From Elusimicrobiales bacterium (GTDB lineage: Bacteria; Elusimicrobiota; Elusimicrobia; Elusimicrobiales; UBA9959): a stretch of DNA of 64,000 nt. The DNA is taken from assembly GCA_028713125.1 (NCBI GenBank), contig JAQTOU010000005.1, forward strand, positions 1 to 64,000, given 5' to 3'. The position numbers and the translations under genes are program-made. Position 1 is the first letter of the stretch; every line of letters begins with the position of its first letter. Below the pieces are notes generated by a model, which saw nothing but the letters and a program-made list of their open reading frames with translations, made no database searches and was not told the DNA's origin. Positions 1-64,000 of the stretch are shown in pieces.

Positions 1-62
1 GAGAAAAGCGAAAGGAATACCGCCGCTACGCCGATCTGGGATATGTTTTTTAGGTTCGTCAT
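1..62 (-). CDS. N-terminus of an exported protein, truncated by the window edge
   Basis: Reading the minus strand from an ATG at 62 gives about 20 codons beginning MTNLKNISQIGVAAVFLSLF. This is a short polar start followed by a hydrophobic stretch, typical of a signal peptide or signal anchor. The rest lies outside the window, so no function can be given. A TATACT -10-like box (74 to 69 on the minus strand) ends six bases before the ATG and there is no Shine-Dalgarno, so the transcript may be leaderless, as for several other genes here. The call rests on the combination of start, hydrophobic segment and promoter-like box. Confidence 0.45.
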   Translation of the reverse strand, partial: MTNLKNISQIGVAAVFLSLF

Positions 63-68
63 GCTAAT

Positions 69-74
69 AGTATA
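69..74 (-). promoter_or_regulatory. -10 box for the truncated gene (leaderless type)
   Basis: TATACT on the minus strand lies six bases upstream of the ATG at 62. No -35 element or ribosome site is evident. Confidence 0.35.
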
Positions 75-120
75 CGGCCCGGAACGGTTTTTATTAAGTG
101 GCCAAGTACCCAGACCGGCC

Positions 121-276
121 CTGTTTTAATACCCAGGGGGGCCTAGGCCTCTCTAGGCCCTCCCCGCATAGGCCATTGGGTCTATGGGAGTAGGCCTATA
201 CTGAAAAGTGATTGAAATATAAGGACTTATTTAAATAAGGCAAAATCGGATCAAGGCAAAATTAGGGCCTAGATGA
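121..276. repeat. Intergenic hairpin cluster rich in TAGGCC / GGCCTA
   Basis: The gap between the truncated gene and guaB (63-414) has no credible gene. Within it the hexamer TAGGCC or its complement GGCCTA recurs, at about 137-145, 151-156, 171-176, 192-197 and 266-271. These sites form nested stems: GGGCCTAG with CTAGGCCC around 136-158, and ATAGGCC with GGCCTAT around 170-198. The stretch 200-300 is otherwise AT-rich and featureless. Confidence 0.4.
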
Positions 277-363
277 ATATATAGGCGCGAAATTTAGGGG
301 ATTTTCATGACAAGACCGGCACCGAAGTTATATTTTCATAAGTATATGGCGGGCGCTAATACA

Positions 364-403
364 ATAAAAAAGGACAGCGTATTTTCACGCTGTCCTTTTA
401 TTA
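364..403 (-). terminator. Rho-independent terminator of guaA-guaB
   Basis: A 13-bp perfect stem (368-380 with 387-399), GGACAGCGT pairing with ACGCTGTCC, has a GAAA-type loop. On the minus strand it is followed by a T-rich run. It lies just beyond the guaB stop at 415. Confidence 0.85.
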
Positions 404-414
404 GCCCGTTATAC

Positions 415-1872
415 TTAATCGTCAAGGGCGTAGTTCGGAGTTTCCTTGGTCACTTTCACATCGTGGACATGGCTTTCTTTCAGCCCCGCGCCGGAGATGC
501 GCACGAAGCGAGCTTTCTTCCTTAGCTCCGCAAGGTCTTTGCAGCCGCAGTAGCCCAGGCCGGAGCGCAGGCCGCCGGTGAGCTGGTGCACGATATCGGA
601 AACAGAACCTTTGAAAGGGACCTGGCCCTCTATGCCCTCGGGAACGAGCTTCTCTTTTTCCACGCCCGCCTGGCCATAGCGGTCTTTAGACCCGGCTTCC
701 ATCGCGCCGACCGAGCCCATCCCGCGGTAAGCTTTATAGCTGCGCCCGTGGAACAAAATGATGTCCCCGGGCGCTTCCTGCGTCCCGGCCAGGAGGGTTC
801 CGAGCATCACGCAGTCCGCGCCGGCGGCGATAGCCTTGGTGATGTCGCCTGAGAACTTTATCCCCCCGTCAGCTATAACGGGAATGCCGCGCTTCGCCGC
901 CGCCCTGCGGCATTCGCTTATAGCGGTCAACTGCGGCACGCCCACTCCGGAGATTATGCGGGTGGTGCAGATAGAGCCCGGGCCTATGCCTACCTTGATC
1001 GCGTCGGCGCCGGCCTTTATCAGGGCCAGAGCGCCCTCGTAGGTGGCCACGTTCCCCGCTATCACTTCCACGCCGTAGCGGCGTTTCACTTCTTTGAGGG
1101 TCTTCAGCACATTGGCCGAATGGCCATGGGCGGAATCCAGCGAAAGCACGTCGGCGCCGGCCTTGACCAGTTCGCCGGCGCGCTCTATTGCGGCTTCGCC
1201 CGCGCCTATAGCCGCGCCTACGCGCAGGCGGCCGGCCTTGTCCTTGCAGGCGTCGGGGTAATCCTTGGTGTTCATCATATCCCGCGTGGTGATCAGGCCT
1301 TTCAGCCGGCCGTCCTTATCCACAAGGGGCAGCTTCTCTATGCGGTGCTTGTGCAGCAGGACTTCGGCCTGGTCGAGGGAGATGCCGACCCTGGCCGTGA
1401 CCACTTCGCTGGTCATCACGGAAGCGACTTTTTTATTCAGGTCTTTTTCGAAACGGACGTCCCGGTTGGTAAGGATGCCGGCGAGTTTGCCGCGGGAGAC
1501 TACTACCAGGCCGGAGATCCCGTGCTTGCTCATCAGTTCGAGCGCGTCCCCCAGCGTCTCTTCGGGCGAGATGGTAACGGGGTTGGTGATCACGCCGCTC
1601 TCGTGTTTTTTAACTTTGGCGATCTCTAGCGCCTGCTGGTGCGCCGGCATAGCGCGGTGGATTATGCCCAGCCCGCCCTCGCGCGCCATGGCTATGGCCA
1701 GGCCGGCTTCGGTCACCGTGTCCATCGCGGCGGAGATCAGCGGGATGTTAAGAGTTATTTTAGCGGTCAGCCTTGTCTGTATCACGGTCTGCCTCGGCAT
1801 CACGGAGGACATGGCGGGCAGCAGCAGCACGTCGTCGAAGGTAAGACCCAAGTCGATTTTATTCTGGAGCAT
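415..1872 (-). CDS. guaB: Inosine-5'-monophosphate dehydrogenase
   Basis: Oxidises IMP to XMP with NAD+, the committed step of cytosolic GMP synthesis. The 485-residue protein has normal family length and order. An N-terminal barrel segment is followed by two CBS modules (about residues 95-205), then the rest of the barrel. The barrel carries the catalytic loop GPGSICTTR with the thioimidate Cys near 302, and a DGGIKFSGD phosphate-binding segment. It lies 12 nt downstream of guaA with an AAGAGG ribosome site and shares its terminator, so the two consecutive steps of guanylate synthesis form one operon. Nothing about the gene is unusual. Confidence 0.97.
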
Positions 1873-1884
1873 TGTTAACCTCTT

Positions 1885-3417
1885 TTATTCCCACTCGATG
1901 GTGGCCGGCGGCTTGGAGGTGATATCGTAAACCACGCGGTTTATCCCGCGCACCTCGCTGACTATCCTCGAAGAGATCTTCTGGAGCAGGTCGTGCGGCA
2001 GCCTGGACCAGTCTGCCGTCATCCCGTCCACGGAGCTGACGCAGCGGATAGCTATGGTGTATTCGTAGGAACGTTCGTCGCCCATCACGCCTACCGACCT
2101 GACCGGGAGCAGGACGCAGAAAGCCTGCCAGATCTTCGAATACCAGCCGGCGTCCTGGATCTCCTCGCGCATCAGGCGGTCGGCCTCGCGCAGTATCTTC
2201 AGGCGTTCTGGCGTTACTTCGCCCAGCACGCGTATCGCAAGGCCCGGCCCCGGGAAAGGATGCTGCATCAGCACCGGCTCGGGGATCTTCATGCTGCGGC
2301 CGAGCTCGCGCACTTCGTCCTTGAAGAAGAACCTGAGCGGCTCGATCAGCCCCATCTTCATCTTCGCGGGCAGGCCGCCTACATTGTGATGGCTCTTTAT
2401 CACCGCCGAAGGCCCTTTTACCGAGACGGATTCGATAACGTCGGGATAGAGCGTGCCCTGCAGCAGGAAAGAGGCGTCCTTGATCTTTTTAGCTTCTTTA
2501 TCGAAAACCTCTATGAAAGTATGCCCGATTATTTTCCGCTTCTTCTCCGGAGAGGTGACGCCTTTCAGCCGGCCGAGGAAGAGCTTCGAGGCGTCGACTA
2601 TCCTGACGCTGTAGCCGAATTTGTCGTGGAAGACTTCTTTCATGCGCTGAGAATCGCCGTGGCGCAGGAGCCCGGTGTCCACGAAGATGCAGCGGAGCTT
2701 GTCTCCGATGGCCCTATGGGCGAGCACGGCGGCAACGGAGGAATCCACTCCGCCGGAAAGGCCGCAGATGACGGTCTTGCCGCCGGCCTGCTTCTTTATT
2801 TCAGAGATGCTTTCAGCGAGGAAGGAAGAAGGGGTCCAGCGCTCTTTATAGCCGCAGACGACGCGCGCGAAATTCTCGAGCATCTTCGTGCCCTGCTCGG
2901 TATGGTGCACCTCGGGATGGAACTGGAGCGCGTAAAGATTGAGCGAGGGATTTTCCATCGCCGAGATCCCGGCGGCGGAAGCGGAGGCGGTGACTTTGAA
3001 GCCGGGCGGGACTTTTTTGACTTCGTCGCCGTGGCTCATCCAGACTTTCAGAGTTTCGGGCAGGCCGGCGAGGAGCTTCGAGCCCTTCCGCAGGCTGACC
3101 TTGCCGAGCCCGTATTCGCGCTGGAGGGCCTTGCTTACGTCCCCGCCGTATTCGCGGGCCATGAGCTGCATGCCGTAGCAGACGCCCAGCACCGGGATCC
3201 CCAGGCTGAACACGGCCGGGTCCGGCTTGGGGGCGGCTTTGTCGTAGACGCTGGAAGGCCCGCCGGAAAGTATTATCCCCCTCGGCGACCGGGAGAGGAT
3301 GTCCTCTACCGCCGCGCTGAAAGGAAGTATCTCGCAATAAACCCGCAAGCTGCGGAGCCTGCGGGCGATAAGCTGGGTATACTGGCTGCCGAAGTCGAGA
3401 ATAAGGATTTGATCCAT
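1885..3417 (-). CDS. guaA: GMP synthase (glutamine-hydrolysing)
   Basis: Aminates XMP to GMP using glutamine and ATP. The 510-residue protein has a class I amidotransferase domain with nucleophile Cys80 (GVCYGMQL) and catalytic His167 and Glu169 (FHPEV). An ATP pyrophosphatase domain follows with its P-loop SGGVDSS at 221-227, and the C-terminal GMP synthase dimerisation domain ends in TIEWE. It is first in the guaA-guaB operon. An extended -10 lies about 50 nt upstream, and GAGGT serves as ribosome site about 10 nt before the ATG. Confidence 0.97.
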   Translation of the reverse strand: MDQILILDFGSQYTQLIARRLRSLRVYCEILPFSAAVEDILSRSPRGIILSGGPSSVYDKAAPKPDPAVFSLGIPVLGVCYGMQLMAREYGGDVSKALQREYGLGKVSLRKGSKLLAGLPETLKVWMSHGDEVKKVPPGFKVTASASAAGISAMENPSLNLYALQFHPEVHHTEQGTKMLENFARVVCGYKERWTPSSFLAESISEIKKQAGGKTVICGLSGGVDSSVAAVLAHRAIGDKLRCIFVDTGLLRHGDSQRMKEVFHDKFGYSVRIVDASKLFLGRLKGVTSPEKKRKIIGHTFIEVFDKEAKKIKDASFLLQGTLYPDVIESVSVKGPSAVIKSHHNVGGLPAKMKMGLIEPLRFFFKDEVRELGRSMKIPEPVLMQHPFPGPGLAIRVLGEVTPERLKILREADRLMREEIQDAGWYSKIWQAFCVLLPVRSVGVMGDERSYEYTIAIRCVSSVDGMTADWSRLPHDLLQKISSRIVSEVRGINRVVYDITSKPPATIEWE

Positions 3418-3467
3418 CAGTGATTAACCTCAAGACCCGCCAGAAGGATGAATAGGACTACGCTTAA

Positions 3468-3476
3468 ATTCTAACA
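3468..3476 (-). promoter_or_regulatory. Extended -10 promoter of guaA-guaB
   Basis: TGTTAGAAT on the minus strand matches the extended -10 pattern TGnTAnAAT. The same nine bases occur upstream of the glycosyltransferase gene at 5676. A 40-45 nt leader would result. No good -35 is seen. Confidence 0.5.
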
Positions 3477-3579
3477 AATTAAGAGCGTGAACGCCCTACC
3501 TCGGAGCGCGCGTATTCTAGCCAAAGGACGCGAATCGTTTGTATCATAATGAGCGATCCCAGGGCTTTCTACGACACCA

Positions 3580-4239
3580 ATGACAGTATCCCAAAAAATA
3601 TTCACGAGGACGGCTCTCTTTTGCGTCCTCGCCGCGCTGTCAGCTTCGTGCAGCTTAAGCGAAAAAGACCCCGCTTTGCTCCTGAACACCGCGATCAGGA
3701 ACAAAGACAAGGCGAAAGTCGGCCTCCTGCTGGCCCAGGGCGTCCCTGTGAATACGGACCCGGGAGCGGGCTGGACGCCTCTTATGCTGGCCGTGATGCA
3801 GAACGACGGCGAGATAACCGATCTTCTTCTGAACAAAGGCGCGGATATAGACGCGAGGAACCGCGACCGGGAAACGCCCGTGAACCTCGCCGCCAGGTGG
3901 GGGAAGGAAGCCGCCCTGGATAGTCTGCTTAAACGGAAGGCTAATCTCGAAAGCCGCGACCGGATAGGCTGGACGCCGCTTATGTGGGCTTCCCTGCGCG
4001 GCAAAGACGCGGTGATAAACAAGCTGCTGGACGCCGGGGCCAATATAAACGCGATGGACTCGGACAATAACACGCCGCTGATACTTTCCGCCTGGCGCGG
4101 CCATACGGAGACAGCGACGCTGCTCCTCTCGCGCGGGGCCCGGCCCGCCGCCCTCAACCGCTTCGGCCTGGACGCCGCCGCCGTGGCCCAGAAGAACGGC
4201 TTCCCCGACCTCTCCGAAAAACTCCGCAAACTAAAATAA
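3580..4239 (+). CDS. Ankyrin-repeat lipoprotein
   Basis: A 219-residue protein whose N-terminus ends in a lipobox (LSASC), so it is probably a lipid-anchored envelope protein. The mature part is made of ankyrin repeats of about 33 residues, recognisable by GWTPLMLAV, LLLNKGADIDARN, GWTPLMWAS and LLDAGANINAMD. Ankyrin repeats mediate protein-protein contacts and no enzyme motif is present. The gene stands alone between the divergent guaA and the convergent glycosyltransferase gene. A TATCATAAT stretch at about 3543-3551 could be its -10 region; no clear ribosome site is seen. The partner is unknown. Confidence 0.85.
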   Translation: MTVSQKIFTRTALFCVLAALSASCSLSEKDPALLLNTAIRNKDKAKVGLLLAQGVPVNTDPGAGWTPLMLAVMQNDGEITDLLLNKGADIDARNRDRETPVNLAARWGKEAALDSLLKRKANLESRDRIGWTPLMWASLRGKDAVINKLLDAGANINAMDSDNNTPLILSAWRGHTETATLLLSRGARPAALNRFGLDAAAVAQKNGFPDLSEKLRKLK

Positions 4240-4297
4240 TCAAGAACCGCTGGTGAAGCGAAAAACGCGTCCGGCCACATCTGGAAAGCGCAGGATG

Positions 4298-4438
4298 GCC
4301 GGGCGGCCTACCGTACGGGCCGGAACGCAAAACGCGTTCGGGCACACCGTGCCCTCACTCCGTGTTCGCCCGCCGGGCTATGCAACCGGCGGGCTCTCCG
4401 AGGGTTTTGCTAACCCGGCCCGCACGGTCTCCGCCCGG
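4298..4438. repeat. Structured intergenic repeat, copy A
   Basis: About 141 bp, with the core in reverse orientation relative to copy D at 62924. The outer arms CCGGGCGG/CCGCCCGG and CCGTACGGGCCGG/CCGGCCCGCACGG pair with one mismatch and a small internal loop. The inside holds a GCAAAAC/GTTTTGC pairing, a central GCCCGCCGG hairpin with a TTGCATAG loop, and a GGGCAC-CGT-GTGCCC hairpin. The core of roughly 90 bp is nearly identical to copy D. The stretch upstream (4240-4297) only has a CCGGCCA/TGGCCGG hairpin. Confidence 0.85.
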
Positions 4439-4483
4439 ATCGCTCGATTTGCGAAAGATGTGCTGACGCATAAATTGAGCGGA

Positions 4484-4615
4484 GGGGTGGCAAGGGTATG
4501 GGTTCGGAGCGACCTCTCGGAGGCCCGAGCTTGCATAAGCGCGAGGGCCGAGAGAGGAGGCGCGGCCACGGTGTGGCCGACGCCGTGAGCGACGGGCCCA
4601 TACCCTTGCCGCCCC
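4484..4615. repeat. Structured intergenic repeat, copy B (diverged)
   Basis: About 132 bp. The terminal arms of 19 bp (4484-4502 and 4597-4615, GGCAAGGGTATGGG with CCCATACCCTTGCC) match at 18 of 19 positions. The internal order equals the other copies: a stem around GCTTGCATAAGC, then GGCCACGGTGTGGCCGACGCC. The outer arm sequence is unrelated to copies A, C and D but is equally well paired. It sits head to tail with copy A, between convergent genes. Confidence 0.8.
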
Positions 4616-4647
4616 GACTGGGCATCTCGCGGTCTTGGCTAATTATC

Positions 4648-5676
4648 TTAAATAGTTTTTTTAATGAAGGCCGCGCAGAAGCGGTCGAGGCTGGCTTTTT
4701 GGAGGATCGTAGCGCGGGCGGCGGCGCCGAGTTTTTTCAGGGCGGCGGGCGTGAGCGCCTTTATGCGCGCCAGCCCGGCGGCCAGCGAGCGGGGCGAGAG
4801 CTTGTCGTAAAAAAATCCGTTCTTGCCGTCCTTGATGAACCTCTCCATATACGGCGTGCGCCGGGCCAGCACCGGGCGGCCCAGCGCCATGCTGAGAAAG
4901 GCTATAGAATTTCCCGCGGCCTCGTTCAAATATCCGTCGCGCACGGGGATCACCACCGCCTTTGCCCCCGCCGCTGCGCTTCTCAGGTTATGCAGATTTT
5001 TAGCCAGCGGCAGGAATTCGACCCCGCGCGGAAGTTTTTGAGCCTTAGCGTCGCTGAATATCTTAAGGCCCAGCCCGGTGTTTTTTGCCGCGCCCGCCAG
5101 CGCCGAGAACTCGCGCCCCGCCGAACCCGCGGAAAAGACATATGTCCCCAAAGCCCCCGGCTGCCGCCGGTAATATTCGCAGTCTACGGCATAGCCGCGC
5201 TTCAGCAGGCGCGGCTCCTCGAGCCCCGCGTCGGCCCAAAGCCCCCAATCGTCGGACTCCAGCATATACCCGGAGTCTACGAGGGCCAAAGCTTTCAGCC
5301 GGCGGGCAAGGTCCGCGGTAAAATTATGCCCCGGCATCGGGATAAGGTGGTTCGCTATGAACACTTTTTTTCCCGCCGCGGCCTCTCGCGCCAGCCACAA
5401 AAAAGCCGGCGCGCACCGCGCCCGCTTCGGGAAATCCAGCAGAACTATAAGATCATAAGGCCCGGCCGCGGCTTTCTTCAAAGCTTCCAGCCCGGCATAT
5501 TTGAACCGCTTCCCCACCCGCGGCGGCAGGGCCCCTAAAAAATCATAGTGATAATCGAAATCGTGGACGATATCCAGCGAAATTTTCCCGGTCTTTCCCA
5601 AAGCGCGCACGAAAGCCCGCTCAAAATGCAGGTTCTCCGGGCATTCCGCGAAATTAGCCAAAAGAATTTTCTTCAC
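4648..5676 (-). CDS. GT-B type glycosyltransferase
   Basis: A 342-residue protein resembling group 1 glycosyltransferases. The N-terminal half binds acceptor and carries no clear motif. The C-terminal half has the donor-site pattern of the fold: GNSIAFLSMALGRPVLARRT followed by a FIKDGKNGFFYD segment. The GTG at 5676 (VKKILLANF) is chosen because the upstream ATG at 5730 would start inside the terminator of the peptidase gene. An extended -10 (TGTTAGAAT) ends seven bases before this GTG and no ribosome site is present, so the message may be leaderless. Donor and acceptor are unknown. It stands alone, with repeats A and B downstream. Confidence 0.75.
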   Translation of the reverse strand: MKKILLANFAECPENLHFERAFVRALGKTGKISLDIVHDFDYHYDFLGALPPRVGKRFKYAGLEALKKAAAGPYDLIVLLDFPKRARCAPAFLWLAREAAAGKKVFIANHLIPMPGHNFTADLARRLKALALVDSGYMLESDDWGLWADAGLEEPRLLKRGYAVDCEYYRRQPGALGTYVFSAGSAGREFSALAGAAKNTGLGLKIFSDAKAQKLPRGVEFLPLAKNLHNLRSAAAGAKAVVIPVRDGYLNEAAGNSIAFLSMALGRPVLARRTPYMERFIKDGKNGFFYDKLSPRSLAAGLARIKALTPAALKKLGAAARATILQKASLDRFCAAFIKKTI

Positions 5677-5683
5677 AAAAGGA

Positions 5684-5692
5684 ATTCTAACA
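5684..5692 (-). promoter_or_regulatory. Extended -10 promoter, leaderless type
   Basis: TGTTAGAAT on the minus strand is followed by seven bases and then the GTG at 5676. It overlaps the edge of the preceding terminator and is identical to the guaA -10. Confidence 0.5.
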
Positions 5693-5730
5693 AAAAATAC
5701 CCCGGCGCATGGCCGGGGCATTTTTTTCAA
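5691..5730 (-). terminator. Rho-independent terminator of the clostripain-like gene
   Basis: CCCCGGC (5700-5706) pairs with GCCGGGG (5712-5718). A T-run lies on either side, so it could act in both directions. It lies just after the stop at 5740 on the minus strand. Confidence 0.85.
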
Positions 5731-5739
5731 AGGCGGGAT

Positions 5740-7101
5740 CTATTTCGCGCCGTAGAGGAAGGTCACGAAGTCGTGCCAGCCGGTGGCTTTGTCGAAGGCG
5801 AAGTCCGTGTACTTGTTCTCGAAGATCCCCTCGAGCTTCTCCTGCGGGATGCGGGTTTCGGCCGGCGGCAGGTAGACGGAGATGCCTTTGCTCTCCGACA
5901 TCTCCTTGCCGACTCGGTTGACCCCCGCGGTCTTATTGTCGATCACCAGCTCTTTGTCTATATAGTCCTGCAGCTCGGCGGCCTTCTGCTTCAGCTCCGC
6001 CGCTTTCGCATGTTCCTTCAGCCCGTCGGCCGTAAGCTTGGCGAACTGCGACACGTCGCCGTAGAAAGAGATGGTCATGGCGGGGTCGGAACCGGCCCCG
6101 ACCGCGTCGTAGCGGATGACGCCGTTGCGGGCCGCCTTAAGCGCGTCCATATCGCCTATCTCTTTGGCCAGCTTGGCGAAATCGGACATCTTCACGGCCA
6201 GGCCGTCCAGCTTCGAGGCCCTGAGGGCGGAAAGCTGCACGTTCTTCTTTACCACGTCGTAGAACATCTTGAAGGCTTCAACCATCAGGGCCCCGGTATC
6301 TTCGGTCCCCAGCGCGGGATTTTTGGCCATCGCGCCAAGGAACAGGTTGTACGGATAGCCCAAACCGGGCACGGTCTCTTCGGAGCCCACGATGACCTGC
6401 GCGTCGTCCTTGACCTCGAAAGCCACTTCGGCCATGTTCATAAGGCAGGCGTCGAAAGCCAGGATATCCACTTTGCCGGCTTCCTTGAGGATAAGCCCTA
6501 TCTGGGGGGTCCTGATATAGTTGCCGGTCTCGTCGTCGAAAGAGATCCCTTTCTGCTCCTTGCGCGGGTCCATCCAGCCGGAGCCGTGGTTCCAGATTAT
6601 CAGCATATAGCGCTTGGCGGGATATTTTCCCTTGGACCATTTCACGAAATCCACGGCCCGCTTGTAGTCGCCCATGTCCACCGTTTTGGTCTCCATGACC
6701 ACGGGCGAGGTGATCTTTTCCTCGTCGGCATCCTTCTTTATGAGCATCCTGCGCGAACCGGTCCAGTCGCCGTCCAGGTCGGTATCGCCGCCGGCCTGGC
6801 CTTTCATGCGGCCTATCTCCACCACTATATTCATGTCCTTGGTGGAACCGATCTTTTCCATCTGGTTCACATTATAGAGCCCGGCCAGCTCCAGGTCGTT
6901 CTTGCCGTTCACGAAGACCATCACGGTCCATTCCTTGGGGGCCGCCGGCGCTTTCGCGGCATCCGCCAGGGCGGGGGCGGAAACAACGGGAGCGGACAGG
7001 CTATTGGAAGCCTGGCCGCCGAAATCGGTTTTTATTTCCGCGGCCTTGGCCGCGGACGCCGCCGTCAGGGTAAAGATCGCCGCGATTATTATTTTCTTCA
7101 T
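5740..7101 (-). CDS. Secreted C11 (clostripain-family) cysteine peptidase
   Basis: A 453-residue exported protein with a signal peptide ending near AKA (residues 12-20), then a Ser/Pro/Ala linker with LSAPVVSAP. The peptidase C11 domain spans about 57-450. The catalytic dyad is visible as NHGSGW (His172) and FDACLMNM (Cys219), with the family signature GSEETVPGLGYPY after it. Clostripain-type enzymes usually cut after basic residues. Its target is unknown. It is transcribed divergently from the SPV-repeat protein at 7302, which shares the LS-x-P-x-V-x-AP linker motif, so the two may work together at the cell surface. Confidence 0.9.
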   Translation of the reverse strand: MKKIIIAAIFTLTAASAAKAAEIKTDFGGQASNSLSAPVVSAPALADAAKAPAAPKEWTVMVFVNGKNDLELAGLYNVNQMEKIGSTKDMNIVVEIGRMKGQAGGDTDLDGDWTGSRRMLIKKDADEEKITSPVVMETKTVDMGDYKRAVDFVKWSKGKYPAKRYMLIIWNHGSGWMDPRKEQKGISFDDETGNYIRTPQIGLILKEAGKVDILAFDACLMNMAEVAFEVKDDAQVIVGSEETVPGLGYPYNLFLGAMAKNPALGTEDTGALMVEAFKMFYDVVKKNVQLSALRASKLDGLAVKMSDFAKLAKEIGDMDALKAARNGVIRYDAVGAGSDPAMTISFYGDVSQFAKLTADGLKEHAKAAELKQKAAELQDYIDKELVIDNKTAGVNRVGKEMSESKGISVYLPPAETRIPQEKLEGIFENKYTDFAFDKATGWHDFVTFLYGAK

Positions 7102-7219
7102 AAGTTCCTCCGGCTTCCTGCTACGCCAATAGTATAAGCGGAAACACTTGACCTGTCAAGTCTAACAAGGCCCAGCCGGCCCGAGGCCAAAGGACCCAGC
7201 CGGTTTAGGCCCAAAAACG

Positions 7220-7254
7220 CCGGCCACGGGGGTCCTGCGCCCTTTGTGGCCGGC
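7220..7254. repeat. Palindrome in a divergent intergenic region
   Basis: GCCGGCCAC and GTGGCCGGC form a perfect 9-bp stem with an 18-base loop, between the divergent peptidase and SPV-repeat genes. It may be regulatory. The remaining gap holds a short CTTGAC/GTCAAG palindrome near 7148. Confidence 0.4.
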
Positions 7255-7301
7255 CTGGAATTCTGGCACAATATATCCACAGCAGCCCAGGAGGCAACAG
7301 A

Positions 7302-8252
7302 ATGAATAAAATATCCAGCATCGCGGCAGCCATAATATTTTCGATCTCCGCCACGGCCCAGGTGAAAGCCGCCGAAAGCGAAGTCCTCTCCAAAGCCGGC
7401 CTCTCCCTTCCCTCCGTAACCGCCCCCACACCCAAGACCCCCGGGCACAACCAGTGGAATACGCTGAAAAAGATCACGGTCAATGAAGCCCAGCCCGATA
7501 TGAACGACACCCTTATCGGCATTGTGCGCGGCATGGACATAGATAAAGCCGTGAAAGAACTTAACGACAACGGCTTCAAGGCCTCCGCCCTCCAGGATAA
7601 CAACGGCGGCTACATGGTCATGGTGGACGTAAAAGGTCTGGACGCGGCCGACCTGGCTGTGGGCCTCGCCCGCTACTACTATATCACCGAGGTCAAAGTC
7701 GGCCAGAAAGTGCACAACCAGCTTTTCGGCCTGAACAATAAATCTACCTTCGCGGTTAAGATGGGAACCATCAAGGGCGGAATGAACCACAGCCCCGTGG
7801 ACCTCAAGATCAACAAGCTGGACTGGACCATCACCGGCGGCATGAACCTCTCCCCGGTGGACGTAAAGATAAACCACGACGCGAAGACCATAACCGGCGG
7901 CGCGAACCTTTCCCCCGTGGACCTCAAGTTCGCCTGGAGCACCGAGGAAGTGACCGTCGAAGGCGGCGCCAACCACAGCCCCGTTAAGTACACCGTGAAC
8001 TGGAAAGCCGGCCTGCTTGAAGGCTACGCAAACAATTCCCCGGTAAAGCTCGAATTCAATATGGGCGAAGGCTATGCCGACCAGACCATCGTCAGCGTGA
8101 AAGGCTACGCCAACCACGCCCCGGTGGAACTCACCTATAACAAGGTCAACGGTCATATCGGCGGCGGCATGAACTACAGCCCCGTGGACGTGAACCTGGT
8201 CAACTGCGACCTGTACGACTTCCTGCAGTATTTCTTCCTGTTCATTAAATAA
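7302..8252 (+). CDS. Exported protein with seven N-x-S-P-V repeats
   Basis: I do not recognise this 316-residue family. A signal peptide (about 1-23) is followed by a linker with LSLPSVTAP. Next comes a globular segment (about 55-137) with alternating strands and helices, which could be ferredoxin-like. Seven copies of G-[GY]-[MA]-N-x-[SA]-P-V-x-[LV] follow, starting near residues 159, 179, 199, 221, 241, 268 and 288. The near-constant 20-residue spacing suggests a beta-solenoid or stacked sheet. The C-terminus is hydrophobic (FLQYFFLFIK). AGGAGG is a clear ribosome site and a strong terminator follows. It is monocistronic and divergent from the C11 peptidase. Confidence 0.75.
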   Translation: MNKISSIAAAIIFSISATAQVKAAESEVLSKAGLSLPSVTAPTPKTPGHNQWNTLKKITVNEAQPDMNDTLIGIVRGMDIDKAVKELNDNGFKASALQDNNGGYMVMVDVKGLDAADLAVGLARYYYITEVKVGQKVHNQLFGLNNKSTFAVKMGTIKGGMNHSPVDLKINKLDWTITGGMNLSPVDVKINHDAKTITGGANLSPVDLKFAWSTEEVTVEGGANHSPVKYTVNWKAGLLEGYANNSPVKLEFNMGEGYADQTIVSVKGYANHAPVELTYNKVNGHIGGGMNYSPVDVNLVNCDLYDFLQYFFLFIK

Positions 8253-8267
8253 CAGGGTCCGGAACGA

Positions 8268-8300
8268 AAAGCCCTCCCCTGGCGGGAGGGCTTTTTATTT
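8268..8300 (+). terminator. Rho-independent terminator after the SPV-repeat gene
   Basis: GCCCTCCC pairs with GGGAGGGC around a short CTGGC loop, followed by CTTTTTATTTT. Confidence 0.88.
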
Positions 8301-8333
8301 TCGCATAGCGCGGTTAATTCGGGAATTTTAATA

Positions 8334-8339
8334 TATAAT
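8334..8339 (+). promoter_or_regulatory. -10 box, leaderless type
   Basis: A perfect TATAAT ends seven bases before the ATG at 8347. There is no ribosome site, so transcription would start at or next to the start codon. Confidence 0.6.
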
Positions 8340-8346
8340 ATACACA

Positions 8347-9207
8347 ATGAAGCGCTTACTGCTTGCCGCGGCCATAGCCGCGCTTACCGTGCCGCATGCG
8401 CCCGCCGCCTGGTGGGCGGAAAACGATTATACGACCGGCTCCAACGGCCTGAAAAAAGATTCCCTTTCGGTGTTCAGGAAAACCTCCAGCCCCCTTACCT
8501 CGGGGCTGAACATCTCTTTTTACAAGGACCGCACCGGCTACGGCGAAAGGATCTACTCTTTCCGCCTGCCGCTGATGTACTCCGGCCCGGCATATTTCAT
8601 CTCTCTGAAGCCTTTCCTCTACCCCGTCTCGCCGCTCACCCGCTCGGGCGCCTCGGGCGGAAAACTCTATTTGCTCGCCTCGCTGAGCGACAGCCCGGAC
8701 GAGAGCTACACTCACCTCGCGGTATCGGGCGCCTGGGCCCGCCAAAAAACCTTCGTAGGCGGCTCCGGGACTTTGGAAAGAAAGTCTTTTTCCCAGTCGG
8801 CCTTCGAAGTGCAGGCGGAGAAGTCCTTCTACGGCCAGTTCTTTTTCCAGGCCACGGCGGCCGGCTTCCCCAAGCCCGCGGGGGTTTCCAATTCAACGCT
8901 GGTGCGCCCCGTCCTGGACCAAAGCGACCTGGCCTACCTCGGGACTTTCCGCCAGCTGACCGCCCTCCCGGAATGGGCGCTGACCGCGCAGCTGGCGCGC
9001 AGCATGAAGCCGGAATATGACAGCCATCTTTACGTGGGATATAGTAAAATATCTTTCAGGCAGGCGGACCGCGCGAATTCGGTCACTGCCGGGATGAAGC
9101 TGGGCCTTAACGAAAAAAGCTCCCTGGACCTGGCGTACAATGCCTATAAGCAGGAGCGTTCGGCCTGGAAGAGCTATTACAAACTACTTTTGCAGATATT
9201 TTTTTAG
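8347..9207 (+). CDS. Probable outer-membrane beta-barrel protein of unknown function
   Basis: A 286-residue protein with a signal peptide cut near HAPA-A. The mature part is rich in alternating polar and aromatic residues arranged as amphipathic strands, and the last residues are LLQIFF, with the C-terminal Phe typical of barrel proteins. No family motif is recognised. It is followed after 12 nt by the histidine kinase gene, so the two are probably co-transcribed. The start follows from a TATAAT seven bases upstream. A barrel is an inference from composition and C-terminus, not from homology. Confidence 0.6.
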   Translation: MKRLLLAAAIAALTVPHAPAAWWAENDYTTGSNGLKKDSLSVFRKTSSPLTSGLNISFYKDRTGYGERIYSFRLPLMYSGPAYFISLKPFLYPVSPLTRSGASGGKLYLLASLSDSPDESYTHLAVSGAWARQKTFVGGSGTLERKSFSQSAFEVQAEKSFYGQFFFQATAAGFPKPAGVSNSTLVRPVLDQSDLAYLGTFRQLTALPEWALTAQLARSMKPEYDSHLYVGYSKISFRQADRANSVTAGMKLGLNEKSSLDLAYNAYKQERSAWKSYYKLLLQIFF

Positions 9208-9219
9208 GACGGGATCAAA

Positions 9220-10782
9220 ATGGTAACGCAGTCGCAGGAAAGCCTGGAAATGCTGGTGATGGTCTCCCGGCTGCTTTCCTCAAAACTTGATATTTCGGAG
9301 CTGCTCACCACCATCATGCGCCTCGCTTCGCGCGTGGTAGGGGCGGAGCGCGCCTCGCTTTACCTCCTGGACGAAAAGGCCCAGGAGCTTTATTTCGACG
9401 TGGCCCTCGGCCTGCCCGAGGACGTGCAGAAGATGCGCTTCAAGATCGGGGAGGGCATCGCCGGGACCTGCGCCAAGGAGGGCCGCTCCATCATCATCAA
9501 CGACACGGCCACGGACCCGCGCCACTCCAAGAAGGCCGACTCCAAGAGCGGCTTCACCACGAAGTCGCTGCTCACCTGCCCCATGATAATCAAAGGCAAG
9601 GTGATCGGCGTGGTGCAGGCCATAAACCGCACCGAGGGCGACTTCACCGAGATAGACAAGAACAATTTCGAGGCCTTTTCCAGCCAGGCCGCCATAGCCA
9701 TCGAGAACTCCCGCCTTTTCTCCACCGTCAAGGAGGAGAAGCGCAAGATGGAGATAGTTTTCAAGCGGATAAAAGAAGGCGCCATCCTCACCGACATCGC
9801 CGGCGAAATAATCATCATAAACAACTCGGCGAAAGTTTATCTCGAGCATGAGAAGTACAAGTTCGGGAATATCAAGGACGCTTTCCAGAATTTCGAGACG
9901 AAGCCCGCCCTGGAAACCATAATGAGCGGCGAAGAGCCCGTCTCCCGCCTCGAGCTTTACCGCGAGAAGCCCAAGCGGTTCTACCTCGACTGCTCGGCCA
10001 TCAAGCTTTTCAAGGAGGACAAGGACGGCAACGAGGTAGCTGAAGGCCGCCTCTGGATCCTGTCCGACGTCACCACCCAGCGCCTAGAAGAGCGCATGGC
10101 GCGCAATTTCCTTTCGCTGATCTCCCACAAGTTCAAGACCCCGCTGGCCTGCATCAACGGCTACGCGCAGATACTCCGCGACGAGGCCGCGGCCAAGGGC
10201 CTGCCCGAGATGGTGCAGAAATCATCCGCTACTATCTACGGCCAGGGCCAGAAGCTGAACGGGCTGGTCGAAAGCCTGCTCGATTTCGTCACCATCGACA
10301 GCCTGGACGCCGCCTCGCTGGAAAAGATAGAGTTCGACGCCACCGACTTCCTGGAGGAAATAGCCGAGGACGCCAGGGGAAGGTTCAAAGAGACCGGCGG
10401 CCTGACAATAAAGACCGTCACTCCCGAAGCGGTGAAAGTAAAAGCGGACCGGAAGATCATAGCCGCCGCAGTTAAAGCCCTGATAGACAATGCGGTGAAG
10501 TTCAACCAGGGCAAGGATAAGCTGGTCATTCTCTCCTCCCAGTCCAGGGACGGGTACGCCCTCCTTTCCGTGGGCGACAACGGCCCCGGCATACCCGGGG
10601 AAGAGCTTGAGAATATTTTCCACAGGTTCTACCAGGTGGAAGCCTCCTTCACCGGCCAGGTGGAAGGCTGGGGTCTCGGCCTGGCGCTGGTAAAGAAAAT
10701 AGCCGAAGTGCACGGCGGGCGGGTCTTCGCTAAGTCCCAGCTGCAGAAAGGCTCGGCCTTCACGCTTGCCATCCCCAACTAG
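9220..10782 (+). CDS. GAF-domain sensor histidine kinase
   Basis: A 520-residue soluble kinase. A GAF domain spans about 15-165, a PAS-like region about 175-290, and a HisKA domain carries the phosphoacceptor His303 in SLISHKFKTPL. The HATPase_c domain has an N-box (NAVKFN near 418) and G-boxes (GDNGPGIP and GLGLALVKKI). No membrane segment is visible, so it probably senses a cytosolic or diffusible signal through GAF. No response regulator is encoded beside it; an orphan kinase with a distant partner is likely. A weak AGGAC ribosome site precedes the ATG, and a bidirectional terminator follows. Confidence 0.9.
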   Translation: MVTQSQESLEMLVMVSRLLSSKLDISELLTTIMRLASRVVGAERASLYLLDEKAQELYFDVALGLPEDVQKMRFKIGEGIAGTCAKEGRSIIINDTATDPRHSKKADSKSGFTTKSLLTCPMIIKGKVIGVVQAINRTEGDFTEIDKNNFEAFSSQAAIAIENSRLFSTVKEEKRKMEIVFKRIKEGAILTDIAGEIIIINNSAKVYLEHEKYKFGNIKDAFQNFETKPALETIMSGEEPVSRLELYREKPKRFYLDCSAIKLFKEDKDGNEVAEGRLWILSDVTTQRLEERMARNFLSLISHKFKTPLACINGYAQILRDEAAAKGLPEMVQKSSATIYGQGQKLNGLVESLLDFVTIDSLDAASLEKIEFDATDFLEEIAEDARGRFKETGGLTIKTVTPEAVKVKADRKIIAAAVKALIDNAVKFNQGKDKLVILSSQSRDGYALLSVGDNGPGIPGEELENIFHRFYQVEASFTGQVEGWGLGLALVKKIAEVHGGRVFAKSQLQKGSAFTLAIPN

Positions 10783-10797
10783 GTTTTCCCGGCCATA

Positions 10798-10837
10798 AGA
10801 AAAACCCCGCCTTTCAATGGCGGGGTTTTCTTTTTAT
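10798..10837. terminator. Bidirectional terminator between convergent genes
   Basis: AAAACCCCGCC pairs with GGCGGGGTTTT around a TTTCAAT loop, with T-runs on both strands. It serves the histidine kinase gene (+) and thrC (-). Confidence 0.88.
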
Positions 10838-10849
10838 GCGCCGGGAGCG

Positions 10850-12088
10850 TCAGACCAGGTTATTATCCGTCAGGAGCTTCCGCAGCTCCGTCATCTCCGG
10901 ATTTATCACATAAGGCTTGCCCACGGACTGCATCGCGCTCTGTATATCCTTCAGGCCGTTGCCGGTCACCAGGAGGACCACTGATTCGTTCTCCTTGACC
11001 TTCCCTTCGCTGACGGCCTTGCGCAGGCCGGCGTAGGTAGCGGCGGCCGCGGGCTCGGCGAAAACGTTGGAGCCGCGCGCTATGCGCGGGATCGCGTCCA
11101 GGATCTCCGCGTCCGAAACGCTTACGGCGAAGCCGCCGGAATCCTTTATAGCCATGACGGCGGCCATCCCGTCGCGCGGCAGGCTGACGGAAATGCTGTC
11201 CGCGATAGTCTTGCCCGACACCGGCTGCACGTCCATGCCGGACTCGAAGGCGCGCTTTATGGAATCGGAACCTTCGGCCTGCACTGCGACCAGCTGCGGC
11301 AGGCGCTCGATGATGCCGAGGCGGTGGAACTCCACGAAGCCTTTCCAGATCCCGCTTATGATATTGCCGTCGCCCACCGGGACGAAGACTTTGTCCGGCG
11401 TTTCCCAGTTCATCTGCTCGCAGATCTCGAAAGCGCAGGTCTTCTTGCCTTCGCGGGTGAAAGGGTTGATCCCGGTGCTGCGGTTGTACCAGCCGTATTC
11501 CGCCGAGGCCTTCAGGCAAAGGTCGAAAGCGTCGTCGTAGGTGCCTTTCACCATTATGACAGTGGCGCCGAAGACCAGGAGCTGCGCCACCTTGGGCGCG
11601 GGCGCGGTCTCGGGCACGAAGATCACGGTCTTCATGACCAGGCTGCCGGTCAGGCAGGCCAGCGAAGCAGCGGCATTGCCGGTGGAAGCGGTGGTTATGA
11701 CCTTTTCTTTCAGCTCCATGGCCCTGGCGATAACTACGGCGCTGGCCCTGTCCTTGAAAGAAGCGCTTGGATTGCGGCCGTCGTCCTTTATATAAAGGTT
11801 AGGCACGCCGCACTCGGCGCCCAGTTTCTCGGCGCGGTAAAGCGGAGTCCAGCCGACCTGCACCGGCGGAACGTTCTTCAGGTTCGAAATAGGCAGGATA
11901 TCGATATAGCGCCAGATGCTGCGCTCGGGGTTATCCTTAAGGACCTCGTAATTGAGCCGCTTCTTTATAAGGTTATAATCGTAAAGCACCTGCAGATTTC
12001 CGCCGCAGGAGCTGCAATTGTACTTGGCTTCCAAAAGCTTGTGGTCCTTCCCGCACCGTATGCACTGCAAAGTCTTGATTTTCTTCAT
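10850..12088 (-). CDS. thrC: Threonine synthase
   Basis: PLP enzyme converting O-phosphohomoserine to threonine. The 412-residue protein starts with a zinc-ribbon (C9, C12, C25, C28), as in the zinc-ribbon type of threonine synthases. The PLP lysine is K112 in NPSASFKDRAS. It also carries STGNAAASLA and the phosphate loop VGDGNIISG, and its length is normal. The gene is last of a four-gene minus-strand set, with an AAGGAC ribosome site in the 6-nt gap after the small membrane protein gene. The operon mates are not threonine genes, which is odd. Confidence 0.92.
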   Translation of the reverse strand: MKKIKTLQCIRCGKDHKLLEAKYNCSSCGGNLQVLYDYNLIKKRLNYEVLKDNPERSIWRYIDILPISNLKNVPPVQVGWTPLYRAEKLGAECGVPNLYIKDDGRNPSASFKDRASAVVIARAMELKEKVITTASTGNAAASLACLTGSLVMKTVIFVPETAPAPKVAQLLVFGATVIMVKGTYDDAFDLCLKASAEYGWYNRSTGINPFTREGKKTCAFEICEQMNWETPDKVFVPVGDGNIISGIWKGFVEFHRLGIIERLPQLVAVQAEGSDSIKRAFESGMDVQPVSGKTIADSISVSLPRDGMAAVMAIKDSGGFAVSVSDAEILDAIPRIARGSNVFAEPAAAATYAGLRKAVSEGKVKENESVVLLVTGNGLKDIQSAMQSVGKPYVINPEMTELRKLLTDNNLV

Positions 12089-12094
12089 AGGTCC

Positions 12095-12544
12095 TTAATA
12101 AATAATTTCTTTAAAAAAAACTGTTACAGGGCGGCCCGGCGCCCCTTTTTCAAGCAGGAGCAGCATGCGCGTGCAGGACTCGTGCTTGCTGCCGGTAAAG
12201 ATCGGCATCCTGGCGTAGTTTGATACGTCAAGGCGCTTGTTTGCATTGCCGTCCAGGGTAACGGCCTCCAGGCTCCTGTTCTGCACGCACCAGATCACAG
12301 GCTTCCCCTCGGCGCCGGCGCGGTCGGCCAGGACCTTATCGTAGGTTAGCCCCAGTTCTTCCGCCTTCTCCCGCAGGGACGTCTCGCCCGCGGGGCGGGT
12401 CATCGTGGCATAGAAAGCCGGGAAGATCCAGCTGTAGAACAAGAAGAAACCTGCCACGGCCAGGCCGGGGTAGATCACGAACTTGCGCAGCTGCTTGAAA
12501 TTAACCAGCGGCATTTCTCTCTGCTTGATTTCGCTATCTCTCAT
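12095..12544 (-). CDS. Small membrane-anchored protein of unknown function
   Basis: 149 residues. A charged cytoplasmic tail (1-24) is followed by one membrane helix (about 25-45, VIYPGLAVAGFFLFYSWIF) and a soluble domain of about 100 residues with two Cys (WCVQN and ESCTRM). No family is recognised. It lies 4 nt after the carbamate kinase-like gene and 6 nt before thrC, so it is translated from the same message. The single-helix topology and two Cys suit a periplasmic domain with a possible disulfide, but this is inference. Confidence 0.65.
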   Translation of the reverse strand: MRDSEIKQREMPLVNFKQLRKFVIYPGLAVAGFFLFYSWIFPAFYATMTRPAGETSLREKAEELGLTYDKVLADRAGAEGKPVIWCVQNRSLEAVTLDGNANKRLDVSNYARMPIFTGSKHESCTRMLLLLEKGAPGRPVTVFFKEIIY

Positions 12545-12548
12545 TTTA

Positions 12549-13649
12549 TTACCCGGGCAGCACCGTGGTTCCTGCCTTTCCGGCCAGGGTTTCCTCGAAC
12601 AGGTCTGTCTTCGAGATATAAGCCACGCTCCCGCCGCCCTTTACGAATTCTATGACGGCTTTTATCTTGGGGCCCATGGAACCGGCGGGGAAAGGCGGCG
12701 GAACCTGGTTGTAGATAGCTTCCAGCTCGGAAACCTTTATCACCCGCAGGCTCTTCTCGTCCGGCTTCTGGTAATTCAGCTTCGCGCCGTCCTCGCCGGT
12801 GAAAATGGTCAGGCTGACCTCCACTTTTTCTCCCCGGGCCTTGGCGCGCTTCATCAGCATATTGCCCAGCAGGGCGCTCGCCAGGTCCTTGTCTATCACG
12901 GCCTCCACGCCTGTGTACATCTTGAGCGCTTTCGCGCCTTTAGCTGGCTTGGTGAACTTCACATTGTAATTGGTGGTATAGGTTTCCCTGCCGTCCTTGA
13001 CCTCCGGGGTCACTTCGCGCACCGGGATCCCGCCGCCGCCCACCGTTATCGGGACTATCCCTTTGTCGAGCAGCGCTTCGATCGCGTCTATCTCCACTAT
13101 ATCCACCGGGACGGGGGAAGGTACTACGCGGCGCCAGATCTCCTTGCCGGAGGCGTCCTTCTTGTAAAGCTTCATGGTCCAGCCCTCGGCCGTGCGCTGC
13201 TTGGCTTCCTCGGCGGTATAGGACTGACCTATGTATTTGGAAGGGTTCTTGAAATCGGGGTCGTCCTTATCCACCACCACCTGGGTGACGATCCCGGCCA
13301 CGATATTGTCTATGCCGCGGATATTCAGCTCGTTATTGAGCTGGGCCAGCATGAAAGCCATCGCTCCCTGCGTGTCGGCCACGCAAACGTCGAGCGGCAG
13401 CGGCGGGAGGGCCGGGCGGCACATCTCGGCGCGCTGCAGCACATTGCCGACCTGGGGCCCGTTGCCGTGGGTCATAACGTAGCGGTCCTCCGGGTGCTTC
13501 TCGAAAATATCGGCGACCAGTTTGCCGGTCTCGGCCGTGCGCTGCCACTGCATGGCGATATCGGGGTTTATGGCCTTGCCGTCCTTGTCTTTAAGGCCGA
13601 CCGGGGAAACTTCATTGCCGCCAAAGGCGAAGATACGTATTTGTTTCAT
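12549..13649 (-). CDS. Carbamate kinase-like protein (ArcC/YqeA type)
   Basis: Amino acid kinase fold. Carbamate kinases transfer phosphate between ATP and carbamate. Family motifs are present: FGGNEVSP at the start, THGNGPQVG, ITVGGGGIPV, GVEAVIDKDLAS and AGSMGPKIKA near the end. At 366 residues it is longer than the usual 310 or so, with an insertion near 20-50 and an extended loop around residues 170-200. Substrate change is therefore possible. It is coupled by an ATGA overlap to the upstream lipoprotein gene, with an AGGAG ribosome site. A ygeW-type carbamoyltransferase, its usual partner in purine-degradation clusters, lies 50 kb away at 63141. Confidence 0.82.
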   Translation of the reverse strand: MKQIRIFAFGGNEVSPVGLKDKDGKAINPDIAMQWQRTAETGKLVADIFEKHPEDRYVMTHGNGPQVGNVLQRAEMCRPALPPLPLDVCVADTQGAMAFMLAQLNNELNIRGIDNIVAGIVTQVVVDKDDPDFKNPSKYIGQSYTAEEAKQRTAEGWTMKLYKKDASGKEIWRRVVPSPVPVDIVEIDAIEALLDKGIVPITVGGGGIPVREVTPEVKDGRETYTTNYNVKFTKPAKGAKALKMYTGVEAVIDKDLASALLGNMLMKRAKARGEKVEVSLTIFTGEDGAKLNYQKPDEKSLRVIKVSELEAIYNQVPPPFPAGSMGPKIKAVIEFVKGGGSVAYISKTDLFEETLAGKAGTTVLPG

Positions 13650-14365
13650 TGTGGTAGCTCCTGGTTGCTCGATCGCGGCGCCTCGCTCTGCGCCTGCTTC
13701 GCGTTCACCGCGCCTGTACTAATAAATTCAAGCGCCGCCTGGCGCACCGCTCCTGTAAATCTTGACAGTTCCTCGCCGTCCCTTTCAAGCCTGGCCAGCA
13801 GGCGCAGGGTGATCTCGAGCTGCACGCCCCCGGCGGAAGCCCGGTTCACTATATTTTTAGGGGAAGTCCCGGCCAGGCGCGCGCAGGGGGTTACGGCCGC
13901 GAAACCGGCGTCCTCCAGCCTTTTAGTCACCAGCGCCGCGGCGGCTTTATTCGCCCCGCCAACGCAGACCCAGCTGCCGCTGTCCGCCTGCGCGTGCAGG
14001 GACAAACCGAGCGTGCCGGAAACCGCGAGGCGCACGGCGTCCGGATCGTCGAAATGGGAAGCCGTCACGTGCAGGCGGCCGCTCTCCTTTCCCTGCCAGC
14101 CGTTGAAAATATAGAGGTTGAAATCCCGGCCGGCTATGCCGCGGGCGAGGCGTGAGGTGGCGCGCTCTATATCCCCCCCGTGCACCGCGAAAACAGAAAC
14201 CTGCGAGCCGCGGTTATAAACTTCCCTGGAATAGTCCAGTCCCTCGACATTGGCGGCCCTGAGAGCGGCGAAGTCCGGATAGGTGTCGCCGCCCCGGCGC
14301 AGGGAGGAGTCCCCCGCGGAGCAGGCGGTCAGAAGCAGGAAGAAAAGCGGCAGAAAGGTCTTCAT
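13646..14365 (-). CDS. Lipoprotein of the phage-type poly-gamma-glutamate hydrolase family
   Basis: A 239-residue lipoprotein (lipobox LLTAC). The mature part follows the PghP/YwtD-like zinc hydrolase family. It has YPDFAALRAAN, FAVHGGDIERATS (first metal His and acidic residue), LHVTASHFDDPD, SLHA, and the C-terminal NIVNRASAGGVQLEIT. In that family the enzyme cuts gamma-linked polyglutamate; here the substrate may be another gamma-linked peptide. It is the first gene of the set that continues with the carbamate kinase-like protein. The leader has a small CCCGGG hairpin and no obvious ribosome site. Confidence 0.75.
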   Translation of the reverse strand: MKTFLPLFFLLLTACSAGDSSLRRGGDTYPDFAALRAANVEGLDYSREVYNRGSQVSVFAVHGGDIERATSRLARGIAGRDFNLYIFNGWQGKESGRLHVTASHFDDPDAVRLAVSGTLGLSLHAQADSGSWVCVGGANKAAAALVTKRLEDAGFAAVTPCARLAGTSPKNIVNRASAGGVQLEITLRLLARLERDGEELSRFTGAVRQAALEFISTGAVNAKQAQSEAPRSSNQELPQ

Positions 14366-14377
14366 TTATCGCGAACG

Positions 14378-14407
14378 CCCGGGCCTTCCCGGGTTACTCA
14401 TATAATA
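14378..14407 (-). promoter_or_regulatory. -10 box and leader hairpin of the PGA-hydrolase operon
   Basis: TATTAT (minus strand, 14407 to 14402) is followed by a short leader with a perfect 6-bp CCCGGG hairpin (14378-14383 with 14388-14393) ahead of the ATG at 14365. Confidence 0.4.
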
Positions 14408-14423
14408 TAAAAAAAAGGCCCTT

Positions 14424-15317
14424 TCAATCTTTGAATGGGAGGGGCTTCAGCTCCGCCGCCCCGTAAAACCGCAAATACGGCTTCATCAGCCCCACGCAGA
14501 CTTCCCTGTCGCGGCAGCCGGAACAGGCCGGCGGGTAGGCCCGGTCTTCGGGAGGAAGGCTGACTATGGCCAGGCGGCGCAGCGCCGGCAAAAGCAGGCA
14601 GCGCGGAAAATGGTAAAGGCGAGCCTCCCCGAAGCCTGCCAGGGAGCTTTTGCAGGCATTGACCTGCTTCGCGGTGGCGGAAAGCCGCACTTCCAGCTTC
14701 TTGCCGTTCCTGGCCCCGCAACCCTCCGCCTCATAGTGCATTACCACCACGCGGTACCGCCGGCCCCTCATCATCCTCTTTATAAAATTCAGGGTGGCGC
14801 CGAGGCGCCGGTAATTAAGCTTGTGCAGTATGACCCTTATTTCAAGCAAAGGCGCGGCCTGCAGGGCTAGAAGGTTTTTAAGGCCGAGCAAAGTTTCTTT
14901 AAAAGCGCCTTTTACCCCGGCCACCGCGTCATGCGCCGCGGCCGCAGGACCGTGGATGGATACGGCAAGCGTGAAAGGCGGCCTGGCCGCGGCGGCAAAG
15001 TCAGCGGCAAAAACCGGGTCGGAGAAGCGCCGGCCGTTTGAAAGCAAAGTAAGCTCCTCGCCTTCCAGCCGCCGCCTGAAATATTTTATCGCTTTAAGGA
15101 AATCCGGGTTCAGCGTGGGCTCGCCGCCGGTAAGGTTCCAGGCGCCGGCCGTGCCGGCGTTCTTCCTGTAAGCCGCGGCCCCGCGGAGATATTTCTCCAG
15201 CCTGTAGGCCTGCCTGAGCAGGCCGTAATCGCCGGGCGTATTCAGGCTGAAGCCGGACGTGTTGGCGCACATCACGCACTTATTATTGCATTTGTTCCAG
15301 ACGGGGATATCGGGCAT
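14424..15317 (-). CDS. Radical SAM protein
   Basis: 297 residues. The radical SAM cluster motif is very near the N-terminus (C10-x3-C14-x2-C17, CNNKCVMC), followed by the SAM-binding LTGGEPTLNP segment. The C-terminus has CSGCRDREVC and one further Cys (FPRCLL), a short SPASM/Twitch-like auxiliary cluster site. A peptide or small-molecule substrate cannot be told apart. It lies 3 nt after the membrane protein gene 15321-16886, so it is the second gene of a two-gene unit. A T-run follows its stop, with a weak TTCAA/TTGAA stem. Confidence 0.85.
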   Translation of the reverse strand: MPDIPVWNKCNNKCVMCANTSGFSLNTPGDYGLLRQAYRLEKYLRGAAAYRKNAGTAGAWNLTGGEPTLNPDFLKAIKYFRRRLEGEELTLLSNGRRFSDPVFAADFAAAARPPFTLAVSIHGPAAAAHDAVAGVKGAFKETLLGLKNLLALQAAPLLEIRVILHKLNYRRLGATLNFIKRMMRGRRYRVVVMHYEAEGCGARNGKKLEVRLSATAKQVNACKSSLAGFGEARLYHFPRCLLLPALRRLAIVSLPPEDRAYPPACSGCRDREVCVGLMKPYLRFYGAAELKPLPFKD

Positions 15318-15320
15318 CGC

Positions 15321-16886
15321 CTATCTCTTTTCGCCGGCTTTTTTCACGGCGGGACCCAGCTTGCGCGCGTCCACCAGGAAGACCCCGTCCCCGTCGACCG
15401 CGGCCTGGTAAATATTATTGCCGGAAACGGCGGCTTCGTAAAGCGCCGCTTTTCCGGTCTTGCAGACTCCGTCAGGGGAGAAAGAACCGGCTTCGACCAG
15501 GAAATAGTCCACTCCTTTTTCGCGGGCGAAAGCCGGGGCCGCGGCCGGGTCCCAGGAACATATAGCGTTGCGCAGCGAACTCCTGAGCCCGGCCTGGTCC
15601 AGGCCGGGGGAGACCATAGACAGTATACCGGGGGTATGGTCATTGTAAACCAGCGCTCTCTGCGCGTAAAAAGGAACACCGGCCGCCATCGCGCTGTCGG
15701 GCGCCCCGGCCAGAACGCTGTCCTTCGGCAGGCCGGAGATCCGGGAATAAACGCCGCGGTAGCCGCTGAAATCGTAAATATCGTTCAGGAAAGGGTGGCC
15801 GGCGGCGAACAGGAGCGCCAGTAAGGCGGCTGCGGGAAGGACGCGCCTCGCTGGCAGGAAAAAGAGGAGATTATCAGCGAAAAGCAAAGTTAGCGCGAAA
15901 GGAAAAGCGAAAACCACCTCCCTGGAGGCGAAAAGCGGGTTCATCGGATAGAGAACCGCAAAGGAAAGGAAGAACATAGAGAGCGGGGCAAAACCTTTTT
16001 CCCTCAGGGCGGAAAAGACAGCCGGACCGCGCCGGAAGACGGCCGAAACCGCTATAGCCAGGAAAAAAATAATTACCGCAACGTACAGCTTGCTGTGCTC
16101 GTTGATATTTGCGAAAAAGTAAAGCAAGCCGTACAGCGGATTGCCCGGGACCATAACCTCGCCGGCCAAACCCGAGAATTTCGGCTGGAAAGCCGCCGCC
16201 TGGTTCAAGCCCGAGGCCAGGCGGATATCCGTCATAGCCGCCAGGCCCACGGACCCAAGCATAAGCAGCAAATATTTAAGCCGCCGGCTCCCCCCGCTCT
16301 CAAGCCTGAAGAAAACCCAGGCGCTTATCAGCCCGGCAGGAAGCGCGAGGTAGGGATAGAAAAGATAGAACAAGTAGATGAGCGGCGGAACCGCCAGGTA
16401 GCGGCCCGTATAAAGCGCGTAGACCAGGAAAACGAAAAAGAAAGCCCCGAAAGTCCTGCTCTGCCCGTAATAAAAAGAATCCATCGAAAGAAAACAGACC
16501 AGAAAAGCCGCAGCCAGGAAAAAAGCCTTATTATCATCCTTATATATCCCCTGCCCCGTCCTGTAAACGAAAAGAGCCGAGAAAAAAGACAAAACCACGG
16601 ACATGAACTTCAGCGCTATCCCCGCCGTCATGACCTTGAGCAGCAAACGGTAAACCGAAAGAATAGCGAATTCCCTCAAAGTAGGATTATCGATATACTG
16701 CCTGAACAAGATCCCGCCAGCGTCCTTAGCAAAAAGCCCCGGATCCCTGAAAATATTCAGGAAATAAAGAACGAAAGTATCGAAATAAGTGGAATAATAA
16801 ACGTCGAACCTGAGCCTGTTCGTAAAAAACATGGCGTAACAGATCAGGCCAAGAAAAAACAGATAAAATTTAAGATCTTTCTTCAT
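15321..16886 (-). CDS. Polytopic membrane protein, GT-C glycosyltransferase-like
   Basis: 521 residues with roughly ten or more hydrophobic segments. Examples lie near residues 5-20, 95-115, 125-160 and 165-195, and in the 310-370 region. A soluble C-terminal domain (about 380-521) holds conserved-looking DYFLVEAG and FLVDARK segments. The layout of a multi-helix membrane part plus a small extracytoplasmic domain is that of lipid-linked-sugar (GT-C) glycosyltransferases. No definite catalytic Asp motif is visible, so the class is tentative. It is followed by the rSAM gene 14424-15317, and repeat copy C lies upstream. Confidence 0.6.
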   Translation of the reverse strand: MKKDLKFYLFFLGLICYAMFFTNRLRFDVYYSTYFDTFVLYFLNIFRDPGLFAKDAGGILFRQYIDNPTLREFAILSVYRLLLKVMTAGIALKFMSVVLSFFSALFVYRTGQGIYKDDNKAFFLAAAFLVCFLSMDSFYYGQSRTFGAFFFVFLVYALYTGRYLAVPPLIYLFYLFYPYLALPAGLISAWVFFRLESGGSRRLKYLLLMLGSVGLAAMTDIRLASGLNQAAAFQPKFSGLAGEVMVPGNPLYGLLYFFANINEHSKLYVAVIIFFLAIAVSAVFRRGPAVFSALREKGFAPLSMFFLSFAVLYPMNPLFASREVVFAFPFALTLLFADNLLFFLPARRVLPAAALLALLFAAGHPFLNDIYDFSGYRGVYSRISGLPKDSVLAGAPDSAMAAGVPFYAQRALVYNDHTPGILSMVSPGLDQAGLRSSLRNAICSWDPAAAPAFAREKGVDYFLVEAGSFSPDGVCKTGKAALYEAAVSGNNIYQAAVDGDGVFLVDARKLGPAVKKAGEKR

Positions 16887-16944
16887 CGGGTATATCAGTC
16901 AATAATATAAAATTTGCCGCCCCGCATGTTCCGCAACGCGAAGA

Positions 16945-17085
16945 GCGGCTGACGACGCGCGGGCCGGGTTAGCAAAAGCCCCCCGGAAGGCGAGGCTTGC
17001 GTAAGCGCCGAGCCTGAGGGCGGCAGGCGCGCGCACGGTGTGCGCGACGCCGATTTTGCGTTCCGGCCCGCGTGGCGTCAGCCGC
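16945..17085. repeat. Structured intergenic repeat, copy C
   Basis: About 141 bp between divergent genes. The terminal arms of 23 bp (16945-16967 and 17063-17085, starting GCGGCTGACG) match at 21 of 23 positions. The core shares GGGTTAGCAAAA, GCTTGCGTAAGC, CACGGTGTG and TTTTGCGTTCCGG with copies A and D. Its short hairpin is GCGCAC/GTGCGC, where A has GGGCAC/GTGCCC and D has GGCCAC/GTGGCC. Confidence 0.85.
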
Positions 17086-17136
17086 AATCAAATGCAAGCC
17101 ACTCTGACCTGCCTAGCCTTTTTTTATATACTTAAC

Positions 17137-17142
17137 TATAGA
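17137..17142 (+). promoter_or_regulatory. -10 box, leaderless type
   Basis: TATAGA ends eight bases before the ATG at 17151, with no ribosome site. A T-rich stretch lies just upstream. Confidence 0.45.
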
Positions 17143-17150
17143 TCCGCCCA

Positions 17151-18617
17151 ATGAAAAAGAAGATCGTTTTTATTATTCCTCCTATCGAGGAAAAGCTGTG
17201 GACCTTCAGCAATGACCTCCAGTACCTGGGGGCCGCCGGCCTCGCCGCCTTGCTGCTCCGCGAAGGCCACGAAGTCTCCGTCATAGACTGCGCCGTAGAC
17301 TGCCGCTCCGTAAGCGAACTAAAAAAGCGCCTCCTCTCCCTCAAGCCCGACATCGCCGCCGTCCCCGCGATCTACGGAACCCTCGGCAACTCCTATAAAA
17401 TAGCCCGCGCCGTAAAAGAATCCTCAGGCGGCCTAGTAGTTTTCGGCGGCCTCCCCGCCACCTTCTCCGCCGAACGCGTCCTCGCCGAGTGCCCCCAGGC
17501 CGACATCTGCGTCATCAACGAAGGCGAAATAAGCATGACCGCCCTGGCCGCCGGCACCCCCCCCGCGGAGATCACCGGCCTCGCCTTCAGGCAGGACGGA
17601 AAATTCTTCTCCACCGGGCCCGGCGCCCGGGTCGAGAACCTCGACGACCTCCCTTTGCCGGCCCGGCACTTGTTCCCCGCGGAAAAATACCACGGCATCT
17701 CCCTTTACACCGCCACCAAGCAGCGCAGCACCAACCTGGAAACAAAGCGCGGCTGCCCTTTCTCCTGCGAGTTCTGCCTCCAGGCCCCAAAAGAAGGCGG
17801 CAAATACCGCCTCCGCTCCCCCGCCAAAGTCATAGAGGAAATGATCCAGATCCGCCGCGATTTCCCTTTCATCGCCAGGATAATGATAGTCGACAATGAT
17901 TTCCTGTCCCCCTATGCCCACGGAATGGAGATCATAGACGGCATCCTGAAGAACGACCTGCACAAACAGTTCGAATTCATGATCGCCACCCGGGTGCAAA
18001 GCTTCCTCAAAGGCGGGGACGAGCTCATCGCCAAATTCGACGCCGCAAATATCCGCCTCGTTTACTTCGGGATGGAAAGCGTAAACAAGAAGAACAGGGA
18101 CAGGCTCCAGAAAATAAAAGAGGAATACGACCCCCCCGCGCTTTTCGAAAGAATGCGCGCCAAAGGCGTGCACTCCGTCGGCTCCTATATTTTCGGCTTC
18201 GAGAACGAGGATGAATCGGACATGCTGGAAACCGTGGACGCCTCGCTGCGCGATTCACCTTCCATGGTGAAGTACAATATCCTCACCCCTTACCCCGGGA
18301 CCAAGTTCTACGACCAGTACGCCGCCAAAGGCAAACTCCGCCCCGGCGTCCCGCTCTGGCACTACGACAATTCCCACCAGACCATGGACCACCCGGTGGA
18401 CTGCCGGAAGTTCTTCCGCTCCGCCTACCGGAGATTCTATTTCAGGCCCGACCTGCTCACGCGGATAGAATGGTCCACCGCCTTCAGCCGCAGAAAGGGC
18501 GTTTTCCTGATGACCTTCGCCCATCACCTGGTGATAAGGGAGCTCCTTGGCTTCGCCCGTGATACCTACCGCTTCATAAAATTCAACATTTTCAAATCCG
18601 AAGATTTTACAGGCTGA
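17151..18617 (+). CDS. B12-binding-type radical SAM protein
   Basis: 488 residues. An N-terminal Rossmann-like cobalamin-binding-type domain (about 1-145; IPPIEEKL, VFGGLPATFS, INEGE) is followed by the rSAM core with C202-x3-C206-x2-C209 (RGCPFSCEFC). The classical cobalamin DxHxxG motif is absent, as is usual in this class. A C-terminal segment of about 80 residues ends with RFYFRPDLL. Members of the class methylate or rearrange unactivated carbons. The gene is a single unit with its own -10 and terminator. Codon third positions are strongly C-biased. Confidence 0.88.
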   Translation: MKKKIVFIIPPIEEKLWTFSNDLQYLGAAGLAALLLREGHEVSVIDCAVDCRSVSELKKRLLSLKPDIAAVPAIYGTLGNSYKIARAVKESSGGLVVFGGLPATFSAERVLAECPQADICVINEGEISMTALAAGTPPAEITGLAFRQDGKFFSTGPGARVENLDDLPLPARHLFPAEKYHGISLYTATKQRSTNLETKRGCPFSCEFCLQAPKEGGKYRLRSPAKVIEEMIQIRRDFPFIARIMIVDNDFLSPYAHGMEIIDGILKNDLHKQFEFMIATRVQSFLKGGDELIAKFDAANIRLVYFGMESVNKKNRDRLQKIKEEYDPPALFERMRAKGVHSVGSYIFGFENEDESDMLETVDASLRDSPSMVKYNILTPYPGTKFYDQYAAKGKLRPGVPLWHYDNSHQTMDHPVDCRKFFRSAYRRFYFRPDLLTRIEWSTAFSRRKGVFLMTFAHHLVIRELLGFARDTYRFIKFNIFKSEDFTG

Positions 18618-18639
18618 ACCCGGGCCCGGCAGGACAAAA

Positions 18640-18675
18640 AAGAACCGCGCCCTCGCGCGGTTTCTTATTTTCCGG
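18640..18675. terminator. Terminator between convergent rSAM genes
   Basis: AACCGCGC pairs with GCGCGGTT around CCTC, followed by TCTTATTTT. An A-run on the other side could make it work in both directions. Confidence 0.8.
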
Positions 18676-18688
18676 CTTCGGCCGGAAA

Positions 18689-19948
18689 CTAAATTTTCGC
18701 TTTGCCGGGCCTGGCCGGCGGGATGAGGAACAGGCGCAGGAACATCATGAAGATCTGCGTGCCGACCAGCAGCGCCCGCTTCAGTATCCGCGTCGGCAGG
18801 TCGGGGATGGCGGACGGAAGTTCGGCCCGCAGCGGCGAGAAATTGAAGATCATGTAGTAGTTGAAATGGGAGGCCGCGCGCACCGTTTTCAGCAGGTCCC
18901 CGATAGTTTCGCCGGGATAGTTCAGCATCAGGTGGCCCCAGATCATCGTCTTCGGGGAAACCGCCTTTATCTCTTTGATGACGCGCACTACGTTTTCCGC
19001 TTTATAATGGCGGTTCATCGCGGCTATCACCCTGTCCGAGCCGGACTGGAGGGAAACGTTCAGGCTGTTAATATTGCGCGTCGCGCACATCTCCACGTAT
19101 TCGCGGCCCTGCTTTTCGAACCAGAAAGGGTTGATATAGCAGAAGTCTATCGGCGCGCCGGGAAAAGCCTCCGAGACCTCCGCCACCAGGTCGAAAACGG
19201 TCCTGCCGATATCAACGCCCCAGGTTCCGCAGTCGTCGGCCACGAAGTTTATCACCCGGCCGGGCTTATAGGCTTTTTTCAGGTCGCGGACGATCTCGGC
19301 GGCGGGGCGGCTCTTGGCCGGGCCGCGGGCGCGCTTGATCACGCAATAGGTGCAGGTTCCGACGCAGCCGGAGCCGATCTCCACGTAAACCCGCCTGTCG
19401 CTGTCGATATAGTTCATTTCCTCCAGCACGCGCGGCAGCTGGGAGGATTCGAGGAAAGGGTAAGGCCAGCCTTTGAAGACCCGGCAGAAAAGCCGGCCCG
19501 CTTCACCGCCCCAGCGGAGCCAGGCGTTCGAGCCGAAGCCGGCGGGGCCCAGCCTGTGGAACAGGGTTTCGTCGAAATTGAAGTCGGTGATCTCGGAGAA
19601 AGGGATCTTTGCGCCTATCACAGCGTCCAGCGAACTCAGGTCGGCCGCTACGATAAGGTTAGGGAAGGCTTCCAGCGCTTTGCGGTCGATCTTGGTAAGG
19701 CAGCCGATGGAAACCACCTTCGTGCCGGGCTTCGAATCGGAAAAAGCTTTTCCGATGCTGCCCTTCGAGGCGTCCTGGAGGATGTCGTGAAAGCCGCAGG
19801 TATTGATGATCACGAGGTCGGCATTGCCGAACTCGCGGGTCAGTTCCCAGTCGTTCGCCCTGAAATAATTCAGGCAGCGCGAACTCAGGACGGCGTTGGA
19901 CTTGCAGCGGTCCACCGCGCTTGCTATGCACACCTTACGGGCCATCAA
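18689..19948 (-). CDS. Methylthiotransferase-like radical SAM protein (MiaB/RimO family), no TRAM domain
   Basis: 419 residues. The N-terminal MTTase domain keeps three cluster Cys (C15, C51 in NTCGF, C83). The rSAM core has C195-x3-C199-x2-C202 (CVGTCTYC). These enzymes insert sulfur or methylthio groups using an auxiliary Fe-S cluster. The C-terminal TRAM domain that binds tRNA or protein is missing. Instead the protein ends with a hydrophobic, basic tail (VGTQIFMMFLRLFLIPP). It is therefore probably not a tRNA-modifying MiaB, and a small-molecule or membrane-associated substrate is possible. GGAG is the ribosome site, and the gene is divergent from the ferredoxin gene. Confidence 0.85.
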   Translation of the reverse strand: MMARKVCIASAVDRCKSNAVLSSRCLNYFRANDWELTREFGNADLVIINTCGFHDILQDASKGSIGKAFSDSKPGTKVVSIGCLTKIDRKALEAFPNLIVAADLSSLDAVIGAKIPFSEITDFNFDETLFHRLGPAGFGSNAWLRWGGEAGRLFCRVFKGWPYPFLESSQLPRVLEEMNYIDSDRRVYVEIGSGCVGTCTYCVIKRARGPAKSRPAAEIVRDLKKAYKPGRVINFVADDCGTWGVDIGRTVFDLVAEVSEAFPGAPIDFCYINPFWFEKQGREYVEMCATRNINSLNVSLQSGSDRVIAAMNRHYKAENVVRVIKEIKAVSPKTMIWGHLMLNYPGETIGDLLKTVRAASHFNYYMIFNFSPLRAELPSAIPDLPTRILKRALLVGTQIFMMFLRLFLIPPARPGKAKI

Positions 19949-19980
19949 AAATTCTCCATAAAAACCAATGACTTTTATAA

Positions 19981-19990
19981 ATTATATACT
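19981..19990. promoter_or_regulatory. Overlapping divergent -10 boxes
   Basis: TATAAT on the minus strand (19986 to 19981) serves the methylthiotransferase-like gene. TATACT on the plus strand (19985-19990) could serve the NapH-like gene. The two boxes share bases, so the promoters probably exclude each other. Confidence 0.5.
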
Positions 19991-20039
19991 ATATCCAGCC
20001 GGCCAGTCTTCATAGGAGAACGGCCGATTTCTTAAAGAC

Positions 20040-21197
20040 ATGTCCCATTGCCCTGAAAACAAAGACGCGCCCCTGCCGGTGAAAAGCCGGGGCAAGTCGC
20101 TTTTGCTTTCTTTGCCCATGCTCGCCATTACCGCTTCCATGCTTGCGGGCAGGGGAGCGTTCGCCACAAACGGCTCCACCTTCGCTTATTTCGCTTCCCT
20201 GTTTTTCCTGAATTTCATGTTCTACAAAATGGTCCGCACCGGGAAAACGGACAAATACCGGGCGATAGTTTTCATCACCCTGGCAGGCGCGGCCGCTTTC
20301 TCTTTCATGTCCTTCTTCCTGGAGCTCAGGGGCGCTTTCGGCGTCACCCCGTCGGAAATAATGCGCGGCGAGGTTCCGGCCTGCCATATGGTCCTGCCCA
20401 TGCTTTTCCTGCCGGCGCTGTTTTCCAAGACTATAGTCTTCCCCGGCCTGATCACCGGCGGCTTCGCCTCTATCGCCGTGCTGACGGTCTTCTGGGCGGC
20501 GGCGACGCTGACCATCGGGAAAGGCTACTGCAGCTGGTTCTGTTTCCTGGGCGGCTTCGAGGACGGTTTTTCCCGCATCTTCAAGTCCCCCGTCATAAAA
20601 AGAATCAGGCCGGATCTCAGGCTGCTGCCTTTCGCCGTGCTTCTCACGGCGGTGCTCACTTCCGCGTACACGCTGACTCATACTTACTGCGAATGGGTCT
20701 GCCCCTACAAGATGGTGACCGAATTCGAGCAGGTTGTCTCTTTGAAGCTGCTTGTGCAGAGCGCGATCTTTATTTTCACTTTCTCCCTGCTGGTAGTCGC
20801 GCTGCCGCTGCTCACCAGGCTCCGGACGCAATGCGCTTTTTTCTGCCCTTTCGGCGCTATGCAGACCCTGGCCGGCAAACTCGCCCCCTTCGAGATCAGG
20901 ATAGACACGGAAAAATGTTCCAGGTGCGGCAAATGCCTGACGGAATGCCCCGATTTCAGCCTGGACAAGGACTCCCTGGAAAGAGGGAAACCGCATATTT
21001 CATGCCACCTTTGCGGAAAATGCGTGGACCTCTGCCCGGACAAGGCGATCTTTTTCCATATCAAAGGGACTTCGCTTAAGACCGATCTTGAGGCGCAGAG
21101 GATCTTCTTCCTTTACCCCGCTTTCACTTTTCTCGCCGGGATAACCGGCATGAACCTGCAGCAGGCGCTGCTCCGGATAATAAACTTCTTCGCATGA
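20040..21197 (+). CDS. NapH-like membrane 4Fe-4S electron-transfer protein
   Basis: 385 residues with about six membrane helices and three pairs of C-x3-C motifs at the membrane surface (YCSWFC, CEWVCPYK, CAFFCPFGAMQ), the hallmark of NapH/NosR/YccM-type proteins. Two ferredoxin clusters follow in the C-terminal part (CSRCGKCLTECP and CHLCGKCVDLCP). It likely passes electrons between a quinol or ferredoxin pool and a periplasmic or membrane partner. No nitrate reductase lies nearby. The start codon overlaps no upstream gene; AGGAG lies about 22 nt before the ATG, farther than usual. It overlaps the next gene by 4 nt. Confidence 0.85.
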   Translation: MSHCPENKDAPLPVKSRGKSLLLSLPMLAITASMLAGRGAFATNGSTFAYFASLFFLNFMFYKMVRTGKTDKYRAIVFITLAGAAAFSFMSFFLELRGAFGVTPSEIMRGEVPACHMVLPMLFLPALFSKTIVFPGLITGGFASIAVLTVFWAAATLTIGKGYCSWFCFLGGFEDGFSRIFKSPVIKRIRPDLRLLPFAVLLTAVLTSAYTLTHTYCEWVCPYKMVTEFEQVVSLKLLVQSAIFIFTFSLLVVALPLLTRLRTQCAFFCPFGAMQTLAGKLAPFEIRIDTEKCSRCGKCLTECPDFSLDKDSLERGKPHISCHLCGKCVDLCPDKAIFFHIKGTSLKTDLEAQRIFFLYPAFTFLAGITGMNLQQALLRIINFFA

Positions 21198-21733
21198 CGA
21201 CCCTTAAAGAAAAAATAAAGCAGGCGGCGGGTTATGCCTGGGCGGCCGCGGCTTTCGCCGCAGCCCTGGCGGCGCTGTCCTCCCACGAGGGCATCGGGCG
21301 GGGCATAGCCGCGACCGGGCTCAGGATCTCACCGGTCTTCTCCGGGGGCGAGCTGGCCCGGACGATAAACAGGAAAGGCTACAGCGTTTTCATCCACAGG
21401 CCCGTCTTCGACGCCCTGCTCAGGGAGAAGAAGGAAGGTTTTGTGCAGGTAGACTGGGGCCCCGCCGAAGCGCTGCCCGCCAGGCTGAGCGAAACCCTGG
21501 ACCTGGACGGAGACGGCAGGGCGGAATCAATCCTGGAACTGGAAACCGCCGGCCCTGAAGTCAAACTTCGCACCGAAGATTGCCGGGTAGGCCCGGCGGA
21601 AAAACCGCTGCTGGTGGAGAAAGCCAGGACCGTAAGGCTGTACCAGGAGCCGGAGCCTCCGTCCGGCCCGGCGGATATGAAAAAGATAACGGTCAGGATA
21701 ACCCTCAGGAAAAGCTGCGCCGCGGTAAAATAG
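21194..21733 (+). CDS. Membrane-anchored partner of the NapH-like protein, unknown function
   Basis: 179 residues. An N-terminal helix (about 12-30) anchors an extracytoplasmic domain with a DLDGDGRAES motif, which resembles a calcium-binding DxDxDG loop of FG-GAP or EF-hand type. The ATG overlaps the stop of the ferredoxin gene, so the two are translated together. No family is recognised. A role as the periplasmic companion of the electron-transfer protein is inferred from coupling only. Confidence 0.65.
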   Translation: MTTLKEKIKQAAGYAWAAAAFAAALAALSSHEGIGRGIAATGLRISPVFSGGELARTINRKGYSVFIHRPVFDALLREKKEGFVQVDWGPAEALPARLSETLDLDGDGRAESILELETAGPEVKLRTEDCRVGPAEKPLLVEKARTVRLYQEPEPPSGPADMKKITVRITLRKSCAAVK

Positions 21734-21768
21734 CCGCTAACCGCCTCCCGGAAACCCCGTCTTTCGCA

Positions 21769-21863
21769 TGGTATAATATAGTTACATTGAACGGCGTTCA
21801 GGCCCCGTTTATTTCCACACTCCGCCGGGGGCGGATCTACCGAAAATTTCAGGAGGCTAGCAT
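21769..21863 (+). promoter_or_regulatory. Extended -10 promoter and hairpin leader of the 11-gene operon
   Basis: TG-G-TATAAT (21769-21777) is an extended -10. The leader of about 80 nt contains two perfect hairpins, TGAAC-GGC-GTTCA and TCCGCC-GGG-GGCGGA, and ends with the ribosome site AGGAGG before the ATG at 21864. It is too short for a cobalamin riboswitch. Confidence 0.6.
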
Positions 21864-22865
21864 ATGGGTATCACTTTAGTCACTGGCGCCGCCGGGTTCA
21901 TAGGTTCCCATCTCTCCGAGGCCCTTACGAAGAGCGGCCGCAAGGTCCGTGGCCTGGTGCAGCACAACAGCCTCAATATCGATTTCCTGAAAGACACCGG
22001 GGCCGAGGTAGTTTACGGCGATATACTGGACAAAGAAAGCGTGAAGAGCGCGCTCGAGGGCGTGGACTCCGTCTTCCACCTCGCGGCAAATGTCAGGCCG
22101 ACGAAATGGATCTACTCCCGCACCGGCCTGCTCGAAGAATTCAACAAGGTCAACTGCGAAGGGACGAAGGTCCTGGCCGATGCGGCGAAAGGAAAAGTTA
22201 AAAGCTTCGTTTTTTACAGCAGCATAGCCGCCGCCGGCGTCGGGCCCATGCTGGACGAAACCTCCACCACCATGCCGGAAACCGACTACGGCATGAGCAA
22301 GCGGAACGCCGAAGAATACCTGTCCGCGCTGCATAAGAACGAAGGCTTCCCGGTAAAAATGGTTCGCCCCGGCTCCGTTTACGGCGCGCGGAACCGCAAC
22401 ATGGGCCTGCTGTATAAGTTCTTCGACCTGAACTTCTGCCCGACCATCGGGACCGGCGACAATACCCTGCCCTTCACTTACGTCGAGAACCTGATAAAGG
22501 CAACCCTCCTCATCGAGGAAAAAGGCCTGGCCGGGGAAAAATACTTCGTAACGGAAGATCCCGTCTCAATGCGCGACTTCGCCAACGGTTCAGCGGCGGC
22601 TATGGACCGCAAGCTGTGCGGTTTTTACCTGCCGACCGGCTTCATGTTCGGCAGCCTTCTCTTCAAAGAAGCCCTCGAGCGCCTCCTTTTCATGCGGCTT
22701 TTCCCAATGCGGATGGACGTCAGGCTGGAGAGCGTGAAGATAGCCTCCGGGAACTGGATCTGCAGCAATGCGAAACTGAAGAAACTGGGCTATACGCCAG
22801 CCGTCAGCTTCGGGGAAAGCCTGGTCAGGACCGTCAAGTGGTACAAAGATAACGGCGTCGTCTAG
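21864..22865 (+). CDS. NAD-dependent epimerase/dehydratase (3-beta-HSD-like extended SDR)
   Basis: 333 residues. The nucleotide-binding motif TGAAGFIGSHL sits at the N-terminus, and the catalytic Tyr-Lys pair is in YGMSK (about 140), with SS about a dozen residues before. It resembles sugar epimerases and 3-beta-hydroxysteroid or OleD-type dehydrogenases. The C-terminal half contains hydrophobic stretches (FYLPTGFMFGSLLF), as in lipid-acting members. First gene of the operon that continues to 35097, with a paralogue at 41869-42885 in the second rSAM cluster. Substrate unknown; lipid or sugar both fit. Confidence 0.85.
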   Translation: MGITLVTGAAGFIGSHLSEALTKSGRKVRGLVQHNSLNIDFLKDTGAEVVYGDILDKESVKSALEGVDSVFHLAANVRPTKWIYSRTGLLEEFNKVNCEGTKVLADAAKGKVKSFVFYSSIAAAGVGPMLDETSTTMPETDYGMSKRNAEEYLSALHKNEGFPVKMVRPGSVYGARNRNMGLLYKFFDLNFCPTIGTGDNTLPFTYVENLIKATLLIEEKGLAGEKYFVTEDPVSMRDFANGSAAAMDRKLCGFYLPTGFMFGSLLFKEALERLLFMRLFPMRMDVRLESVKIASGNWICSNAKLKKLGYTPAVSFGESLVRTVKWYKDNGVV

Positions 22866-22873
22866 AACCCGCT

Positions 22874-23869
22874 ATGTATTTTGAAGCCTCGCTGAAAGAG
22901 AGAGCCCTTAAGTTCCTCAGGCTCGTAACGAAGCGCTACGCGCGCCTCCCCGGCGATATAACCATAGAAGTTTCCACCAAATGCGGCCAGGCCTGCCCGA
23001 TGTGTTTCAGGGGCCCCCTGGGTATAGACGGGCGGGCGATGGACTACGCCCTTTTTTCCGGCCTTATGGACGCCCTGCGTTCGGCTTTCGCGGATGAGCG
23101 TCCCCGCTACCTTAACTTCGTCGGCCTCGGCGAGCCCTTCCTCAACGAAGCGCTGGGCGACATGCTCAAGCTCGCGAAAAAAACATTTCCCGGAACCTGC
23201 CTGAACGTTTCCACAAGCCTCGCCGTCCCGGATCACGCGCTGTTCAGCACCTTGTCCTCGGAAAACCTGGTGAACCGCATAAGCGTTTCAATAGACAACC
23301 CGGGCGGAGGCTCCCTCCATCCTTTCTCAAGGCAAATTTCCGAGAACCTGGCCTTCCTTAAAGAAATGAAGAACAGGGGCGGTTTTAAGATAAGGCTGCA
23401 GACCCTGATAACCTCCAGGGAAGCCGCCGAGCAGGTGATAGAGCTGGCCAGGAAGACCGGCGCCGACGAGGTCCAGCTTATGCGGATAGACCTCCACGCT
23501 TTCAAAGGCGGCGCGCCCGTAATGCGGCCCTCCCTGGCCGAGGAAAGGGCTATCGTCGCCCGTGCCGAACTCCTCGCGGCCAAGTACTGCATCAAGTGCA
23601 GGAACAACAATTCATACGATATTTTTATGGACCTCGCCTCCGCTTTCGACCGGCGCTGCCTGATAACGGACGACGCCATCTTTATAGATGTAGAAGGGAA
23701 TGTCCTTCCCTGTTTCTACCTCAGGGATGTCTCCTTCGGCAATTTGGCCCGCCAGTCCCTGGCGGAGATCGGCGAGACCAGGCGCGCCTTCTCTTTTTAC
23801 GAGAAACAATCCTCGCTCTGCAAAGGCTGCGATATCTACCGCCGGAAGCATTCGGGGGCACGGCCGTGA
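22874..23869 (+). CDS. Radical SAM/SPASM protein
   Basis: 331 residues. The rSAM motif is C37-x3-C41-x2-C44 (CGQACPMC). The C-terminal SPASM-like auxiliary site carries RRCLI, GNVLPCFY, FGNL and LCKGCDIYR. SPASM proteins often modify peptides, but also act on sugars and other small molecules. The stop overlaps the GTG start of the next gene (GTGA at 23866). It is the second gene of the operon, 8 nt after the epimerase. Confidence 0.88.
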   Translation: MYFEASLKERALKFLRLVTKRYARLPGDITIEVSTKCGQACPMCFRGPLGIDGRAMDYALFSGLMDALRSAFADERPRYLNFVGLGEPFLNEALGDMLKLAKKTFPGTCLNVSTSLAVPDHALFSTLSSENLVNRISVSIDNPGGGSLHPFSRQISENLAFLKEMKNRGGFKIRLQTLITSREAAEQVIELARKTGADEVQLMRIDLHAFKGGAPVMRPSLAEERAIVARAELLAAKYCIKCRNNNSYDIFMDLASAFDRRCLITDDAIFIDVEGNVLPCFYLRDVSFGNLARQSLAEIGETRRAFSFYEKQSSLCKGCDIYRRKHSGARP

Positions 23870-25305
23870 AGATCCTGCTGCTCAATCCTCCGCATAATAC
23901 GGCCCCGGCGCAGAGAGCGCTGGAAAACATCATGCCGCCGCTTAACCTGATGTATTTGGCGTCCTATCTCCAAAAGGCCGGGCATGAGCTTAAGCTCCTG
24001 GACCTCTACGCGGAGCCGCTGCCTGAAGAAGAAGCCCTGAATAAGATAAAGGACTTCGGCCCGGCCCTGGCCGGCTTCGCCACCTACCCCGGCAGCATGG
24101 ACGAGGTTTACTCGCTGGTAAAAAAAATAAAAGCCTCCGCTCCAGCCGTCCATATAACCCTCGGGGGGCTTTACGCGAGCTACCTCCCCGAGGTCTGCCT
24201 CTCCCAGTGTCCCGCCGACTCTATCGTCATTGGGGAGGGCGAAGCCACGCTGGCAGAACTCGCCTCCGCCCTTGAAAAGGGCGCCGGGCTATCCGCGGTC
24301 CCGGGGCTCTGTTTCAGGAAGGACGGCGCCCCGGTCCGTACCGGTTTCCGGGCGATAGCGGAAGAGATAGAATCGCTGCCCTGGCCCGCCTATGAACTTA
24401 TAAATTTCGACGCTTACCGCCTGCCGCCGACCAGGGCCGTCAGGCACGGCCGGGTCTCCTCCATCCTGTCCGCGAGAGGCTGCAATTATAACTGCAGTTT
24501 CTGCAGCCACCACTACGGCTATAACTGCCGGGTGCGGCTCAGGACCCCGGAGGACGTGATAGAAGAGATGAAGCATGTCTTTGAAAAACATGGCGTTACC
24601 GAATTCCGTTTCGAAGACTGCACTTTTACCGCCGACCCGAAAAGGGTCGCCCGGCTCTGCGCTCTGATAGTGGAAAAGAAACTCCCGGTGGTCTGGAACT
24701 GCGACGTCAGGGCGGACACCGCCTCCGATGAAATTTTTAAAGCGATGAAAGCGGCCGGCTGCAGGCGGGTTTTCCTGGGAGTGGAGACCGGCTCCCAGGA
24801 GCTTCTTGGAACGCTTTCGGCAAATAAAGACATAAGGCTGGACCAGGTCAGGAAAGCCGTCAGGCTGGCGAAAAAATACGGCCTGCGGATGAACTGCTCC
24901 TTCGTCCTGGGCCTCCCCGGAGAAACCCGCGAGACAGCGCGGGAAACCTTCAAATTCGCCCTTGAGCTGGACCCGGATTACGCGATGTTCTCGATACTCG
25001 CCCCGGTTGTCGGCTCGAGGCTTTTCGAGCAGGCCGTAAAAGAGGGCAAGATAGATGTCCCGAGCTACAGGGGCGCCCATTACCTTTCCGCCTCCGCCGG
25101 CAAAGTGAACGTGGTGGAAATGTCGGGCCTGAAAGCCGAAGAACTCCTCGGCCTCATGAAAACTTTCAACCGGGAATTTTACTCCCGGCCGGGCTATTTA
25201 CTTAAGCGCGCGCTCGGAATACGCTCACTGACGGAACTGAAATACCTGGCCCGCGGCTTCACGCATATTTTCAAAGGGGGGCCGGCCGCCGCCGGGAGCA
25301 GATGA
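23866..25305 (+). CDS. B12-binding-type radical SAM protein
   Basis: 479 residues from the GTG at 23866 (VKILLLNPPH), chosen because it overlaps the preceding stop; a longer reading frame upstream is an artefact inside the SPASM gene. The cobalamin-type domain spans about 1-150 (MPPLNLMYLASYL, GGLYASYLPEVC, IGEGE). The rSAM motif is C206-x3-C210-x2-C213 (GCNYNCSFCSHHYGY). It is closely paralogous to the product of 26707-28188, sharing the CSHHYGY extension and the DLYAE and SYLPEVCL segments. Substrate unknown. Confidence 0.88.
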   Translation: MKILLLNPPHNTAPAQRALENIMPPLNLMYLASYLQKAGHELKLLDLYAEPLPEEEALNKIKDFGPALAGFATYPGSMDEVYSLVKKIKASAPAVHITLGGLYASYLPEVCLSQCPADSIVIGEGEATLAELASALEKGAGLSAVPGLCFRKDGAPVRTGFRAIAEEIESLPWPAYELINFDAYRLPPTRAVRHGRVSSILSARGCNYNCSFCSHHYGYNCRVRLRTPEDVIEEMKHVFEKHGVTEFRFEDCTFTADPKRVARLCALIVEKKLPVVWNCDVRADTASDEIFKAMKAAGCRRVFLGVETGSQELLGTLSANKDIRLDQVRKAVRLAKKYGLRMNCSFVLGLPGETRETARETFKFALELDPDYAMFSILAPVVGSRLFEQAVKEGKIDVPSYRGAHYLSASAGKVNVVEMSGLKAEELLGLMKTFNREFYSRPGYLLKRALGIRSLTELKYLARGFTHIFKGGPAAAGSR

Positions 25306-26699
25306 AGGTCCTCCTCGTAAATCCGCCGCACGCTCTTTCCGCGCATAACCCGCTGGCCAGTTCGGGGCTGTCGCTGCCGCCGCTCGGGCTTCTTTATATC
25401 GCCGCTTTCCTCAAAAAAGAAATGCCTGAAGCCGAAATAAAAGTCATAGACTGGCCTGGCCGCGGCCTTAGCGCCGCGACTTTCGAAGCCGAGCTGTCCG
25501 CTTTCAAGCCGGACTTGGCCGGGATCACCGTTTATACCGGCGCTTTTACCAGCGCAATGACAGTTTCGCGGACCATAAAAAAGATATGCCCGGCCTGTTT
25601 CACAGTGGCCGGCGGGCATCACGCCACCGCCCGGCCGCTTCAATGCCTTGAAAAAGGCGGCTTCGATGCCGCAGCTTCCGGAGAGGGCGAGCGCGTTTTC
25701 GCGGAACTCGCACTGCAGCTCGAAAAAGGCCTTGCCCCGTGCGTACCGGGTCTTATTCTTAAGACAAATGGCCAGGCCATAGAAAAGTATCCGCCGCTGG
25801 ACCTGGACTCGCTGCCGCTGCCGGCGAGGGAACTCGTCGACCTCAAGCTGTACCGGCCCGCCGTTTTCGGCTACAAGAGGCTGCCGGTCACCAGCATGGT
25901 CACTTCGCGCGGCTGCCCTTTCTCCTGCAAATTCTGCTCCAAGAGCGTTTTCGGTTCTACTTACCGCGCGCAGTCTCCGGCTAAAACTCTCGAAGAAATA
26001 ATCCACCTGATGAAGAACTACGGGATCAGGGAAATAAGTTTCCAGGACGACACTTTCACTTTCGACAGGAAAAGGGTCATGGACCTTTGCGGGCTGATAA
26101 AAAGCCGCGGCCTTGACCTTACCTGGTCGTGCATGACCAGGGTGGACCTGGTGGACGCGGAGCTGCTCGGGAAAATGAAGGAGAGCGGCTGCGTCTCCAT
26201 AGCTTTCGGCATAGACGGAGCGAGCGACGGCGCCTGCGGCCTGATGAATAAAGGCTTCGGCGCGGACAAGGCGCGCGCGGCCGTGGCGGCCGCAAGGAAG
26301 GCGGGGATAGAGACCCGCGGCTATTATGTTTTCGGCTATCCTGGAGAAACCCTGGAGTCCATGGAAGCCGCGCTGAAGAACATAATGGACATAGGCACCG
26401 ACCATGTATTTTTCGCTTTCGCCCATCCTTTCTTCGACACCGGGCTTTACGAAGAGGCCCGGGCAAAGGGGCTTCTAAAAGCCACAGACGAAGAATTATG
26501 CGACAGTTATGACAATACCCAGCCGCTGATAACGGTTCCGGGGGCGGGCCCGGAGCAGCTTATCCGCTTCTATAAGAAAGCCTATCTCAGATATTACCTC
26601 AGGCCCCGGCCCTTGTTTAATAGAATAACCTCTCTGCGCAGCGCCGGCGACCTGGCCGGGCAGTTCAAAGCTTTCAGGAGTTTTTTAAAGTGGTGCTGA
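25302..26699 (+). CDS. B12-binding-type radical SAM protein
   Basis: 465 residues. Starts with KVLLVNPPH, typical of the cobalamin-binding-domain class. The domain has LPPLGLLYIAAFL, VAGGHHATARP and SGEGE, and the rSAM motif is C205-x3-C209-x2-C212 (GCPFSCKFC). FSLP-like C-terminal residues include YLRYYLRPRPLFNR, a segment common to the B12-type proteins here. It is coupled to its neighbour by an ATGA overlap (25302-25305). Less similar to the pair on either side than they are to each other. Confidence 0.88.
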   Translation: MKVLLVNPPHALSAHNPLASSGLSLPPLGLLYIAAFLKKEMPEAEIKVIDWPGRGLSAATFEAELSAFKPDLAGITVYTGAFTSAMTVSRTIKKICPACFTVAGGHHATARPLQCLEKGGFDAAASGEGERVFAELALQLEKGLAPCVPGLILKTNGQAIEKYPPLDLDSLPLPARELVDLKLYRPAVFGYKRLPVTSMVTSRGCPFSCKFCSKSVFGSTYRAQSPAKTLEEIIHLMKNYGIREISFQDDTFTFDRKRVMDLCGLIKSRGLDLTWSCMTRVDLVDAELLGKMKESGCVSIAFGIDGASDGACGLMNKGFGADKARAAVAAARKAGIETRGYYVFGYPGETLESMEAALKNIMDIGTDHVFFAFAHPFFDTGLYEEARAKGLLKATDEELCDSYDNTQPLITVPGAGPEQLIRFYKKAYLRYYLRPRPLFNRITSLRSAGDLAGQFKAFRSFLKWC

Positions 26700-26706
26700 G
26701 AAATCA

Positions 26707-28188
26707 ATGAAGATCCTGCTTATTTCCCCCGGTCTTAAGACCATGGACGTCTACCAGACGAAAGCGCGCGGCTGCATGCCGCCGCTGAACCTGATGTATA
26801 TCGCCGCCCTGCTGCTGAAGCACGGGCACGAAGTTTCGATCCTGGACCTCTACGCCGAGGAACTTTCGGACGAGGAGAAACTCACGCGCATAAGGAGCTT
26901 CAGCCCGGCCCTGGTGGGCCTCGCCACTTACACCGCAAGCTTCGACATGGCGGCCGAAGCCGCGGCGCTGGTCAAAAAGAATTTCCCGGGCGTCAAGGTC
27001 GCGGCCGGCGGGATACACGCGAGCTACCTGCCCGAAGTCTGCCTGAAGAACAAGAACATCGACTATGTCGTGCTTGGCGAGGGCGAAGAAACTTTCCTGG
27101 AGCTGGCCGGCTGTCTTGAAAAGAACGGCGAGATCGCCGGGATAACAGGGCTGGCTTACAAGAGCGCCGGGAAAACCGTCCTGACCCCGCCCAGGAGACT
27201 GGCCGCGGACCTGAATTCCCTGCCCTGGCCGGCCCACCACCTGGTGGATTTCGGCAAATATTACCTGGGCATAACACGCGCCGTCACCTCTTCACCCTGC
27301 GCCTCGGTGCTGACGATGCGCGGCTGTCCTTATAAATGCACTTTCTGCAGCCATCACTACGGCTACGGCGCTAACCTGCGCAAGCGCGCTCCGGCCGACG
27401 TGGTCGCCGAGATGAAAAGCCTTTACGACAAATACGGGATAAGGGAATTCCAGTTCGAGGACCCCTCTTTCACCTGCGATCCGGCCCATGTCAAAGAGAT
27501 CTGCCGGCTGATAAAGAAAAGCGGGATGGAGATCTACTGGAACTGCAATGTGCGGGCCAATACCTCCGGCGAAGACCTTTTCAGGGAGATGAGCGAAGCC
27601 GGCTGCCGGCGGGTCCTCCTCGGCGTGGAGTCCGGCTCCCAGGAAATGCTCGACAGCATGAAAAAGGGCGTCACCCTGGAGCAGATCCGCAATACCGTGC
27701 GGCTGGCCGCGAAATATAAGCTGAGACTGAACGCCGCTTTCGTACTGGGCACGCCGGGCGAGACGCTCGAGACCGCCCAAAAGACTTTCGACTTCGCCAA
27801 AGAGCTGGACCCCGACTATGTAATGTTCTCCGTCTATATCCCCAGCGTGGGCGGCGAACTTTTCGAGGATCTCTCGGCGCAGGGCGGCCTGGACCTGGAT
27901 AAAGTTTACGGTGCGGATTATATAACGGTCTATTCCGAGCGGGAGCCGATGGTGGAAATGAGCTCCGTCCCGTCGGCCAGGCTGCTGGCCCTGATGGAGG
28001 AGTTCACCCGCGGCTTTTATTTCAGGCCGGCCTATATCCTCAAGCGGCTGCGCTGGCTAACTTCCTTCGCCGAGGTCAGGCGGGTGCTCTGGGGCGTGGC
28101 GCTTATTTTCAGCCACCAGTTCAGAACGCTCCTTAAGGCCGGGAAAAGGCCGGCTAAAGATAAAAATGCGAATTCCTGGACATATTAA
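26707..28188 (+). CDS. B12-binding-type radical SAM protein
   Basis: 493 residues. Cobalamin-type domain about 1-150 (MPPLNLMYIAALL, GGIHASYLPEVC, LGEGE). The rSAM motif is C207-x3-C211-x2-C214 (GCPYKCTFCSHHYGYG). It is a clear paralogue of the product of 23866-25305, so the operon holds two copies of one subtype separated by a third. Two copies suggest successive similar reactions, or two positions on one substrate. Its 3' end overlaps the next gene by 23 nt. Confidence 0.88.
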   Translation: MKILLISPGLKTMDVYQTKARGCMPPLNLMYIAALLLKHGHEVSILDLYAEELSDEEKLTRIRSFSPALVGLATYTASFDMAAEAAALVKKNFPGVKVAAGGIHASYLPEVCLKNKNIDYVVLGEGEETFLELAGCLEKNGEIAGITGLAYKSAGKTVLTPPRRLAADLNSLPWPAHHLVDFGKYYLGITRAVTSSPCASVLTMRGCPYKCTFCSHHYGYGANLRKRAPADVVAEMKSLYDKYGIREFQFEDPSFTCDPAHVKEICRLIKKSGMEIYWNCNVRANTSGEDLFREMSEAGCRRVLLGVESGSQEMLDSMKKGVTLEQIRNTVRLAAKYKLRLNAAFVLGTPGETLETAQKTFDFAKELDPDYVMFSVYIPSVGGELFEDLSAQGGLDLDKVYGADYITVYSEREPMVEMSSVPSARLLALMEEFTRGFYFRPAYILKRLRWLTSFAEVRRVLWGVALIFSHQFRTLLKAGKRPAKDKNANSWTY

Positions 28189-29146
28189 ACGCCTGCTCCT
28201 GATCTACAGGATCTTCGTGAAGCCCTCCGGCTTCGGCATACTCCCGCGCCTCGCTAACTACGCATTTAAAAGATATCTTCTCGGAAAGCGCGTGCCGATG
28301 ACCGTAATGATAGCCCTGACCTACCGCTGCCAGTGCGGCTGCGTCCACTGCTCGGCCAGCGAGCTTTCGAACGAGAAGCCGGAGCTTTCGACGCAGGAGA
28401 TAAAGAACATTATCGCCGCCGCCCGCGGCCTGGGCGTGCCTAAGATAGGCTTTACAGGGGGAGAACCGCTCCTGCGGGCCGACCTGCCCGAGCTGGTCGC
28501 CTGCGCCGCCGGCCACGGCCTGAGCGTCTCGATAGACACCAACGGGATATTACTTTCTAAAAAAATGGCGGCGACGCTTAAAGAGGCCGGCATCTCGAAT
28601 ATAAACGTCAGCCTCGATTCCGCCGACCCAAAGCGCCATGACCGCCTGAGGAAGCAGGAAGGCTGCTTCGAAGCCGCGCTGGAAGGGGTAAAGAGCTGCG
28701 CCGCGCTCGGCATCCCCGCCGTCGTCTCCACCTATATTACCGACAAAGCTATTTCCGAAGGTCGCCTCAACGACCTGATATACACGGCCAGGCAAAGCGG
28801 CGCCGCCGGGGTGCGGGTGCTTTTCCCGGTTTATACCGGCAAGCTAGGGAGCAGGCGCAGGAATCTGCTCTCCGCGGAAAATAAAAAGCTTTTTTTCGAA
28901 AAGTACCTGGACAGCTCTTTCGTTTACTCGGAGAGCCCTCTTTACGACTGCCTGAGCGGGGCCATGGAGTGCACGATGCGCAAAAAAATGAGCGTCTATG
29001 TCACGGCCTACGGCGAAGTCAAGAAATGCTATGTTTCAGGCTGCTCTATGGGTAATGCCCGCGAAGAAAGCCTGGCCGCCATCCTGGAAAAGAACGGTTA
29101 TCTTAAAGCCGGCCTTGCCGCAGACGCGGAATGCGGGGCCTGCTAA
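28166..29146 (+). CDS. Radical SAM protein with CQCxCVHC motif
   Basis: 326 residues. A basic, hydrophobic N-terminus (1-45) precedes the rSAM motif C55-x3-C59-x2-C62 written CQCGCVHC, with an additional Cys inside. FTGGEPLLR binds SAM. The C-terminus has single Cys at CYVSGC and ends in ECGAC, a possible auxiliary cluster site. The product of 39331-40419 carries the same CQCxCVHC motif and a similar N-terminus, so each rSAM cluster has one member of this subtype. Confidence 0.85.
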   Translation: MRIPGHIKRLLLIYRIFVKPSGFGILPRLANYAFKRYLLGKRVPMTVMIALTYRCQCGCVHCSASELSNEKPELSTQEIKNIIAAARGLGVPKIGFTGGEPLLRADLPELVACAAGHGLSVSIDTNGILLSKKMAATLKEAGISNINVSLDSADPKRHDRLRKQEGCFEAALEGVKSCAALGIPAVVSTYITDKAISEGRLNDLIYTARQSGAAGVRVLFPVYTGKLGSRRRNLLSAENKKLFFEKYLDSSFVYSESPLYDCLSGAMECTMRKKMSVYVTAYGEVKKCYVSGCSMGNAREESLAAILEKNGYLKAGLAADAECGAC

Positions 29147-29155
29147 GCTTTAAAA

Positions 29156-30652
29156 ATGCGAGTCCTATTCATCCATTCCTCGACCGAAAGCCTCGGCCTC
29201 GAGTATCTTTCAAGCTCGCTTAAAAAGCGCGGCCATACCACCGCGCTTCTGTTCGAGCCTTTCCTTTTCCGCTCTTTCAGGCTGGACAGCCGGGCCCTGG
29301 ACAGTTCCTCCGCCTCTAAACTCGCCGCGGAAGCCGTCGCCTGGAAGCCGGACCTGGTCGGCTTCTCGGTCGAATCCGACTACTTCGGCTGGGCCTGCGA
29401 GGTCACGAAAGAAATAAAGAAGCTTAAGGCCGTGCCGGTGGTCTTCGGCGGGATACATCCGAGCTCCGTCCCCGGACTTACCCTGGAGCTGAGCGGGGCG
29501 GACTATGTCTGCGCCGGGGAGGGAGAAGCGGCCATCTGCGAGCTCGCGGACTGCCTGGACGCCGGGACCGCCCCGGACGGAATAGCCAATCTCCTCGGGA
29601 AAGGCTTCAATAACCCGCCGAGGAACCTGGAAGAGAACCTCGACGGCCTGCCTTTCCCGGACAAGAATCTGTTCTACGAAAAATTCCCGCGCTTCGCTTC
29701 CGGTTCCTACAGCATCATAACCGGCCGGGGCTGCCCGAACGCCTGCAGCTACTGCCACAACAGCGCTATGCGCGGCCTCTACCAGGGCAAGGGCCGCTAT
29801 CTCCGGCGGCGCAGCCCGGAGAACGTGATAAACGAGCTTCTCGACGCGAAAGCGCTGTACGGTTCCCGGCGGATCTCCTTCGTCGACGATCTTTTTACCG
29901 AGAATCTCCCCTGGCTCAGGGCTTTCCTGAAAGAATACAAAGCGAAGATAAATTTGCCTTTCTACTGCGACGTGCACCCCTCTTTCATAGACGCGGAAAG
30001 GGTTTCCCTGCTTGCCGAAGCCGGCTGTTCCGTGGTTAACATGGGGATACAAACGGTGGACCCCGCTATCAATTCAGGAAAACTGAACAGGCGCCCCTGC
30101 ATAGAGGACGCCGCGCGGGCAATAAAGCTGTTCAGGGGCACCGGCGTTTTCCTCTTCACTAATTTCATGTTCGGGCTTCCGGGCCAGACCACGGAGGAAC
30201 TGGAAAAGATAGCCGCTTTCTGCGCGGAGAACAAAGCTGATTTCCACGACGTGAACTGGCTTCGCTACTATCCCGGAACGAAGATCATGGAGACCGCGAA
30301 AGCCGACGGCATCCTGAGCGCCGGAGAAGCCGTGGAAATAAACAGGGCGGAAAAATTCCTGCCTTACGCCCACGGAGGGCATTCCTACAGCCCGGAGCGG
30401 GCGCGGCTCAGGAATCTGGTCTTCCTTTTCAATCTCCTGCCCGGGAAAGCGGCCGGAAAGCTGCTCTCCTGGAAATTTTACCGCTTCCTGCCGGCGCTGG
30501 ACCTCAGGGGTCCCGCCGTGGCGGCCTGCCTCCTGGTAAAAAAATATCTGCTGGGAAAAAAGAACCCTTATCCAAATTTTTCTATCTCGGATATAGCCGC
30601 TTACTATTTCCATTTCACTTTTAAAGCTCTTTTCTCCGGGAGGGGCGGATGA
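29156..30652 (+). CDS. B12-binding-type radical SAM protein
   Basis: 498 residues. The cobalamin-type domain (about 1-140) contains SLGLEYLSSSL, GGIHPSSVPG and AGEGE. The rSAM motif is C193-x3-C197-x2-C200 (GRGCPNACSYCHN). LRYYPGTKI lies in the C-terminal half. It is paralogous to the product of 42867-44351, which shares ESLG, GGIHPTSVP and the YYPGT segment. No ribosome site is visible in the 9-nt gap upstream. It overlaps the next gene by 4 nt. Confidence 0.87.
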   Translation: MRVLFIHSSTESLGLEYLSSSLKKRGHTTALLFEPFLFRSFRLDSRALDSSSASKLAAEAVAWKPDLVGFSVESDYFGWACEVTKEIKKLKAVPVVFGGIHPSSVPGLTLELSGADYVCAGEGEAAICELADCLDAGTAPDGIANLLGKGFNNPPRNLEENLDGLPFPDKNLFYEKFPRFASGSYSIITGRGCPNACSYCHNSAMRGLYQGKGRYLRRRSPENVINELLDAKALYGSRRISFVDDLFTENLPWLRAFLKEYKAKINLPFYCDVHPSFIDAERVSLLAEAGCSVVNMGIQTVDPAINSGKLNRRPCIEDAARAIKLFRGTGVFLFTNFMFGLPGQTTEELEKIAAFCAENKADFHDVNWLRYYPGTKIMETAKADGILSAGEAVEINRAEKFLPYAHGGHSYSPERARLRNLVFLFNLLPGKAAGKLLSWKFYRFLPALDLRGPAVAACLLVKKYLLGKKNPYPNFSISDIAAYYFHFTFKALFSGRGG

Positions 30653-31662
30653 GGGCCGCTTTCAGGAAGGCCATCACGAGCCTGCTTACGCTCAGGCTGC
30701 TCGACGCGAAAAGGCTGGCGCGCGTCACGGCTTACGGTCTCAGGAAATTCATATTGCGCGAAAAGATCCCTGGAACCGCGGTGGTCGCCCTCACTTTCAA
30801 ATGCTTCTGCAAATGCGGCTGCTGCGCCTCCGGCATTTTTTCGGACTATTTTAAAGACGCTATGCTCCCCTTTGAGGAAGCTGAGCGCCTTATCCCGGCC
30901 ATAGCCGCCGCCGGGACGCCCAGGCTGCATTTGACCGGCGGCGACCCGCTCGCGCACAAAGACCTGGCCGCTATCGCGCGCCTGGCCTCGGAGCGGGGCC
31001 TTGTGACCTTCGTCGAGACCAGCGCCGTGACGCTTACCGAGGAGATTATCCTGGCCCTTAAAGAAGCCGGGGTCACCAGCGTCAATATCAGCCTGGACAG
31101 CAGCGATCCTGCCCTGCACGACTCGACCAGGGGCGTAAGCGGCTGTTTCTCCCGCGCCGCGGAAATGATCGGGCTTTGCGTCAAGCACGGCCAGCCCTGC
31201 ATGATCTCCACCTACGCCACCCGGGAAAGCATCTACGGCGGCGATATTTTCAAGCTGGTCTCTTTCGCCCGGGAGGCCGGCTGCTCCGGGATAAGGATCC
31301 TCGCCCCGCAGCCCTCCGGCAACTGGATAGAGAACGAAGCCGTGATCCTGAAGAAAGAGGACGCGGATTACCTCGAGGCCCGGCTGCCGCTTTTCTTCCC
31401 GGTCTACAACAGGACGCCGCAGATCTCCTGCCCGCTCAAGGACGGCTACAAGATCTTCGTCCTCCCCGACGGTAATTTCGCCCCCTGCGAACACCTGCCT
31501 TATATCTTTAAGGACTCCAAAGATATGGACCTGGGCGGCCTCCAGGCGAAGATCAACTCTTACGATTTTTTTCGCGGGGAATACGCCTGCATACCGAGAA
31601 GCCCCGAATACAGGCGAGAACATCCCGAAGTGGCGAAGCGCGGGGGGCCGATCTTCATATGA
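30649..31662 (+). CDS. Radical SAM protein with Cys-rich cluster motif
   Basis: 337 residues. The rSAM motif C52-x3-C56-x2-C59 is written CFCKCGCC, with two extra Cys in the loop. LTGGDPLAHKDL is a variant of the GGEP motif with Asp in place of Glu. The C-terminal part has SCPLKDG, APCEHLPYIF and YACIPRS, a reduced SPASM-like site. The basic N-terminus resembles that of 28166-29146. Coupled by ATGA on both sides. Confidence 0.85.
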   Translation: MRAAFRKAITSLLTLRLLDAKRLARVTAYGLRKFILREKIPGTAVVALTFKCFCKCGCCASGIFSDYFKDAMLPFEEAERLIPAIAAAGTPRLHLTGGDPLAHKDLAAIARLASERGLVTFVETSAVTLTEEIILALKEAGVTSVNISLDSSDPALHDSTRGVSGCFSRAAEMIGLCVKHGQPCMISTYATRESIYGGDIFKLVSFAREAGCSGIRILAPQPSGNWIENEAVILKKEDADYLEARLPLFFPVYNRTPQISCPLKDGYKIFVLPDGNFAPCEHLPYIFKDSKDMDLGGLQAKINSYDFFRGEYACIPRSPEYRREHPEVAKRGGPIFI

Positions 31663-32699
31663 TGGAGCTTCGGCCGGAAACCAGCTTAAGCCCGGGCACC
31701 GGGGCCGCCTATTCCCTGTCCCCCGCCTGGCTGCGCCTCTGCGAAAATATTTTCGGTTACGAGGTTAAAAAATACGGCTTCTATTCCGGGGCCGAAAAAA
31801 TAGGCGGCGCCGCTTACGCTGTAGTAAAGTCCAGGCTTTTCGGGAACCGGATAATTTCGATGCCTTTCTCGGACGAGGCGGCCTTCTGGTTCGAAAAAGA
31901 CGCGGAGCCCACCGGGAAAGAAAAAACCCTGCTTTCAGCCGCTTTTCGCGGCGCTCTCGAGGCGGATGCCCGGAAGTTCCGCGCCGACTACGCCGAACTC
32001 CGCGGTGACTGGACTTTCCTGGATGATACGGACTCCGGCTTCATAAAAAGCGAGGCCGGCCTGAGATTCGTAACGGACACTTCCAAAGACTATACGCAAG
32101 TCAGGAATAATTACGACAGCAATATAACCACCAACCTGAAAAAAGCCGATAAGAATGTCGCCGTAGAGGAGATCTCCTCCGTCTCGGCTCTTGCCGAGCT
32201 TTACCCGGTCTACCTGGAGCAGATGAAGCGCTTTGGTTCCCCCCCTTTGCCGCTGGCCTACTTCACCACTCTTTATTCCGGAGCTTTGCTGCGGGTTTTC
32301 AAGGCCACAGTGGAAGGCAAGACCGCGGCTTTCCTCAGCCTTATAGTCCATGGCGGGACCTTTTACGCCGATATCAATGCCGGCCTGAAAAAATACGACA
32401 GTTATTTCCCGAAGATCCGGCTTTTCGACCATACCCTCCGTCTCGCCTGCGGGGCGGGAGTGAAAAAATACGATTTCATGAGGACCAGGCCCGGCGGCGG
32501 GGTTTTCCTCCATAAACAGAAATGGGGCGGCATCGCCGGGCCCATCATTTACCGGCATAAAAGTTTTATAGGAAAACCCAATCTCCGGATGGACCCGGAC
32601 CAGAAGCGCTACCGCCTGCCGCAGTTCGCTTTCAGGCATATGCCGCTCTGCCTTTCAAAAGCGGCCGGCCCGCTGGTCAGGAAGGGGCTGGGCAAATGA
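31659..32699 (+). CDS. FemAB/GNAT-like acyltransferase
   Basis: 346 residues. The sequence follows the FemAB-related family seen in exopolysaccharide and exosortase-type clusters: a first GNAT-like half, then TTNLKKADKN, LAELYPVYLEQMKRFGSPP and FYADINAGLKKY in the second half. Proteins of this type transfer aminoacyl or acyl groups to an amine. Its position between rSAM enzymes and a CapK-like ligase suggests N-acylation of the cluster product. ATGATG start overlapping the preceding stop. Confidence 0.72.
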   Translation: MMELRPETSLSPGTGAAYSLSPAWLRLCENIFGYEVKKYGFYSGAEKIGGAAYAVVKSRLFGNRIISMPFSDEAAFWFEKDAEPTGKEKTLLSAAFRGALEADARKFRADYAELRGDWTFLDDTDSGFIKSEAGLRFVTDTSKDYTQVRNNYDSNITTNLKKADKNVAVEEISSVSALAELYPVYLEQMKRFGSPPLPLAYFTTLYSGALLRVFKATVEGKTAAFLSLIVHGGTFYADINAGLKKYDSYFPKIRLFDHTLRLACGAGVKKYDFMRTRPGGGVFLHKQKWGGIAGPIIYRHKSFIGKPNLRMDPDQKRYRLPQFAFRHMPLCLSKAAGPLVRKGLGK

Positions 32700-34000
32700 A
32701 CCTGCGCGAAAAAATAATTTTACCGCTGGCCGGCTTTACCGGCCTCCCCGGGACCCCGGGGCCGGCGGCCGACCGCTCCGCCAGGTTCGCGGAACTCTAC
32801 CGGCACGCTTTCAGGAACAGCCCTGTTTACCGGGAGAAATACTCCGCCGCGGGACTCTCCCCGGATTCAGTGAAAGAACTGCCCGATTCGATAAAGCTAC
32901 CTTTTCTTGAAAAAGAAGAGCTCTCCCTCCCCGGCATAAAGGCCGGGAACAAAGCCACGGTCGTCTCCCTCGCCAGCGGCTCGACCTCGGGCCCGGGCGT
33001 GAATACGCGGATGGACGGAAGCTACCTGCTCAAAAGATACAGGATGCTGTTGGAAATACTTTATTCGACCGGCTGGCGCCTCGGCGACGCGGCCTTTGCC
33101 TTCCACCCGGAGGAATACGGCGCCGCAGCTTTGTTCAGCAAAGCCCTTAAAGAAGGAGCCCTCGGGAAAATTGTTTTCAACTTTTTCCAGGAGAGCGTTC
33201 TTTACAGGCTTTTCCATAACCGGAAGAATTTCCTCTATTCTTCAGCCGCTTTCGGTAATTTCAGCGCCGAGCGGTATTTCAGCGAGCTGCGCGCTTTCGC
33301 GCCGCGCCTCGTTATCTCCAGGCCGGATATACTCTGCGCGCTTATGCGGCAGGCCGCTATGAAGGGCCTGGAATTCCCCGAAGTGGAAAGCGTTCTTTGC
33401 GTCGGGAACATTCTCTCCTCTTCCGGGAAAGCAGCGCTGGAAGATAAATTTAAAACGAAAGTATATAATCTCTACGCTTCCACCGAGCTCGGCTATGTAG
33501 GCTTGAGCTGCCCGAGCTCCGGGGTCTGGGTCCATGTGGACGAAGACAATTACCTTGCTGAGCTGGACGGAACGGAAGTTATAGTGACCGACTTCTCCAA
33601 CTACCACACGCCCGTCATCCGGTACAGGACCGGCGACGCCGGAGAACTGGTCCGCGGGCGCTGTGGCTGCGGCAGGGAAGGGCTGAGGCTGAAGATAAAA
33701 GGCAGAAAAAAAGACTTTTTTGAAAATAGCGGCGGCGAAAGATTCTACGCCTGCGACGCTGATGAATTCCTTGCCTCCGAAAAGGAGCTATACGCCCTGC
33801 AGATAGCCGGAAAAACCGGAGCTCTCGGTCTGACCGTCAGGCCCGGCGGGATCGCCGCCGGCGCATTGAATGAGATAAAGAACCGTTTTTGCGGCCGTTT
33901 TAAAATATCACAGGATGAGGTTTCTATCAGCTGCGAGGCGCCGCTTTCCGGAACCCCTTCCGGGAAATTCCCGTTTTTTGCAATGGAGCATAAAGCATGA
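32696..34000 (+). CDS. Phenylacetate-CoA ligase-like (PaaK/CapK-type) adenylate-forming protein
   Basis: 434 residues. Shows the PaaK/CapK pattern: YRHAFRNSPVYREKY near the N-terminus, the ATP-binding loop SLASGSTSGPG, NLYASTELG, and VIRYRTGDAG with a metal-site-like CGCGREG. Such proteins activate a carboxylate as the adenylate or CoA ester. CapK-type members sit in surface polysaccharide clusters. It may activate the acyl group used by the FemAB-like protein encoded just before it. Coupled by ATGA overlaps on both sides. Confidence 0.8.
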   Translation: MNLREKIILPLAGFTGLPGTPGPAADRSARFAELYRHAFRNSPVYREKYSAAGLSPDSVKELPDSIKLPFLEKEELSLPGIKAGNKATVVSLASGSTSGPGVNTRMDGSYLLKRYRMLLEILYSTGWRLGDAAFAFHPEEYGAAALFSKALKEGALGKIVFNFFQESVLYRLFHNRKNFLYSSAAFGNFSAERYFSELRAFAPRLVISRPDILCALMRQAAMKGLEFPEVESVLCVGNILSSSGKAALEDKFKTKVYNLYASTELGYVGLSCPSSGVWVHVDEDNYLAELDGTEVIVTDFSNYHTPVIRYRTGDAGELVRGRCGCGREGLRLKIKGRKKDFFENSGGERFYACDADEFLASEKELYALQIAGKTGALGLTVRPGGIAAGALNEIKNRFCGRFKISQDEVSISCEAPLSGTPSGKFPFFAMEHKA

Positions 34001-35097
34001 AAAGATCTATCGCGTACGCGCTCGCGCTCGCGCTGATCGGAGCCGCGGTATACGCCGCGATGAGGACGGGAACCGCCGCGCGCGTCTGTCCTTCTTTTTT
34101 CTGCCCCCCGGACAGAGCGGGCGAACTGAAGGAACGGACGCTGAACGAATACCATTACAATTACAAGGACGACCGCGGTCTCCCGCTTTTCAGCTGGGTT
34201 TACGCCGGTTTCCTGAGCGACGATAAAGGCGGGCTGTACCAATTCTCCTGCACTTATTACGGCGAGGAAAGCACCTACTACCCGGGCTTCCTCGTCCTGC
34301 TTAAGAAAATGAATAAAGACGGGACAGGAGGAAAGGTCATTCACAAATTTTCCTGGAAAGAGGGCCCGCCAAGGTTTACCGAGTCGGCGGACCTGGTCCG
34401 CGTCGCGGCCGGCTCCCCCGCAAGGGGTTTCGAAATTAACGTAACCGGCTCCCGGCACACGCTTAAAGTCTGGCGCGGAACGGATTTCAGCCTCGACCTT
34501 TCCTTCGACGAGCGCATGGACCCGGTGTTTATATACAACCGGGGCAATCCCATACCCATCCCCACCGGCGGGCAGCTCTACCTCGTGGACGATTTTATGC
34601 ACGGCGAAGGGAGCCTCAAACTCGGCGCCTCGGCCGCGCGGGTCGGCGCGGACGTAACGCATGAAAGAGTTTACAGCCCTATCGACCAGTGGCAGTTCAC
34701 CTACGAGGACTGGCTTTGCGTCTTCCATAAGGATTTCTACGCCCTTCTTTTCATTACCGGCGAGCGGGGCCTGGAGGGAGGAGACCGGCACCTGCCGGAC
34801 GGTTTCGTTTATTTCAGAAAAGAAAAGAAATACGTGCCGCTGGACGAGCTGGAGGTCAGGTACGCCATGACCGCGCAGACCAGGATCTTGAAAAAGGACA
34901 GCCCGGTCATGATGGAGACCCCGGTCTCCTTATCCGCCTCGGCCTCCGGGAAAAAGCTGAAACTTAGCTTTAATTTCGAGGGGATGGGCCCACCGGAAGA
35001 AAGGGAACTTGCAATGACGGGCCGCGGCTACATAGAATACAAAGGCAAAAAGACGGAATACGACCGGCTCCTGGCCTGGGAAGAATTCATGCGCTAG
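33997..35097 (+). CDS. Exported or membrane-anchored protein, possibly lipocalin-like (AttH/CrtC type)
   Basis: 366 residues. An N-terminal hydrophobic segment (about 4-22) acts as signal or anchor. The remainder is predicted mostly strand, with PLFSWVYAGFL, FSLDLSFDERMDPVF and GRGYIEYKGK spaced as in two-lobed lipocalin-like hydratase or AttH domains. That assignment is weak. It is the last gene of the operon and is followed by a very strong terminator. A lipocalin fold would fit a lipid product. Confidence 0.5.
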   Translation: MKRSIAYALALALIGAAVYAAMRTGTAARVCPSFFCPPDRAGELKERTLNEYHYNYKDDRGLPLFSWVYAGFLSDDKGGLYQFSCTYYGEESTYYPGFLVLLKKMNKDGTGGKVIHKFSWKEGPPRFTESADLVRVAAGSPARGFEINVTGSRHTLKVWRGTDFSLDLSFDERMDPVFIYNRGNPIPIPTGGQLYLVDDFMHGEGSLKLGASAARVGADVTHERVYSPIDQWQFTYEDWLCVFHKDFYALLFITGERGLEGGDRHLPDGFVYFRKEKKYVPLDELEVRYAMTAQTRILKKDSPVMMETPVSLSASASGKKLKLSFNFEGMGPPEERELAMTGRGYIEYKGKKTEYDRLLAWEEFMR

Positions 35098-35121
35098 TCC
35101 AAGCGGCCGGCGGCTAAATAA

Positions 35122-35158
35122 TAACGGGCGGAGCTTTCAAGCTCCGCCCGTCTTTTTA
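35122..35158 (+). terminator. Strong terminator of the 11-gene operon
   Basis: A 13-bp perfect stem, ACGGGCGGAGCTT with AAGCTCCGCCCGT (35124-35136 and 35139-35151), is followed by CTTTTT. It also lies 3' of the convergent cytochrome gene. Confidence 0.92.
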
Positions 35159-35177
35159 GGCAAAGACCGCGCCGAAA

Positions 35178-36722
35178 CTACTGGTTATAGCGGTCCTTCG
35201 CGTATTTCCGCAGTTCCTCGGCCTCTTTCGGGCTGAGGCCTTTCTTCCAGACATGCTCGTCCTGCGCCAGCAGGGCGTCTACGCGGGTTTTCCACTTCTC
35301 CTCCAGCGCCGCGCTCTTCGCTTTCGCGGCCTCTATTACCGCCGGCAGGAACTTGTCGTAGAAGTGCTTGGAGACTTCGTACATCCCGTGCCAGTGCGTA
35401 TAGTCCGGGCCCATCATCGCGGCGCCATGGCGCGCGCGGCGGCCTTCGTGGTGCCAGAGCTCGTAGTAGATCCACTGCACGTTCTGCTCGAAAGGGGCCT
35501 TGGCGCTCAGGATCCCGTCCTTGAGCAGGTCGTCCATGATCGCCTTCGCCGCTTTGCCGAACTTGTCATTATAAAGGTTCACCAGCCCGTCGTACTGCTT
35601 GTAGAAGTTGTTCACGAAGCTCGCGCCGTGGCAGTTGGAGCAAACCGCGGTCATCTTGCCCCGGCGTTCCTGCCAGGAAAGGACCTGCGCCACTTTGCGG
35701 TTCACTTTTTTATTGACCAGGACGTCCCCCTCACGGACCTTCTCCACGGTCTCCACGCTGTCGCCCGGCTTGGGCAGGGCGCGCGGCTCAAGGTAATCCT
35801 CTTTGAAGCCGTCCTCGAAGACGACCAGATTCATCTTGGCGCTGATAGCGGGGCGCAGCGTCCAGCTGATCCGCTCGCCCACGTCGTGGCTGTTGCCCTC
35901 CACTTTGCCGTCCTTGGTCATATGCCCGGAAATATGGCAGGTGGCGCAGGTGGGCGCCGCCGAGTAATCCTTGCCTAGGATCCACTCGTCCTTGTCCATG
36001 CCCATCTTGTCGCGGTTCGCGTTGAAAGCTATACCGTGCTTTGATTCGTTGAAGATCTCTATCTGGGGATGGTCGGGCCCCATATGGCATTTGCCGCAGT
36101 TCTCCGGCGAGCGCGCCGTCTTGGCCTCGAAAGAGTGCCGCGGGTGGCAGGCATTGCAGGAGCCGCGCGAGCCGTCCGGGTTGATGCGGCCGATGCCGCT
36201 GTTAGGCCAGGTGTCGGGGTCAAGCACAGGCTTTCCCTCCGGCCCCTCGCGCAGGATCTCGCCCTTGGGGTCCTTCTTGAACTTCACTACCCCGCCATGG
36301 CACTGCAGACAGCCGTTGATAGCGTCAGCGTTATTTCCCGGCATCCCTGCCGCTTTTTCGGCCAGCACATTGTCCAGGCTGGCGAGGATCTCGCCGGCCA
36401 GGGCGTGATGGCTGCGGGCGAACTCCTCGTTCTCCCTGGTATGGCACTGGGCGCAGGTCTTCGGCGTCACTATCATGGAGATGCGCTCGCCATTGTGCAT
36501 CCAGGAGCCGGGATTGTCCTTGTCGGACTTATGGCAGGCCAGGCAGTCAACGCCGTTCTTTGCGTGCTTGGAGCGTTCCCACTCCATGACCAGGGCCGAG
36601 GAATGCTTTTTATGGCATTCGGCGCAGGTTTCGGCGGCTCGCGCCGGGCTAGAAAGAACCGCTAGCCCCGCGGCCAGCCCGAGAAAAGCGAAAATACGCA
36701 GTATTCCGTAATTGAATTTCAT
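35178..36722 (-). CDS. Octaheme cytochrome c of the hydroxylamine oxidoreductase (HAO) family
   Basis: 514 residues with a signal peptide (cut after ARA, about residue 29) and eight CxxCH haem sites: CAECH, CLACH, CAQCH, CLQCH, CNACH, CGKCH, CATCH and CSNCH. The C-terminal block EGRRARHGAAMMGPDY is the conserved HAO-family helix region. Family members oxidise hydroxylamine or hydrazine, or run in reverse to reduce nitrite and hydroxylamine in the periplasm. Whether the cross-linking catalytic Tyr is present needs an alignment. The ribosome site is AGGAG, with TATTAT just upstream. It stands alone between two rSAM clusters. Confidence 0.9.
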   Translation of the reverse strand: MKFNYGILRIFAFLGLAAGLAVLSSPARAAETCAECHKKHSSALVMEWERSKHAKNGVDCLACHKSDKDNPGSWMHNGERISMIVTPKTCAQCHTRENEEFARSHHALAGEILASLDNVLAEKAAGMPGNNADAINGCLQCHGGVVKFKKDPKGEILREGPEGKPVLDPDTWPNSGIGRINPDGSRGSCNACHPRHSFEAKTARSPENCGKCHMGPDHPQIEIFNESKHGIAFNANRDKMGMDKDEWILGKDYSAAPTCATCHISGHMTKDGKVEGNSHDVGERISWTLRPAISAKMNLVVFEDGFKEDYLEPRALPKPGDSVETVEKVREGDVLVNKKVNRKVAQVLSWQERRGKMTAVCSNCHGASFVNNFYKQYDGLVNLYNDKFGKAAKAIMDDLLKDGILSAKAPFEQNVQWIYYELWHHEGRRARHGAAMMGPDYTHWHGMYEVSKHFYDKFLPAVIEAAKAKSAALEEKWKTRVDALLAQDEHVWKKGLSPKEAEELRKYAKDRYNQ

Positions 36723-36759
36723 TCTTACTTTCTCCTATATAATAGCTTCGAATGTGCCG

Positions 36760-36960
36760 GGAAGGAAAACTCCGCCTCCCCGTTCTATCCCGCGCCGCCG
36801 TATAGGCGGCCGGAAAAGCCCGAAAACAGCCCTGCACCGCTATGCTACATAAAAATAGTACGCATTGTACAGGCATATTGGTTGTAGTATGCCTATATAT
36901 TTATCAAGAGCGCGGCCGGACAGGCATACGGCGCCCTCCATTAAAGTGTCCGGATACAGG
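36760..36960. other. Intergenic region with several short hairpins
   Basis: Between the hydrolase-TPR gene and the cytochrome gene (36723-36963) there is no gene. Short stems are present: CCGCC/GGCGG near 36798, AGGCATA/TATGCCT near 36870-36895, and CCGGAC/GTCCGG around 36917-36955. They could form a terminator for the upstream gene or a regulatory region for the cytochrome, but no T-run clearly follows. Confidence 0.3.
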
Positions 36961-36963
36961 CTT

Positions 36964-38628
36964 TTATTTGTTTTCTTTGGACGCGGAGAAAGGAAGAATC
37001 GCTTTTCTCTGCCGGGAGATCAATTCCCTGAGCGCGCCGCCGCCCTCAGGCTCTTTTAAGGCTAGCGCCCGGTCGTAAAGCGCCGAAGCGTCCTCGTCGC
37101 GGCCGCCGGCTGAATAGATCCCGCCCAGCGTAAGATAGGCGGATAACCGGGCGGGAGCCTTTTCTATGGCGGAGAGGAGATGCCTTTCTGCCGACTGCCT
37201 GTCTCCGCCGAGATATTCGCAAAGCCCGAGGTCCGCCAGGAAAACGGCGTTCTCCGGGTCTTCGGCGGCAAGCCCGCGCAGGATCTCCAGCGCGCGGCCG
37301 TACTCTTTCAGCTCCTGGTAAATGAGCGCTATCCGCTGCTTATCCCCGGCAAGAGGCTTCATCTCCTCCGCGCGCGAAAGGCGCTCAAGCGCAAGTTTTT
37401 TATTACCGGCGCCGGCGGCTATCCCTGCCAGGTCAGTCAGAAGTTCAGGAGTCTCCGCCGTTTTCCCGGAGCCCAGCAGCGCCTCTTCCGCTTTGCCGGC
37501 TTCACCGAGCTCGGCGTAAAGCGCGGCTATCCGCGGGAGTTCCTCCGGGCCGGGGTTAACGCCGAGCGCTTTATCCAGCGAAGCGAGGGCCGCCGCTTTC
37601 TCCCCGGCCCCGGCCTCTATCCGCGCCTTTACGAAATAATCCTCCGCCGGAAGTTCTTTATCGGGCGGCATCGCGCCAGAGTGGAGAAGGACGGCGGAAA
37701 AGAAGTCCAGGACCTGCCTGCGTGAAACCGGGTCCGCAAAACCATATGGGATAGTCAGGTGCGGAAAAGGAAGCGTCGCGACATTATTTATAGTCCCCGA
37801 AAGCGGGAAGATGGCCGGGAGATGTTCGGAGTTCTCCGTCCCGTCGGCCGCGGCCAAATAATCTATCCGGTAATCTCCGGCCTGGGCCGCTATCCCGCCG
37901 GTCAGCCGCACAAGCAGGTTCGCCACTACGCTGCCGCCTGAATGGCCGATTACGCCTATCCGCGAAGGATCGGCTTCTTTCAGCCCGCGCAGATATTTAA
38001 GCGCGAGCATGGTTTCATAGACGCGCAGGCCCATCAGGGTAAAGCCGCCGCGCAGGAACCGCAGAGAGAGGTCGCGTTCTTCTTTATCCAGTGAATAAAC
38101 GCGGAAGACCGGGATGAGCACTATATACCCGGCCCTGGCCAGGTCGGCGCCGAGGCGCGTATTTTCGAAGTCCGAAGCCGTGTCCCCATGCCCCGGCAGG
38201 CCAAGGATGGCCGGCAGGCCGCCGGCGGCGCTGGTCGAAGGAAGAAGCAGCCAGGCTTCCATCTCGCCTATAAAAGGATCCTTGAAAAGCAGCCGTCTCC
38301 GCAGATACCCGCTGCGGCGTGAATCCCCCGCCTCTTTTACCTTCAGTTCGCGTGAGTCCAGGGCCTTCAGCATAAACCCTATATTCAGCCCGTCGACGAT
38401 AGCGGAGCGCAGGGCGGCCGCGTCCATCGGCAGGGGCGGCTGGCGGAGCACGGTCCGCTCCAGGAATTGTTTTTTCAGCGCTTCGGACGAAACGGGGCGC
38501 GAGTAGGCGGAATTAGCTTCGGGGAAATTGGAATAGGCCGCCGGAACAACGCCGCGGGAAGAAGAGGGCGAAAGAAACGAACAGGCGCATACGAGCAGGA
38601 CTGCGCCGGTATTTAGTTTATGGGCCAT
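36964..38628 (-). CDS. Exported alpha/beta-hydrolase with C-terminal TPR repeats
   Basis: 554 residues from the ATG at 38628 (MAHKLNTGAVLLVCACS), which gives a lipobox-like signal peptide. A longer frame would overlap the methyltransferase gene. The hydrolase domain (about 120-300) has LPGHGD and the nucleophile elbow GHSGGS. Tetratricopeptide repeats fill about 330-550. The fusion suggests an envelope esterase or peptidase recruited to a complex. The gene follows the methyltransferase by 10 nt on the minus strand and is the last gene of the second rSAM cluster. Confidence 0.78.
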   Translation of the reverse strand: MAHKLNTGAVLLVCACSFLSPSSSRGVVPAAYSNFPEANSAYSRPVSSEALKKQFLERTVLRQPPLPMDAAALRSAIVDGLNIGFMLKALDSRELKVKEAGDSRRSGYLRRRLLFKDPFIGEMEAWLLLPSTSAAGGLPAILGLPGHGDTASDFENTRLGADLARAGYIVLIPVFRVYSLDKEERDLSLRFLRGGFTLMGLRVYETMLALKYLRGLKEADPSRIGVIGHSGGSVVANLLVRLTGGIAAQAGDYRIDYLAAADGTENSEHLPAIFPLSGTINNVATLPFPHLTIPYGFADPVSRRQVLDFFSAVLLHSGAMPPDKELPAEDYFVKARIEAGAGEKAAALASLDKALGVNPGPEELPRIAALYAELGEAGKAEEALLGSGKTAETPELLTDLAGIAAGAGNKKLALERLSRAEEMKPLAGDKQRIALIYQELKEYGRALEILRGLAAEDPENAVFLADLGLCEYLGGDRQSAERHLLSAIEKAPARLSAYLTLGGIYSAGGRDEDASALYDRALALKEPEGGGALRELISRQRKAILPFSASKENK

Positions 38629-38638
38629 AGTTCCGAAT

Positions 38639-39343
38639 TCAGCCGCGGCGGCCGCCGGTCCACTCGAGATAAGCGAAGATGCCGGACTCGACCCTGATAC
38701 CTGCCCCGGGAAACAGGCCTTCGTATCTTTGCCTGAAATCCTCAAGCGTCATTTTGGTCTCGCTTTTCATATGCGCCGCGATAAGCGAACGGCCGGAAAC
38801 ATTCTCTAAAAAAAGGCGGGCGCAGATCAGCGGACCGAGCTTCAGGAGCGCCGCGGAATAGAATTTCAGAATACTTACCGGGTTCCGGGTGTGGAGATGC
38901 TCGACGATGATTATCTTTCCGCCGGGAGCGAGAAAATCCTTCATATTCTTAACGGCCGCTTCCAGCCCCGCGATATGGTGCAGCACCGAGATCGCAGTCA
39001 CGATATCGTATTCGCCGCGCCCGCCGGCGTCTTTCTCGATATCCATGAATTTAAGATCTATATTGGAAAAACCTTTAAGGTTTTCAGCCGCTGTCTCGAT
39101 CATTTTAGGGGAAAAGTCCGCTGCTGTCACGTGTGAAGCGATCCCGGCCAGCCGGCGCGCGAACCGGCCGGTTCCGCAGCCCAGGTCGAGCACGCGCTTG
39201 TTCCTGAAATCGACGCTCCACAGAAGTTCGTCGTCGTGGAGGCCGCCCGGCAGGTCGGCCGTGGCGCCGTAGGAGGCGGCCCAGCCGTCCCACTCTTTGA
39301 CGTCGTTGGGAGAGGCCGTCCACCCGGCTTTTATTTCCGGCAT
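38639..39343 (-). CDS. Class I SAM-dependent methyltransferase
   Basis: 234 residues from the ATG at 39343, which overlaps the 3' end of the rSAM gene by 13 nt. SAM-binding motif I is VLDLGCGTGRFARRL, with an acidic motif II (AADFS) and a post-motif LHHIAG. No zinc ribbon or extra domain is present. The start further upstream would run deep into the rSAM gene and is rejected. The acceptor is unknown. It lies between an rSAM and the hydrolase-TPR gene in one minus-strand unit. Confidence 0.85.
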   Translation of the reverse strand: MPEIKAGWTASPNDVKEWDGWAASYGATADLPGGLHDDELLWSVDFRNKRVLDLGCGTGRFARRLAGIASHVTAADFSPKMIETAAENLKGFSNIDLKFMDIEKDAGGRGEYDIVTAISVLHHIAGLEAAVKNMKDFLAPGGKIIIVEHLHTRNPVSILKFYSAALLKLGPLICARLFLENVSGRSLIAAHMKSETKMTLEDFRQRYEGLFPGAGIRVESGIFAYLEWTGGRRG

Positions 39344-40419
39344 GAGGAGGCGGCGGCGGATTGCTTGTTTATCTCGGATTTCATCAGGTTCCCGTAGGTG
39401 GTCCTGAAAGCGGGGTCGTTCATCGGGCAGTCGTAGTGCTCCCGGCGGCTCTCGAAGAGCTCCGACTTCCACATTTTCTTAAGGATAGCGGCAACAGGCT
39501 CTTTCCTGATATTGCCGTAGGTGATAGGCAGATAGCAGCAGGCCTGCACATCGCCGTAGGCGGAGACGTCGAACTTGTTCCTGATCAGGGAATTGCACCA
39601 GAAAGGGATCACGGAGCTGTTCAGGAATTCGGTCTCCCAGCAGACGTCCTCGTTCAGCAGGCTTCTGAGCTTTTCTATCCCGGCCTTGTCCAAAGCGGTG
39701 TTCTTCTTCTCCAGCCATTTCCCGGTGGCTATGGAGGCGAGGATCCTGACGCGCACGCCCATAGAGCGCGAGAAAGCGATGAGTTTTTCCAGGTCGCCGT
39801 TCTTAAGGTTCTCCGCGGTGGCGACCAGGGACATAGCGCAGTTTATCCCGTGTTTCTTGCAGAGCTTAAGCCCTTCTATGCCTTTTTCAAAAACGCCGGG
39901 GACGCCGCGGAGCCTGTCATGCTCTTCGGGCGAAGGGCTGTCGATGCTGACCCGGATTATGTCGATGCCGGCCTCCTTGAGCTCAAGCGCTTTCTTCTCG
40001 TCCAGCAGGAGGCCGTTGGTGTCGACGCTGGCGAGCAGCCTTTTAGCCTTGGCGCGCTTCACGTATTGAGGAAGCTCGGGCACGAGCAGCGGCTCGCCGC
40101 CGAAGAAATGGATGGCGGCGGCGCCCAGCCGGCCTATCTCGTCGATAAGCGAGAGAATTTCTTCCGGCTTCAGCTCCTCGTCCTTGTTCTGCCTGAACAG
40201 GCCGGCCCCGCAATGCACGCAGGTGCACTGGCAGCGGTAGGTGATGGAAACGATGGCGGAAATGCCGTAAAGCGGGACGAATTTCCTGATAATGCCGAGG
40301 ACGTATCTGAAGTACATCCTTACCAAAAAGATAAAAGCCGGATTTTTATAGTAAGGGCGCAGCCTCGCCCTCAGCTTGAAACCAAGCTCATTCGTGTTGT
40401 TTACCAGCGCGTTCAGCAT
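39331..40419 (-). CDS. Radical SAM/SPASM-like protein with CQCxCVHC motif
   Basis: 362 residues. The ATG at 40419 is preferred over a TTG six bases upstream, because TATAAT ends five bases before it. The N-terminus is basic and hydrophobic. The rSAM motif is C63-x3-C67-x2-C70 (CQCTCVHC), followed by FFGGEPLLV. The C-terminus has WCNSL, ACCYLP and DCPMN, a reduced SPASM-type site. Counterpart of 28166-29146 in the first cluster. It heads a three-gene unit with the methyltransferase and the hydrolase-TPR protein. Confidence 0.87.
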   Translation of the reverse strand: MLNALVNNTNELGFKLRARLRPYYKNPAFIFLVRMYFRYVLGIIRKFVPLYGISAIVSITYRCQCTCVHCGAGLFRQNKDEELKPEEILSLIDEIGRLGAAAIHFFGGEPLLVPELPQYVKRAKAKRLLASVDTNGLLLDEKKALELKEAGIDIIRVSIDSPSPEEHDRLRGVPGVFEKGIEGLKLCKKHGINCAMSLVATAENLKNGDLEKLIAFSRSMGVRVRILASIATGKWLEKKNTALDKAGIEKLRSLLNEDVCWETEFLNSSVIPFWCNSLIRNKFDVSAYGDVQACCYLPITYGNIRKEPVAAILKKMWKSELFESRREHYDCPMNDPAFRTTYGNLMKSEINKQSAAASSCRK

Positions 40420-40424
40420 AAGCA

Positions 40425-40430
40425 ATTATA
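40425..40430 (-). promoter_or_regulatory. -10 box, leaderless type
   Basis: TATAAT on the minus strand ends five bases before the ATG at 40419, with no ribosome site. It splits the second cluster into two transcription units. Confidence 0.5.
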
Positions 40431-40459
40431 TCTAATTTCCCAAGCGGGCCCTGCCGCCC

Positions 40460-41872
40460 TCACCGCTCTCCCGGCCTGAAGAATTTGGCGGCCATCGTTT
40501 TGAACAGGAACCAGTAAAGACGAGGATCACCGGAAGGCAGGTCCCTGAAGATCCTGTAGATCCTGGCCGGGTTGAAGAAATAGAAACCGGCGGTGGTCAG
40601 CTGCTTCATCGCGAGCAGCTGCCAGGCCGGGAGGTTCGAGCAGCCGCCGGCCGGCACGAAGCAGGTATTGTCCTTTTTGGGGTCTATCCTCTTCTCGGGC
40701 GGAAGGGAACCGCAAATCTCCGCGCCGGCGTAACCGCGGCAGAAGAAAAGGAGGAAAGAATGCATCGGCAGCGACCAGAGATAGCGCGCGGTGACCAGCA
40801 TCTCGCCCAGGGTCTCGTCCGGGAAGCCCATCATCACGAAGCCGTTCACGAAGATCCTTTTCTTAACAAGGAGCTTAACCGCCGCGCGCAGTTTTTCGAG
40901 GTCGGCGTTCTTCTTTATCTTTTCCCGCAGGCGGAGACAGGCCGTCTCGATGGCCGCGCAGACGTATTTCACCCCGGCCCGGGAAAACAGGTCGACCAGT
41001 TCTTCGTCTAGCAGCTCGGCCCTGAGGCCGTTGCCGAAAAAGAGATTCAGCTTCAGGTCCGCGCTTATCAGGCCGCGCATTATGGCCGCGGCGCGGCCCC
41101 TGTCTATATTGAAAGAATCGTCCGAGACCTCGATGTCGCTTATCCCGTATTTTTCCTTGAGCAGCCTCAGCTCTTCTACCACCCTTTCCGGGGAATGGGC
41201 CCTGAATTTCTTCCCGAAGATGCTGTGGCAGTAAGTGCACCTGAACGGGCAGCCGCGCGAAGTGAACACGCTCATATAGCGGCGCCCGTAAAGCATCGGC
41301 GAATGAGGCACGAAGTCTTTATAGCGGTCCGGGTCCGCGAGGTCCCAGTCCGGGAAAGGCAGTGAATCCAAATCCTCGATGAATTCTCTCGGCGGGTTAT
41401 CGACCGACTCTCCGTTCAGTCGGTAGGAGATCCCTTTTACGGTTTCGAGACCGGCTTTTTTTTCGTAAACGGAGAGAAGTTCCGGGAAGGTCATCTCCCC
41501 TTCGTTGCGGACGACCACATCGATATTTTCATCGGCCAGGCACTCCGACACATAAGCCGTCGGATGGGCCCCGCCGGTTATTACGAGGGGAACGCCGGAT
41601 TTTTTAGCCGCGGAGGCGGCCAGGTGCATCGAGCCGCACTCCGAGGTCATCGCGCTTATCCCTACGATATCGGGCTTAAGCTTTTCTATTTCGCGCTCGA
41701 GGTCTCCAGGCCCGAAGTTCTCCAGGCCGAGATGAAGCAAATGTATATCGGTATAACCGGCTTTCTTCAGCGCCGCCGACAAGTACAATAAACCGAGCGG
41801 CGGCATAACTCCGTCATGGCGCCCCCTGCCGAAGCGCTTTGGCCTGGCCGCCTTTATAAGAAGTATTTTCAT
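40460..41872 (-). CDS. B12-binding-type radical SAM protein
   Basis: 470 residues. The cobalamin-type domain (about 1-150) has MPPLGLLYLSAAL, TGGAHPTAYVSEC and RNEGE. The rSAM motif is C208-x3-C212-x2-C215 (SRGCPFRCTYCHS). Conserved downstream segments are SDDSFNIDRGRA and the family-typical GFPDET. The start overlaps the epimerase stop by 4 nt. Last gene of the unit that begins with the FAD oxidoreductase. Confidence 0.88.
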   Translation of the reverse strand: MKILLIKAARPKRFGRGRHDGVMPPLGLLYLSAALKKAGYTDIHLLHLGLENFGPGDLEREIEKLKPDIVGISAMTSECGSMHLAASAAKKSGVPLVITGGAHPTAYVSECLADENIDVVVRNEGEMTFPELLSVYEKKAGLETVKGISYRLNGESVDNPPREFIEDLDSLPFPDWDLADPDRYKDFVPHSPMLYGRRYMSVFTSRGCPFRCTYCHSIFGKKFRAHSPERVVEELRLLKEKYGISDIEVSDDSFNIDRGRAAAIMRGLISADLKLNLFFGNGLRAELLDEELVDLFSRAGVKYVCAAIETACLRLREKIKKNADLEKLRAAVKLLVKKRIFVNGFVMMGFPDETLGEMLVTARYLWSLPMHSFLLFFCRGYAGAEICGSLPPEKRIDPKKDNTCFVPAGGCSNLPAWQLLAMKQLTTAGFYFFNPARIYRIFRDLPSGDPRLYWFLFKTMAAKFFRPGER

Positions 41873-42885
41873 TGCGGCAGGCTCCCGCTTTTCCTAAGCG
41901 TTGCCGCGAAAGCTTCGGCGGTAGTCAGCGCCGGCTTCCAGCCGAGGGCGCGCAGTTTGGAAGTGTCGTGGACCCAGGAGGAAGTCGCCTCCTTGAAACA
42001 GCCGTAGTCGGCCAGGAAATTAAGCCCGGGCGCGGAAAGGCCGAGAGCGCCCAGGCCGAAGACTCCCAGGGCCGTGTCGGCAAGTTTTACGGCAGGCCCG
42101 AGAAGCGCCGCCGGGACGCGTATGAAGACAGGTTTCACTTTCATAAGTCCGGCCAGGAGCGCGGTAAGGGAATTAAGAGTTATAGGCTCTTCGCTTATAT
42201 TGAAAACGGAGCCCGGCGCGCCTTTTTCAGCCGCGAGCAGGGCCCCGTCGATCAAATTTTCAAGCCAGCAGACCGAGAGCGTATAATCGCCGCTGCCGGG
42301 CACCGGGACCAGGCCTCCCCGTATCATTTTAAAAAGGGTCTCCCATCTTTGGGCCCCCGGCCCGTAGATCATAGCCGGGCGCAATATTATAAAGTTCAGG
42401 CCGGTCTCGCCCGCGACCCGGCGCAGCGCAAGCTCCCCGGCCAGTTTTGAACGGCCGTAGGCGGTAAGAGGGCGCGGCTCGTCCTCTTCTTTTATGTTCA
42501 GGCCGGGCCCGGCCGCGGAGATCGAACTGAAATAGATAAATTTTTTAACCCCGGCCGCCGCGGCCGCGCGGGCCAGGTTCTCCGTCCCGAGAGCGTTAAC
42601 GGCCTGGAATTTTCTCTCTAGTTCCGAACGCCGGATAACGAGTTCCCGCGGCCTTACCAGCGCCCCGAGATGCCAGACCGCGCTTGCGCCGGCCGCCGCC
42701 CTTTCCAAGGAAGGTTTGTCCAGCAGGTCCCCCTCCGCGCATTCCAGACCGGCGACTTCGAGCGCCCCCGCTTCGGAACCGCGGCGGACCAGGCAGCGAG
42801 CTTTGAAGCCGCCCGCCGCAAGGCGCGCGGCCAGGCTGCGGCCTATGAAACCGGCGGCGCCGGTGATCAGGACTGTTTCTGCCAT
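41869..42885 (-). CDS. NAD-dependent epimerase/dehydratase (extended SDR)
   Basis: 338 residues. TGAAGFIGRSL binds NAD(P), and the active site is YGRSK with an upstream SS. C-terminal hydrophobic stretches resemble those of 3-beta-HSD-like enzymes. Paralogue of the first-cluster epimerase at 21864 with the same RPRE/RPTK region after HLGALV/HLAANV. Overlaps the neighbouring rSAM genes by 19 and 4 nt, so translation is coupled. Confidence 0.85.
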   Translation of the reverse strand: MAETVLITGAAGFIGRSLAARLAAGGFKARCLVRRGSEAGALEVAGLECAEGDLLDKPSLERAAAGASAVWHLGALVRPRELVIRRSELERKFQAVNALGTENLARAAAAAGVKKFIYFSSISAAGPGLNIKEEDEPRPLTAYGRSKLAGELALRRVAGETGLNFIILRPAMIYGPGAQRWETLFKMIRGGLVPVPGSGDYTLSVCWLENLIDGALLAAEKGAPGSVFNISEEPITLNSLTALLAGLMKVKPVFIRVPAALLGPAVKLADTALGVFGLGALGLSAPGLNFLADYGCFKEATSSWVHDTSKLRALGWKPALTTAEAFAATLRKSGSLPQ

Positions 42886-44351
42886 AATCCTTTTACTTTG
42901 AGCGCCATGAAGTAGCGGTAGCAGCGGACGAACTGTCCTGTATTAAAATCGTGGAGCGGCCGTCTTAAAAGCCGGGCCGCGATCCGGAGAAGCAGGTTCG
43001 AAGGCAGAAATTTTATTAAAGCCTGATTTTTTACGAAGCTTTTCCGCAGGCCCGCCGGGATAAGAGGCAGAGTGAGCAGCACTTTTAAGAAACCGTTCAG
43101 TTCGGGCCGGTCCGCCCCGGGGCGGCTTATGATGCCCGACGGACCTTCCCCTTCATCCACGGCGGCGGCTTCTTCCGGCTTCAGGAGTCCCTCCGCCGCG
43201 GCTTTCATGGTCAGTTCGGTTCCGGGATAATACTTCAGGAAGAAAACTTCGTTCTGGTCCGGGGTATGCCCGGCATAAAAGCCGGCAAGGGCCTCGAAGT
43301 CTTCTTTCGTATCTCCCGGCAGGCCCAGAATAGAATCGCAGACCGTATAGATACCCGCGCTCCTGAGCAGGTCTATAGCCCCGGCTATTTTAGCGTTCAG
43401 GGAAGGCCGCTTCAAAGTCTCTAGGCGGCGGCCCTCGTCGAAAGTCTGGACCCCGAGCTGCACTTTGAAGCAGCCCGCCTCTTTGAGCAGGCCGGCCGTC
43501 TTCGCGTCCAGAAGGTCCGGGTAGATAAAACAGGAGAAAGGCAGGCCGATCTCTTTTTTATAGCGCGGGAGGAAGTCCCCGAGCCAGGCGGTATCCCAGT
43601 TGAACACTTCGTCGGCGAAATGGACGAACTCCGGCTTCCATTTTTCTTTGGCGAGAGCGAGCTCTTTAAGGACATGGCCGGGGCTCCTCTTCCTGGCGAA
43701 GCTCCGCCCGCCGTAAAGCCGCGCGTAGACATTGTTCGCGCAGTAGGCGCAGGCGAAAGGGCAGCCCCGGGAAGCCGAGACGAGATAACCGCCCCGGAAG
43801 AACGGGTAGCGCGAATAGAAAAGGTCTTTGTCGGAGAATTCAAGCGCGTCCAGGTGCAGCGGCGGGGAGATCTCGCCTTTTAACACCGTCCCGTTCTTCT
43901 TCGACCAGATATTGGCCACGGAAACGTGGGCCTTGGCGGCCAGCGCCAGCGCCAGGGCCGGCAGGGCACGGTCGCCCTCGCCCACGCAGACATAATCAAC
44001 GCAGTCTTTGGCGATCACTTTTTCCGGGACGCTGGTAGGGTGTATCCCGCCGAAAGCCACCGGCACGCCAAGTTCTTTCTTCGCGGCCTCGGCCCAGGCC
44101 AGCGCCCAGCGGTAATTATCGGTAAAGACTGAAAAACAGAGGAGGTCCGGCTTCTCCGCCTTCAGCCGCTCCATCGCCTCTTTCTTAAAGTCGAAGAGCC
44201 GCGCCGGCCATTTCAGGCGCCAGAAGCCGCTTTCCTCGAAAAGGCAGGGATCTATGACCAGGCTGGTCTCCACGCCGGCTTTCCTGAGAGCGGCCGACAG
44301 AGCCTCTATCCCGAGGCTTTCATAGCCGTTATGCAGGAAAGTGACTTTCAT
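42867..44351 (-). CDS. B12-binding-type radical SAM protein
   Basis: 494 residues. Cobalamin-type domain about 1-140 (ESLGIEALSAAL, GGIHPTSVPE, VGEGD). rSAM motif C197-x3-C201-x2-C204 (SRGCPFACAYCANN). The C-terminal half has LKYYPGTEL. It is the counterpart of 29156-30652 in the first cluster. Overlaps the FAD oxidoreductase stop by 4 nt (ATGA). Confidence 0.87.
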   Translation of the reverse strand: MKVTFLHNGYESLGIEALSAALRKAGVETSLVIDPCLFEESGFWRLKWPARLFDFKKEAMERLKAEKPDLLCFSVFTDNYRWALAWAEAAKKELGVPVAFGGIHPTSVPEKVIAKDCVDYVCVGEGDRALPALALALAAKAHVSVANIWSKKNGTVLKGEISPPLHLDALEFSDKDLFYSRYPFFRGGYLVSASRGCPFACAYCANNVYARLYGGRSFARKRSPGHVLKELALAKEKWKPEFVHFADEVFNWDTAWLGDFLPRYKKEIGLPFSCFIYPDLLDAKTAGLLKEAGCFKVQLGVQTFDEGRRLETLKRPSLNAKIAGAIDLLRSAGIYTVCDSILGLPGDTKEDFEALAGFYAGHTPDQNEVFFLKYYPGTELTMKAAAEGLLKPEEAAAVDEGEGPSGIISRPGADRPELNGFLKVLLTLPLIPAGLRKSFVKNQALIKFLPSNLLLRIAARLLRRPLHDFNTGQFVRCYRYFMALKVKGLWQKQS

Positions 44352-45676
44352 TTTTTAGCGAGGACCCGGGCGGCCGCGGCCGCGGCGGCGTGAAGGCACT
44401 CTTCCATGTCGAGGTAGGAGTGGGCGCCGGTTCTGCCGCAGAGCTCGAGGTTCCGGTAAACGGCGAGCGCTGAATTAAGGTCTTCAAGCGGCCCTTCGAA
44501 GCCCGCGTAAAGAAGCGGGTAGGCGTGGGAAAGCCGCACGGCGGTGAACTCCGTGGTCTCGAAGTCGCCGAAGATCTTCATCGCCCTGAGCGAGCGCTCG
44601 GTCTCTTTAAGCAGGTCCTCGTCCTTCATCCGCCAGGTCTCGTCCCCTTCGTCGCAGAAGACCTCGAAGGTGATCGGCAGGGCCCCTCCCTCGCCGGCGA
44701 AAGCGGCGCTCCAGTTGGAAAGCTCGCAGGCGCGCGAGAAAAAGACCTCTTTCTCGGGGAAATAAACCCAATGGTCCCTGAGCGGCGCTTTGCGCTTCAT
44801 GGAGGCGAACAGAACTATCAGCGAGCGGTATTTTACCCCCCTTGCGGAAGCCGCGGGGCCCGGGTCTTCTTTAAAGAGGGTCGCCAGCCCGGTCAGCGGG
44901 ATGGTGGAGATCACCTGCCTGCAGGCGATGCGCCGCTTTTTCCCGTCCTGCTCGAACAGCACGGATTTTATTTTCCCACCGTCCGTCCCGAATTCTAGCG
45001 GGACCGCGCCGGTGCGGAGCGCTCCGGCCGGGAGTTTTTTCTGCAGGGCCGCGCAGAGCCCGCCTATTCCGCCGCGCGGGTAGAGAAAATCCAGGGTATT
45101 CTCCTTGGAGGCGCTCTTCATGAAAAGCATCTCTAAAAAAAGGTTTTTCAGGCTCATCGGGCCGATGCGCCTCTCCGCCCAGACCGAGGAGATGCTCTCG
45201 GTCGGCAGGCCCCAGGTCTTTAGAGTATAGTCCTTGAAGTAGGCGTCGTGTATGCCGGAGCCGAAGCGGTCGTGCAGCCAGCCCTTGAGAGACCCTTCCG
45301 GGGGCGGCTTGGAGCCAGGCCCGCGCAGCCGCTTGAGCAAAGCCGGGACAGCGTAGAGCAGGCCGTTCAGAAGGGTGGGCGGGTAGCTGAGAAAGCGGCC
45401 GTTGACGAAGTTGCTGCTCCTGCGTTTTAGCCTGAGCAGGGGCTCCGGCTTAAGAAGCTTTTCCACGCGTGCGGCGAGGGCGTCGTCCTGGAAATAAAGG
45501 CGGTGCCCGCCCAGGTCGAATTTGAAATCTTTATAGGAAACGGTGCGCGCGAGCCCGCCGGCCTCCCGCTCTTTTTCAAGCAGAATGACCCGCTCGCCGG
45601 CGGCGGAAAGGGTTTCGGCGGCCGCGAGACCGCTCAGGCCGGCGCCAAGTATGACTATGTCGGTGTCCAGGTCCAT
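44348..45676 (-). CDS. FAD-dependent oxidoreductase (amine oxidase / protoporphyrinogen-oxidase-like)
   Basis: 442 residues from the ATG at 45676; an upstream TTG would fall in the -10 box. The dinucleotide motif is ILGAGLSGLAAAETL with a following ERVILLEKE, then GGHRLYF and the C-terminal FAD site ELCGRTGAHSYLDMEE. The family includes protoporphyrinogen oxidase, phytoene desaturases and UDP-galactopyranose-mutase-like proteins. Within an rSAM/epimerase operon it may desaturate or isomerise the product. Head of the minus-strand unit 45676-40460, divergent from the SDR gene. Confidence 0.82.
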   Translation of the reverse strand: MDLDTDIVILGAGLSGLAAAETLSAAGERVILLEKEREAGGLARTVSYKDFKFDLGGHRLYFQDDALAARVEKLLKPEPLLRLKRRSSNFVNGRFLSYPPTLLNGLLYAVPALLKRLRGPGSKPPPEGSLKGWLHDRFGSGIHDAYFKDYTLKTWGLPTESISSVWAERRIGPMSLKNLFLEMLFMKSASKENTLDFLYPRGGIGGLCAALQKKLPAGALRTGAVPLEFGTDGGKIKSVLFEQDGKKRRIACRQVISTIPLTGLATLFKEDPGPAASARGVKYRSLIVLFASMKRKAPLRDHWVYFPEKEVFFSRACELSNWSAAFAGEGGALPITFEVFCDEGDETWRMKDEDLLKETERSLRAMKIFGDFETTEFTAVRLSHAYPLLYAGFEGPLEDLNSALAVYRNLELCGRTGAHSYLDMEECLHAAAAAAARVLAKK

Positions 45677-45699
45677 TTTTATCCAGGGCGAACTTATCA

Positions 45700-45705
45700 A
45701 TTATA
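45700..45705 (-). promoter_or_regulatory. -10 box of the second rSAM cluster
   Basis: TATAAT on the minus strand lies 23 nt before the ATG at 45676, giving a short leader. It shares a 75-nt divergent region with the SDR promoter. Confidence 0.55.
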
Positions 45706-45743
45706 GTATTTTAGCGAAGTATAACCCTGACCGCCGGTAATTT

Positions 45744-45751
45744 TATAGAAT
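45744..45751 (+). promoter_or_regulatory. -10 box, leaderless type
   Basis: TATAGAAT ends six bases before the ATG at 45758. There is no ribosome site. Confidence 0.5.
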
Positions 45752-45757
45752 CACAAT

Positions 45758-46489
45758 ATGAAAGCGCTTATCATCGGCGGAACCTCCGGCCTGGGCAGGG
45801 CCCTCGCCGCCGAATTCCTGGCCGCCGGCTGGGAGACCTCGGTCACCGGAGTGCGGGACGCCGCCCTCAAAGATTTTTCAGCCGCTTTCCCCGCGGCGCG
45901 GGTCTCGAAACTGGACCTTTCCGCGCCGGGCGCGCGGGCGGCCGTGGAAGCGCTGCTGGCCGGGCCCGGAAGAACCGACGCGGTGGCGGTCTGCGCCGGG
46001 CTATATATAGACAATCCGGACAATGACTGGGCCGCCGAGGAAAAAGTCATAGCCCTCAATGCGGCCGGCTGCGCCGCGGCGCTGAACGCGGCCTACTTAT
46101 ATTTCAAAAAACAGGGCGGCGGGCGGCTCGCCTGCCTCTCCTCCATAGGCGGGATCCGCGGAAATGCGCGCTGCCCGGCCTACAATGCCACAAAGGCCTT
46201 CCTGTTCAACTACCTGGAAGGCCTGCGCCAGAACGCCGCGCTGGCCGGGGCGGATATTTCCGTCACCAATATCATCCCCGCCTATATCGGCGACGGCGGC
46301 GGAAAAAAGATGTTCGCGGCCATAATGAAGAAGCGGCGCAGCGTTTATATCCCCGGCTACTGGCGGCTGCTCGCGGCCGCTTACCGGAACCTGCCCGACC
46401 TCCTTCATGAGAAAATGGCGGCCTGGCACTACGTTTTGCTCAAGCCTTTTATGCGCAAAGCGCCGCGCTGGAAAGACCAAATCAAATGA
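45758..46489 (+). CDS. Short-chain dehydrogenase/reductase
   Basis: 243 residues. GGTSGLGRAL binds the nucleotide. The catalytic Ser-Tyr-Lys are in LSSIGG and YNATK. The C-terminal extension after NIIPAYIGDG is basic and amphipathic (YWRLLAAAYRN, HYVLLKPFMRKAPRWK), which may attach it to the membrane. Head of a three-gene unit with the methyltransferase and the asparagine synthetase homologue, each overlapping by 4 nt. Substrate unknown. Confidence 0.87.
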   Translation: MKALIIGGTSGLGRALAAEFLAAGWETSVTGVRDAALKDFSAAFPAARVSKLDLSAPGARAAVEALLAGPGRTDAVAVCAGLYIDNPDNDWAAEEKVIALNAAGCAAALNAAYLYFKKQGGGRLACLSSIGGIRGNARCPAYNATKAFLFNYLEGLRQNAALAGADISVTNIIPAYIGDGGGKKMFAAIMKKRRSVYIPGYWRLLAAAYRNLPDLLHEKMAAWHYVLLKPFMRKAPRWKDQIK

Positions 46490-47370
46490 ACTGCAAACTC
46501 TGCGGCGGCGGCCGCGCTAAAAAGATCCTGCGCTCCCAGGACAGCGGCATCATGAAATGCCCGGATTGCGGCTTCATCTACCGGGAGCCCTACCGGGGCT
46601 GCGCAGCCGCCAAATGCGCCGCCTGCGCCGACAGGTGCATAGACAGGCTTTCGGAGACCGGTTTCCTTGAGGCGCGCCTGCGGGTGGACGGGCGCAGAGC
46701 GGAGCGCATCAAGCGCCTGGCCGGCGGCGACCTTTCAAAAATCAAAGTGCTTGAACTGGGCGCCGGCCTCGGCTGCCTGGCCTCCCATTTAGCCGAGGCC
46801 TCCGGACATTACCTGGGCCTTGAGTCCTCTCCGGTCTTTTACGGCTGCCTGCGCAATAATTTCAAGAACCTGGCCGGGAAAGTCGAGAACCTGCTTCTGC
46901 CCGGGCCGGAGCACCGCGGCCGCTTCGACCTGCTGGTCCTGGTGGACGTGCTGCAGTTCGCACCGAAGCCGCTCGAGTTCCTGAGGGAAGCCGCGCTGTC
47001 CCTGGCGAAGGGCGGCAGGATCTACATAGAAGTTCCCGACGAGTCGCGGATGGCGCTGCGCGCTTCGGCCAGGAAAGCTCTCGGTCTTTACAGCGGCAAC
47101 CCGCTCCACCACGGCCATATTAATTTCTTCACTCCGGGTTCGCTGCGGGTCCTCCTGCGCGAGGCCGGGCTGCGCGCCGATATTCTGAAGCAGGCGAGCA
47201 TAGCCGGCGACGAGGACAGGCTTTTCCTGACGCTTAAAAAGGAACTCCCTCTCTGGGTCAGGACTTTATCGCTTGGAGCCCGGCTGACAAAGGCCGATAC
47301 GCTGTTCGGCCTGGGCAATACCGTCTGCCTGGCCTCAAGAGCCGGCCGCAGGGGAGCCGACGCAAAATGA
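46486..47370 (+). CDS. Methyltransferase with N-terminal zinc ribbon
   Basis: 294 residues. The N-terminus carries C3-x2-C6 (CKLCGG), CPDCGF and a second group CAAAKCAACADRC, so one or two metal sites. A class I SAM domain follows with VLELGAGLGCLASHL, then a LVDVLQF post-motif and an HHGHINFFTPGSL segment. This layout is that of the sugar or lipid C-methyltransferase family often found in surface-polysaccharide loci. Coupled to the SDR and to the asparagine synthetase homologue. Confidence 0.82.
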   Translation: MNCKLCGGGRAKKILRSQDSGIMKCPDCGFIYREPYRGCAAAKCAACADRCIDRLSETGFLEARLRVDGRRAERIKRLAGGDLSKIKVLELGAGLGCLASHLAEASGHYLGLESSPVFYGCLRNNFKNLAGKVENLLLPGPEHRGRFDLLVLVDVLQFAPKPLEFLREAALSLAKGGRIYIEVPDESRMALRASARKALGLYSGNPLHHGHINFFTPGSLRVLLREAGLRADILKQASIAGDEDRLFLTLKKELPLWVRTLSLGARLTKADTLFGLGNTVCLASRAGRRGADAK

Positions 47371-49184
47371 ACCAAAATTCTTTTTCCGGGGTCTATCTCT
47401 TCGACCGCGATAGCCGGAAGTCCGCCCGCCTTCTGCGCGGCCTCACGGGATCAGCGGAGCCCGGCGCTGAGCCGTCCCTGTCCTCCCCCTTCCCGGGGCT
47501 AGCCCTGCCGCCGGGAAGTTCCGCGGCCGCCATACCCGGAAACCCCGGGTCCTGGCTGCTGCTGAAAAGCCCGGACATAGCCCTCGAGCTTGCTGTTCAG
47601 CTTTACGCTGAACACGGCCCTTCTTTCACGGACGGCCTGCGCGGGCAGTTCGCCTTCGCTCTCTACGACGCCCGCGGCGGAAAACTGCTGCTTGGCGCGG
47701 ACCGCTTTTCAGAGATCCCGGTCTTCTACGCCGTTTTCCCGGGCGGCATCGCCTGGGCGGAAGCTCCCGCGCCGCTGAGCCGCCTGCCCGGCGTGGACGG
47801 CGGGATAGACCCGCGCGCGGTGGACAGGTATATCACTATGCGCTACCTGCCCTCGCCGTTCACGCTCTACAAAGGCGTGCGCAAGCTCCCGCCCGCCGGT
47901 ATGCTTACTGCGGGGAAAGGCGCGCACGCGGTAAAGATTTACTGGAACCCGCCGATGGAGGAGCGGAAGTACCGCTCGCTGGGCGAAGCCTCGGAAGCCG
48001 TTTACGCGGCGCTTTACGACTCCGCTAAATACCGCCTGCGCGGCGTGAAGCGGGCGGCGGCCACGGTCTCCGGCGGGATGGACTCTTCCTCGGCGGCGGC
48101 CATGGCGGCGAAATGCGGGGTAAAACTGGACACCTTTACCGCCGGCTGCAAAAAAGCGGACGGCTGCGACTTCTCCGCCGCTTCGGCCGTGATCGCAAAA
48201 GCCGTCGGCTCGCGGCACACTTACATAGAATACGACAGCCCGGACGGAGCCGCTATCACCGAGATGTCGGCCGGCTACGCCGAACCGCAGGCCGACCAGT
48301 GCGCGGCCGCGCTGTGGTTCGCGGCTGAAAAAATGGGCGGCGGCGCGGAAGTTCTTTTTTCCGGCGACGGCGGGGACGAGAACTTCGGCGGCTATATCAG
48401 GGCGCGCCTGATGCTGAACATGGCCCGGAAAGAAAAAGGCCCGGAGCTGGAAGCACTGCTGCTTAAAGCGCTGGCCGCCGGGAGCAGCATTTCCAGCGAA
48501 ACGCTTCTTAAGGTCAAAACGGCGACCGGCAACCGGCTTGAAACTCTGTATTCGGAACTTACCCGCCTCTATTTCGGCGACACCGGGGATTTTTATCTCC
48601 CGGAGGAAAGAAAGGAGCTTTACACGCCCGGCTTCCGCTCTTCCCTCGGCCAGGGCCACAAAACTTCCGTCGAGACGATAAGGGAGATCTTCAGCGGAAC
48701 CGCCGGGCAGGACTGGATGAGCCGGATCACCCTGCCGGACCTCCGGATCTTCCACCCAGACTGCACCGTGCCGCGCCTGCGGGCCACGGCCGCCCGCGCG
48801 GGACTGCGGGCCGTCTTCCCTTTCAACGACCACAAGCTGGTAGAGCTTGCGCGCGGCATACCGGAGAAGTGGAAGCTGCCGCCGGGGACCGTAGCCAGGA
48901 ATAAATGCAAGCTGGTGCTCCGCAAAGCTATGGCCCCGCTCCTTCCGGCCAGCATAATTAACGGCGCCCAGCGGCCTTTCCCCACCCCGGCCGGAGAATG
49001 GCTGGCAGGCCCCCTGAACGGCTTCTTCCGCGACTCCCTGCTTTCGCCCGGCGCGCGCACCTCGCCGTTCTTCAAGCGCCGGACTGTCGAGCGCCTGCTG
49101 ACGGAGCATGTCTCGGGCAAAATAGACCGCAACGACGAACTCTGGGACCTGCTGATGCTTGAACTCTGGCTGCGGACGCACTGA
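47367..49184 (+). CDS. Asparagine synthetase B homologue lacking the catalytic N-terminal Cys
   Basis: 605 residues. The N-terminal half keeps the amidotransferase fold (LRGQFAFALYDARGG, GADRFSEIPVFY), but residue 2 is Asn and no Cys follows Met. Glutamine hydrolysis is therefore unlikely. The synthetase half has the ATP pyrophosphatase loop SGGMDSS (about 235) and FSGDGGDENFGGY. Cys-less relatives include beta-lactam synthetases, lasso peptide cyclases and surface-polysaccharide amidotransferases, which use other amine donors. ATGA overlap with the methyltransferase gene. No terminator was seen after it. Confidence 0.82.
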   Translation: MNQNSFSGVYLFDRDSRKSARLLRGLTGSAEPGAEPSLSSPFPGLALPPGSSAAAIPGNPGSWLLLKSPDIALELAVQLYAEHGPSFTDGLRGQFAFALYDARGGKLLLGADRFSEIPVFYAVFPGGIAWAEAPAPLSRLPGVDGGIDPRAVDRYITMRYLPSPFTLYKGVRKLPPAGMLTAGKGAHAVKIYWNPPMEERKYRSLGEASEAVYAALYDSAKYRLRGVKRAAATVSGGMDSSSAAAMAAKCGVKLDTFTAGCKKADGCDFSAASAVIAKAVGSRHTYIEYDSPDGAAITEMSAGYAEPQADQCAAALWFAAEKMGGGAEVLFSGDGGDENFGGYIRARLMLNMARKEKGPELEALLLKALAAGSSISSETLLKVKTATGNRLETLYSELTRLYFGDTGDFYLPEERKELYTPGFRSSLGQGHKTSVETIREIFSGTAGQDWMSRITLPDLRIFHPDCTVPRLRATAARAGLRAVFPFNDHKLVELARGIPEKWKLPPGTVARNKCKLVLRKAMAPLLPASIINGAQRPFPTPAGEWLAGPLNGFFRDSLLSPGARTSPFFKRRTVERLLTEHVSGKIDRNDELWDLLMLELWLRTH

Positions 49185-49213
49185 GCCCTGCCGGACCGCC
49201 GCGCGGCCAAAGA

Positions 49214-49222
49214 TGATAAAAT
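49214..49222 (+). promoter_or_regulatory. Extended -10 promoter, leaderless type
   Basis: TG-A-TAAAAT ends six bases before the ATG at 49229, with no ribosome site. It would drive the eight-gene operon 49229-57697. Confidence 0.45.
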
Positions 49223-49228
49223 TGAAAT

Positions 49229-50368
49229 ATGGTTGAATCCCGGGGGAAAAAACTTTCCGCGAAGAAAAGCGGGCTGAAAGCCGGCCGCAGGCCGGCTGCG
49301 GCGCCGCGGCCGGAGAAGCGGTTCGACCCCGATTACGTGGCCCTAGACCTCACCTACAAGTGCAACCTCGCCTGCTCTTTCTGCTTCATGTCTAAAAGCC
49401 GCTCGAAGGCCGCGCCCGGCGGCGAGCTTACCCTTAAGGAACTTAAGGAGCTCGTGGACGGTCTTTCGCAAAGACCTCGTAAATTCTACCTGGCCGGTGG
49501 AGAGCCCTCTCTTAAAAAAGGCCTTGTCGAACTTGTCCGCCACATAAAAAAGCGCGGTCATTTCTGCCGCATAACAACCAACGCTTTCGGGCTGGACAAA
49601 AAAAGCGCCGGGCTCCTGATGGACGCCGGGCTGGACGAATTTACCGTCTCCCTGCACGGAGAGCCAGCGGTTCATGATAAACTCGTCGGGGCCAGGGGCG
49701 CGGCGGCACGCATAGAGGAACTGTTCCGCCTCGTCGATTCCCGCGAAAAGCGGAACACTACGATAAGCGCCTGGTGCACGGTCACCGGCCTTAACCACTC
49801 CAGGCTTTACCGGGCCTACCGCTACTTCAGGTCCCTGAACCCGGATTCGATCATGTTCAGCCACATGGACTATATAACGGAGCGGGACCTTGCGGTCACC
49901 AGGGAGGTCCTGCGCTCGCAGCTCGGCTCGAAAACCGTCCTTAACTCCTCGGAGGGGCTGGTCGCCGGGGTTTCCGCCGCCGTTCTCGCCGGGGAAATAA
50001 AAAAGATCAAAGCCGACAGCGGCCCCGCCGTCAATTTTTTCCCCAACCTTTCCGCCGAAGAAATGAAAGGCTGGTATGCCCCCGGCTCCGGTTTCCAGAA
50101 GCGCGGCTTCTGCCTGGCGCAGTGGAAAGGCCTCTGGATAGGCCCCCGCGGCGAGGTCGTGCCCTGCCAGCCGCTGGGCCACGAGATGGGAAATATAAGA
50201 AAGACCGCGCCCCTGGACGTTTTCTCCGGAAAACCGGCGGCGGATTTCAGAAAAGCCCTTCTCCGCCGCGGCGGCTTTCTGCCGACCTGCTCGCGCTGCG
50301 GCAGGAGCTCCTACAGCAGCACTTATTGCGTAAAGGCCGCCGTCCCGGCCCGGGTAGGCAAGCGATGA
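49229..50368 (+). CDS. Radical SAM/SPASM protein
   Basis: 379 residues. A very basic N-terminal tail (1-35) precedes the rSAM motif C45-x3-C49-x2-C52 (CNLACSFC), followed by LAGGEPSLKKGL. The C-terminus has SPASM-like Cys in KRGFCLAQ, GEVVPCQPL and TCSRCGRSSYSSTYC. First gene of a coupled operon. The stop overlaps the next ATG (ATGA at 50365). Confidence 0.87.
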   Translation: MVESRGKKLSAKKSGLKAGRRPAAAPRPEKRFDPDYVALDLTYKCNLACSFCFMSKSRSKAAPGGELTLKELKELVDGLSQRPRKFYLAGGEPSLKKGLVELVRHIKKRGHFCRITTNAFGLDKKSAGLLMDAGLDEFTVSLHGEPAVHDKLVGARGAAARIEELFRLVDSREKRNTTISAWCTVTGLNHSRLYRAYRYFRSLNPDSIMFSHMDYITERDLAVTREVLRSQLGSKTVLNSSEGLVAGVSAAVLAGEIKKIKADSGPAVNFFPNLSAEEMKGWYAPGSGFQKRGFCLAQWKGLWIGPRGEVVPCQPLGHEMGNIRKTAPLDVFSGKPAADFRKALLRRGGFLPTCSRCGRSSYSSTYCVKAAVPARVGKR

Positions 50369-51183
50369 TAATCGTCGCCGGGGCGAGGACCCTGAAAGAG
50401 GCCGAATGGCTTTTCGCCAACGGCGCCGGCGAAGTTTATTGCGGGCTCCCCGACCTGCCTAACCACCGCAGGAACGCTCTCTCCGTAAAGGATGAAGCGG
50501 AACTTTTCAGGATCATCGACCTGGCGAAAAAAAACGCCGGGAAGTCGCTGCTCCTGCTGAACCAGTCCTGGGCGCCCGGGGATTATCCGCGCTTCACGGA
50601 GAAAGTGAAAAGGATAGTGGCCCGCGGCGTCGACGGCCTCGTGGTCAAGGACCTCCACGTGATAGACTATTTGCGGGGCCGAGGGATAAAGAGCTCCTAT
50701 ATCCTGAGCAGCCTGGCCATGGCCTTCAATTCACATGCGGTCGCCCTTTTCAGAGAATACGGGATAAAAAGGTTCATCCTGCCTTACCACCTTACCCCGG
50801 AAGAAGCGCTGGGGATAATAAAAAGCAAGCCGCGCATCGAGACCGAGATCTTCTATTACCCGGGGCATTTCTGCCAGAACGTGGACCCCCTTTGCAAATT
50901 CTGCGACTGGAGCCGCGACTACAAGCCCTGCAAGATCAGCCTGCGCAGCGGCTCCGGGCCTTTTTTGATGCCGGCCCCGGACCTGCCGCGCATGGCCGAC
51001 ATAATGTACGAGGGCCACAAGGCAGGGGTAAAATATCTGAAGATACCCCGGACGCTGGATTTCGACGGTCTCAAGAAATTCATAAAAGACGCCGTGAGCC
51101 TGATAAACCTGCTGGATAAAGGTGTTTCGAAAGAAAATTTCAGGCTGCGCTACAAAGACGTCTTTGTCAGCGACAAAGTTTAA
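50365..51183 (+). CDS. U32-family Fe-S protein, UbiU-like
   Basis: 272 residues from the ATG at 50365 (MIIVAGARTLKEAEWLFANG), which overlaps the preceding stop; the upstream frame is spurious. N-terminal barrel pattern of U32 proteins (GAGEVYCG). Four Cys cluster at C170, C177, C180 and C189, comparable with the Cys of UbiU that bind a 4Fe-4S cluster. UbiU and UbiV together hydroxylate a ring without oxygen, using prephenate. The downstream gene codes for a UbiV-like partner. Shorter than UbiU (about 330). Confidence 0.72.
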   Translation: MIIVAGARTLKEAEWLFANGAGEVYCGLPDLPNHRRNALSVKDEAELFRIIDLAKKNAGKSLLLLNQSWAPGDYPRFTEKVKRIVARGVDGLVVKDLHVIDYLRGRGIKSSYILSSLAMAFNSHAVALFREYGIKRFILPYHLTPEEALGIIKSKPRIETEIFYYPGHFCQNVDPLCKFCDWSRDYKPCKISLRSGSGPFLMPAPDLPRMADIMYEGHKAGVKYLKIPRTLDFDGLKKFIKDAVSLINLLDKGVSKENFRLRYKDVFVSDKV

Positions 51184-51187
51184 GCTC

Positions 51188-51880
51188 ATGAAAACAGGGA
51201 TAATACTGAACGGGCGGCCGCTGCCGGGAAAAAATCCCGGCCTTAAAGCCGACATGATCTATCTCGGCAGCGAATTCTGCCAGAACCTGCTCCCGGGCCC
51301 GGCGGAATTCGGACGCGCGCTGAAGCTCTTTGGGAAGCCCATCGTGCTAGTTACCCCTTTCCTGACCGACGCGCTCTTCCCGGATATCGAAACCATCATC
51401 AGGAAACACGCAGGCAAAAAGAACAGGCTGGAAATAGTAGCCAATGACCTGGGCCTGGTACACCTGGCCGCGAAAAAATATTCCTCCGTTACCAGCCTTT
51501 CTCTTGGCAGGCTGCTGGCGGATTTCTTAAAGCCGGCCACCGACGCTTTCCTGGAAAAATTCTTCTCGAAGAACGGGATAGAGAGGGTAGAGACGGATTC
51601 GCCGGAGCTCCTGCACAGGTATGCCCGGCTGAAAAACCTGGCCTGCACTTACCATATCCCGTACGCCCATATGGCGGTCACCAGGTACTGCCCCTGGGAA
51701 AACCACTGGGTGGGAGAGGGCTGCCGGCACGCCTGCCTGGGGAAAAGCAAAAAACTGGCCGAACCCCGGCTGCGGCAGCCGTTGCTCCTTATGAACTGCG
51801 GCTATTTCGCAGAGGACGGGAAGCTCCCGAAGAGCGGGAGGATAGACAGGATAGTCTATTCCCCATCCGTGAACCGCTGA
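51188..51880 (+). CDS. U32-like Fe-S protein, UbiV-like partner
   Basis: 230 residues from the ATG at 51188, 4 nt after the UbiU-like stop. Cys at C31 (YLGSEFC), C168, C179 and C183 in C-x10-C-x3-C. This matches the layout of UbiV, whose cluster ligands are one early Cys plus a late C-x12-C-x3-C. A fifth Cys lies at 153. The pairing of a UbiU-like and a UbiV-like protein in one operon supports a two-subunit, oxygen-independent hydroxylase-like enzyme. The protein is shorter than UbiV (about 290). Assignment by motif spacing only. Confidence 0.65.
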   Translation: MKTGIILNGRPLPGKNPGLKADMIYLGSEFCQNLLPGPAEFGRALKLFGKPIVLVTPFLTDALFPDIETIIRKHAGKKNRLEIVANDLGLVHLAAKKYSSVTSLSLGRLLADFLKPATDAFLEKFFSKNGIERVETDSPELLHRYARLKNLACTYHIPYAHMAVTRYCPWENHWVGEGCRHACLGKSKKLAEPRLRQPLLLMNCGYFAEDGKLPKSGRIDRIVYSPSVNR

Positions 51881-53667
51881 TGAAAAACACAGGAATACCG
51901 AAAAAGACCAGGGTCGCCCTCGTTTACCCTCCGGGCGAACAGAAGATCTCCGAGCCAATCCCGCCGCCTAACATGACGATCGCGGTGCTCGCCGACGCGC
52001 TGGTAAAGCAGGGCTGCGAAGTTTTCCAGGTGGACGCCGAAAAAGAATGGTTCGACAGGATCCAGTTCCTGCTCGGCAAAAGGCAGGTCGCGCTTATCTT
52101 CGACAAGGACTCCGTCGACGCTTTCATAAACGGGAAGGCCCCGGCGAAACTGGCGGCGGAATACGGGCGCATCTCCGCGACGCTCCTTAAAGAGCTCGGG
52201 ATAGTGCCCGTGGACCTCCTCGGGATAACTTTCATAGATATGAGGGCCGAGCCCCTGATCATAAATTTCTCGGCGCTGCTTGCCCTGGCGGTAAAGAAGA
52301 AATACGGCGCCCGCACGGTCATAGGCTACCGGGGCATGCCGAAAGAAGGCTATTTTTACCTGCTCAGAAAATATCCCTGCTTCGACTATGGCGTCTACGC
52401 CAACTGGGGCGAAAAAGCCCTGATCGAGATACTCAAGGACGCCGCCGGTGAAAAGTCGGCCATGATAGGCACAGTCGCCCGCAGGCGCGGCAAACTGCGC
52501 AATTACGGCGGCGGGGAAGAGCGCCGCCCTATGGCTCCGCACCCGCTGTACGACGACCGCATCCTCGCTAAATACAAAGCTTACGACGGCGAGATCTTCT
52601 CCAAATACAACCCGGACGCGCCATTCGTCAAAGACCTGGTTAAGAAGGACAAGCGCTATCTGGTAACCCCCTACGCTTTCGAGCTGACCTGCACCGGCGC
52701 CTGCGCTTTCTGCGATAATGACAACAGGCTCCGCTCCGACATGAAATCGGTCGACCAGGTCATAGACGAGCTCTCCGAGCTCAAAGCGAAAGGCGCGACC
52801 GCTATCTACTTCATCAATTCCTCTTTCAATAACCACTACAAGCAGGCGGAAGAGCTTTGCGAGAAGATGATAAAGAATAAGCTTGGCCTTAAATGGTTCG
52901 ACTGCGCCAATCTGCGCATCATGGACGAGCCCCTGCTCGATAAAATGAAAGCCGCCGGGGCGATAAAGCTGACCTTCGGGGTAGAGACCGGCAGCCAGCG
53001 GCTGATGAACTATGTAAATAAAGGCACCACGGTAGAGAAAGCGGCGAAATACCTGGAATACTCCGACAAGCTAGGCATCTGGAACCATATCGAGCTGATC
53101 GCCGGCTTCCCGACCGAGACGGAAAAAGACCTGCGGGACACGCTGGCCCTCGTGGACAGGATAAAGGATTTCGTCGACCTCTACACGCTGAATCCTTTCT
53201 ACCTCTACCCGAACTCCCGGTTTTACCGCGAGCCGGAAAAATTCGGCATCAGGGTCCTGCCGGCCCCGCCTATGCAGCTCCTCAATTTTTTCTACCCGAT
53301 CTACCGGATAGTCCAGCAGTATTCGCTCAAGTTCGATGAAATCGGCGGCCTGCCGTGGAAAGAGAAGAACGAGCAGATAGTCAGGTCGACCAAAGCGCTC
53401 TCCGGCAAGATCAAAGAGATCGCCACCTTCAGGGCCATTGGCAACGAGCATGTCTACCTGCTCAATTGCCTTTACGACAAGCTGGGCCACGCCCGCAAGC
53501 CGCTTATACGGAAAATGGTGAAGGTTCTGACCACGAAGTTCAAGCCGTATAACCTCAATTTCTTCATGGACGATTTCAGGACCAGCTTCAGCAAGGAAAA
53601 GGACCCGCGGATCTTCCTGCCGATAAAGGACACGGAGTTCCTGGGCGAAGAGCGGGACGGCTCGTGA
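51880..53667 (+). CDS. B12-binding-type radical SAM protein
   Basis: 595 residues, the longest of the class here. An N-terminal domain (about 1-200) has PPNMTIAVLADAL, and an extended linker follows. The rSAM motif is C271-x3-C275-x2-C278 (TCTGACAFCDND), with the conserved LTFGVETGSQRLM downstream. The C-terminal 120 residues are an additional helical, basic region not present in the others. Start overlaps the UbiV-like stop by one base. Confidence 0.87.
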   Translation: MKNTGIPKKTRVALVYPPGEQKISEPIPPPNMTIAVLADALVKQGCEVFQVDAEKEWFDRIQFLLGKRQVALIFDKDSVDAFINGKAPAKLAAEYGRISATLLKELGIVPVDLLGITFIDMRAEPLIINFSALLALAVKKKYGARTVIGYRGMPKEGYFYLLRKYPCFDYGVYANWGEKALIEILKDAAGEKSAMIGTVARRRGKLRNYGGGEERRPMAPHPLYDDRILAKYKAYDGEIFSKYNPDAPFVKDLVKKDKRYLVTPYAFELTCTGACAFCDNDNRLRSDMKSVDQVIDELSELKAKGATAIYFINSSFNNHYKQAEELCEKMIKNKLGLKWFDCANLRIMDEPLLDKMKAAGAIKLTFGVETGSQRLMNYVNKGTTVEKAAKYLEYSDKLGIWNHIELIAGFPTETEKDLRDTLALVDRIKDFVDLYTLNPFYLYPNSRFYREPEKFGIRVLPAPPMQLLNFFYPIYRIVQQYSLKFDEIGGLPWKEKNEQIVRSTKALSGKIKEIATFRAIGNEHVYLLNCLYDKLGHARKPLIRKMVKVLTTKFKPYNLNFFMDDFRTSFSKEKDPRIFLPIKDTEFLGEERDGS

Positions 53668-54473
53668 CTGAAAGCAAAAGCCCGGCCCCCGCAGGCGTAA
53701 TTAACGCCGCGACGGTGGACGCCGAGGAATGGAACGACACCGTGCTTTTCCGCGGCGCCCCCGGCGGCGGGGATTTCCGCGGTAACGCGTCGGCCATACT
53801 CGAGCTGCTGGGCGCGCGCGGCGTTAAAGCCACCTTCTTCGTCCTCGGCTCGCTCGCTCTTAAATATCCGGAAGAGATCAGGGAAATCGCCTCGGCGGGC
53901 CACGAAATAGCCAGCCACGGGCATACGCACAGGTCGCTGTGGCGCCTGACGCGGGAAGAGTTCGCGCGGGACCTGAAAATGTCCCGCGAGGCCATAGAGA
54001 AAGCCTGCGGCGCGGCCCCGGCCGGCTACCGCTCCCCCACCTGGTCGCTCCGCGGCAGGGAAAAAGAATTCCTGCCGCTTATAAAGGATGCCGGCTTCAG
54101 CTACGATTCCAGCCTTTACCCGGCCGGTTTCAGCGCTTCCGCCCGCGGGCCTTATGAAGTTCTTCCCGGCCTGGCCGAGTTCCCCCCCTCCGTGTTCAAA
54201 GTCGCGGGCTTCGGCCTCCCCTTCCTGGGCGGGACTTTCCTGCGCTGGGCCGGCACGGGTTTCATAAAACGCCAGGTAGCCGCGCTTAATGCCGCGGGCC
54301 TGCCGGCCATGCTCTATTTCCACACCTGGGAGTTCGACCGGGAGCCGCCGCTGCCGGTCCCTTTTTACAAAAGGGCCGTGCAATACTACAATATAGCCAG
54401 CGTGCCGCTTAAAGTAGGGGAGCTGCTGGACAGTTTCAGCTGGGCGCCGGCGCGGGATATCCTTAAACAATGA
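53664..54473 (+). CDS. NodB-type polysaccharide deacetylase
   Basis: 269 residues from a GTG at 53664 overlapping the preceding stop. Metal and catalytic residues: D19 (TVDAEEW), H85 and H89 (ASHGHTHRS), GYRSPTWSL and the C-terminal FHTWEFD. The arrangement is that of the exosortase/EPS-cluster deacetylase type. It removes N- or O-acetyl groups from a sugar or related amide. No signal peptide is seen, so it may act inside the cell on a lipid-linked precursor. Confidence 0.85.
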   Translation: MTESKSPAPAGVINAATVDAEEWNDTVLFRGAPGGGDFRGNASAILELLGARGVKATFFVLGSLALKYPEEIREIASAGHEIASHGHTHRSLWRLTREEFARDLKMSREAIEKACGAAPAGYRSPTWSLRGREKEFLPLIKDAGFSYDSSLYPAGFSASARGPYEVLPGLAEFPPSVFKVAGFGLPFLGGTFLRWAGTGFIKRQVAALNAAGLPAMLYFHTWEFDREPPLPVPFYKRAVQYYNIASVPLKVGELLDSFSWAPARDILKQ

Positions 54474-55621
54474 AGAAACGGGACTGCTGCGAGATAATAC
54501 TTAACCATGCCTGCGACCTGGGCTGCGCTTTCTGCTCGCAGGCGGACTTCAGCCCGGCCTCGCTGATGAAACCGGGCGACGCGGTGCGGCATATCTACGC
54601 GGCGAAAAAAGACGGCTTCACCCGCCTCGGTTTCTCCGGCGGCGAGGCCCTGCTCCGCCGGGACCTGCCCCAGCTTATAAAAGCGGCGCGGAAAGTGGGC
54701 TTCAAAGCGGTGCGCCTGCAGACCAACGGCCTGCGCCTTTCTTCTTTCGCCGCCGCGGAAAAACTTGTGCGCGCGGGTCTTACCGTCTGCAAATTCACCT
54801 TCGCCGGCCATCTGCCCGAAGTACACGACCGCCTGGTCGGGAAGCCGGGCGCTTTCAAAAAAAGCATGACCGGGCTCTCTAACATGGTGAAGCTCAATGC
54901 AGCCGTCGGCGTTAACCTGCTGGTCACCAAAGCCAATTACAGGTCCCTCCCGGAAACGCTTAATTTTTTCATACAGAAAGGCGTCTCTAATTTTGTGCTT
55001 ATCTATCCGATCTATACCGGCGCCATGGCCCGCTCGGCGGCGCTGCGGATAAGCCTCCCGGAGGCGGCGCCTTTCATCGCGAAAGCTCTGCGCCTCGCCG
55101 CCGATTCCGGCCTTGGCCGCGAGGTTAAGGCGCTGAACGTCCCGCCCTGCCTGCTCCCGGGCTTCGAGAGCATGGCCTCCGGCCTGTACCGCTTCAATAC
55201 CGTGGTAGTGGCGGCTGACGGGGAGGCGCGCGATCTCGATTCCTCGGTCGCCGCGGCCAGGCGGCAGGGGCCGCCCTGCGCGCTCTGCTTCTTTAAGAAA
55301 ACCTGCCGGGGCATCGATCATAATTACCTCGATATTTTCGGCTGGAAGGGGATCTCGCCGGTCAAAGGAAAGCCCGCCCCCGCGCGCCTGAAGGCCGGGC
55401 CGCACTTTACGAACAATGAGAAATGTTTCCTGGAGCTCCTGCGCGGGGGTAAAGCGCGCGGCACGGCCGAGCTGCTCCGGGCGGCCAAAAGCGTGCCGCT
55501 CTGCTACGATTGCTCCGACGGTTCCAATGTTATGACCACCGGGACCGCCCTGGTAAAAAAAGGGTTGGTGAGCCGCGTTTTGCGCGGCGGAATTTATCTC
55601 TGGAGCCTGAAGCATGCTTGA
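54470..55621 (+). CDS. Radical SAM protein with C-terminal winged-helix-like domain
   Basis: 383 residues. The rSAM motif is very early (C15-x3-C19-x2-C22, CDLGCAFC), followed by FSGGEALLRRDL. Auxiliary Cys lie at CALCFFKKTC (about 270). The last 75 residues (FTNNEKCFLELLRGG to LWSLKHA) look like a winged helix with an additional C-x2-C, perhaps a substrate-binding module. ATGA overlap upstream and 8-nt overlap downstream. Confidence 0.82.
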   Translation: MKKRDCCEIILNHACDLGCAFCSQADFSPASLMKPGDAVRHIYAAKKDGFTRLGFSGGEALLRRDLPQLIKAARKVGFKAVRLQTNGLRLSSFAAAEKLVRAGLTVCKFTFAGHLPEVHDRLVGKPGAFKKSMTGLSNMVKLNAAVGVNLLVTKANYRSLPETLNFFIQKGVSNFVLIYPIYTGAMARSAALRISLPEAAPFIAKALRLAADSGLGREVKALNVPPCLLPGFESMASGLYRFNTVVVAADGEARDLDSSVAAARRQGPPCALCFFKKTCRGIDHNYLDIFGWKGISPVKGKPAPARLKAGPHFTNNEKCFLELLRGGKARGTAELLRAAKSVPLCYDCSDGSNVMTTGTALVKKGLVSRVLRGGIYLWSLKHA

Positions 55622-56915
55622 AGAACTCCTCCTCGCCGCCGGCGAGAACGGGCTTGAACTGGACGTGGACCGGCGGGCCCGCGAATTCACGGTTTCATTT
55701 AAAACCGGGGCCTCCCCGGAGAAAGCGCGCGCCATAATCTATCCCATCCTTGCGGCGCTGGAGGATAATTTCCTGGTAAAGGTTAGCGGTGCCCCGGCCT
55801 GCCTTATGCCCGACGCTTTCGAACATTTCGCCTGGCCGCTCGGAGAGAAAGGTCCTTTCAAGCGCGTCGAAGCCTGCGGAACCTGCGCTCTCAGCGGGCG
55901 CTGCCCGGGAGTAAACAAAGCCTGGACCGGGGCGGCAGGGCTTTTAAACCCTGTGCTTCCGGCCCCGGCCGAGATCGTCATAGAACTTAACAAGAACTGC
56001 AATTTAGCCTGCCGGGCCTGCTTCGGCCGCACCGGCGAAGAACTCCCGCTTAAAACGGCCGAAAAAGCATTGCGCGAAGCCGCCGCGCTCGGCATCAAAA
56101 GCGCGCGCTTTACCGGCGGGGAACCGCTGCTGCACCCGGGCCTTGAAAAACTCCTGCGCCTTGCGAGAAAGCTGGGCTTTTACACTCTTCTTAACACCAA
56201 TGCGGTACTGTTCACCACGGCTATAGCCCGCCGGCTTAAAGGGCTGATCGACAATGCGCTGGTTTCCCTGCCCGGTATTGACGAGGCCGGTCACGCGGCC
56301 GGCTCGGGGACGGCCGGGCAGTTCGGGCGAAAAAAAACGGCGCTAAAGCTGCTGCGCGCTTCCGGCGTAAAAGTTTTAAGGGCCGGGACCGTCGTCTCAA
56401 AGCCGCTGGCAAAAGATTTTGAGCGCTGGCATAAAGCGGTAGCCCGGCTTGGTTTCGACATCTGGGAGCTTTACAGGCCGATGATGACCCCCGCGGCCCT
56501 CGCCGCGGCCCCGGAATTCAAGATCTCGCGGAAAGATTTTATCAAGCTCGCGAATAAAATTTCAGCCCGGAAAACGGCAGGACTCAGGACCGTGCTGGCG
56601 AACCCGGTTCCGTACTGCGCCCTGCCCGCGGCCGCCAGGCCCTTCGCGCTGGGCGCCCGTTTCGACGACGGCTGGACCCGGCTGGTGCTGGACGCCTCCG
56701 GAGTTTACAAGCCCAGCTATCCCTCGACTGAATTCCTCGGCAGGACGCTGGCCGGAGCCTGGGCGCATCCTTTCCTGAAAAAGACCCGCGCTGCGGCCTG
56801 GCTCCCGGTAACGTGCCGCCGCTGCGCCATGCTTTCCGCCTGCCTCGGCGGCAGCCGCTTCCAGGCCGAGGCCGCCGGAGATATTTTCGGCGCGGACCCG
56901 TGGATGCGAAAATGA
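55614..56915 (+). CDS. Radical SAM protein with extra N-terminal Cys domain
   Basis: 433 residues. The first 115 residues form an added domain ending in C88-x2-C91-x5-C97 (CGTCALSGRCPG), resembling the C-terminal tail of another rSAM protein. The rSAM motif follows at C129-x3-C133-x2-C136 (CNLACRAC), with FTGGEPLLHP. The C-terminus has YCALP and CRRCAMLSAC. The N-terminal addition could be a fused partner or a substrate-recognition unit. Overlaps both neighbours. Confidence 0.82.
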   Translation: MLEELLLAAGENGLELDVDRRAREFTVSFKTGASPEKARAIIYPILAALEDNFLVKVSGAPACLMPDAFEHFAWPLGEKGPFKRVEACGTCALSGRCPGVNKAWTGAAGLLNPVLPAPAEIVIELNKNCNLACRACFGRTGEELPLKTAEKALREAAALGIKSARFTGGEPLLHPGLEKLLRLARKLGFYTLLNTNAVLFTTAIARRLKGLIDNALVSLPGIDEAGHAAGSGTAGQFGRKKTALKLLRASGVKVLRAGTVVSKPLAKDFERWHKAVARLGFDIWELYRPMMTPAALAAAPEFKISRKDFIKLANKISARKTAGLRTVLANPVPYCALPAAARPFALGARFDDGWTRLVLDASGVYKPSYPSTEFLGRTLAGAWAHPFLKKTRAAAWLPVTCRRCAMLSACLGGSRFQAEAAGDIFGADPWMRK

Positions 56916-57697
56916 AAACATTTTTCCTGCGCTGCGACGATGTTACGAAGCCCGACAGGGCTTTCCTGCGCGTCTTCGGGCTGCTCAGCGCCGCCGGGCT
57001 GCCGGTTTCCTGCGCGGTCATCCCGGCGCAGGCCGGGCGGGCCCTGGCCGCCTTCTTCCGCGCGCAAACCGCCGCCGGGGCGCGGCTCGAAGCCCTGCAG
57101 CACGGGTTCAGCCACGCCGAGCATGCCGGCAACAAATACCTCAAGCATGAGTTCGGCCCCGCGCGCCTTTACAAGGAGCAGCGCGGCGATATAGCCGCGG
57201 GCAAGCGGCTGATGAAAAAGCTGTTCGGAAAAATTTCAAAACCGGTTTTCGTGCCGCCTTTCCATACTTACAACTCCGACACGCTCAAAGCGCTGGCTTC
57301 GCTCAGGTTCAAGGCGGTCTCCGCCAGCAGGCGGCTTAATGAACCGCTGCCCCGCGGCCTGGCTTTCCTGGGCACGCGGGTGACGGTAAATGAATATGAT
57401 CTTAAGCTTAAGCCCCGGCCTTTGTCTTTGGGCCAGCTGAAATCGCGGACGCTGGCGGCCATAAGGGAAGGCGGCGGGCCGGCCGGCATCTATTTCCACC
57501 ACGACGATATTAAAGGGAAGAACTTTGAAATTTTCTCGGAGTATATCTCTTTCCTGAAAAACCTCGAGAACCGCGGGCTGGCCCGCTTTATCCTGGCTTC
57601 CGAAACAATTAACCTGAAAGTTGCAGCCGCAACTTTCCGACCGCATAGCGGTCGCCCTGGCGGGAGGCATACACCTCGTCGGGCCGGGCGCGCATAG
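56912..57697 (+). CDS. Polysaccharide deacetylase-like protein (DUF2334 type)
   Basis: 261 residues from the ATG at 56912 (MKTFFLRCDDVTKP), overlapping the previous stop. RCDDV, LQHGFSHAEH, VFVPPFHTYN and YFHHDDI follow the NodB-like fold with D, H and H metal ligands. A second deacetylase in the same operon. The last 29 or so residues (AATFRPHSGRPGG onward) are encoded by the hairpin element that begins at 57609 and probably do not belong to the fold. Confidence 0.75.
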   Translation: MKTFFLRCDDVTKPDRAFLRVFGLLSAAGLPVSCAVIPAQAGRALAAFFRAQTAAGARLEALQHGFSHAEHAGNKYLKHEFGPARLYKEQRGDIAAGKRLMKKLFGKISKPVFVPPFHTYNSDTLKALASLRFKAVSASRRLNEPLPRGLAFLGTRVTVNEYDLKLKPRPLSLGQLKSRTLAAIREGGGPAGIYFHHDDIKGKNFEIFSEYISFLKNLENRGLARFILASETINLKVAAATFRPHSGRPGGRHTPRRAGRA

Positions 57698-57747
57698 CGC
57701 TGGGCCCTCCGCCCGCTTCGCGGGGAATCCTGCAGGATTCAGGTTAA
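57609..57747. repeat. Hairpin-array element E between convergent genes
   Basis: Bounded by a perfect 10-bp inverted pair, TTAACCTGAA (57609-57618) and TTCAGGTTAA (57738-57747). Inside are at least four perfect hairpins in series: GAAAGTTGC-AGCC-GCAACTTTC, GACCGC-ATA-GCGGTC, CCCGC-TTC-GCGGG and AATCCT-GC-AGGATT. It does not share the core of copies A-D. It supplies the 3' end of the deacetylase-like gene and the stop of the convergent rSAM gene. Confidence 0.7.
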
Positions 57748-58709
57748 AAGATCCTCTTGATCCCGAAGCGCTGGCAGCAGCGGGCGCAGGCCTGCGGCAG
57801 GCCGCCTTTGACGAGCCGGCGCTTGACCTTACGTATGGCCGCCAGGTCCAGGCTTTTTGCCCGCCCCGCGGGCGCGCTGTACAGCACGCAGGTCCTTATC
57901 CGCCCGTCGGGCTCCACATTCAGGGTGGACAACAGGCCGGGGCAGCTCCCGGAAGGCTTCATCGCCCCGTTATAATAGCGCTCCAGCTGCGCGGCGGTAA
58001 AATCCGGGCGCAGCTCGAAATGCGTTTTAAAAGCCCCGCGGAGCGCTTTTATTTTTTTAAGCGAAGCCGAAAGAGAGCGCGTATCAAGGCGCAGGCCGTC
58101 GAGCTCCGGCGTGATCACTTCCACCGGCGAAAGCCCGGCGCGGGCGGCCTCTCCCTTCCTGATGAACTGAAGATGTTCGAACACCGCCCGGTCGGCCCCG
58201 GCGCGGGCCGCGTCGAGGTAAACGGCCGGCAGGAGGGCGGCATTGGCGGGATTTATCACGCAGTTGGTGATCACTTCGGTCCCGTCTTTTTTGAAGTCCG
58301 CGGCCGCCCTGATATTTTCAAGTATTTTTTTATGCGCGCCCTTTACCCCGGTCAGGCGGTCGTGCGCGGCGGCCGGGCCGTGCAGCGAAAAAATAATATA
58401 AGCCGGCTTAAGGCCCATCAGCTTTTTTATCCCGGGGATATCCAGGGCCAAACCATTGGTATTGACGCCCCAGGTGAAGCCTCTTTCAGCGGCGAAGGAA
58501 AGTATCCCGAAAATATCCTTTCTCAGGAAAGGCTCGCCTCCGCTGAAATAGAACTTCGTGCCGGCGGGAAAGCGGCGCATGAAGGCTTTGAGCTCAGCCT
58601 CTTTCATCTCCGGCCGCCGGCTGTTAAGGCGCCCCGTCTCCCCCAAATAGCAGAAAGCGCAGGCCGCGCCGCAGCGCCAGGTAAGTTCCATCATCACGGT
58701 TTCTTTCAT
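57744..58709 (-). CDS. Radical SAM/SPASM protein
   Basis: 321 residues from the ATG at 58709, which overlaps the glycosyltransferase stop (ATGA). rSAM motif C16-x3-C20-x2-C23 at the very N-terminus (CGAACAFC), FSGGEPFLRKDI, then SLHGPAAAHD. The C-terminus has SCPGLLST, RTCVLY and ACARCC, a SPASM-type site. Last gene of the minus-strand set that starts with HxsB. It could be a second maturase of that peptide system. It lacks features that would let me call it HxsC. Confidence 0.83.
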   Translation of the reverse strand: MKETVMMELTWRCGAACAFCYLGETGRLNSRRPEMKEAELKAFMRRFPAGTKFYFSGGEPFLRKDIFGILSFAAERGFTWGVNTNGLALDIPGIKKLMGLKPAYIIFSLHGPAAAHDRLTGVKGAHKKILENIRAAADFKKDGTEVITNCVINPANAALLPAVYLDAARAGADRAVFEHLQFIRKGEAARAGLSPVEVITPELDGLRLDTRSLSASLKKIKALRGAFKTHFELRPDFTAAQLERYYNGAMKPSGSCPGLLSTLNVEPDGRIRTCVLYSAPAGRAKSLDLAAIRKVKRRLVKGGLPQACARCCQRFGIKRIF

Positions 58710-59854
58710 AGGCCGCATATAATTTTAGCCGACTTTCGCGCGCCGAGGAACCAGGAAGGTTTCACGCTTTTCGAGAGCCTGAACGGCTTCGCCAGCCGGG
58801 CTCTTACCGCGGCGGCTATCTTCTCGGGAGCAAGGTCCGCCGGCAAAAGCAGGGCCGCGCCAGCCAGGTCCCTCATCAGCCACGCGCGGGCCAGCTGGTC
58901 GGAATGCTCGCGCATTTTCGAGCCGCAATAAGGAGCAAGCACCATTTTTTTCCGCAAGGCCAGCATTTCGTAAACGGAACCGCCGGCGGTGGAAAGACAA
59001 ACGGCGGCCCCGGCCATCAGGTCCTGCAGGCCGTCCGGGCTTCCTATGATCTCGGCCTTTCCGCCGCCTGAAGCCGCAAGGCGCCTGAAATGCGCCAGGC
59101 GCCGCGGCGGCGTAGCCGGCCCCGCTACAAGCCTGAAAGGAATATCGGAAATAGAAGCCGCCCCGATAGCGGCTTCAAAAAAGCTGTCGGAGGTGGAGCC
59201 GCCGCCGCGGGTAACCAGCACGAAATTATTTTTTTCAGCCCGCCTGGCGGCCGGCTTCGCGGGAAGAACATAGCCGGTAAAAACAATTTTGCCGCGCAGC
59301 CCGCGGAACAGGGAAAGGAAGGCGGCCGCGCTTATGCGCCGCTCCAGGCCTATGGCTTTCGCCATGTACGGCAGGTCCGCGCCTTCGGGGCTGTGGACGA
59401 GGAGCTTATCGTAACCGGCGCAGAGAGCCGCCAGCTCTTTAAGGCCGCGCTCCGGCGCGGTAAAATAGGGCATTGGAACGCTGGCTAACTTCTTCGCGCC
59501 GCAGGCCGAGGCCGCCTCGAGAAGAGGTTTTATTTCAGGGAGGCACTCGGCGCGGCCGAAAGGGAAGAATTCCGTGACCAAAGCGGCAGGCCGGAACTTC
59601 AGCAGCGCCAGGGCGAGGCGGCGGCCGGAAGCGGCGGAAGGCGCGGCAGGCAGCGGGATCACCCGCCCGTATTTTTTAAAAAGGCCGTAGGGATAGATGG
59701 AGGGAGCCCGCAGGAAAATTAAACCGCGGCTGCCGCGGGATCTTTTGATCTCCGCCAGCAGCCGCAGCAAATGCACCGCATGACCGATATCCCCCGAGGG
59801 ACTATGAAGGTAAAAAGCAAGTCTTCCCGGCACTACTGGTTCAATACGACCCAT
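58706..59854 (-). CDS. GT-B glycosyltransferase (MurG/GT28-like)
   Basis: 382 residues. HSPSGDIGHAVHLL near the start and TRGGGSTSDSFFEA, IGSPDGLQDLM, CLSTAGGSVYEML and APYCGSKMREHSDQ in the C-terminal half give the UDP-sugar site of the GT28 type. The ATG at 59854 lies inside the last repeat codons of the hxsA gene (14-nt overlap). A GTG seven codons later is an alternative start. The position right behind a Ser-rich precursor peptide suggests peptide glycosylation, though a cell-surface lipid acceptor fits equally. Confidence 0.75.
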   Translation of the reverse strand: MGRIEPVVPGRLAFYLHSPSGDIGHAVHLLRLLAEIKRSRGSRGLIFLRAPSIYPYGLFKKYGRVIPLPAAPSAASGRRLALALLKFRPAALVTEFFPFGRAECLPEIKPLLEAASACGAKKLASVPMPYFTAPERGLKELAALCAGYDKLLVHSPEGADLPYMAKAIGLERRISAAAFLSLFRGLRGKIVFTGYVLPAKPAARRAEKNNFVLVTRGGGSTSDSFFEAAIGAASISDIPFRLVAGPATPPRRLAHFRRLAASGGGKAEIIGSPDGLQDLMAGAAVCLSTAGGSVYEMLALRKKMVLAPYCGSKMREHSDQLARAWLMRDLAGAALLLPADLAPEKIAAAVRARLAKPFRLSKSVKPSWFLGARKSAKIICGL

Positions 59855-60167
59855 GGCTGCCGTGCGAACCGTGCGAACCGTGGCTGCCGTGCGAACCGTG
59901 GCTGCCGTGGCTGCCGTGGCTGCCGTGCGAAGCGTGCGAACCGTGGCTGCCGTGCGAACCGTGGCTGCCGTGGCTCTGGTGACTGACGTGGGCGGTGCTG
60001 GTGAAATAATTGGAGTGGACCTGAGCCGCCGCCTGCTCCACCATCACGGTGCCCAGTATGCCGAGGGCCAGGCCGGTTTTCACGATATCCGAGTCCAGCA
60101 TCTTGCCTTCCTCGCTGCTGAGGAACATGCGGATATTCTTTTTAAGTTTCGAGGGTTTCTTTTTCAT
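59841..60167 (-). CDS. hxsA: His-Xaa-Ser repeat precursor peptide (HxsA type)
   Basis: 108 residues. A basic N-terminus (1-30) and a hydrophobic segment (about 28-48, ending in EQAAAQ) act as leader or signal. From residue 60 there are 16 H-x-S triplets, HVS, HQS, four HGS, HAS and nine HGS, followed by a terminal Tyr108. His-Xaa-Ser repeats next to a radical SAM maturase define the Hxs peptide systems. The DNA of the repeat uses two alternating 9-bp units (CACGGCAGC and CACGGTTCG). A good ribosome site, AAGGTGG, precedes the ATG. The mature product and its modification are unknown. Confidence 0.85.
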   Translation of the reverse strand: MKKKPSKLKKNIRMFLSSEEGKMLDSDIVKTGLALGILGTVMVEQAAAQVHSNYFTSTAHVSHQSHGSHGSHGSHGSHASHGSHGSHGSHGSHGSHGSHGSHGSHGSY

Positions 60168-60183
60168 AAGTTTACCACCTTGC

Positions 60184-61323
60184 CTATTCTCCGCCCTTCT
60201 TGCCCATCAGCTTGCGCACTTTCTCGTTGATCTGTTTGGTCGCGGCCTCTTCCTGCTTGCGGAGCCGCTCTTCTTCCTTCTTTTTAGCCGCCGCGGCTTC
60301 AAGCGAAGCCTTCACTTCTTCCGGTGTGGCCCCGGCGTAGCCGCCGCCGTGCTTGACCAGGTCTTTGTAATAGCCGCAATATTTTTTGGACATGTCCGCG
60401 AGTATGCTCGCGCAGGGCCCGGGGCTCTTCTGCGCCAGGGCGGCGCAATTCGGCTTGTAGGCGTCGGGACATTTGGCCGGGTTGCCGGAAGTGATGCCAA
60501 GCCACAAAGCGTGATTTGCGAGGCAGGCGGCGTCGGAGCCGCAGACTTTCTCGGACATAGCCATCATCTTTTCCGCTATAGGATAAGCCTTCGGCATTTT
60601 CTGCTTTAGATAGGCGTCGCCTTTATCCGGGCCCTGGCCGACCGCCGCGCAGAACTCGGCGGGGTTGGTGAACATCGACTGGGCCTCCGGGTCGAGGTCG
60701 CTCACATAGTCCAGGCAGTTGCGCTGGTCTTTGGCTTTGCCCGCGGCATAGGCCTTGAAAAGGAAAACCACGGTCTTGCTCCGGCACTGGTCCATCGGGC
60801 TCATAGGCAGGCCGTTCTTGGAGCCGGCTTCGATGCTCTCGTACCTGGGGACGCCGAATTTAACGGCGTCCTTTACGGGTTCGCCCGGCAGTTCGCTGCA
60901 GATCGTGGAATCCTGGCGCGAAGCGGCGGTGCAGGCGTAATAATCCCAGATATGATTGTACAAGTCCTGGGTCTTGGGCGGGTCGAAAGCGTTGCGGCGG
61001 CCCGTGAAGTAGCCCCAGGTCTTGCCGTGGTTTTCGATTATGTCCTTGGGCGACCCTCCCTCGCAGGCGCCTTTCAGGTCCAGGGCCGCGGGCGGAAGGG
61101 CGATCATTTCATAGTTCCCGGAGCCCTGGGACGGGGTATAGGTAGGCATGGAACTGATGGGCATATAACTGGTAGAGCCGGGAGGCAGAGCCACCCCCTG
61201 CTGTTCGGCCTGGGGCTGGGTCGCGGGCTGGGGTGTTCCAACCTGGTTTTTTGCCGCAAAATATTTCAGCCCTATCAAGGCCGCCGCTAATAGGACAACA
61301 ACGCCTGTAATTGTTTTTTTCAT
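60184..61323 (-). CDS. Exported Cys-rich protein of the Hxs locus, unknown function
   Basis: 379 residues. An N-terminal helix (about 5-24) acts as signal or anchor, followed by a Pro/Gln/Ser linker (to about 75). A domain with more than a dozen Cys follows (CEGG, YYACTAASR, ICSELP, QCRSK, NCLDY, FCAAVG, VCGSDAAC, KCPDAYKPNC, PCASI, KYCGYY). The C-terminal 60 residues form a charged coiled coil (EEVKASLEAAAAKKKEEE). The even number and spacing of Cys suit disulfides in the periplasm. No family is recognised. It sits between hxsB and hxsA, 16 nt before hxsA, and takes the place where hxsC/hxsD would be expected. Confidence 0.72.
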   Translation of the reverse strand: MKKTITGVVVLLAAALIGLKYFAAKNQVGTPQPATQPQAEQQGVALPPGSTSYMPISSMPTYTPSQGSGNYEMIALPPAALDLKGACEGGSPKDIIENHGKTWGYFTGRRNAFDPPKTQDLYNHIWDYYACTAASRQDSTICSELPGEPVKDAVKFGVPRYESIEAGSKNGLPMSPMDQCRSKTVVFLFKAYAAGKAKDQRNCLDYVSDLDPEAQSMFTNPAEFCAAVGQGPDKGDAYLKQKMPKAYPIAEKMMAMSEKVCGSDAACLANHALWLGITSGNPAKCPDAYKPNCAALAQKSPGPCASILADMSKKYCGYYKDLVKHGGGYAGATPEEVKASLEAAAAKKKEEERLRKQEEAATKQINEKVRKLMGKKGGE

Positions 61324-61445
61324 AATATTTAAACGATATCCCCCGGCCCTCCCTTGACAGCCGGAGGCCTTAGCCTATGTTGTACCACAAAAAACGACAG
61401 TTTTCAAGCCCGGCGGGAATATTCGCCGGACAGGGCGGAACCCGG

Positions 61446-62852
61446 TTAACTGCGCTCTATCCATTTTTCAAATATATTAAATACGGGTTTTTGGGATAAC
61501 TTCTCAAAGATATAGTCGAAGACGCCCATAAGCGCCCCGCAGCGCCCGTTGGAAGGCATCGAGCCCCAGAAGCCGCCCTGCGCGGCCTGGTTATAGGCCG
61601 GACAGGCGCCGCAAAAAGGCTTGTAGGCGCAGCGCGCGCACAAAGGCTGGAGGTCAAGGCTTGAGGAAATGGCGCAGGCTTTGACCGGCTCGGAGCCGAT
61701 GATCCGGGCATAGCCGTCTTTAAGCGCGCTGCCGAGCCGGAAAGAATAATCCCCCCCGCGGGCGAGCATCCTCCCTTCGTCGCAGGTATAGACCCCCCCG
61801 TCGCAGTCGTAGGCCAGCTGGCCCAGGCCGGCGCCGCAGGGGCAGCGCAGGTCCACGTATTTATTATCCTGCGTGCCGACGATCTTTTTAACCGCCAGGA
61901 AAGCGGTCTTTTCTTTTATGTTCACGCCGCGCCGGTTCAGTTCCAGCACCCGGTCGAGGCCCTCCCTGTAGAATTTAAGGAACTCTTCAGGGGTATAGCC
62001 TATCTCGTCCCAGCGCTTCAGGGCGTCGCCGATAGGGGAAAGCGGTTTGAGAAAAACATAAGGCAGCTTGAGGCGGGCGTATTCGTCCACTATTTCCCGG
62101 GCCCTGCCGAGAGAGGCCCGCGTGACCGTCAGCAGAGCGCTCGGCCCGCCCGGAGGCTCCACCCCGCGCCGCTCCTGGAAGTATTTTATCCATTTCACCG
62201 CGGCCGCGTGCGAGTCCCCGCCGGAAAATTTCCTGTTGGCGTTATGCAGGTCCGCCGGCCCGTCCAGGGAAGTGCAGAGGGAAATATCGTTCCCGATAAT
62301 AAAATCGGCCTTCGCCTTGTCCATCAGGCTGAAATTCGAAACCAGCGCCAGGGCCAGGTCCTTCCCCGTCTTCTCCGCCTTTTTCCGCGCGTAAACCGCG
62401 GTTTCCTTCAGCGCCGCCCAGTTCACAAGCGGCTCCCCGCCCTGGAACTCTATCGTCAGGCCTTTCACCGGCGCGCTGAAAGCCAGGTCCACCGCGCGGC
62501 GGGCCGTCGCCGGGCTCATATTTCTGCCCGCGCCCGAACCGGCCTGGCAATAAACGCAGCTATGATTGCATTTCTCGGTCAGGACCATTATATGCAGCCC
62601 CGGGCCCATGCGAAGGTATTCGTTTGAATCCCGCCACTCCGTAAAAATAGAATCGAAATCAAGGCGCGAGCGCAAAAGCCCCGCCCTCTGCAGCCCTTCA
62701 AAACCCGCTCCGCTCTTAAGCTTCCCCTCGGAGAAAAGCCTGAACTCGGCCGGCTTAAGCAGCGCCCAGCCTCCCAGATCGCCGGTAACCAGCACCCCCG
62801 CCTTAAGGCGGCGCCAGTTAAAATAAGCCGGAAGATCGAGCTGTTTTTTCAT
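61446..62852 (-). CDS. hxsB: Radical SAM maturase of the His-Xaa-Ser system (HxsB type)
   Basis: 468 residues. An N-terminal domain (1-85; YFNWRRL, LLVTGDLG-like start) resembles a peptide-recognition part. The rSAM motif is C95-x3-C99-x2-C102 (CNHSCVYCQ), then EFQGGEPLVNW and SLDGPADLHNANR, all matching the HxsB family as I recall it. YTPEEFLKFYREGL and the SPASM site (CPCGAG, TCDEGRM, CARCAYKPFCGAC) complete it. It very likely installs a radical-based modification in the HxsA-type peptide encoded downstream. TATGAT lies upstream, and no ribosome site is visible. Confidence 0.85.
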   Translation of the reverse strand: MKKQLDLPAYFNWRRLKAGVLVTGDLGGWALLKPAEFRLFSEGKLKSGAGFEGLQRAGLLRSRLDFDSIFTEWRDSNEYLRMGPGLHIMVLTEKCNHSCVYCQAGSGAGRNMSPATARRAVDLAFSAPVKGLTIEFQGGEPLVNWAALKETAVYARKKAEKTGKDLALALVSNFSLMDKAKADFIIGNDISLCTSLDGPADLHNANRKFSGGDSHAAAVKWIKYFQERRGVEPPGGPSALLTVTRASLGRAREIVDEYARLKLPYVFLKPLSPIGDALKRWDEIGYTPEEFLKFYREGLDRVLELNRRGVNIKEKTAFLAVKKIVGTQDNKYVDLRCPCGAGLGQLAYDCDGGVYTCDEGRMLARGGDYSFRLGSALKDGYARIIGSEPVKACAISSSLDLQPLCARCAYKPFCGACPAYNQAAQGGFWGSMPSNGRCGALMGVFDYIFEKLSQKPVFNIFEKWIERS

Positions 62853-62923
62853 TTTTTGAGTCTTGATATCATATAAAAATACCAGCCGCCGGGAGAAACT
62901 TGGCCGGCACGCTAAGCCCTGGA

Positions 62924-63050
62924 GGTCGCCTGGCTGACCGGGTTAGCAAAACCCTCGGAGAGCCCGCCGGTTGCATAGCCCGGCGGGCGAACACGGAGTG
63001 AGGCCACGGTGTGGCCGAACGCGTTTTGCGTTCCGGTCAGCCAGGCGACC
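62924..63050. repeat. Structured intergenic repeat, copy D
   Basis: About 127 bp between the divergent hxsB and ygeW genes. The ends form a perfect 16-bp inverted pair (GGTCGCCTGGCTGACC with GGTCAGCCAGGCGACC). Inside are GCAAAAC/GTTTTGC, the GCCCGCCGG-TTGCATAG-CCGGCGGGC hairpin and GGCCAC-GGT-GTGGCC. The core is nearly identical to reversed copy A. The outer arms differ completely from A, B and C, yet pair perfectly. Confidence 0.88.
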
Positions 63051-63063
63051 GAACCCCCGCTTC

Positions 63064-63093
63064 TTGACAATAGGACGGGGAAAGACATTTAAT
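63064..63093 (+). promoter_or_regulatory. Sigma-70-type promoter of ygeW
   Basis: TTGACA (63064-63069) and TTTAAT (63088-63093) are separated by 18 bases. The leader is about 40 nt and ends with TGGAGA before the ATG at 63141. This is the only full -35/-10 pair I could identify with confidence in the window. Confidence 0.65.
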
Positions 63094-63140
63094 TGGATAT
63101 TGCCCCAAGCATACGATTGAAAACATCTGGAGACAAAAAA

Positions 63141-64000
63141 TGCCCATCAATATCGAAAAATCCTTAGCTGAACTCGAGAAGCTCGGTGCCGACCTTTACG
63201 GCAAAGATTTCCTGCTCACCTGGGAAAAATCCGACAAAGAACTCAAATCCGTTTTCATCATAGCCGAGCTCCTCAAAGAGCTCCACGCAAAGAACGTCCC
63301 CCTTGATATGTTCAAGACCGGCCTCGCCGTCTCCAACTTCCGCGACAATTCCACCCGCACCCGCTTCTCCTTCGCCAGCGCCTGCAACCTCCTCGGCCTC
63401 GCCGTCCAGGACCTCGACGAGGGCAAAAGCCAGATAGCCCACGGCGAGACCGTGCGCGAGACCGCGAACATGATCTCCTTCCTCACCGAAGCCGTCGGCA
63501 TCCGCGACGACATGTTCATCGGCAAAGGCCACACCTACATGCAGGAAGTCGCCGAAGCCCTCGACGACGGCTACAAGAACGGCGTCCTGAACCAGCGCCC
63601 CGCCGTAGTCAACCTCCAGTGCGACCTCGACCACCCCACGCAGTCGATGTCCGACATGCTCTTCATCAAGAACCATTTCGGCGGCTTCGACAAGCTGAAG
63701 GGCAAGAAAATAGCCATGACCTGGGCCTACTCGCCGAGCTACGGCAAACCCCTCTCCGTCCCGCAGGGCGTCATCTGCCTTATGACCCGCTATGGCATGA
63801 ACGTAGAGCTCGCCCATCCCGAGGGCTACGACCTGCTCCCCGAGACCATCAAGGTCGCCGGCAACAACGCCAAAAAATCCGGCGGCTCCTTCAAGGTCTC
63901 CAACAGCATGGAGAGCGCTTTCAAGGACGCCGACATCGTCTATCCGAAGAGCTGGGCTCCGTTCAAAGTGATGGAGCGGCGCACCGCGCTGTATGAAAAG
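63141..64000 (+). CDS. ygeW: Knotted carbamoyltransferase YgeW, C-terminus beyond window
   Basis: 286 codons are present and the frame runs off the end. The carbamoyl phosphate site is STRTRFSFA and the HPTQ motif is in CDLDHPTQSM. TWAYSPSYGKPLSVPQG marks the YgeW branch of the aspartate/ornithine carbamoyltransferase family. YgeW acts in anaerobic purine or ureide degradation clusters, usually beside a carbamate kinase (YqeA); the only one here is at 12549. All nine Arg codons are CGC or CGG and third positions are strongly C-biased, unlike the rSAM operons. TGGAGA is the ribosome site. Confidence 0.9.

Follow-up and report, generated by a model that had tools for sequence, protein, structure and literature searches.

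A split, duplicated His-Xaa-Ser peptide system in Elusimicrobiota, and a glycosyltransferase associated with one of its two peptide tail types

The Hxs radical SAM peptide system of Haft and Basu (as cited in PMC9062424) is recognized through profile models for its components, among them HxsB (TIGR03978), HxsC (TIGR03977) and HxsD (TIGR03976). Although such systems were named more than 10 years ago, their product is absent from the literature searched (the original Hxs paper not included), and no modification of any Hxs peptide is reported in that same literature. A separate set of enzymes (HaaB, YhhB, MscB, XncB and OscB) forms three-residue cyclophanes, in which histidine and serine are known crosslink positions (PMC11002830).

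The locus described here lies in a contig from an uncultured groundwater bacterium of the Elusimicrobiota, of which a stretch of 64,000 nucleotides (‘the window’) was analyzed. The preliminary description had proposed an HxsA-type precursor and an HxsB-type maturase encoded on one strand together with three neighbors; an ORF check located all five reading frames, on the minus strand, at the coordinates listed below, along with additional genes of interest.

61446..62852, minus strand: hxsB (A-type), 468 aa; radical SAM/SPASM maturase, TIGR03978 above cut-off
60184..61323, minus strand: CysR, Cys-rich, 379 aa; conserved hxsB partner without known family
59841..60167, minus strand: hxsA4 precursor, 108 aa; NF038313 above cut-off
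58706..59854, minus strand: GT28-like glycosyltransferase (GT) with predicted GT-B fold, 382 aa; Glyco_tran_28_C in homologues, and Foldseek
57744..58718, minus strand: radical SAM protein, 324 aa; PF04055 at 59 bits, pairs with the GT
56813..57697, plus strand: DUF2334 polysaccharide-deacetylase-like protein; PF10096 at 46.1 bits, convergent
55614..56915, plus strand: radical SAM protein rSAM2; PF04055 at 56 bits, additional N-terminal Cys cluster, synteny
54470..55621, plus strand: HxsC4-like radical SAM protein; best NCBIfam match NF038332 (HxsC4)
14424..15317, minus strand: second HxsC-family radical SAM gene of the window, isolated; best match TIGR03977

The minus-strand genes are packed in an operon-like manner (a gap of 16 bp between CysR and hxsA, and overlaps of 14 bp between hxsA and the GT and of 13 bp between the GT and the following radical SAM gene); a scan for promoters and terminators gave no clear operon ends. 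The 5′ start of the DUF2334 gene is uncertain, and it overlaps the preceding gene.

The hxsA product belongs to the HxsA4 family (NF038313, 70.6 bits against a cut-off of 55), and the 16 H-x-S triplets originally counted in it are exact. Such a number in 108 residues compares with a chance value of about 0.11 at local composition, and with a maximum of 10 triplets in 10,000 shuffles of the protein’s own residues. The triplets are encoded by mixed codons (CAC-GGC-AGC alongside CAC-GGT-TCG) and the array displays a dN/dS of 0.07 relative to its nearest relative, and it is therefore not the result of a recent DNA slip. The precursor consists of a SEEG leader motif, a hydrophobic, Sec-like segment ending in AxA, the HxS array and a C-terminal GSHGSY tail. 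Across an alignment of 24 HxsA homologues the i,i+2 spacing of histidine and serine is strict, while the middle residue is free (G, A, Q, S and others) and proline does not occur within the repeat.

The maturase was likewise correctly assigned: it scores 431.8 bits with TIGR03978 (cut-off 370), and no other family scores higher, the next reaching 125 bits. Its CX3CX2C motif (C95/C99/C102) and its SPASM cysteines are conserved among homologues, and the gene is under a dN/dS of 0.07. A reading of the locus as anti-phage defence was discarded, its matches being limited to generic viperin-like radical SAM proteins. Within the 341 genomes of the phylum, HxsB is found in 92, HxsA4 in 93 and HxsD in 91. 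In the HxsB tree the A-type proteins form a single clade of 18 rows (SH-aLRT 97); 17 of the 18 named A-type genomes also carry a D-type locus by the same scan, and the eighteenth has its own at locus L138.

That HxsC and HxsD are not recognizable, as initially stated, is true of the five-gene run, but HxsC-family and HxsD-like genes do occur elsewhere in the genome. The HxsD model finds no match in the window’s A locus, and no HxsD-like gene was seen in the A-type loci mapped. The HxsC-family gene nearest to hxsA is the HxsC4-like gene, about 3 kb away on the opposite strand, which scores 89.8 bits with NF038332 (cut-off 500) and then 76.4 bits with TIGR03977, both below cut-off; the isolated gene at 14424..15317 reaches 147.5 bits with TIGR03977, below the cut-off of 267.9, and the genome’s top HxsC scores (148.8-150.4 of 267.9, also below cut-off) lie about 20 kb away. 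Past the end of the window, at a distance of about 20 kb, is a second island (‘island B’), in which two HxsD-like genes, at 21-23 kb, flank a second hxsB, accompanied by a CysR paralogue and four HxsC-family genes. The two HxsD-like genes score 30.5 and 18.8 of 50 bits with TIGR03976, below cut-off, and HxsD relatives elsewhere in the phylum reach 72.6 bits; three genes of the island match HxsC4 (NF038332) at 144, 136 and 83 bits, against a cut-off of 500. No canonical hxsABCD cassette is present, in that no HxsC or HxsD above cut-off lies beside hxsA or hxsB. An arrangement with hxsC and hxsD beside a second hxsA would have spoken against the original reading; hxsD does adjoin a second hxsB, but no second hxsA was found in C7:1-94999 or, with the HxsA4 model, genome-wide. 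In relatives, the second island is arranged as hxsD-hxsB-hxsD-CysR and usually includes hxsA, and on that basis the window locus is part of a split, duplicated Hxs system of the Elusimicrobiota. Partner islands in 17 related genomes are without a precursor.

The neighbors have not simply replaced HxsC and HxsD, as had been suggested: CysR is a usual partner at hxsD-bearing loci as well. Homologues occur in 46 of the 341 phylum genomes, mostly adjoining hxsB. The AlphaFold2 model (pLDDT 82.5) predicts an N-terminal membrane helix, a Cys-rich all-helical domain and a long C-terminal helix; nothing useful was found in Pfam, NCBIfam or PDB sequences, and in fold comparisons with Foldseek no PDB structure reached E<=0.001, the highest Z score being 5.4 and confined to the single long helix. 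As a membrane protein that forms part of many Elusimicrobiota Hxs loci, CysR deserves a place in the definition of the system.

Assignment of the fourth gene as a GT28-like glycosyltransferase is upheld by domain matches in its homologues (Glyco_tran_28_C in 12 of 13 at E<=0.01, best 1e-7; the window copy alone scores 17 of 22 bits, below cut-off) and by its predicted fold. A fold comparison was used since the search of PDB sequences returned only spurious RNase E matches; the AlphaFold2 model (pLDDT 86.3) has a GT-B fold, which Foldseek relates with probability 1.00 to UDP-sugar glycosyltransferases and MurG. The GT is present in 19 of 59 family genomes, at hxs loci only, and 18 of its 20 copies directly adjoin hxsA, with one located 1.6 kb off and one by hxsB. 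The radical SAM gene that follows it (57744..58718) travels with the GT and is missing solely where contigs end early. Its product has no Pfam SPASM match; five C-terminal cysteines (259/277/311/314/315) are invariant among 13 homologues, and from the sequence they look like a twitch/SPASM-type auxiliary cluster. The DUF2334 gene, whose product has invariant D42/D43/H97/H101, occurs only where the GT is present, and rSAM2 always accompanies the HxsC4-like gene, orthologues of which occur in 20 family genomes.

HxsA has two types of tail, ‘...RGGWC’ and ‘...GSHGSY’. The first accompanies the hxsD island, and the GT is found at 0 of 22 such copies; the second accompanies the window-type module, and all 19 hxsA copies with a GT nearby are GSY-tailed. 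All 19 GT-bearing genomes have a GSY peptide. One apparent exception, genome G107, in which the GT module lacks hxsA, proved to encode a separate GSY-tailed hxsA. GSY peptides without a GT exist (in G112, G142 and G145, and at canonical-type loci in G148 and G152), so a GSY tail can occur independently of the enzyme, and the association is strongly clade-structured, representing about 4-5 independent lineages (the A clade, G124, G102, G131:C2 and perhaps G107). The distribution of the GT, its pairing with the tail and the case of G107 tie the glycosyltransferase to the peptide, and the conservation of the neighbors, seen in the synteny of about 120 loci, agrees with the earlier view of a distinct gene set. 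What is new here is the pair of HxsA tail types and the link of the GSY tail to a GT; the Hxs system itself was already known.

The A locus thus comprises one HxsA4 precursor, a single-origin HxsB paralogue without hxsD and a conserved CysR, on which two modules converge: a decorating one (GT, radical SAM protein and DUF2334) and a modifying one (HxsC4-like protein and rSAM2). We give an even chance to a scheme in which this is the A-type half of a duplicated system that relies on HxsD in trans. HxsB, an HxsC-family radical SAM enzyme and that HxsD would bind the conserved SEEG leader and introduce repeated modifications along the HxS array, most probably an i,i+2 crosslink from histidine to the beta-carbon of serine, with two hydrogens lost per triplet; i,i+2 crosslinks involving His and Ser have precedent in HaaB, YhhB and MscB (PMC11002830). 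The GT would add a sugar to GSY-tailed peptides, with the tail tyrosine or a nearby serine as candidate site, and DUF2334 may de-N-acetylate that sugar. The peptide would leave through Sec by way of its hydrophobic segment, to be received or folded on the outer side by membrane-anchored CysR. The product would be a repeat peptide that bears a sugar and is either held at the surface or released. An extended version, in which all HxS triplets are closed by two HxsB enzymes from separate islands to yield a poly-crosslinked, C-terminally glycosylated surface peptide, a dedicated GT recognizes GSY, the tails act as a code (GSY for glycosylation, RGGWC for another fate) and CysR is a dedicated periplasmic anchor, is unlikely.

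A possible but doubtful alternative is that the A locus has no need of HxsD and that the hxsD island matures another substrate, such as the exported ‘TTYYPAPYG’ surface protein (YYPAP; 85443-86276 on C7, beside hxsD). Consistent with this, the HxsD model finds nothing at the window’s A locus and no HxsD-like gene was seen at the A-type loci mapped, purifying selection on D-type hxsB stays strong in the absence of hxsA (dN/dS 0.04), and the YYPAP gene lies ahead of hxsD at almost every D-type locus, whether or not hxsA is present. Yet in most relatives hxsA lies directly within the hxsD island, the YYPAP protein has neither an HxS array nor a SEEG leader, and in genome G124 a single locus (L153), arranged as YYPAP-hxsB-hxsD-CysR-hxsA(GSY)-GT-rSAM facing DUF2334-rSAM2-HxsC4-like, serves a GSY peptide with the one HxsB found. 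We consider it rather unlikely that, in place of a His-Ser crosslink, the chemistry is serine oxidation, as in formylglycine or aminomalonate formation, or some other change to a side chain at HxS. HxsB does match the anaerobic sulfatase maturase (70.3 bits), PapB (109) and nif11-type maturase (125) models, AnSME is among its solved structural relatives, and oxidation and crosslink alike would remove 2 Da per site; the strict spacing in 24 homologues, on the other hand, fits the three-residue crosslink rule of other radical SAM enzymes (PMC11002830).

That the GT, DUF2334 and last radical SAM genes form a surface-glycan cluster neighboring hxsA for other reasons is decidedly improbable: a polysaccharide deacetylase and further glycan-type genes do lie upstream on the plus strand, and the GT fold is common to sugar epimerases too, but the restriction of the GT to hxs loci, the linkage of its two companions to it and the tracking of tail type, G107 included, all point the other way. 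Least probable is that HxsA stays unmodified, as a repeat protein that resembles collagen or binds metals. The Pfam Collagen cut-off is barely exceeded (27.7 against 27.2), and a histidine at every third residue might bind metal, but the HxsA4 model fits far better and the peptide is tied to HxsB phylum-wide; a collagen reading was rejected on the varying middle residue, in place of a fixed glycine, and the Pro-free repeat.

Taken with the two-island split, the tail/GT rule yields small testable sets of enzyme-peptide pairings and a place in which to seek a sugar, and the association of GSY tail and GT provides a concrete handle on the fate of Hxs peptides.

The duplicated system resembles the described Hxs system in its HxS-repeat precursor with a SEEG leader, which falls within HxsA4 (NF038313) above cut-off, in its HxsB above cut-off and in carrying genes like hxsC and hxsD within that part of the genome. 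Unlike a single Hxs cassette, it separates hxsA and hxsB from hxsD, sets two copies of HxsB, a pair of HxsD-like proteins and several enzymes of the HxsC family against one precursor, and adds CysR, the GT, extra radical SAM proteins and DUF2334. HxsC4 (NF038332) is the best match for the convergent radical SAM gene and three island B genes, but at 83-144 bits against a cut-off of 500 these are relatives of HxsC4 only. With the triceptides, the HxS motif would by analogy share an aromatic-x-acceptor i,i+2 logic; unlike their enzymes, HxsB falls short of the FxsB (28.7 of 370 bits) and GrrM/OscB (43.8 of 310 bits) models, and the precursor here carries 16 tandem motifs. The GT, finally, is like the MurG-like GT28 enzymes in its predicted GT-B fold and C-terminal domain and unlike MurG in its model score (18.8 of 250 bits) and in its confinement, among the 59 family genomes, to hxs loci.

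The locus near the end of the window belongs to a new form of the Hxs peptide system that is well conserved and is split over two islands of one contig. All five minus-strand genes of the preliminary description were found by reading ORFs in the window (all gene calls are ORF-based): hxsB (61446-62852), a Cys-rich protein (CysR, 60184-61323), hxsA (59841-60167), a GT28-like glycosyltransferase (GT, 58706-59854) and its paired radical SAM protein (rSAM, 57744-58718), the last four spaced by 16 bp or overlapping. The maturase is indeed HxsB (TIGR03978, 431.8 bits against a cut-off of 370; next family 125.5), and its CX3CX2C and SPASM cysteines are kept across homologues. The precursor matches HxsA4 (NCBIfam NF038313, 70.6 bits, cut-off 55) and carries the 16 HxS triplets originally counted, where local composition predicts about 0.11 and shuffling its residues gives at most 10. 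Because the triplets mix synonymous codons and hxsA has a dN/dS of 0.07 against its nearest relative, the repeat is kept as protein. In the homologue alignment the leader shows a conserved F..SEEGK; the hydrophobic segment that follows it closes with AxA and is, by eye, a putative Sec signal.

HxsC and HxsD had been described as unrecognisable, but profile searches match both families in the genome (3.48 Mb, 39 contigs; the window is positions 1-64000 of contig C7) below cut-off, assignments resting on best match and position. The only HxsD matches, at contig positions 85111-85353 (30.5 bits) and 83221-83343 (18.8 bits), flank a second hxsB (83493-84890, 479.9 bits) in island B, seen by reading positions 60000-94999. 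On the minus strand it begins with an exported 'TTYYPAPYG' protein, followed by hxsD1, hxsB, hxsD2 and a paralogue of CysR. Next come a pair of radical SAM genes, a protein that resembles A24 prepilin peptidases by motif, another three radical SAM genes and, last, an aminotransferase of class V. Four of these radical SAM proteins, when tested, best matched HxsC (150.4 bits) or HxsC4 (144.1, 136.2 and 83.3), below curated cut-offs, as do both window candidates:

54470-55621, plus strand: HxsC4-like gene, best match HxsC4 (89.8 bits), then HxsC (76.4)
14424-15317, minus strand: HxsC-family radical SAM gene, best match HxsC (147.5 bits), isolated and far from any hxsA

A second hxsA beside hxsC and hxsD, which together with unconserved neighbours would count against a distinct subtype, was not found: hxsD adjoins the second hxsB, the HxsA4 model matches one place only in the genome, and positions 1-94999 hold no second HxS-repeat ORF.

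Several genes in and around island B stand out (positions in brackets are those of the stretches read, L016 and L017). The membrane protein at 79293-80444 (L017:4294-5445), retained amid the radical SAM genes, has no Pfam match and resembles A24 prepilin peptidases, with invariant D23 and D96 (GDAK). The exported 'LTTYYPAPYGGY...GIGT..P..KL.V.G' protein (85443-86276 and homologues) occurs in nearly all hxsD loci, its gene preceding hxsD almost everywhere, including loci without hxsA; it is possibly a second substrate or display protein. A barstar-like gene (by eye) adjoining a barnase-like ribonuclease (PF00545, 45 bits) at 86299-87257 (L017:11300-12258) is retained beside the hxsD island in many relatives. 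Between the islands, 4-8 kb past the window end (68404-72319; L016:8405-12320), lies a nitrogenase-like pair: a NifH-type (PF00142, 221 bits)/Oxidored_nitro-like fusion and an Oxidored_nitro protein (132 bits).

Model searches of 341 phylum genomes found HxsB in 92, HxsA4-type in 93 and HxsD-type proteins in 91, many HxsB-positive genomes having two or more hxsB. The named relatives are Elusimicrobiota MAGs, incomplete and many of groundwater origin; the closest by HxsB are SKS1.bin115 (91%), MJ-time bin-2640 (85%) and NC_groundwater_1302 (82%). The neighbours of hxsA and hxsB recur among about 120 mapped loci in two orders: D-type, YYPAP-hxsD1-hxsB-hxsD2-CysR-(hxsA), and A-type, hxsB-CysR-hxsA-GT-rSAM facing DUF2334-rSAM2-HxsC4-like, the latter adjoining, in our reading, an ornithine-carbamoyltransferase-like gene. 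In the HxsB tree, made by a quick search and not bootstrapped, A-type HxsB forms a single clade of 18 rows with an SH-aLRT of 97. A D-type locus accompanies it in 17 of the 18 named genomes in the same scan and, for the eighteenth, in a further stretch (L138). By our count on the gene-order maps, hxsA occurs in 0/17 of these partner loci but in 19 of the 20 D-type loci whose genomes lack an A-type locus; one genome (G140) retains an hxsA in both locus types. This is most simply read as an ancient duplication, after which one or the other precursor was lost and both enzyme sets were kept. Genome G124 has all genes in one run (stretch L153) and one HxsB found. Elsewhere, G131 has a third, canonical-type locus (hxsD-hxsB; contig C2, L147:13166-14367) with two tandem hxsA and its own GT/rSAM pair, and in G152 six tandem B12-binding radical SAM type genes adjoin an island B operon (contig C13, L143:9472-18386). 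An hxsD-hxsB-hxsA locus with a GQW tail in Candidatus Schekmanbacteria GWA2_38_11 (L224), outside Elusimicrobiota, suggests that this Hxs type spread between phyla.

CysR homologues occur in 46 of the 341 genomes, mostly directly beside hxsB, and CysR therefore partners D-type as well as A-type loci. Its predicted structure (pLDDT 82.5) comprises an N-terminal helix (2-25), a Cys-rich helical domain and a long helix (334-376), a fold with no match in the PDB; the cysteines are conserved, and the two CysR genes are the fastest-evolving of the set (dN/dS 0.26-0.27).

Within the family, most HxsA proteins end in ...GSHGSY or ...SH(A/S/Q)RGGWC. All 19 hxsA copies with a GT nearby are Y-ending, as are 10 copies without, and none of 22 RGGWC copies has one (Fisher p 6e-7, with no tree correction for ancestry shared by tail and GT data); among hxsD+CysR loci alone, both GT-bearing loci are Y-ending and the other 22 all RGGWC (p 0.004). 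The GT occurs in 19 of 59 family genomes as 20 copies, 18 directly beside hxsA and one 1.6 kb away. The last, in G107, lies beside hxsB with no hxsA there; the second HxsA match of that genome ends in GSHGSY, which means that a GSY peptide is present in every one of the 19 genomes with the GT. Three genomes (G112, G142, G145) combine HxsC4-like and rSAM2 with GSY peptides while lacking GT, rSAM and DUF2334, and DUF2334 is seen only where GT is present; the module thus consists of a modifying and a decorating part. This tail rule makes Hxs function testable.

The proposed glycosyltransferase stands as a family and fold: Glyco_tran_28_C matches 12 of 13 homologues (the window copy alone weakly, 17.0 bits against 22), and the AF2 model (pLDDT 86.3, pTM 0.86) matches UDP-sugar glycosyltransferases and MurG in Foldseek. 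Its activity is predicted only, since UDP-GlcNAc 2-epimerases match too. The DUF2334 protein keeps D42, D43, H97 and H101 in the homologue alignment, which we take to be the pattern of a working deacetylase.

The preliminary description was thus accurate in its observations and right in part in its interpretation. Each HxS triplet would be radically modified; HxsD, judging from D-type loci with their own hxsA, would act in trans on the window peptide; and the GSY peptide, by genomic association and fold, may be glycosylated. No Hxs product is reported in the passages of two papers that name Hxs genes. As HxsB also resembles sulfatase maturases, serine oxidation would be the main chemical rival to a His-to-Ser crosslink within each triplet. 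Such a crosslink is plausible because known radical SAM enzymes form three-residue crosslinks: HaaB between His C2 and Ala C-beta, YhhB between His and Arg, and MscB between Phe and Ser (PMC11002830).
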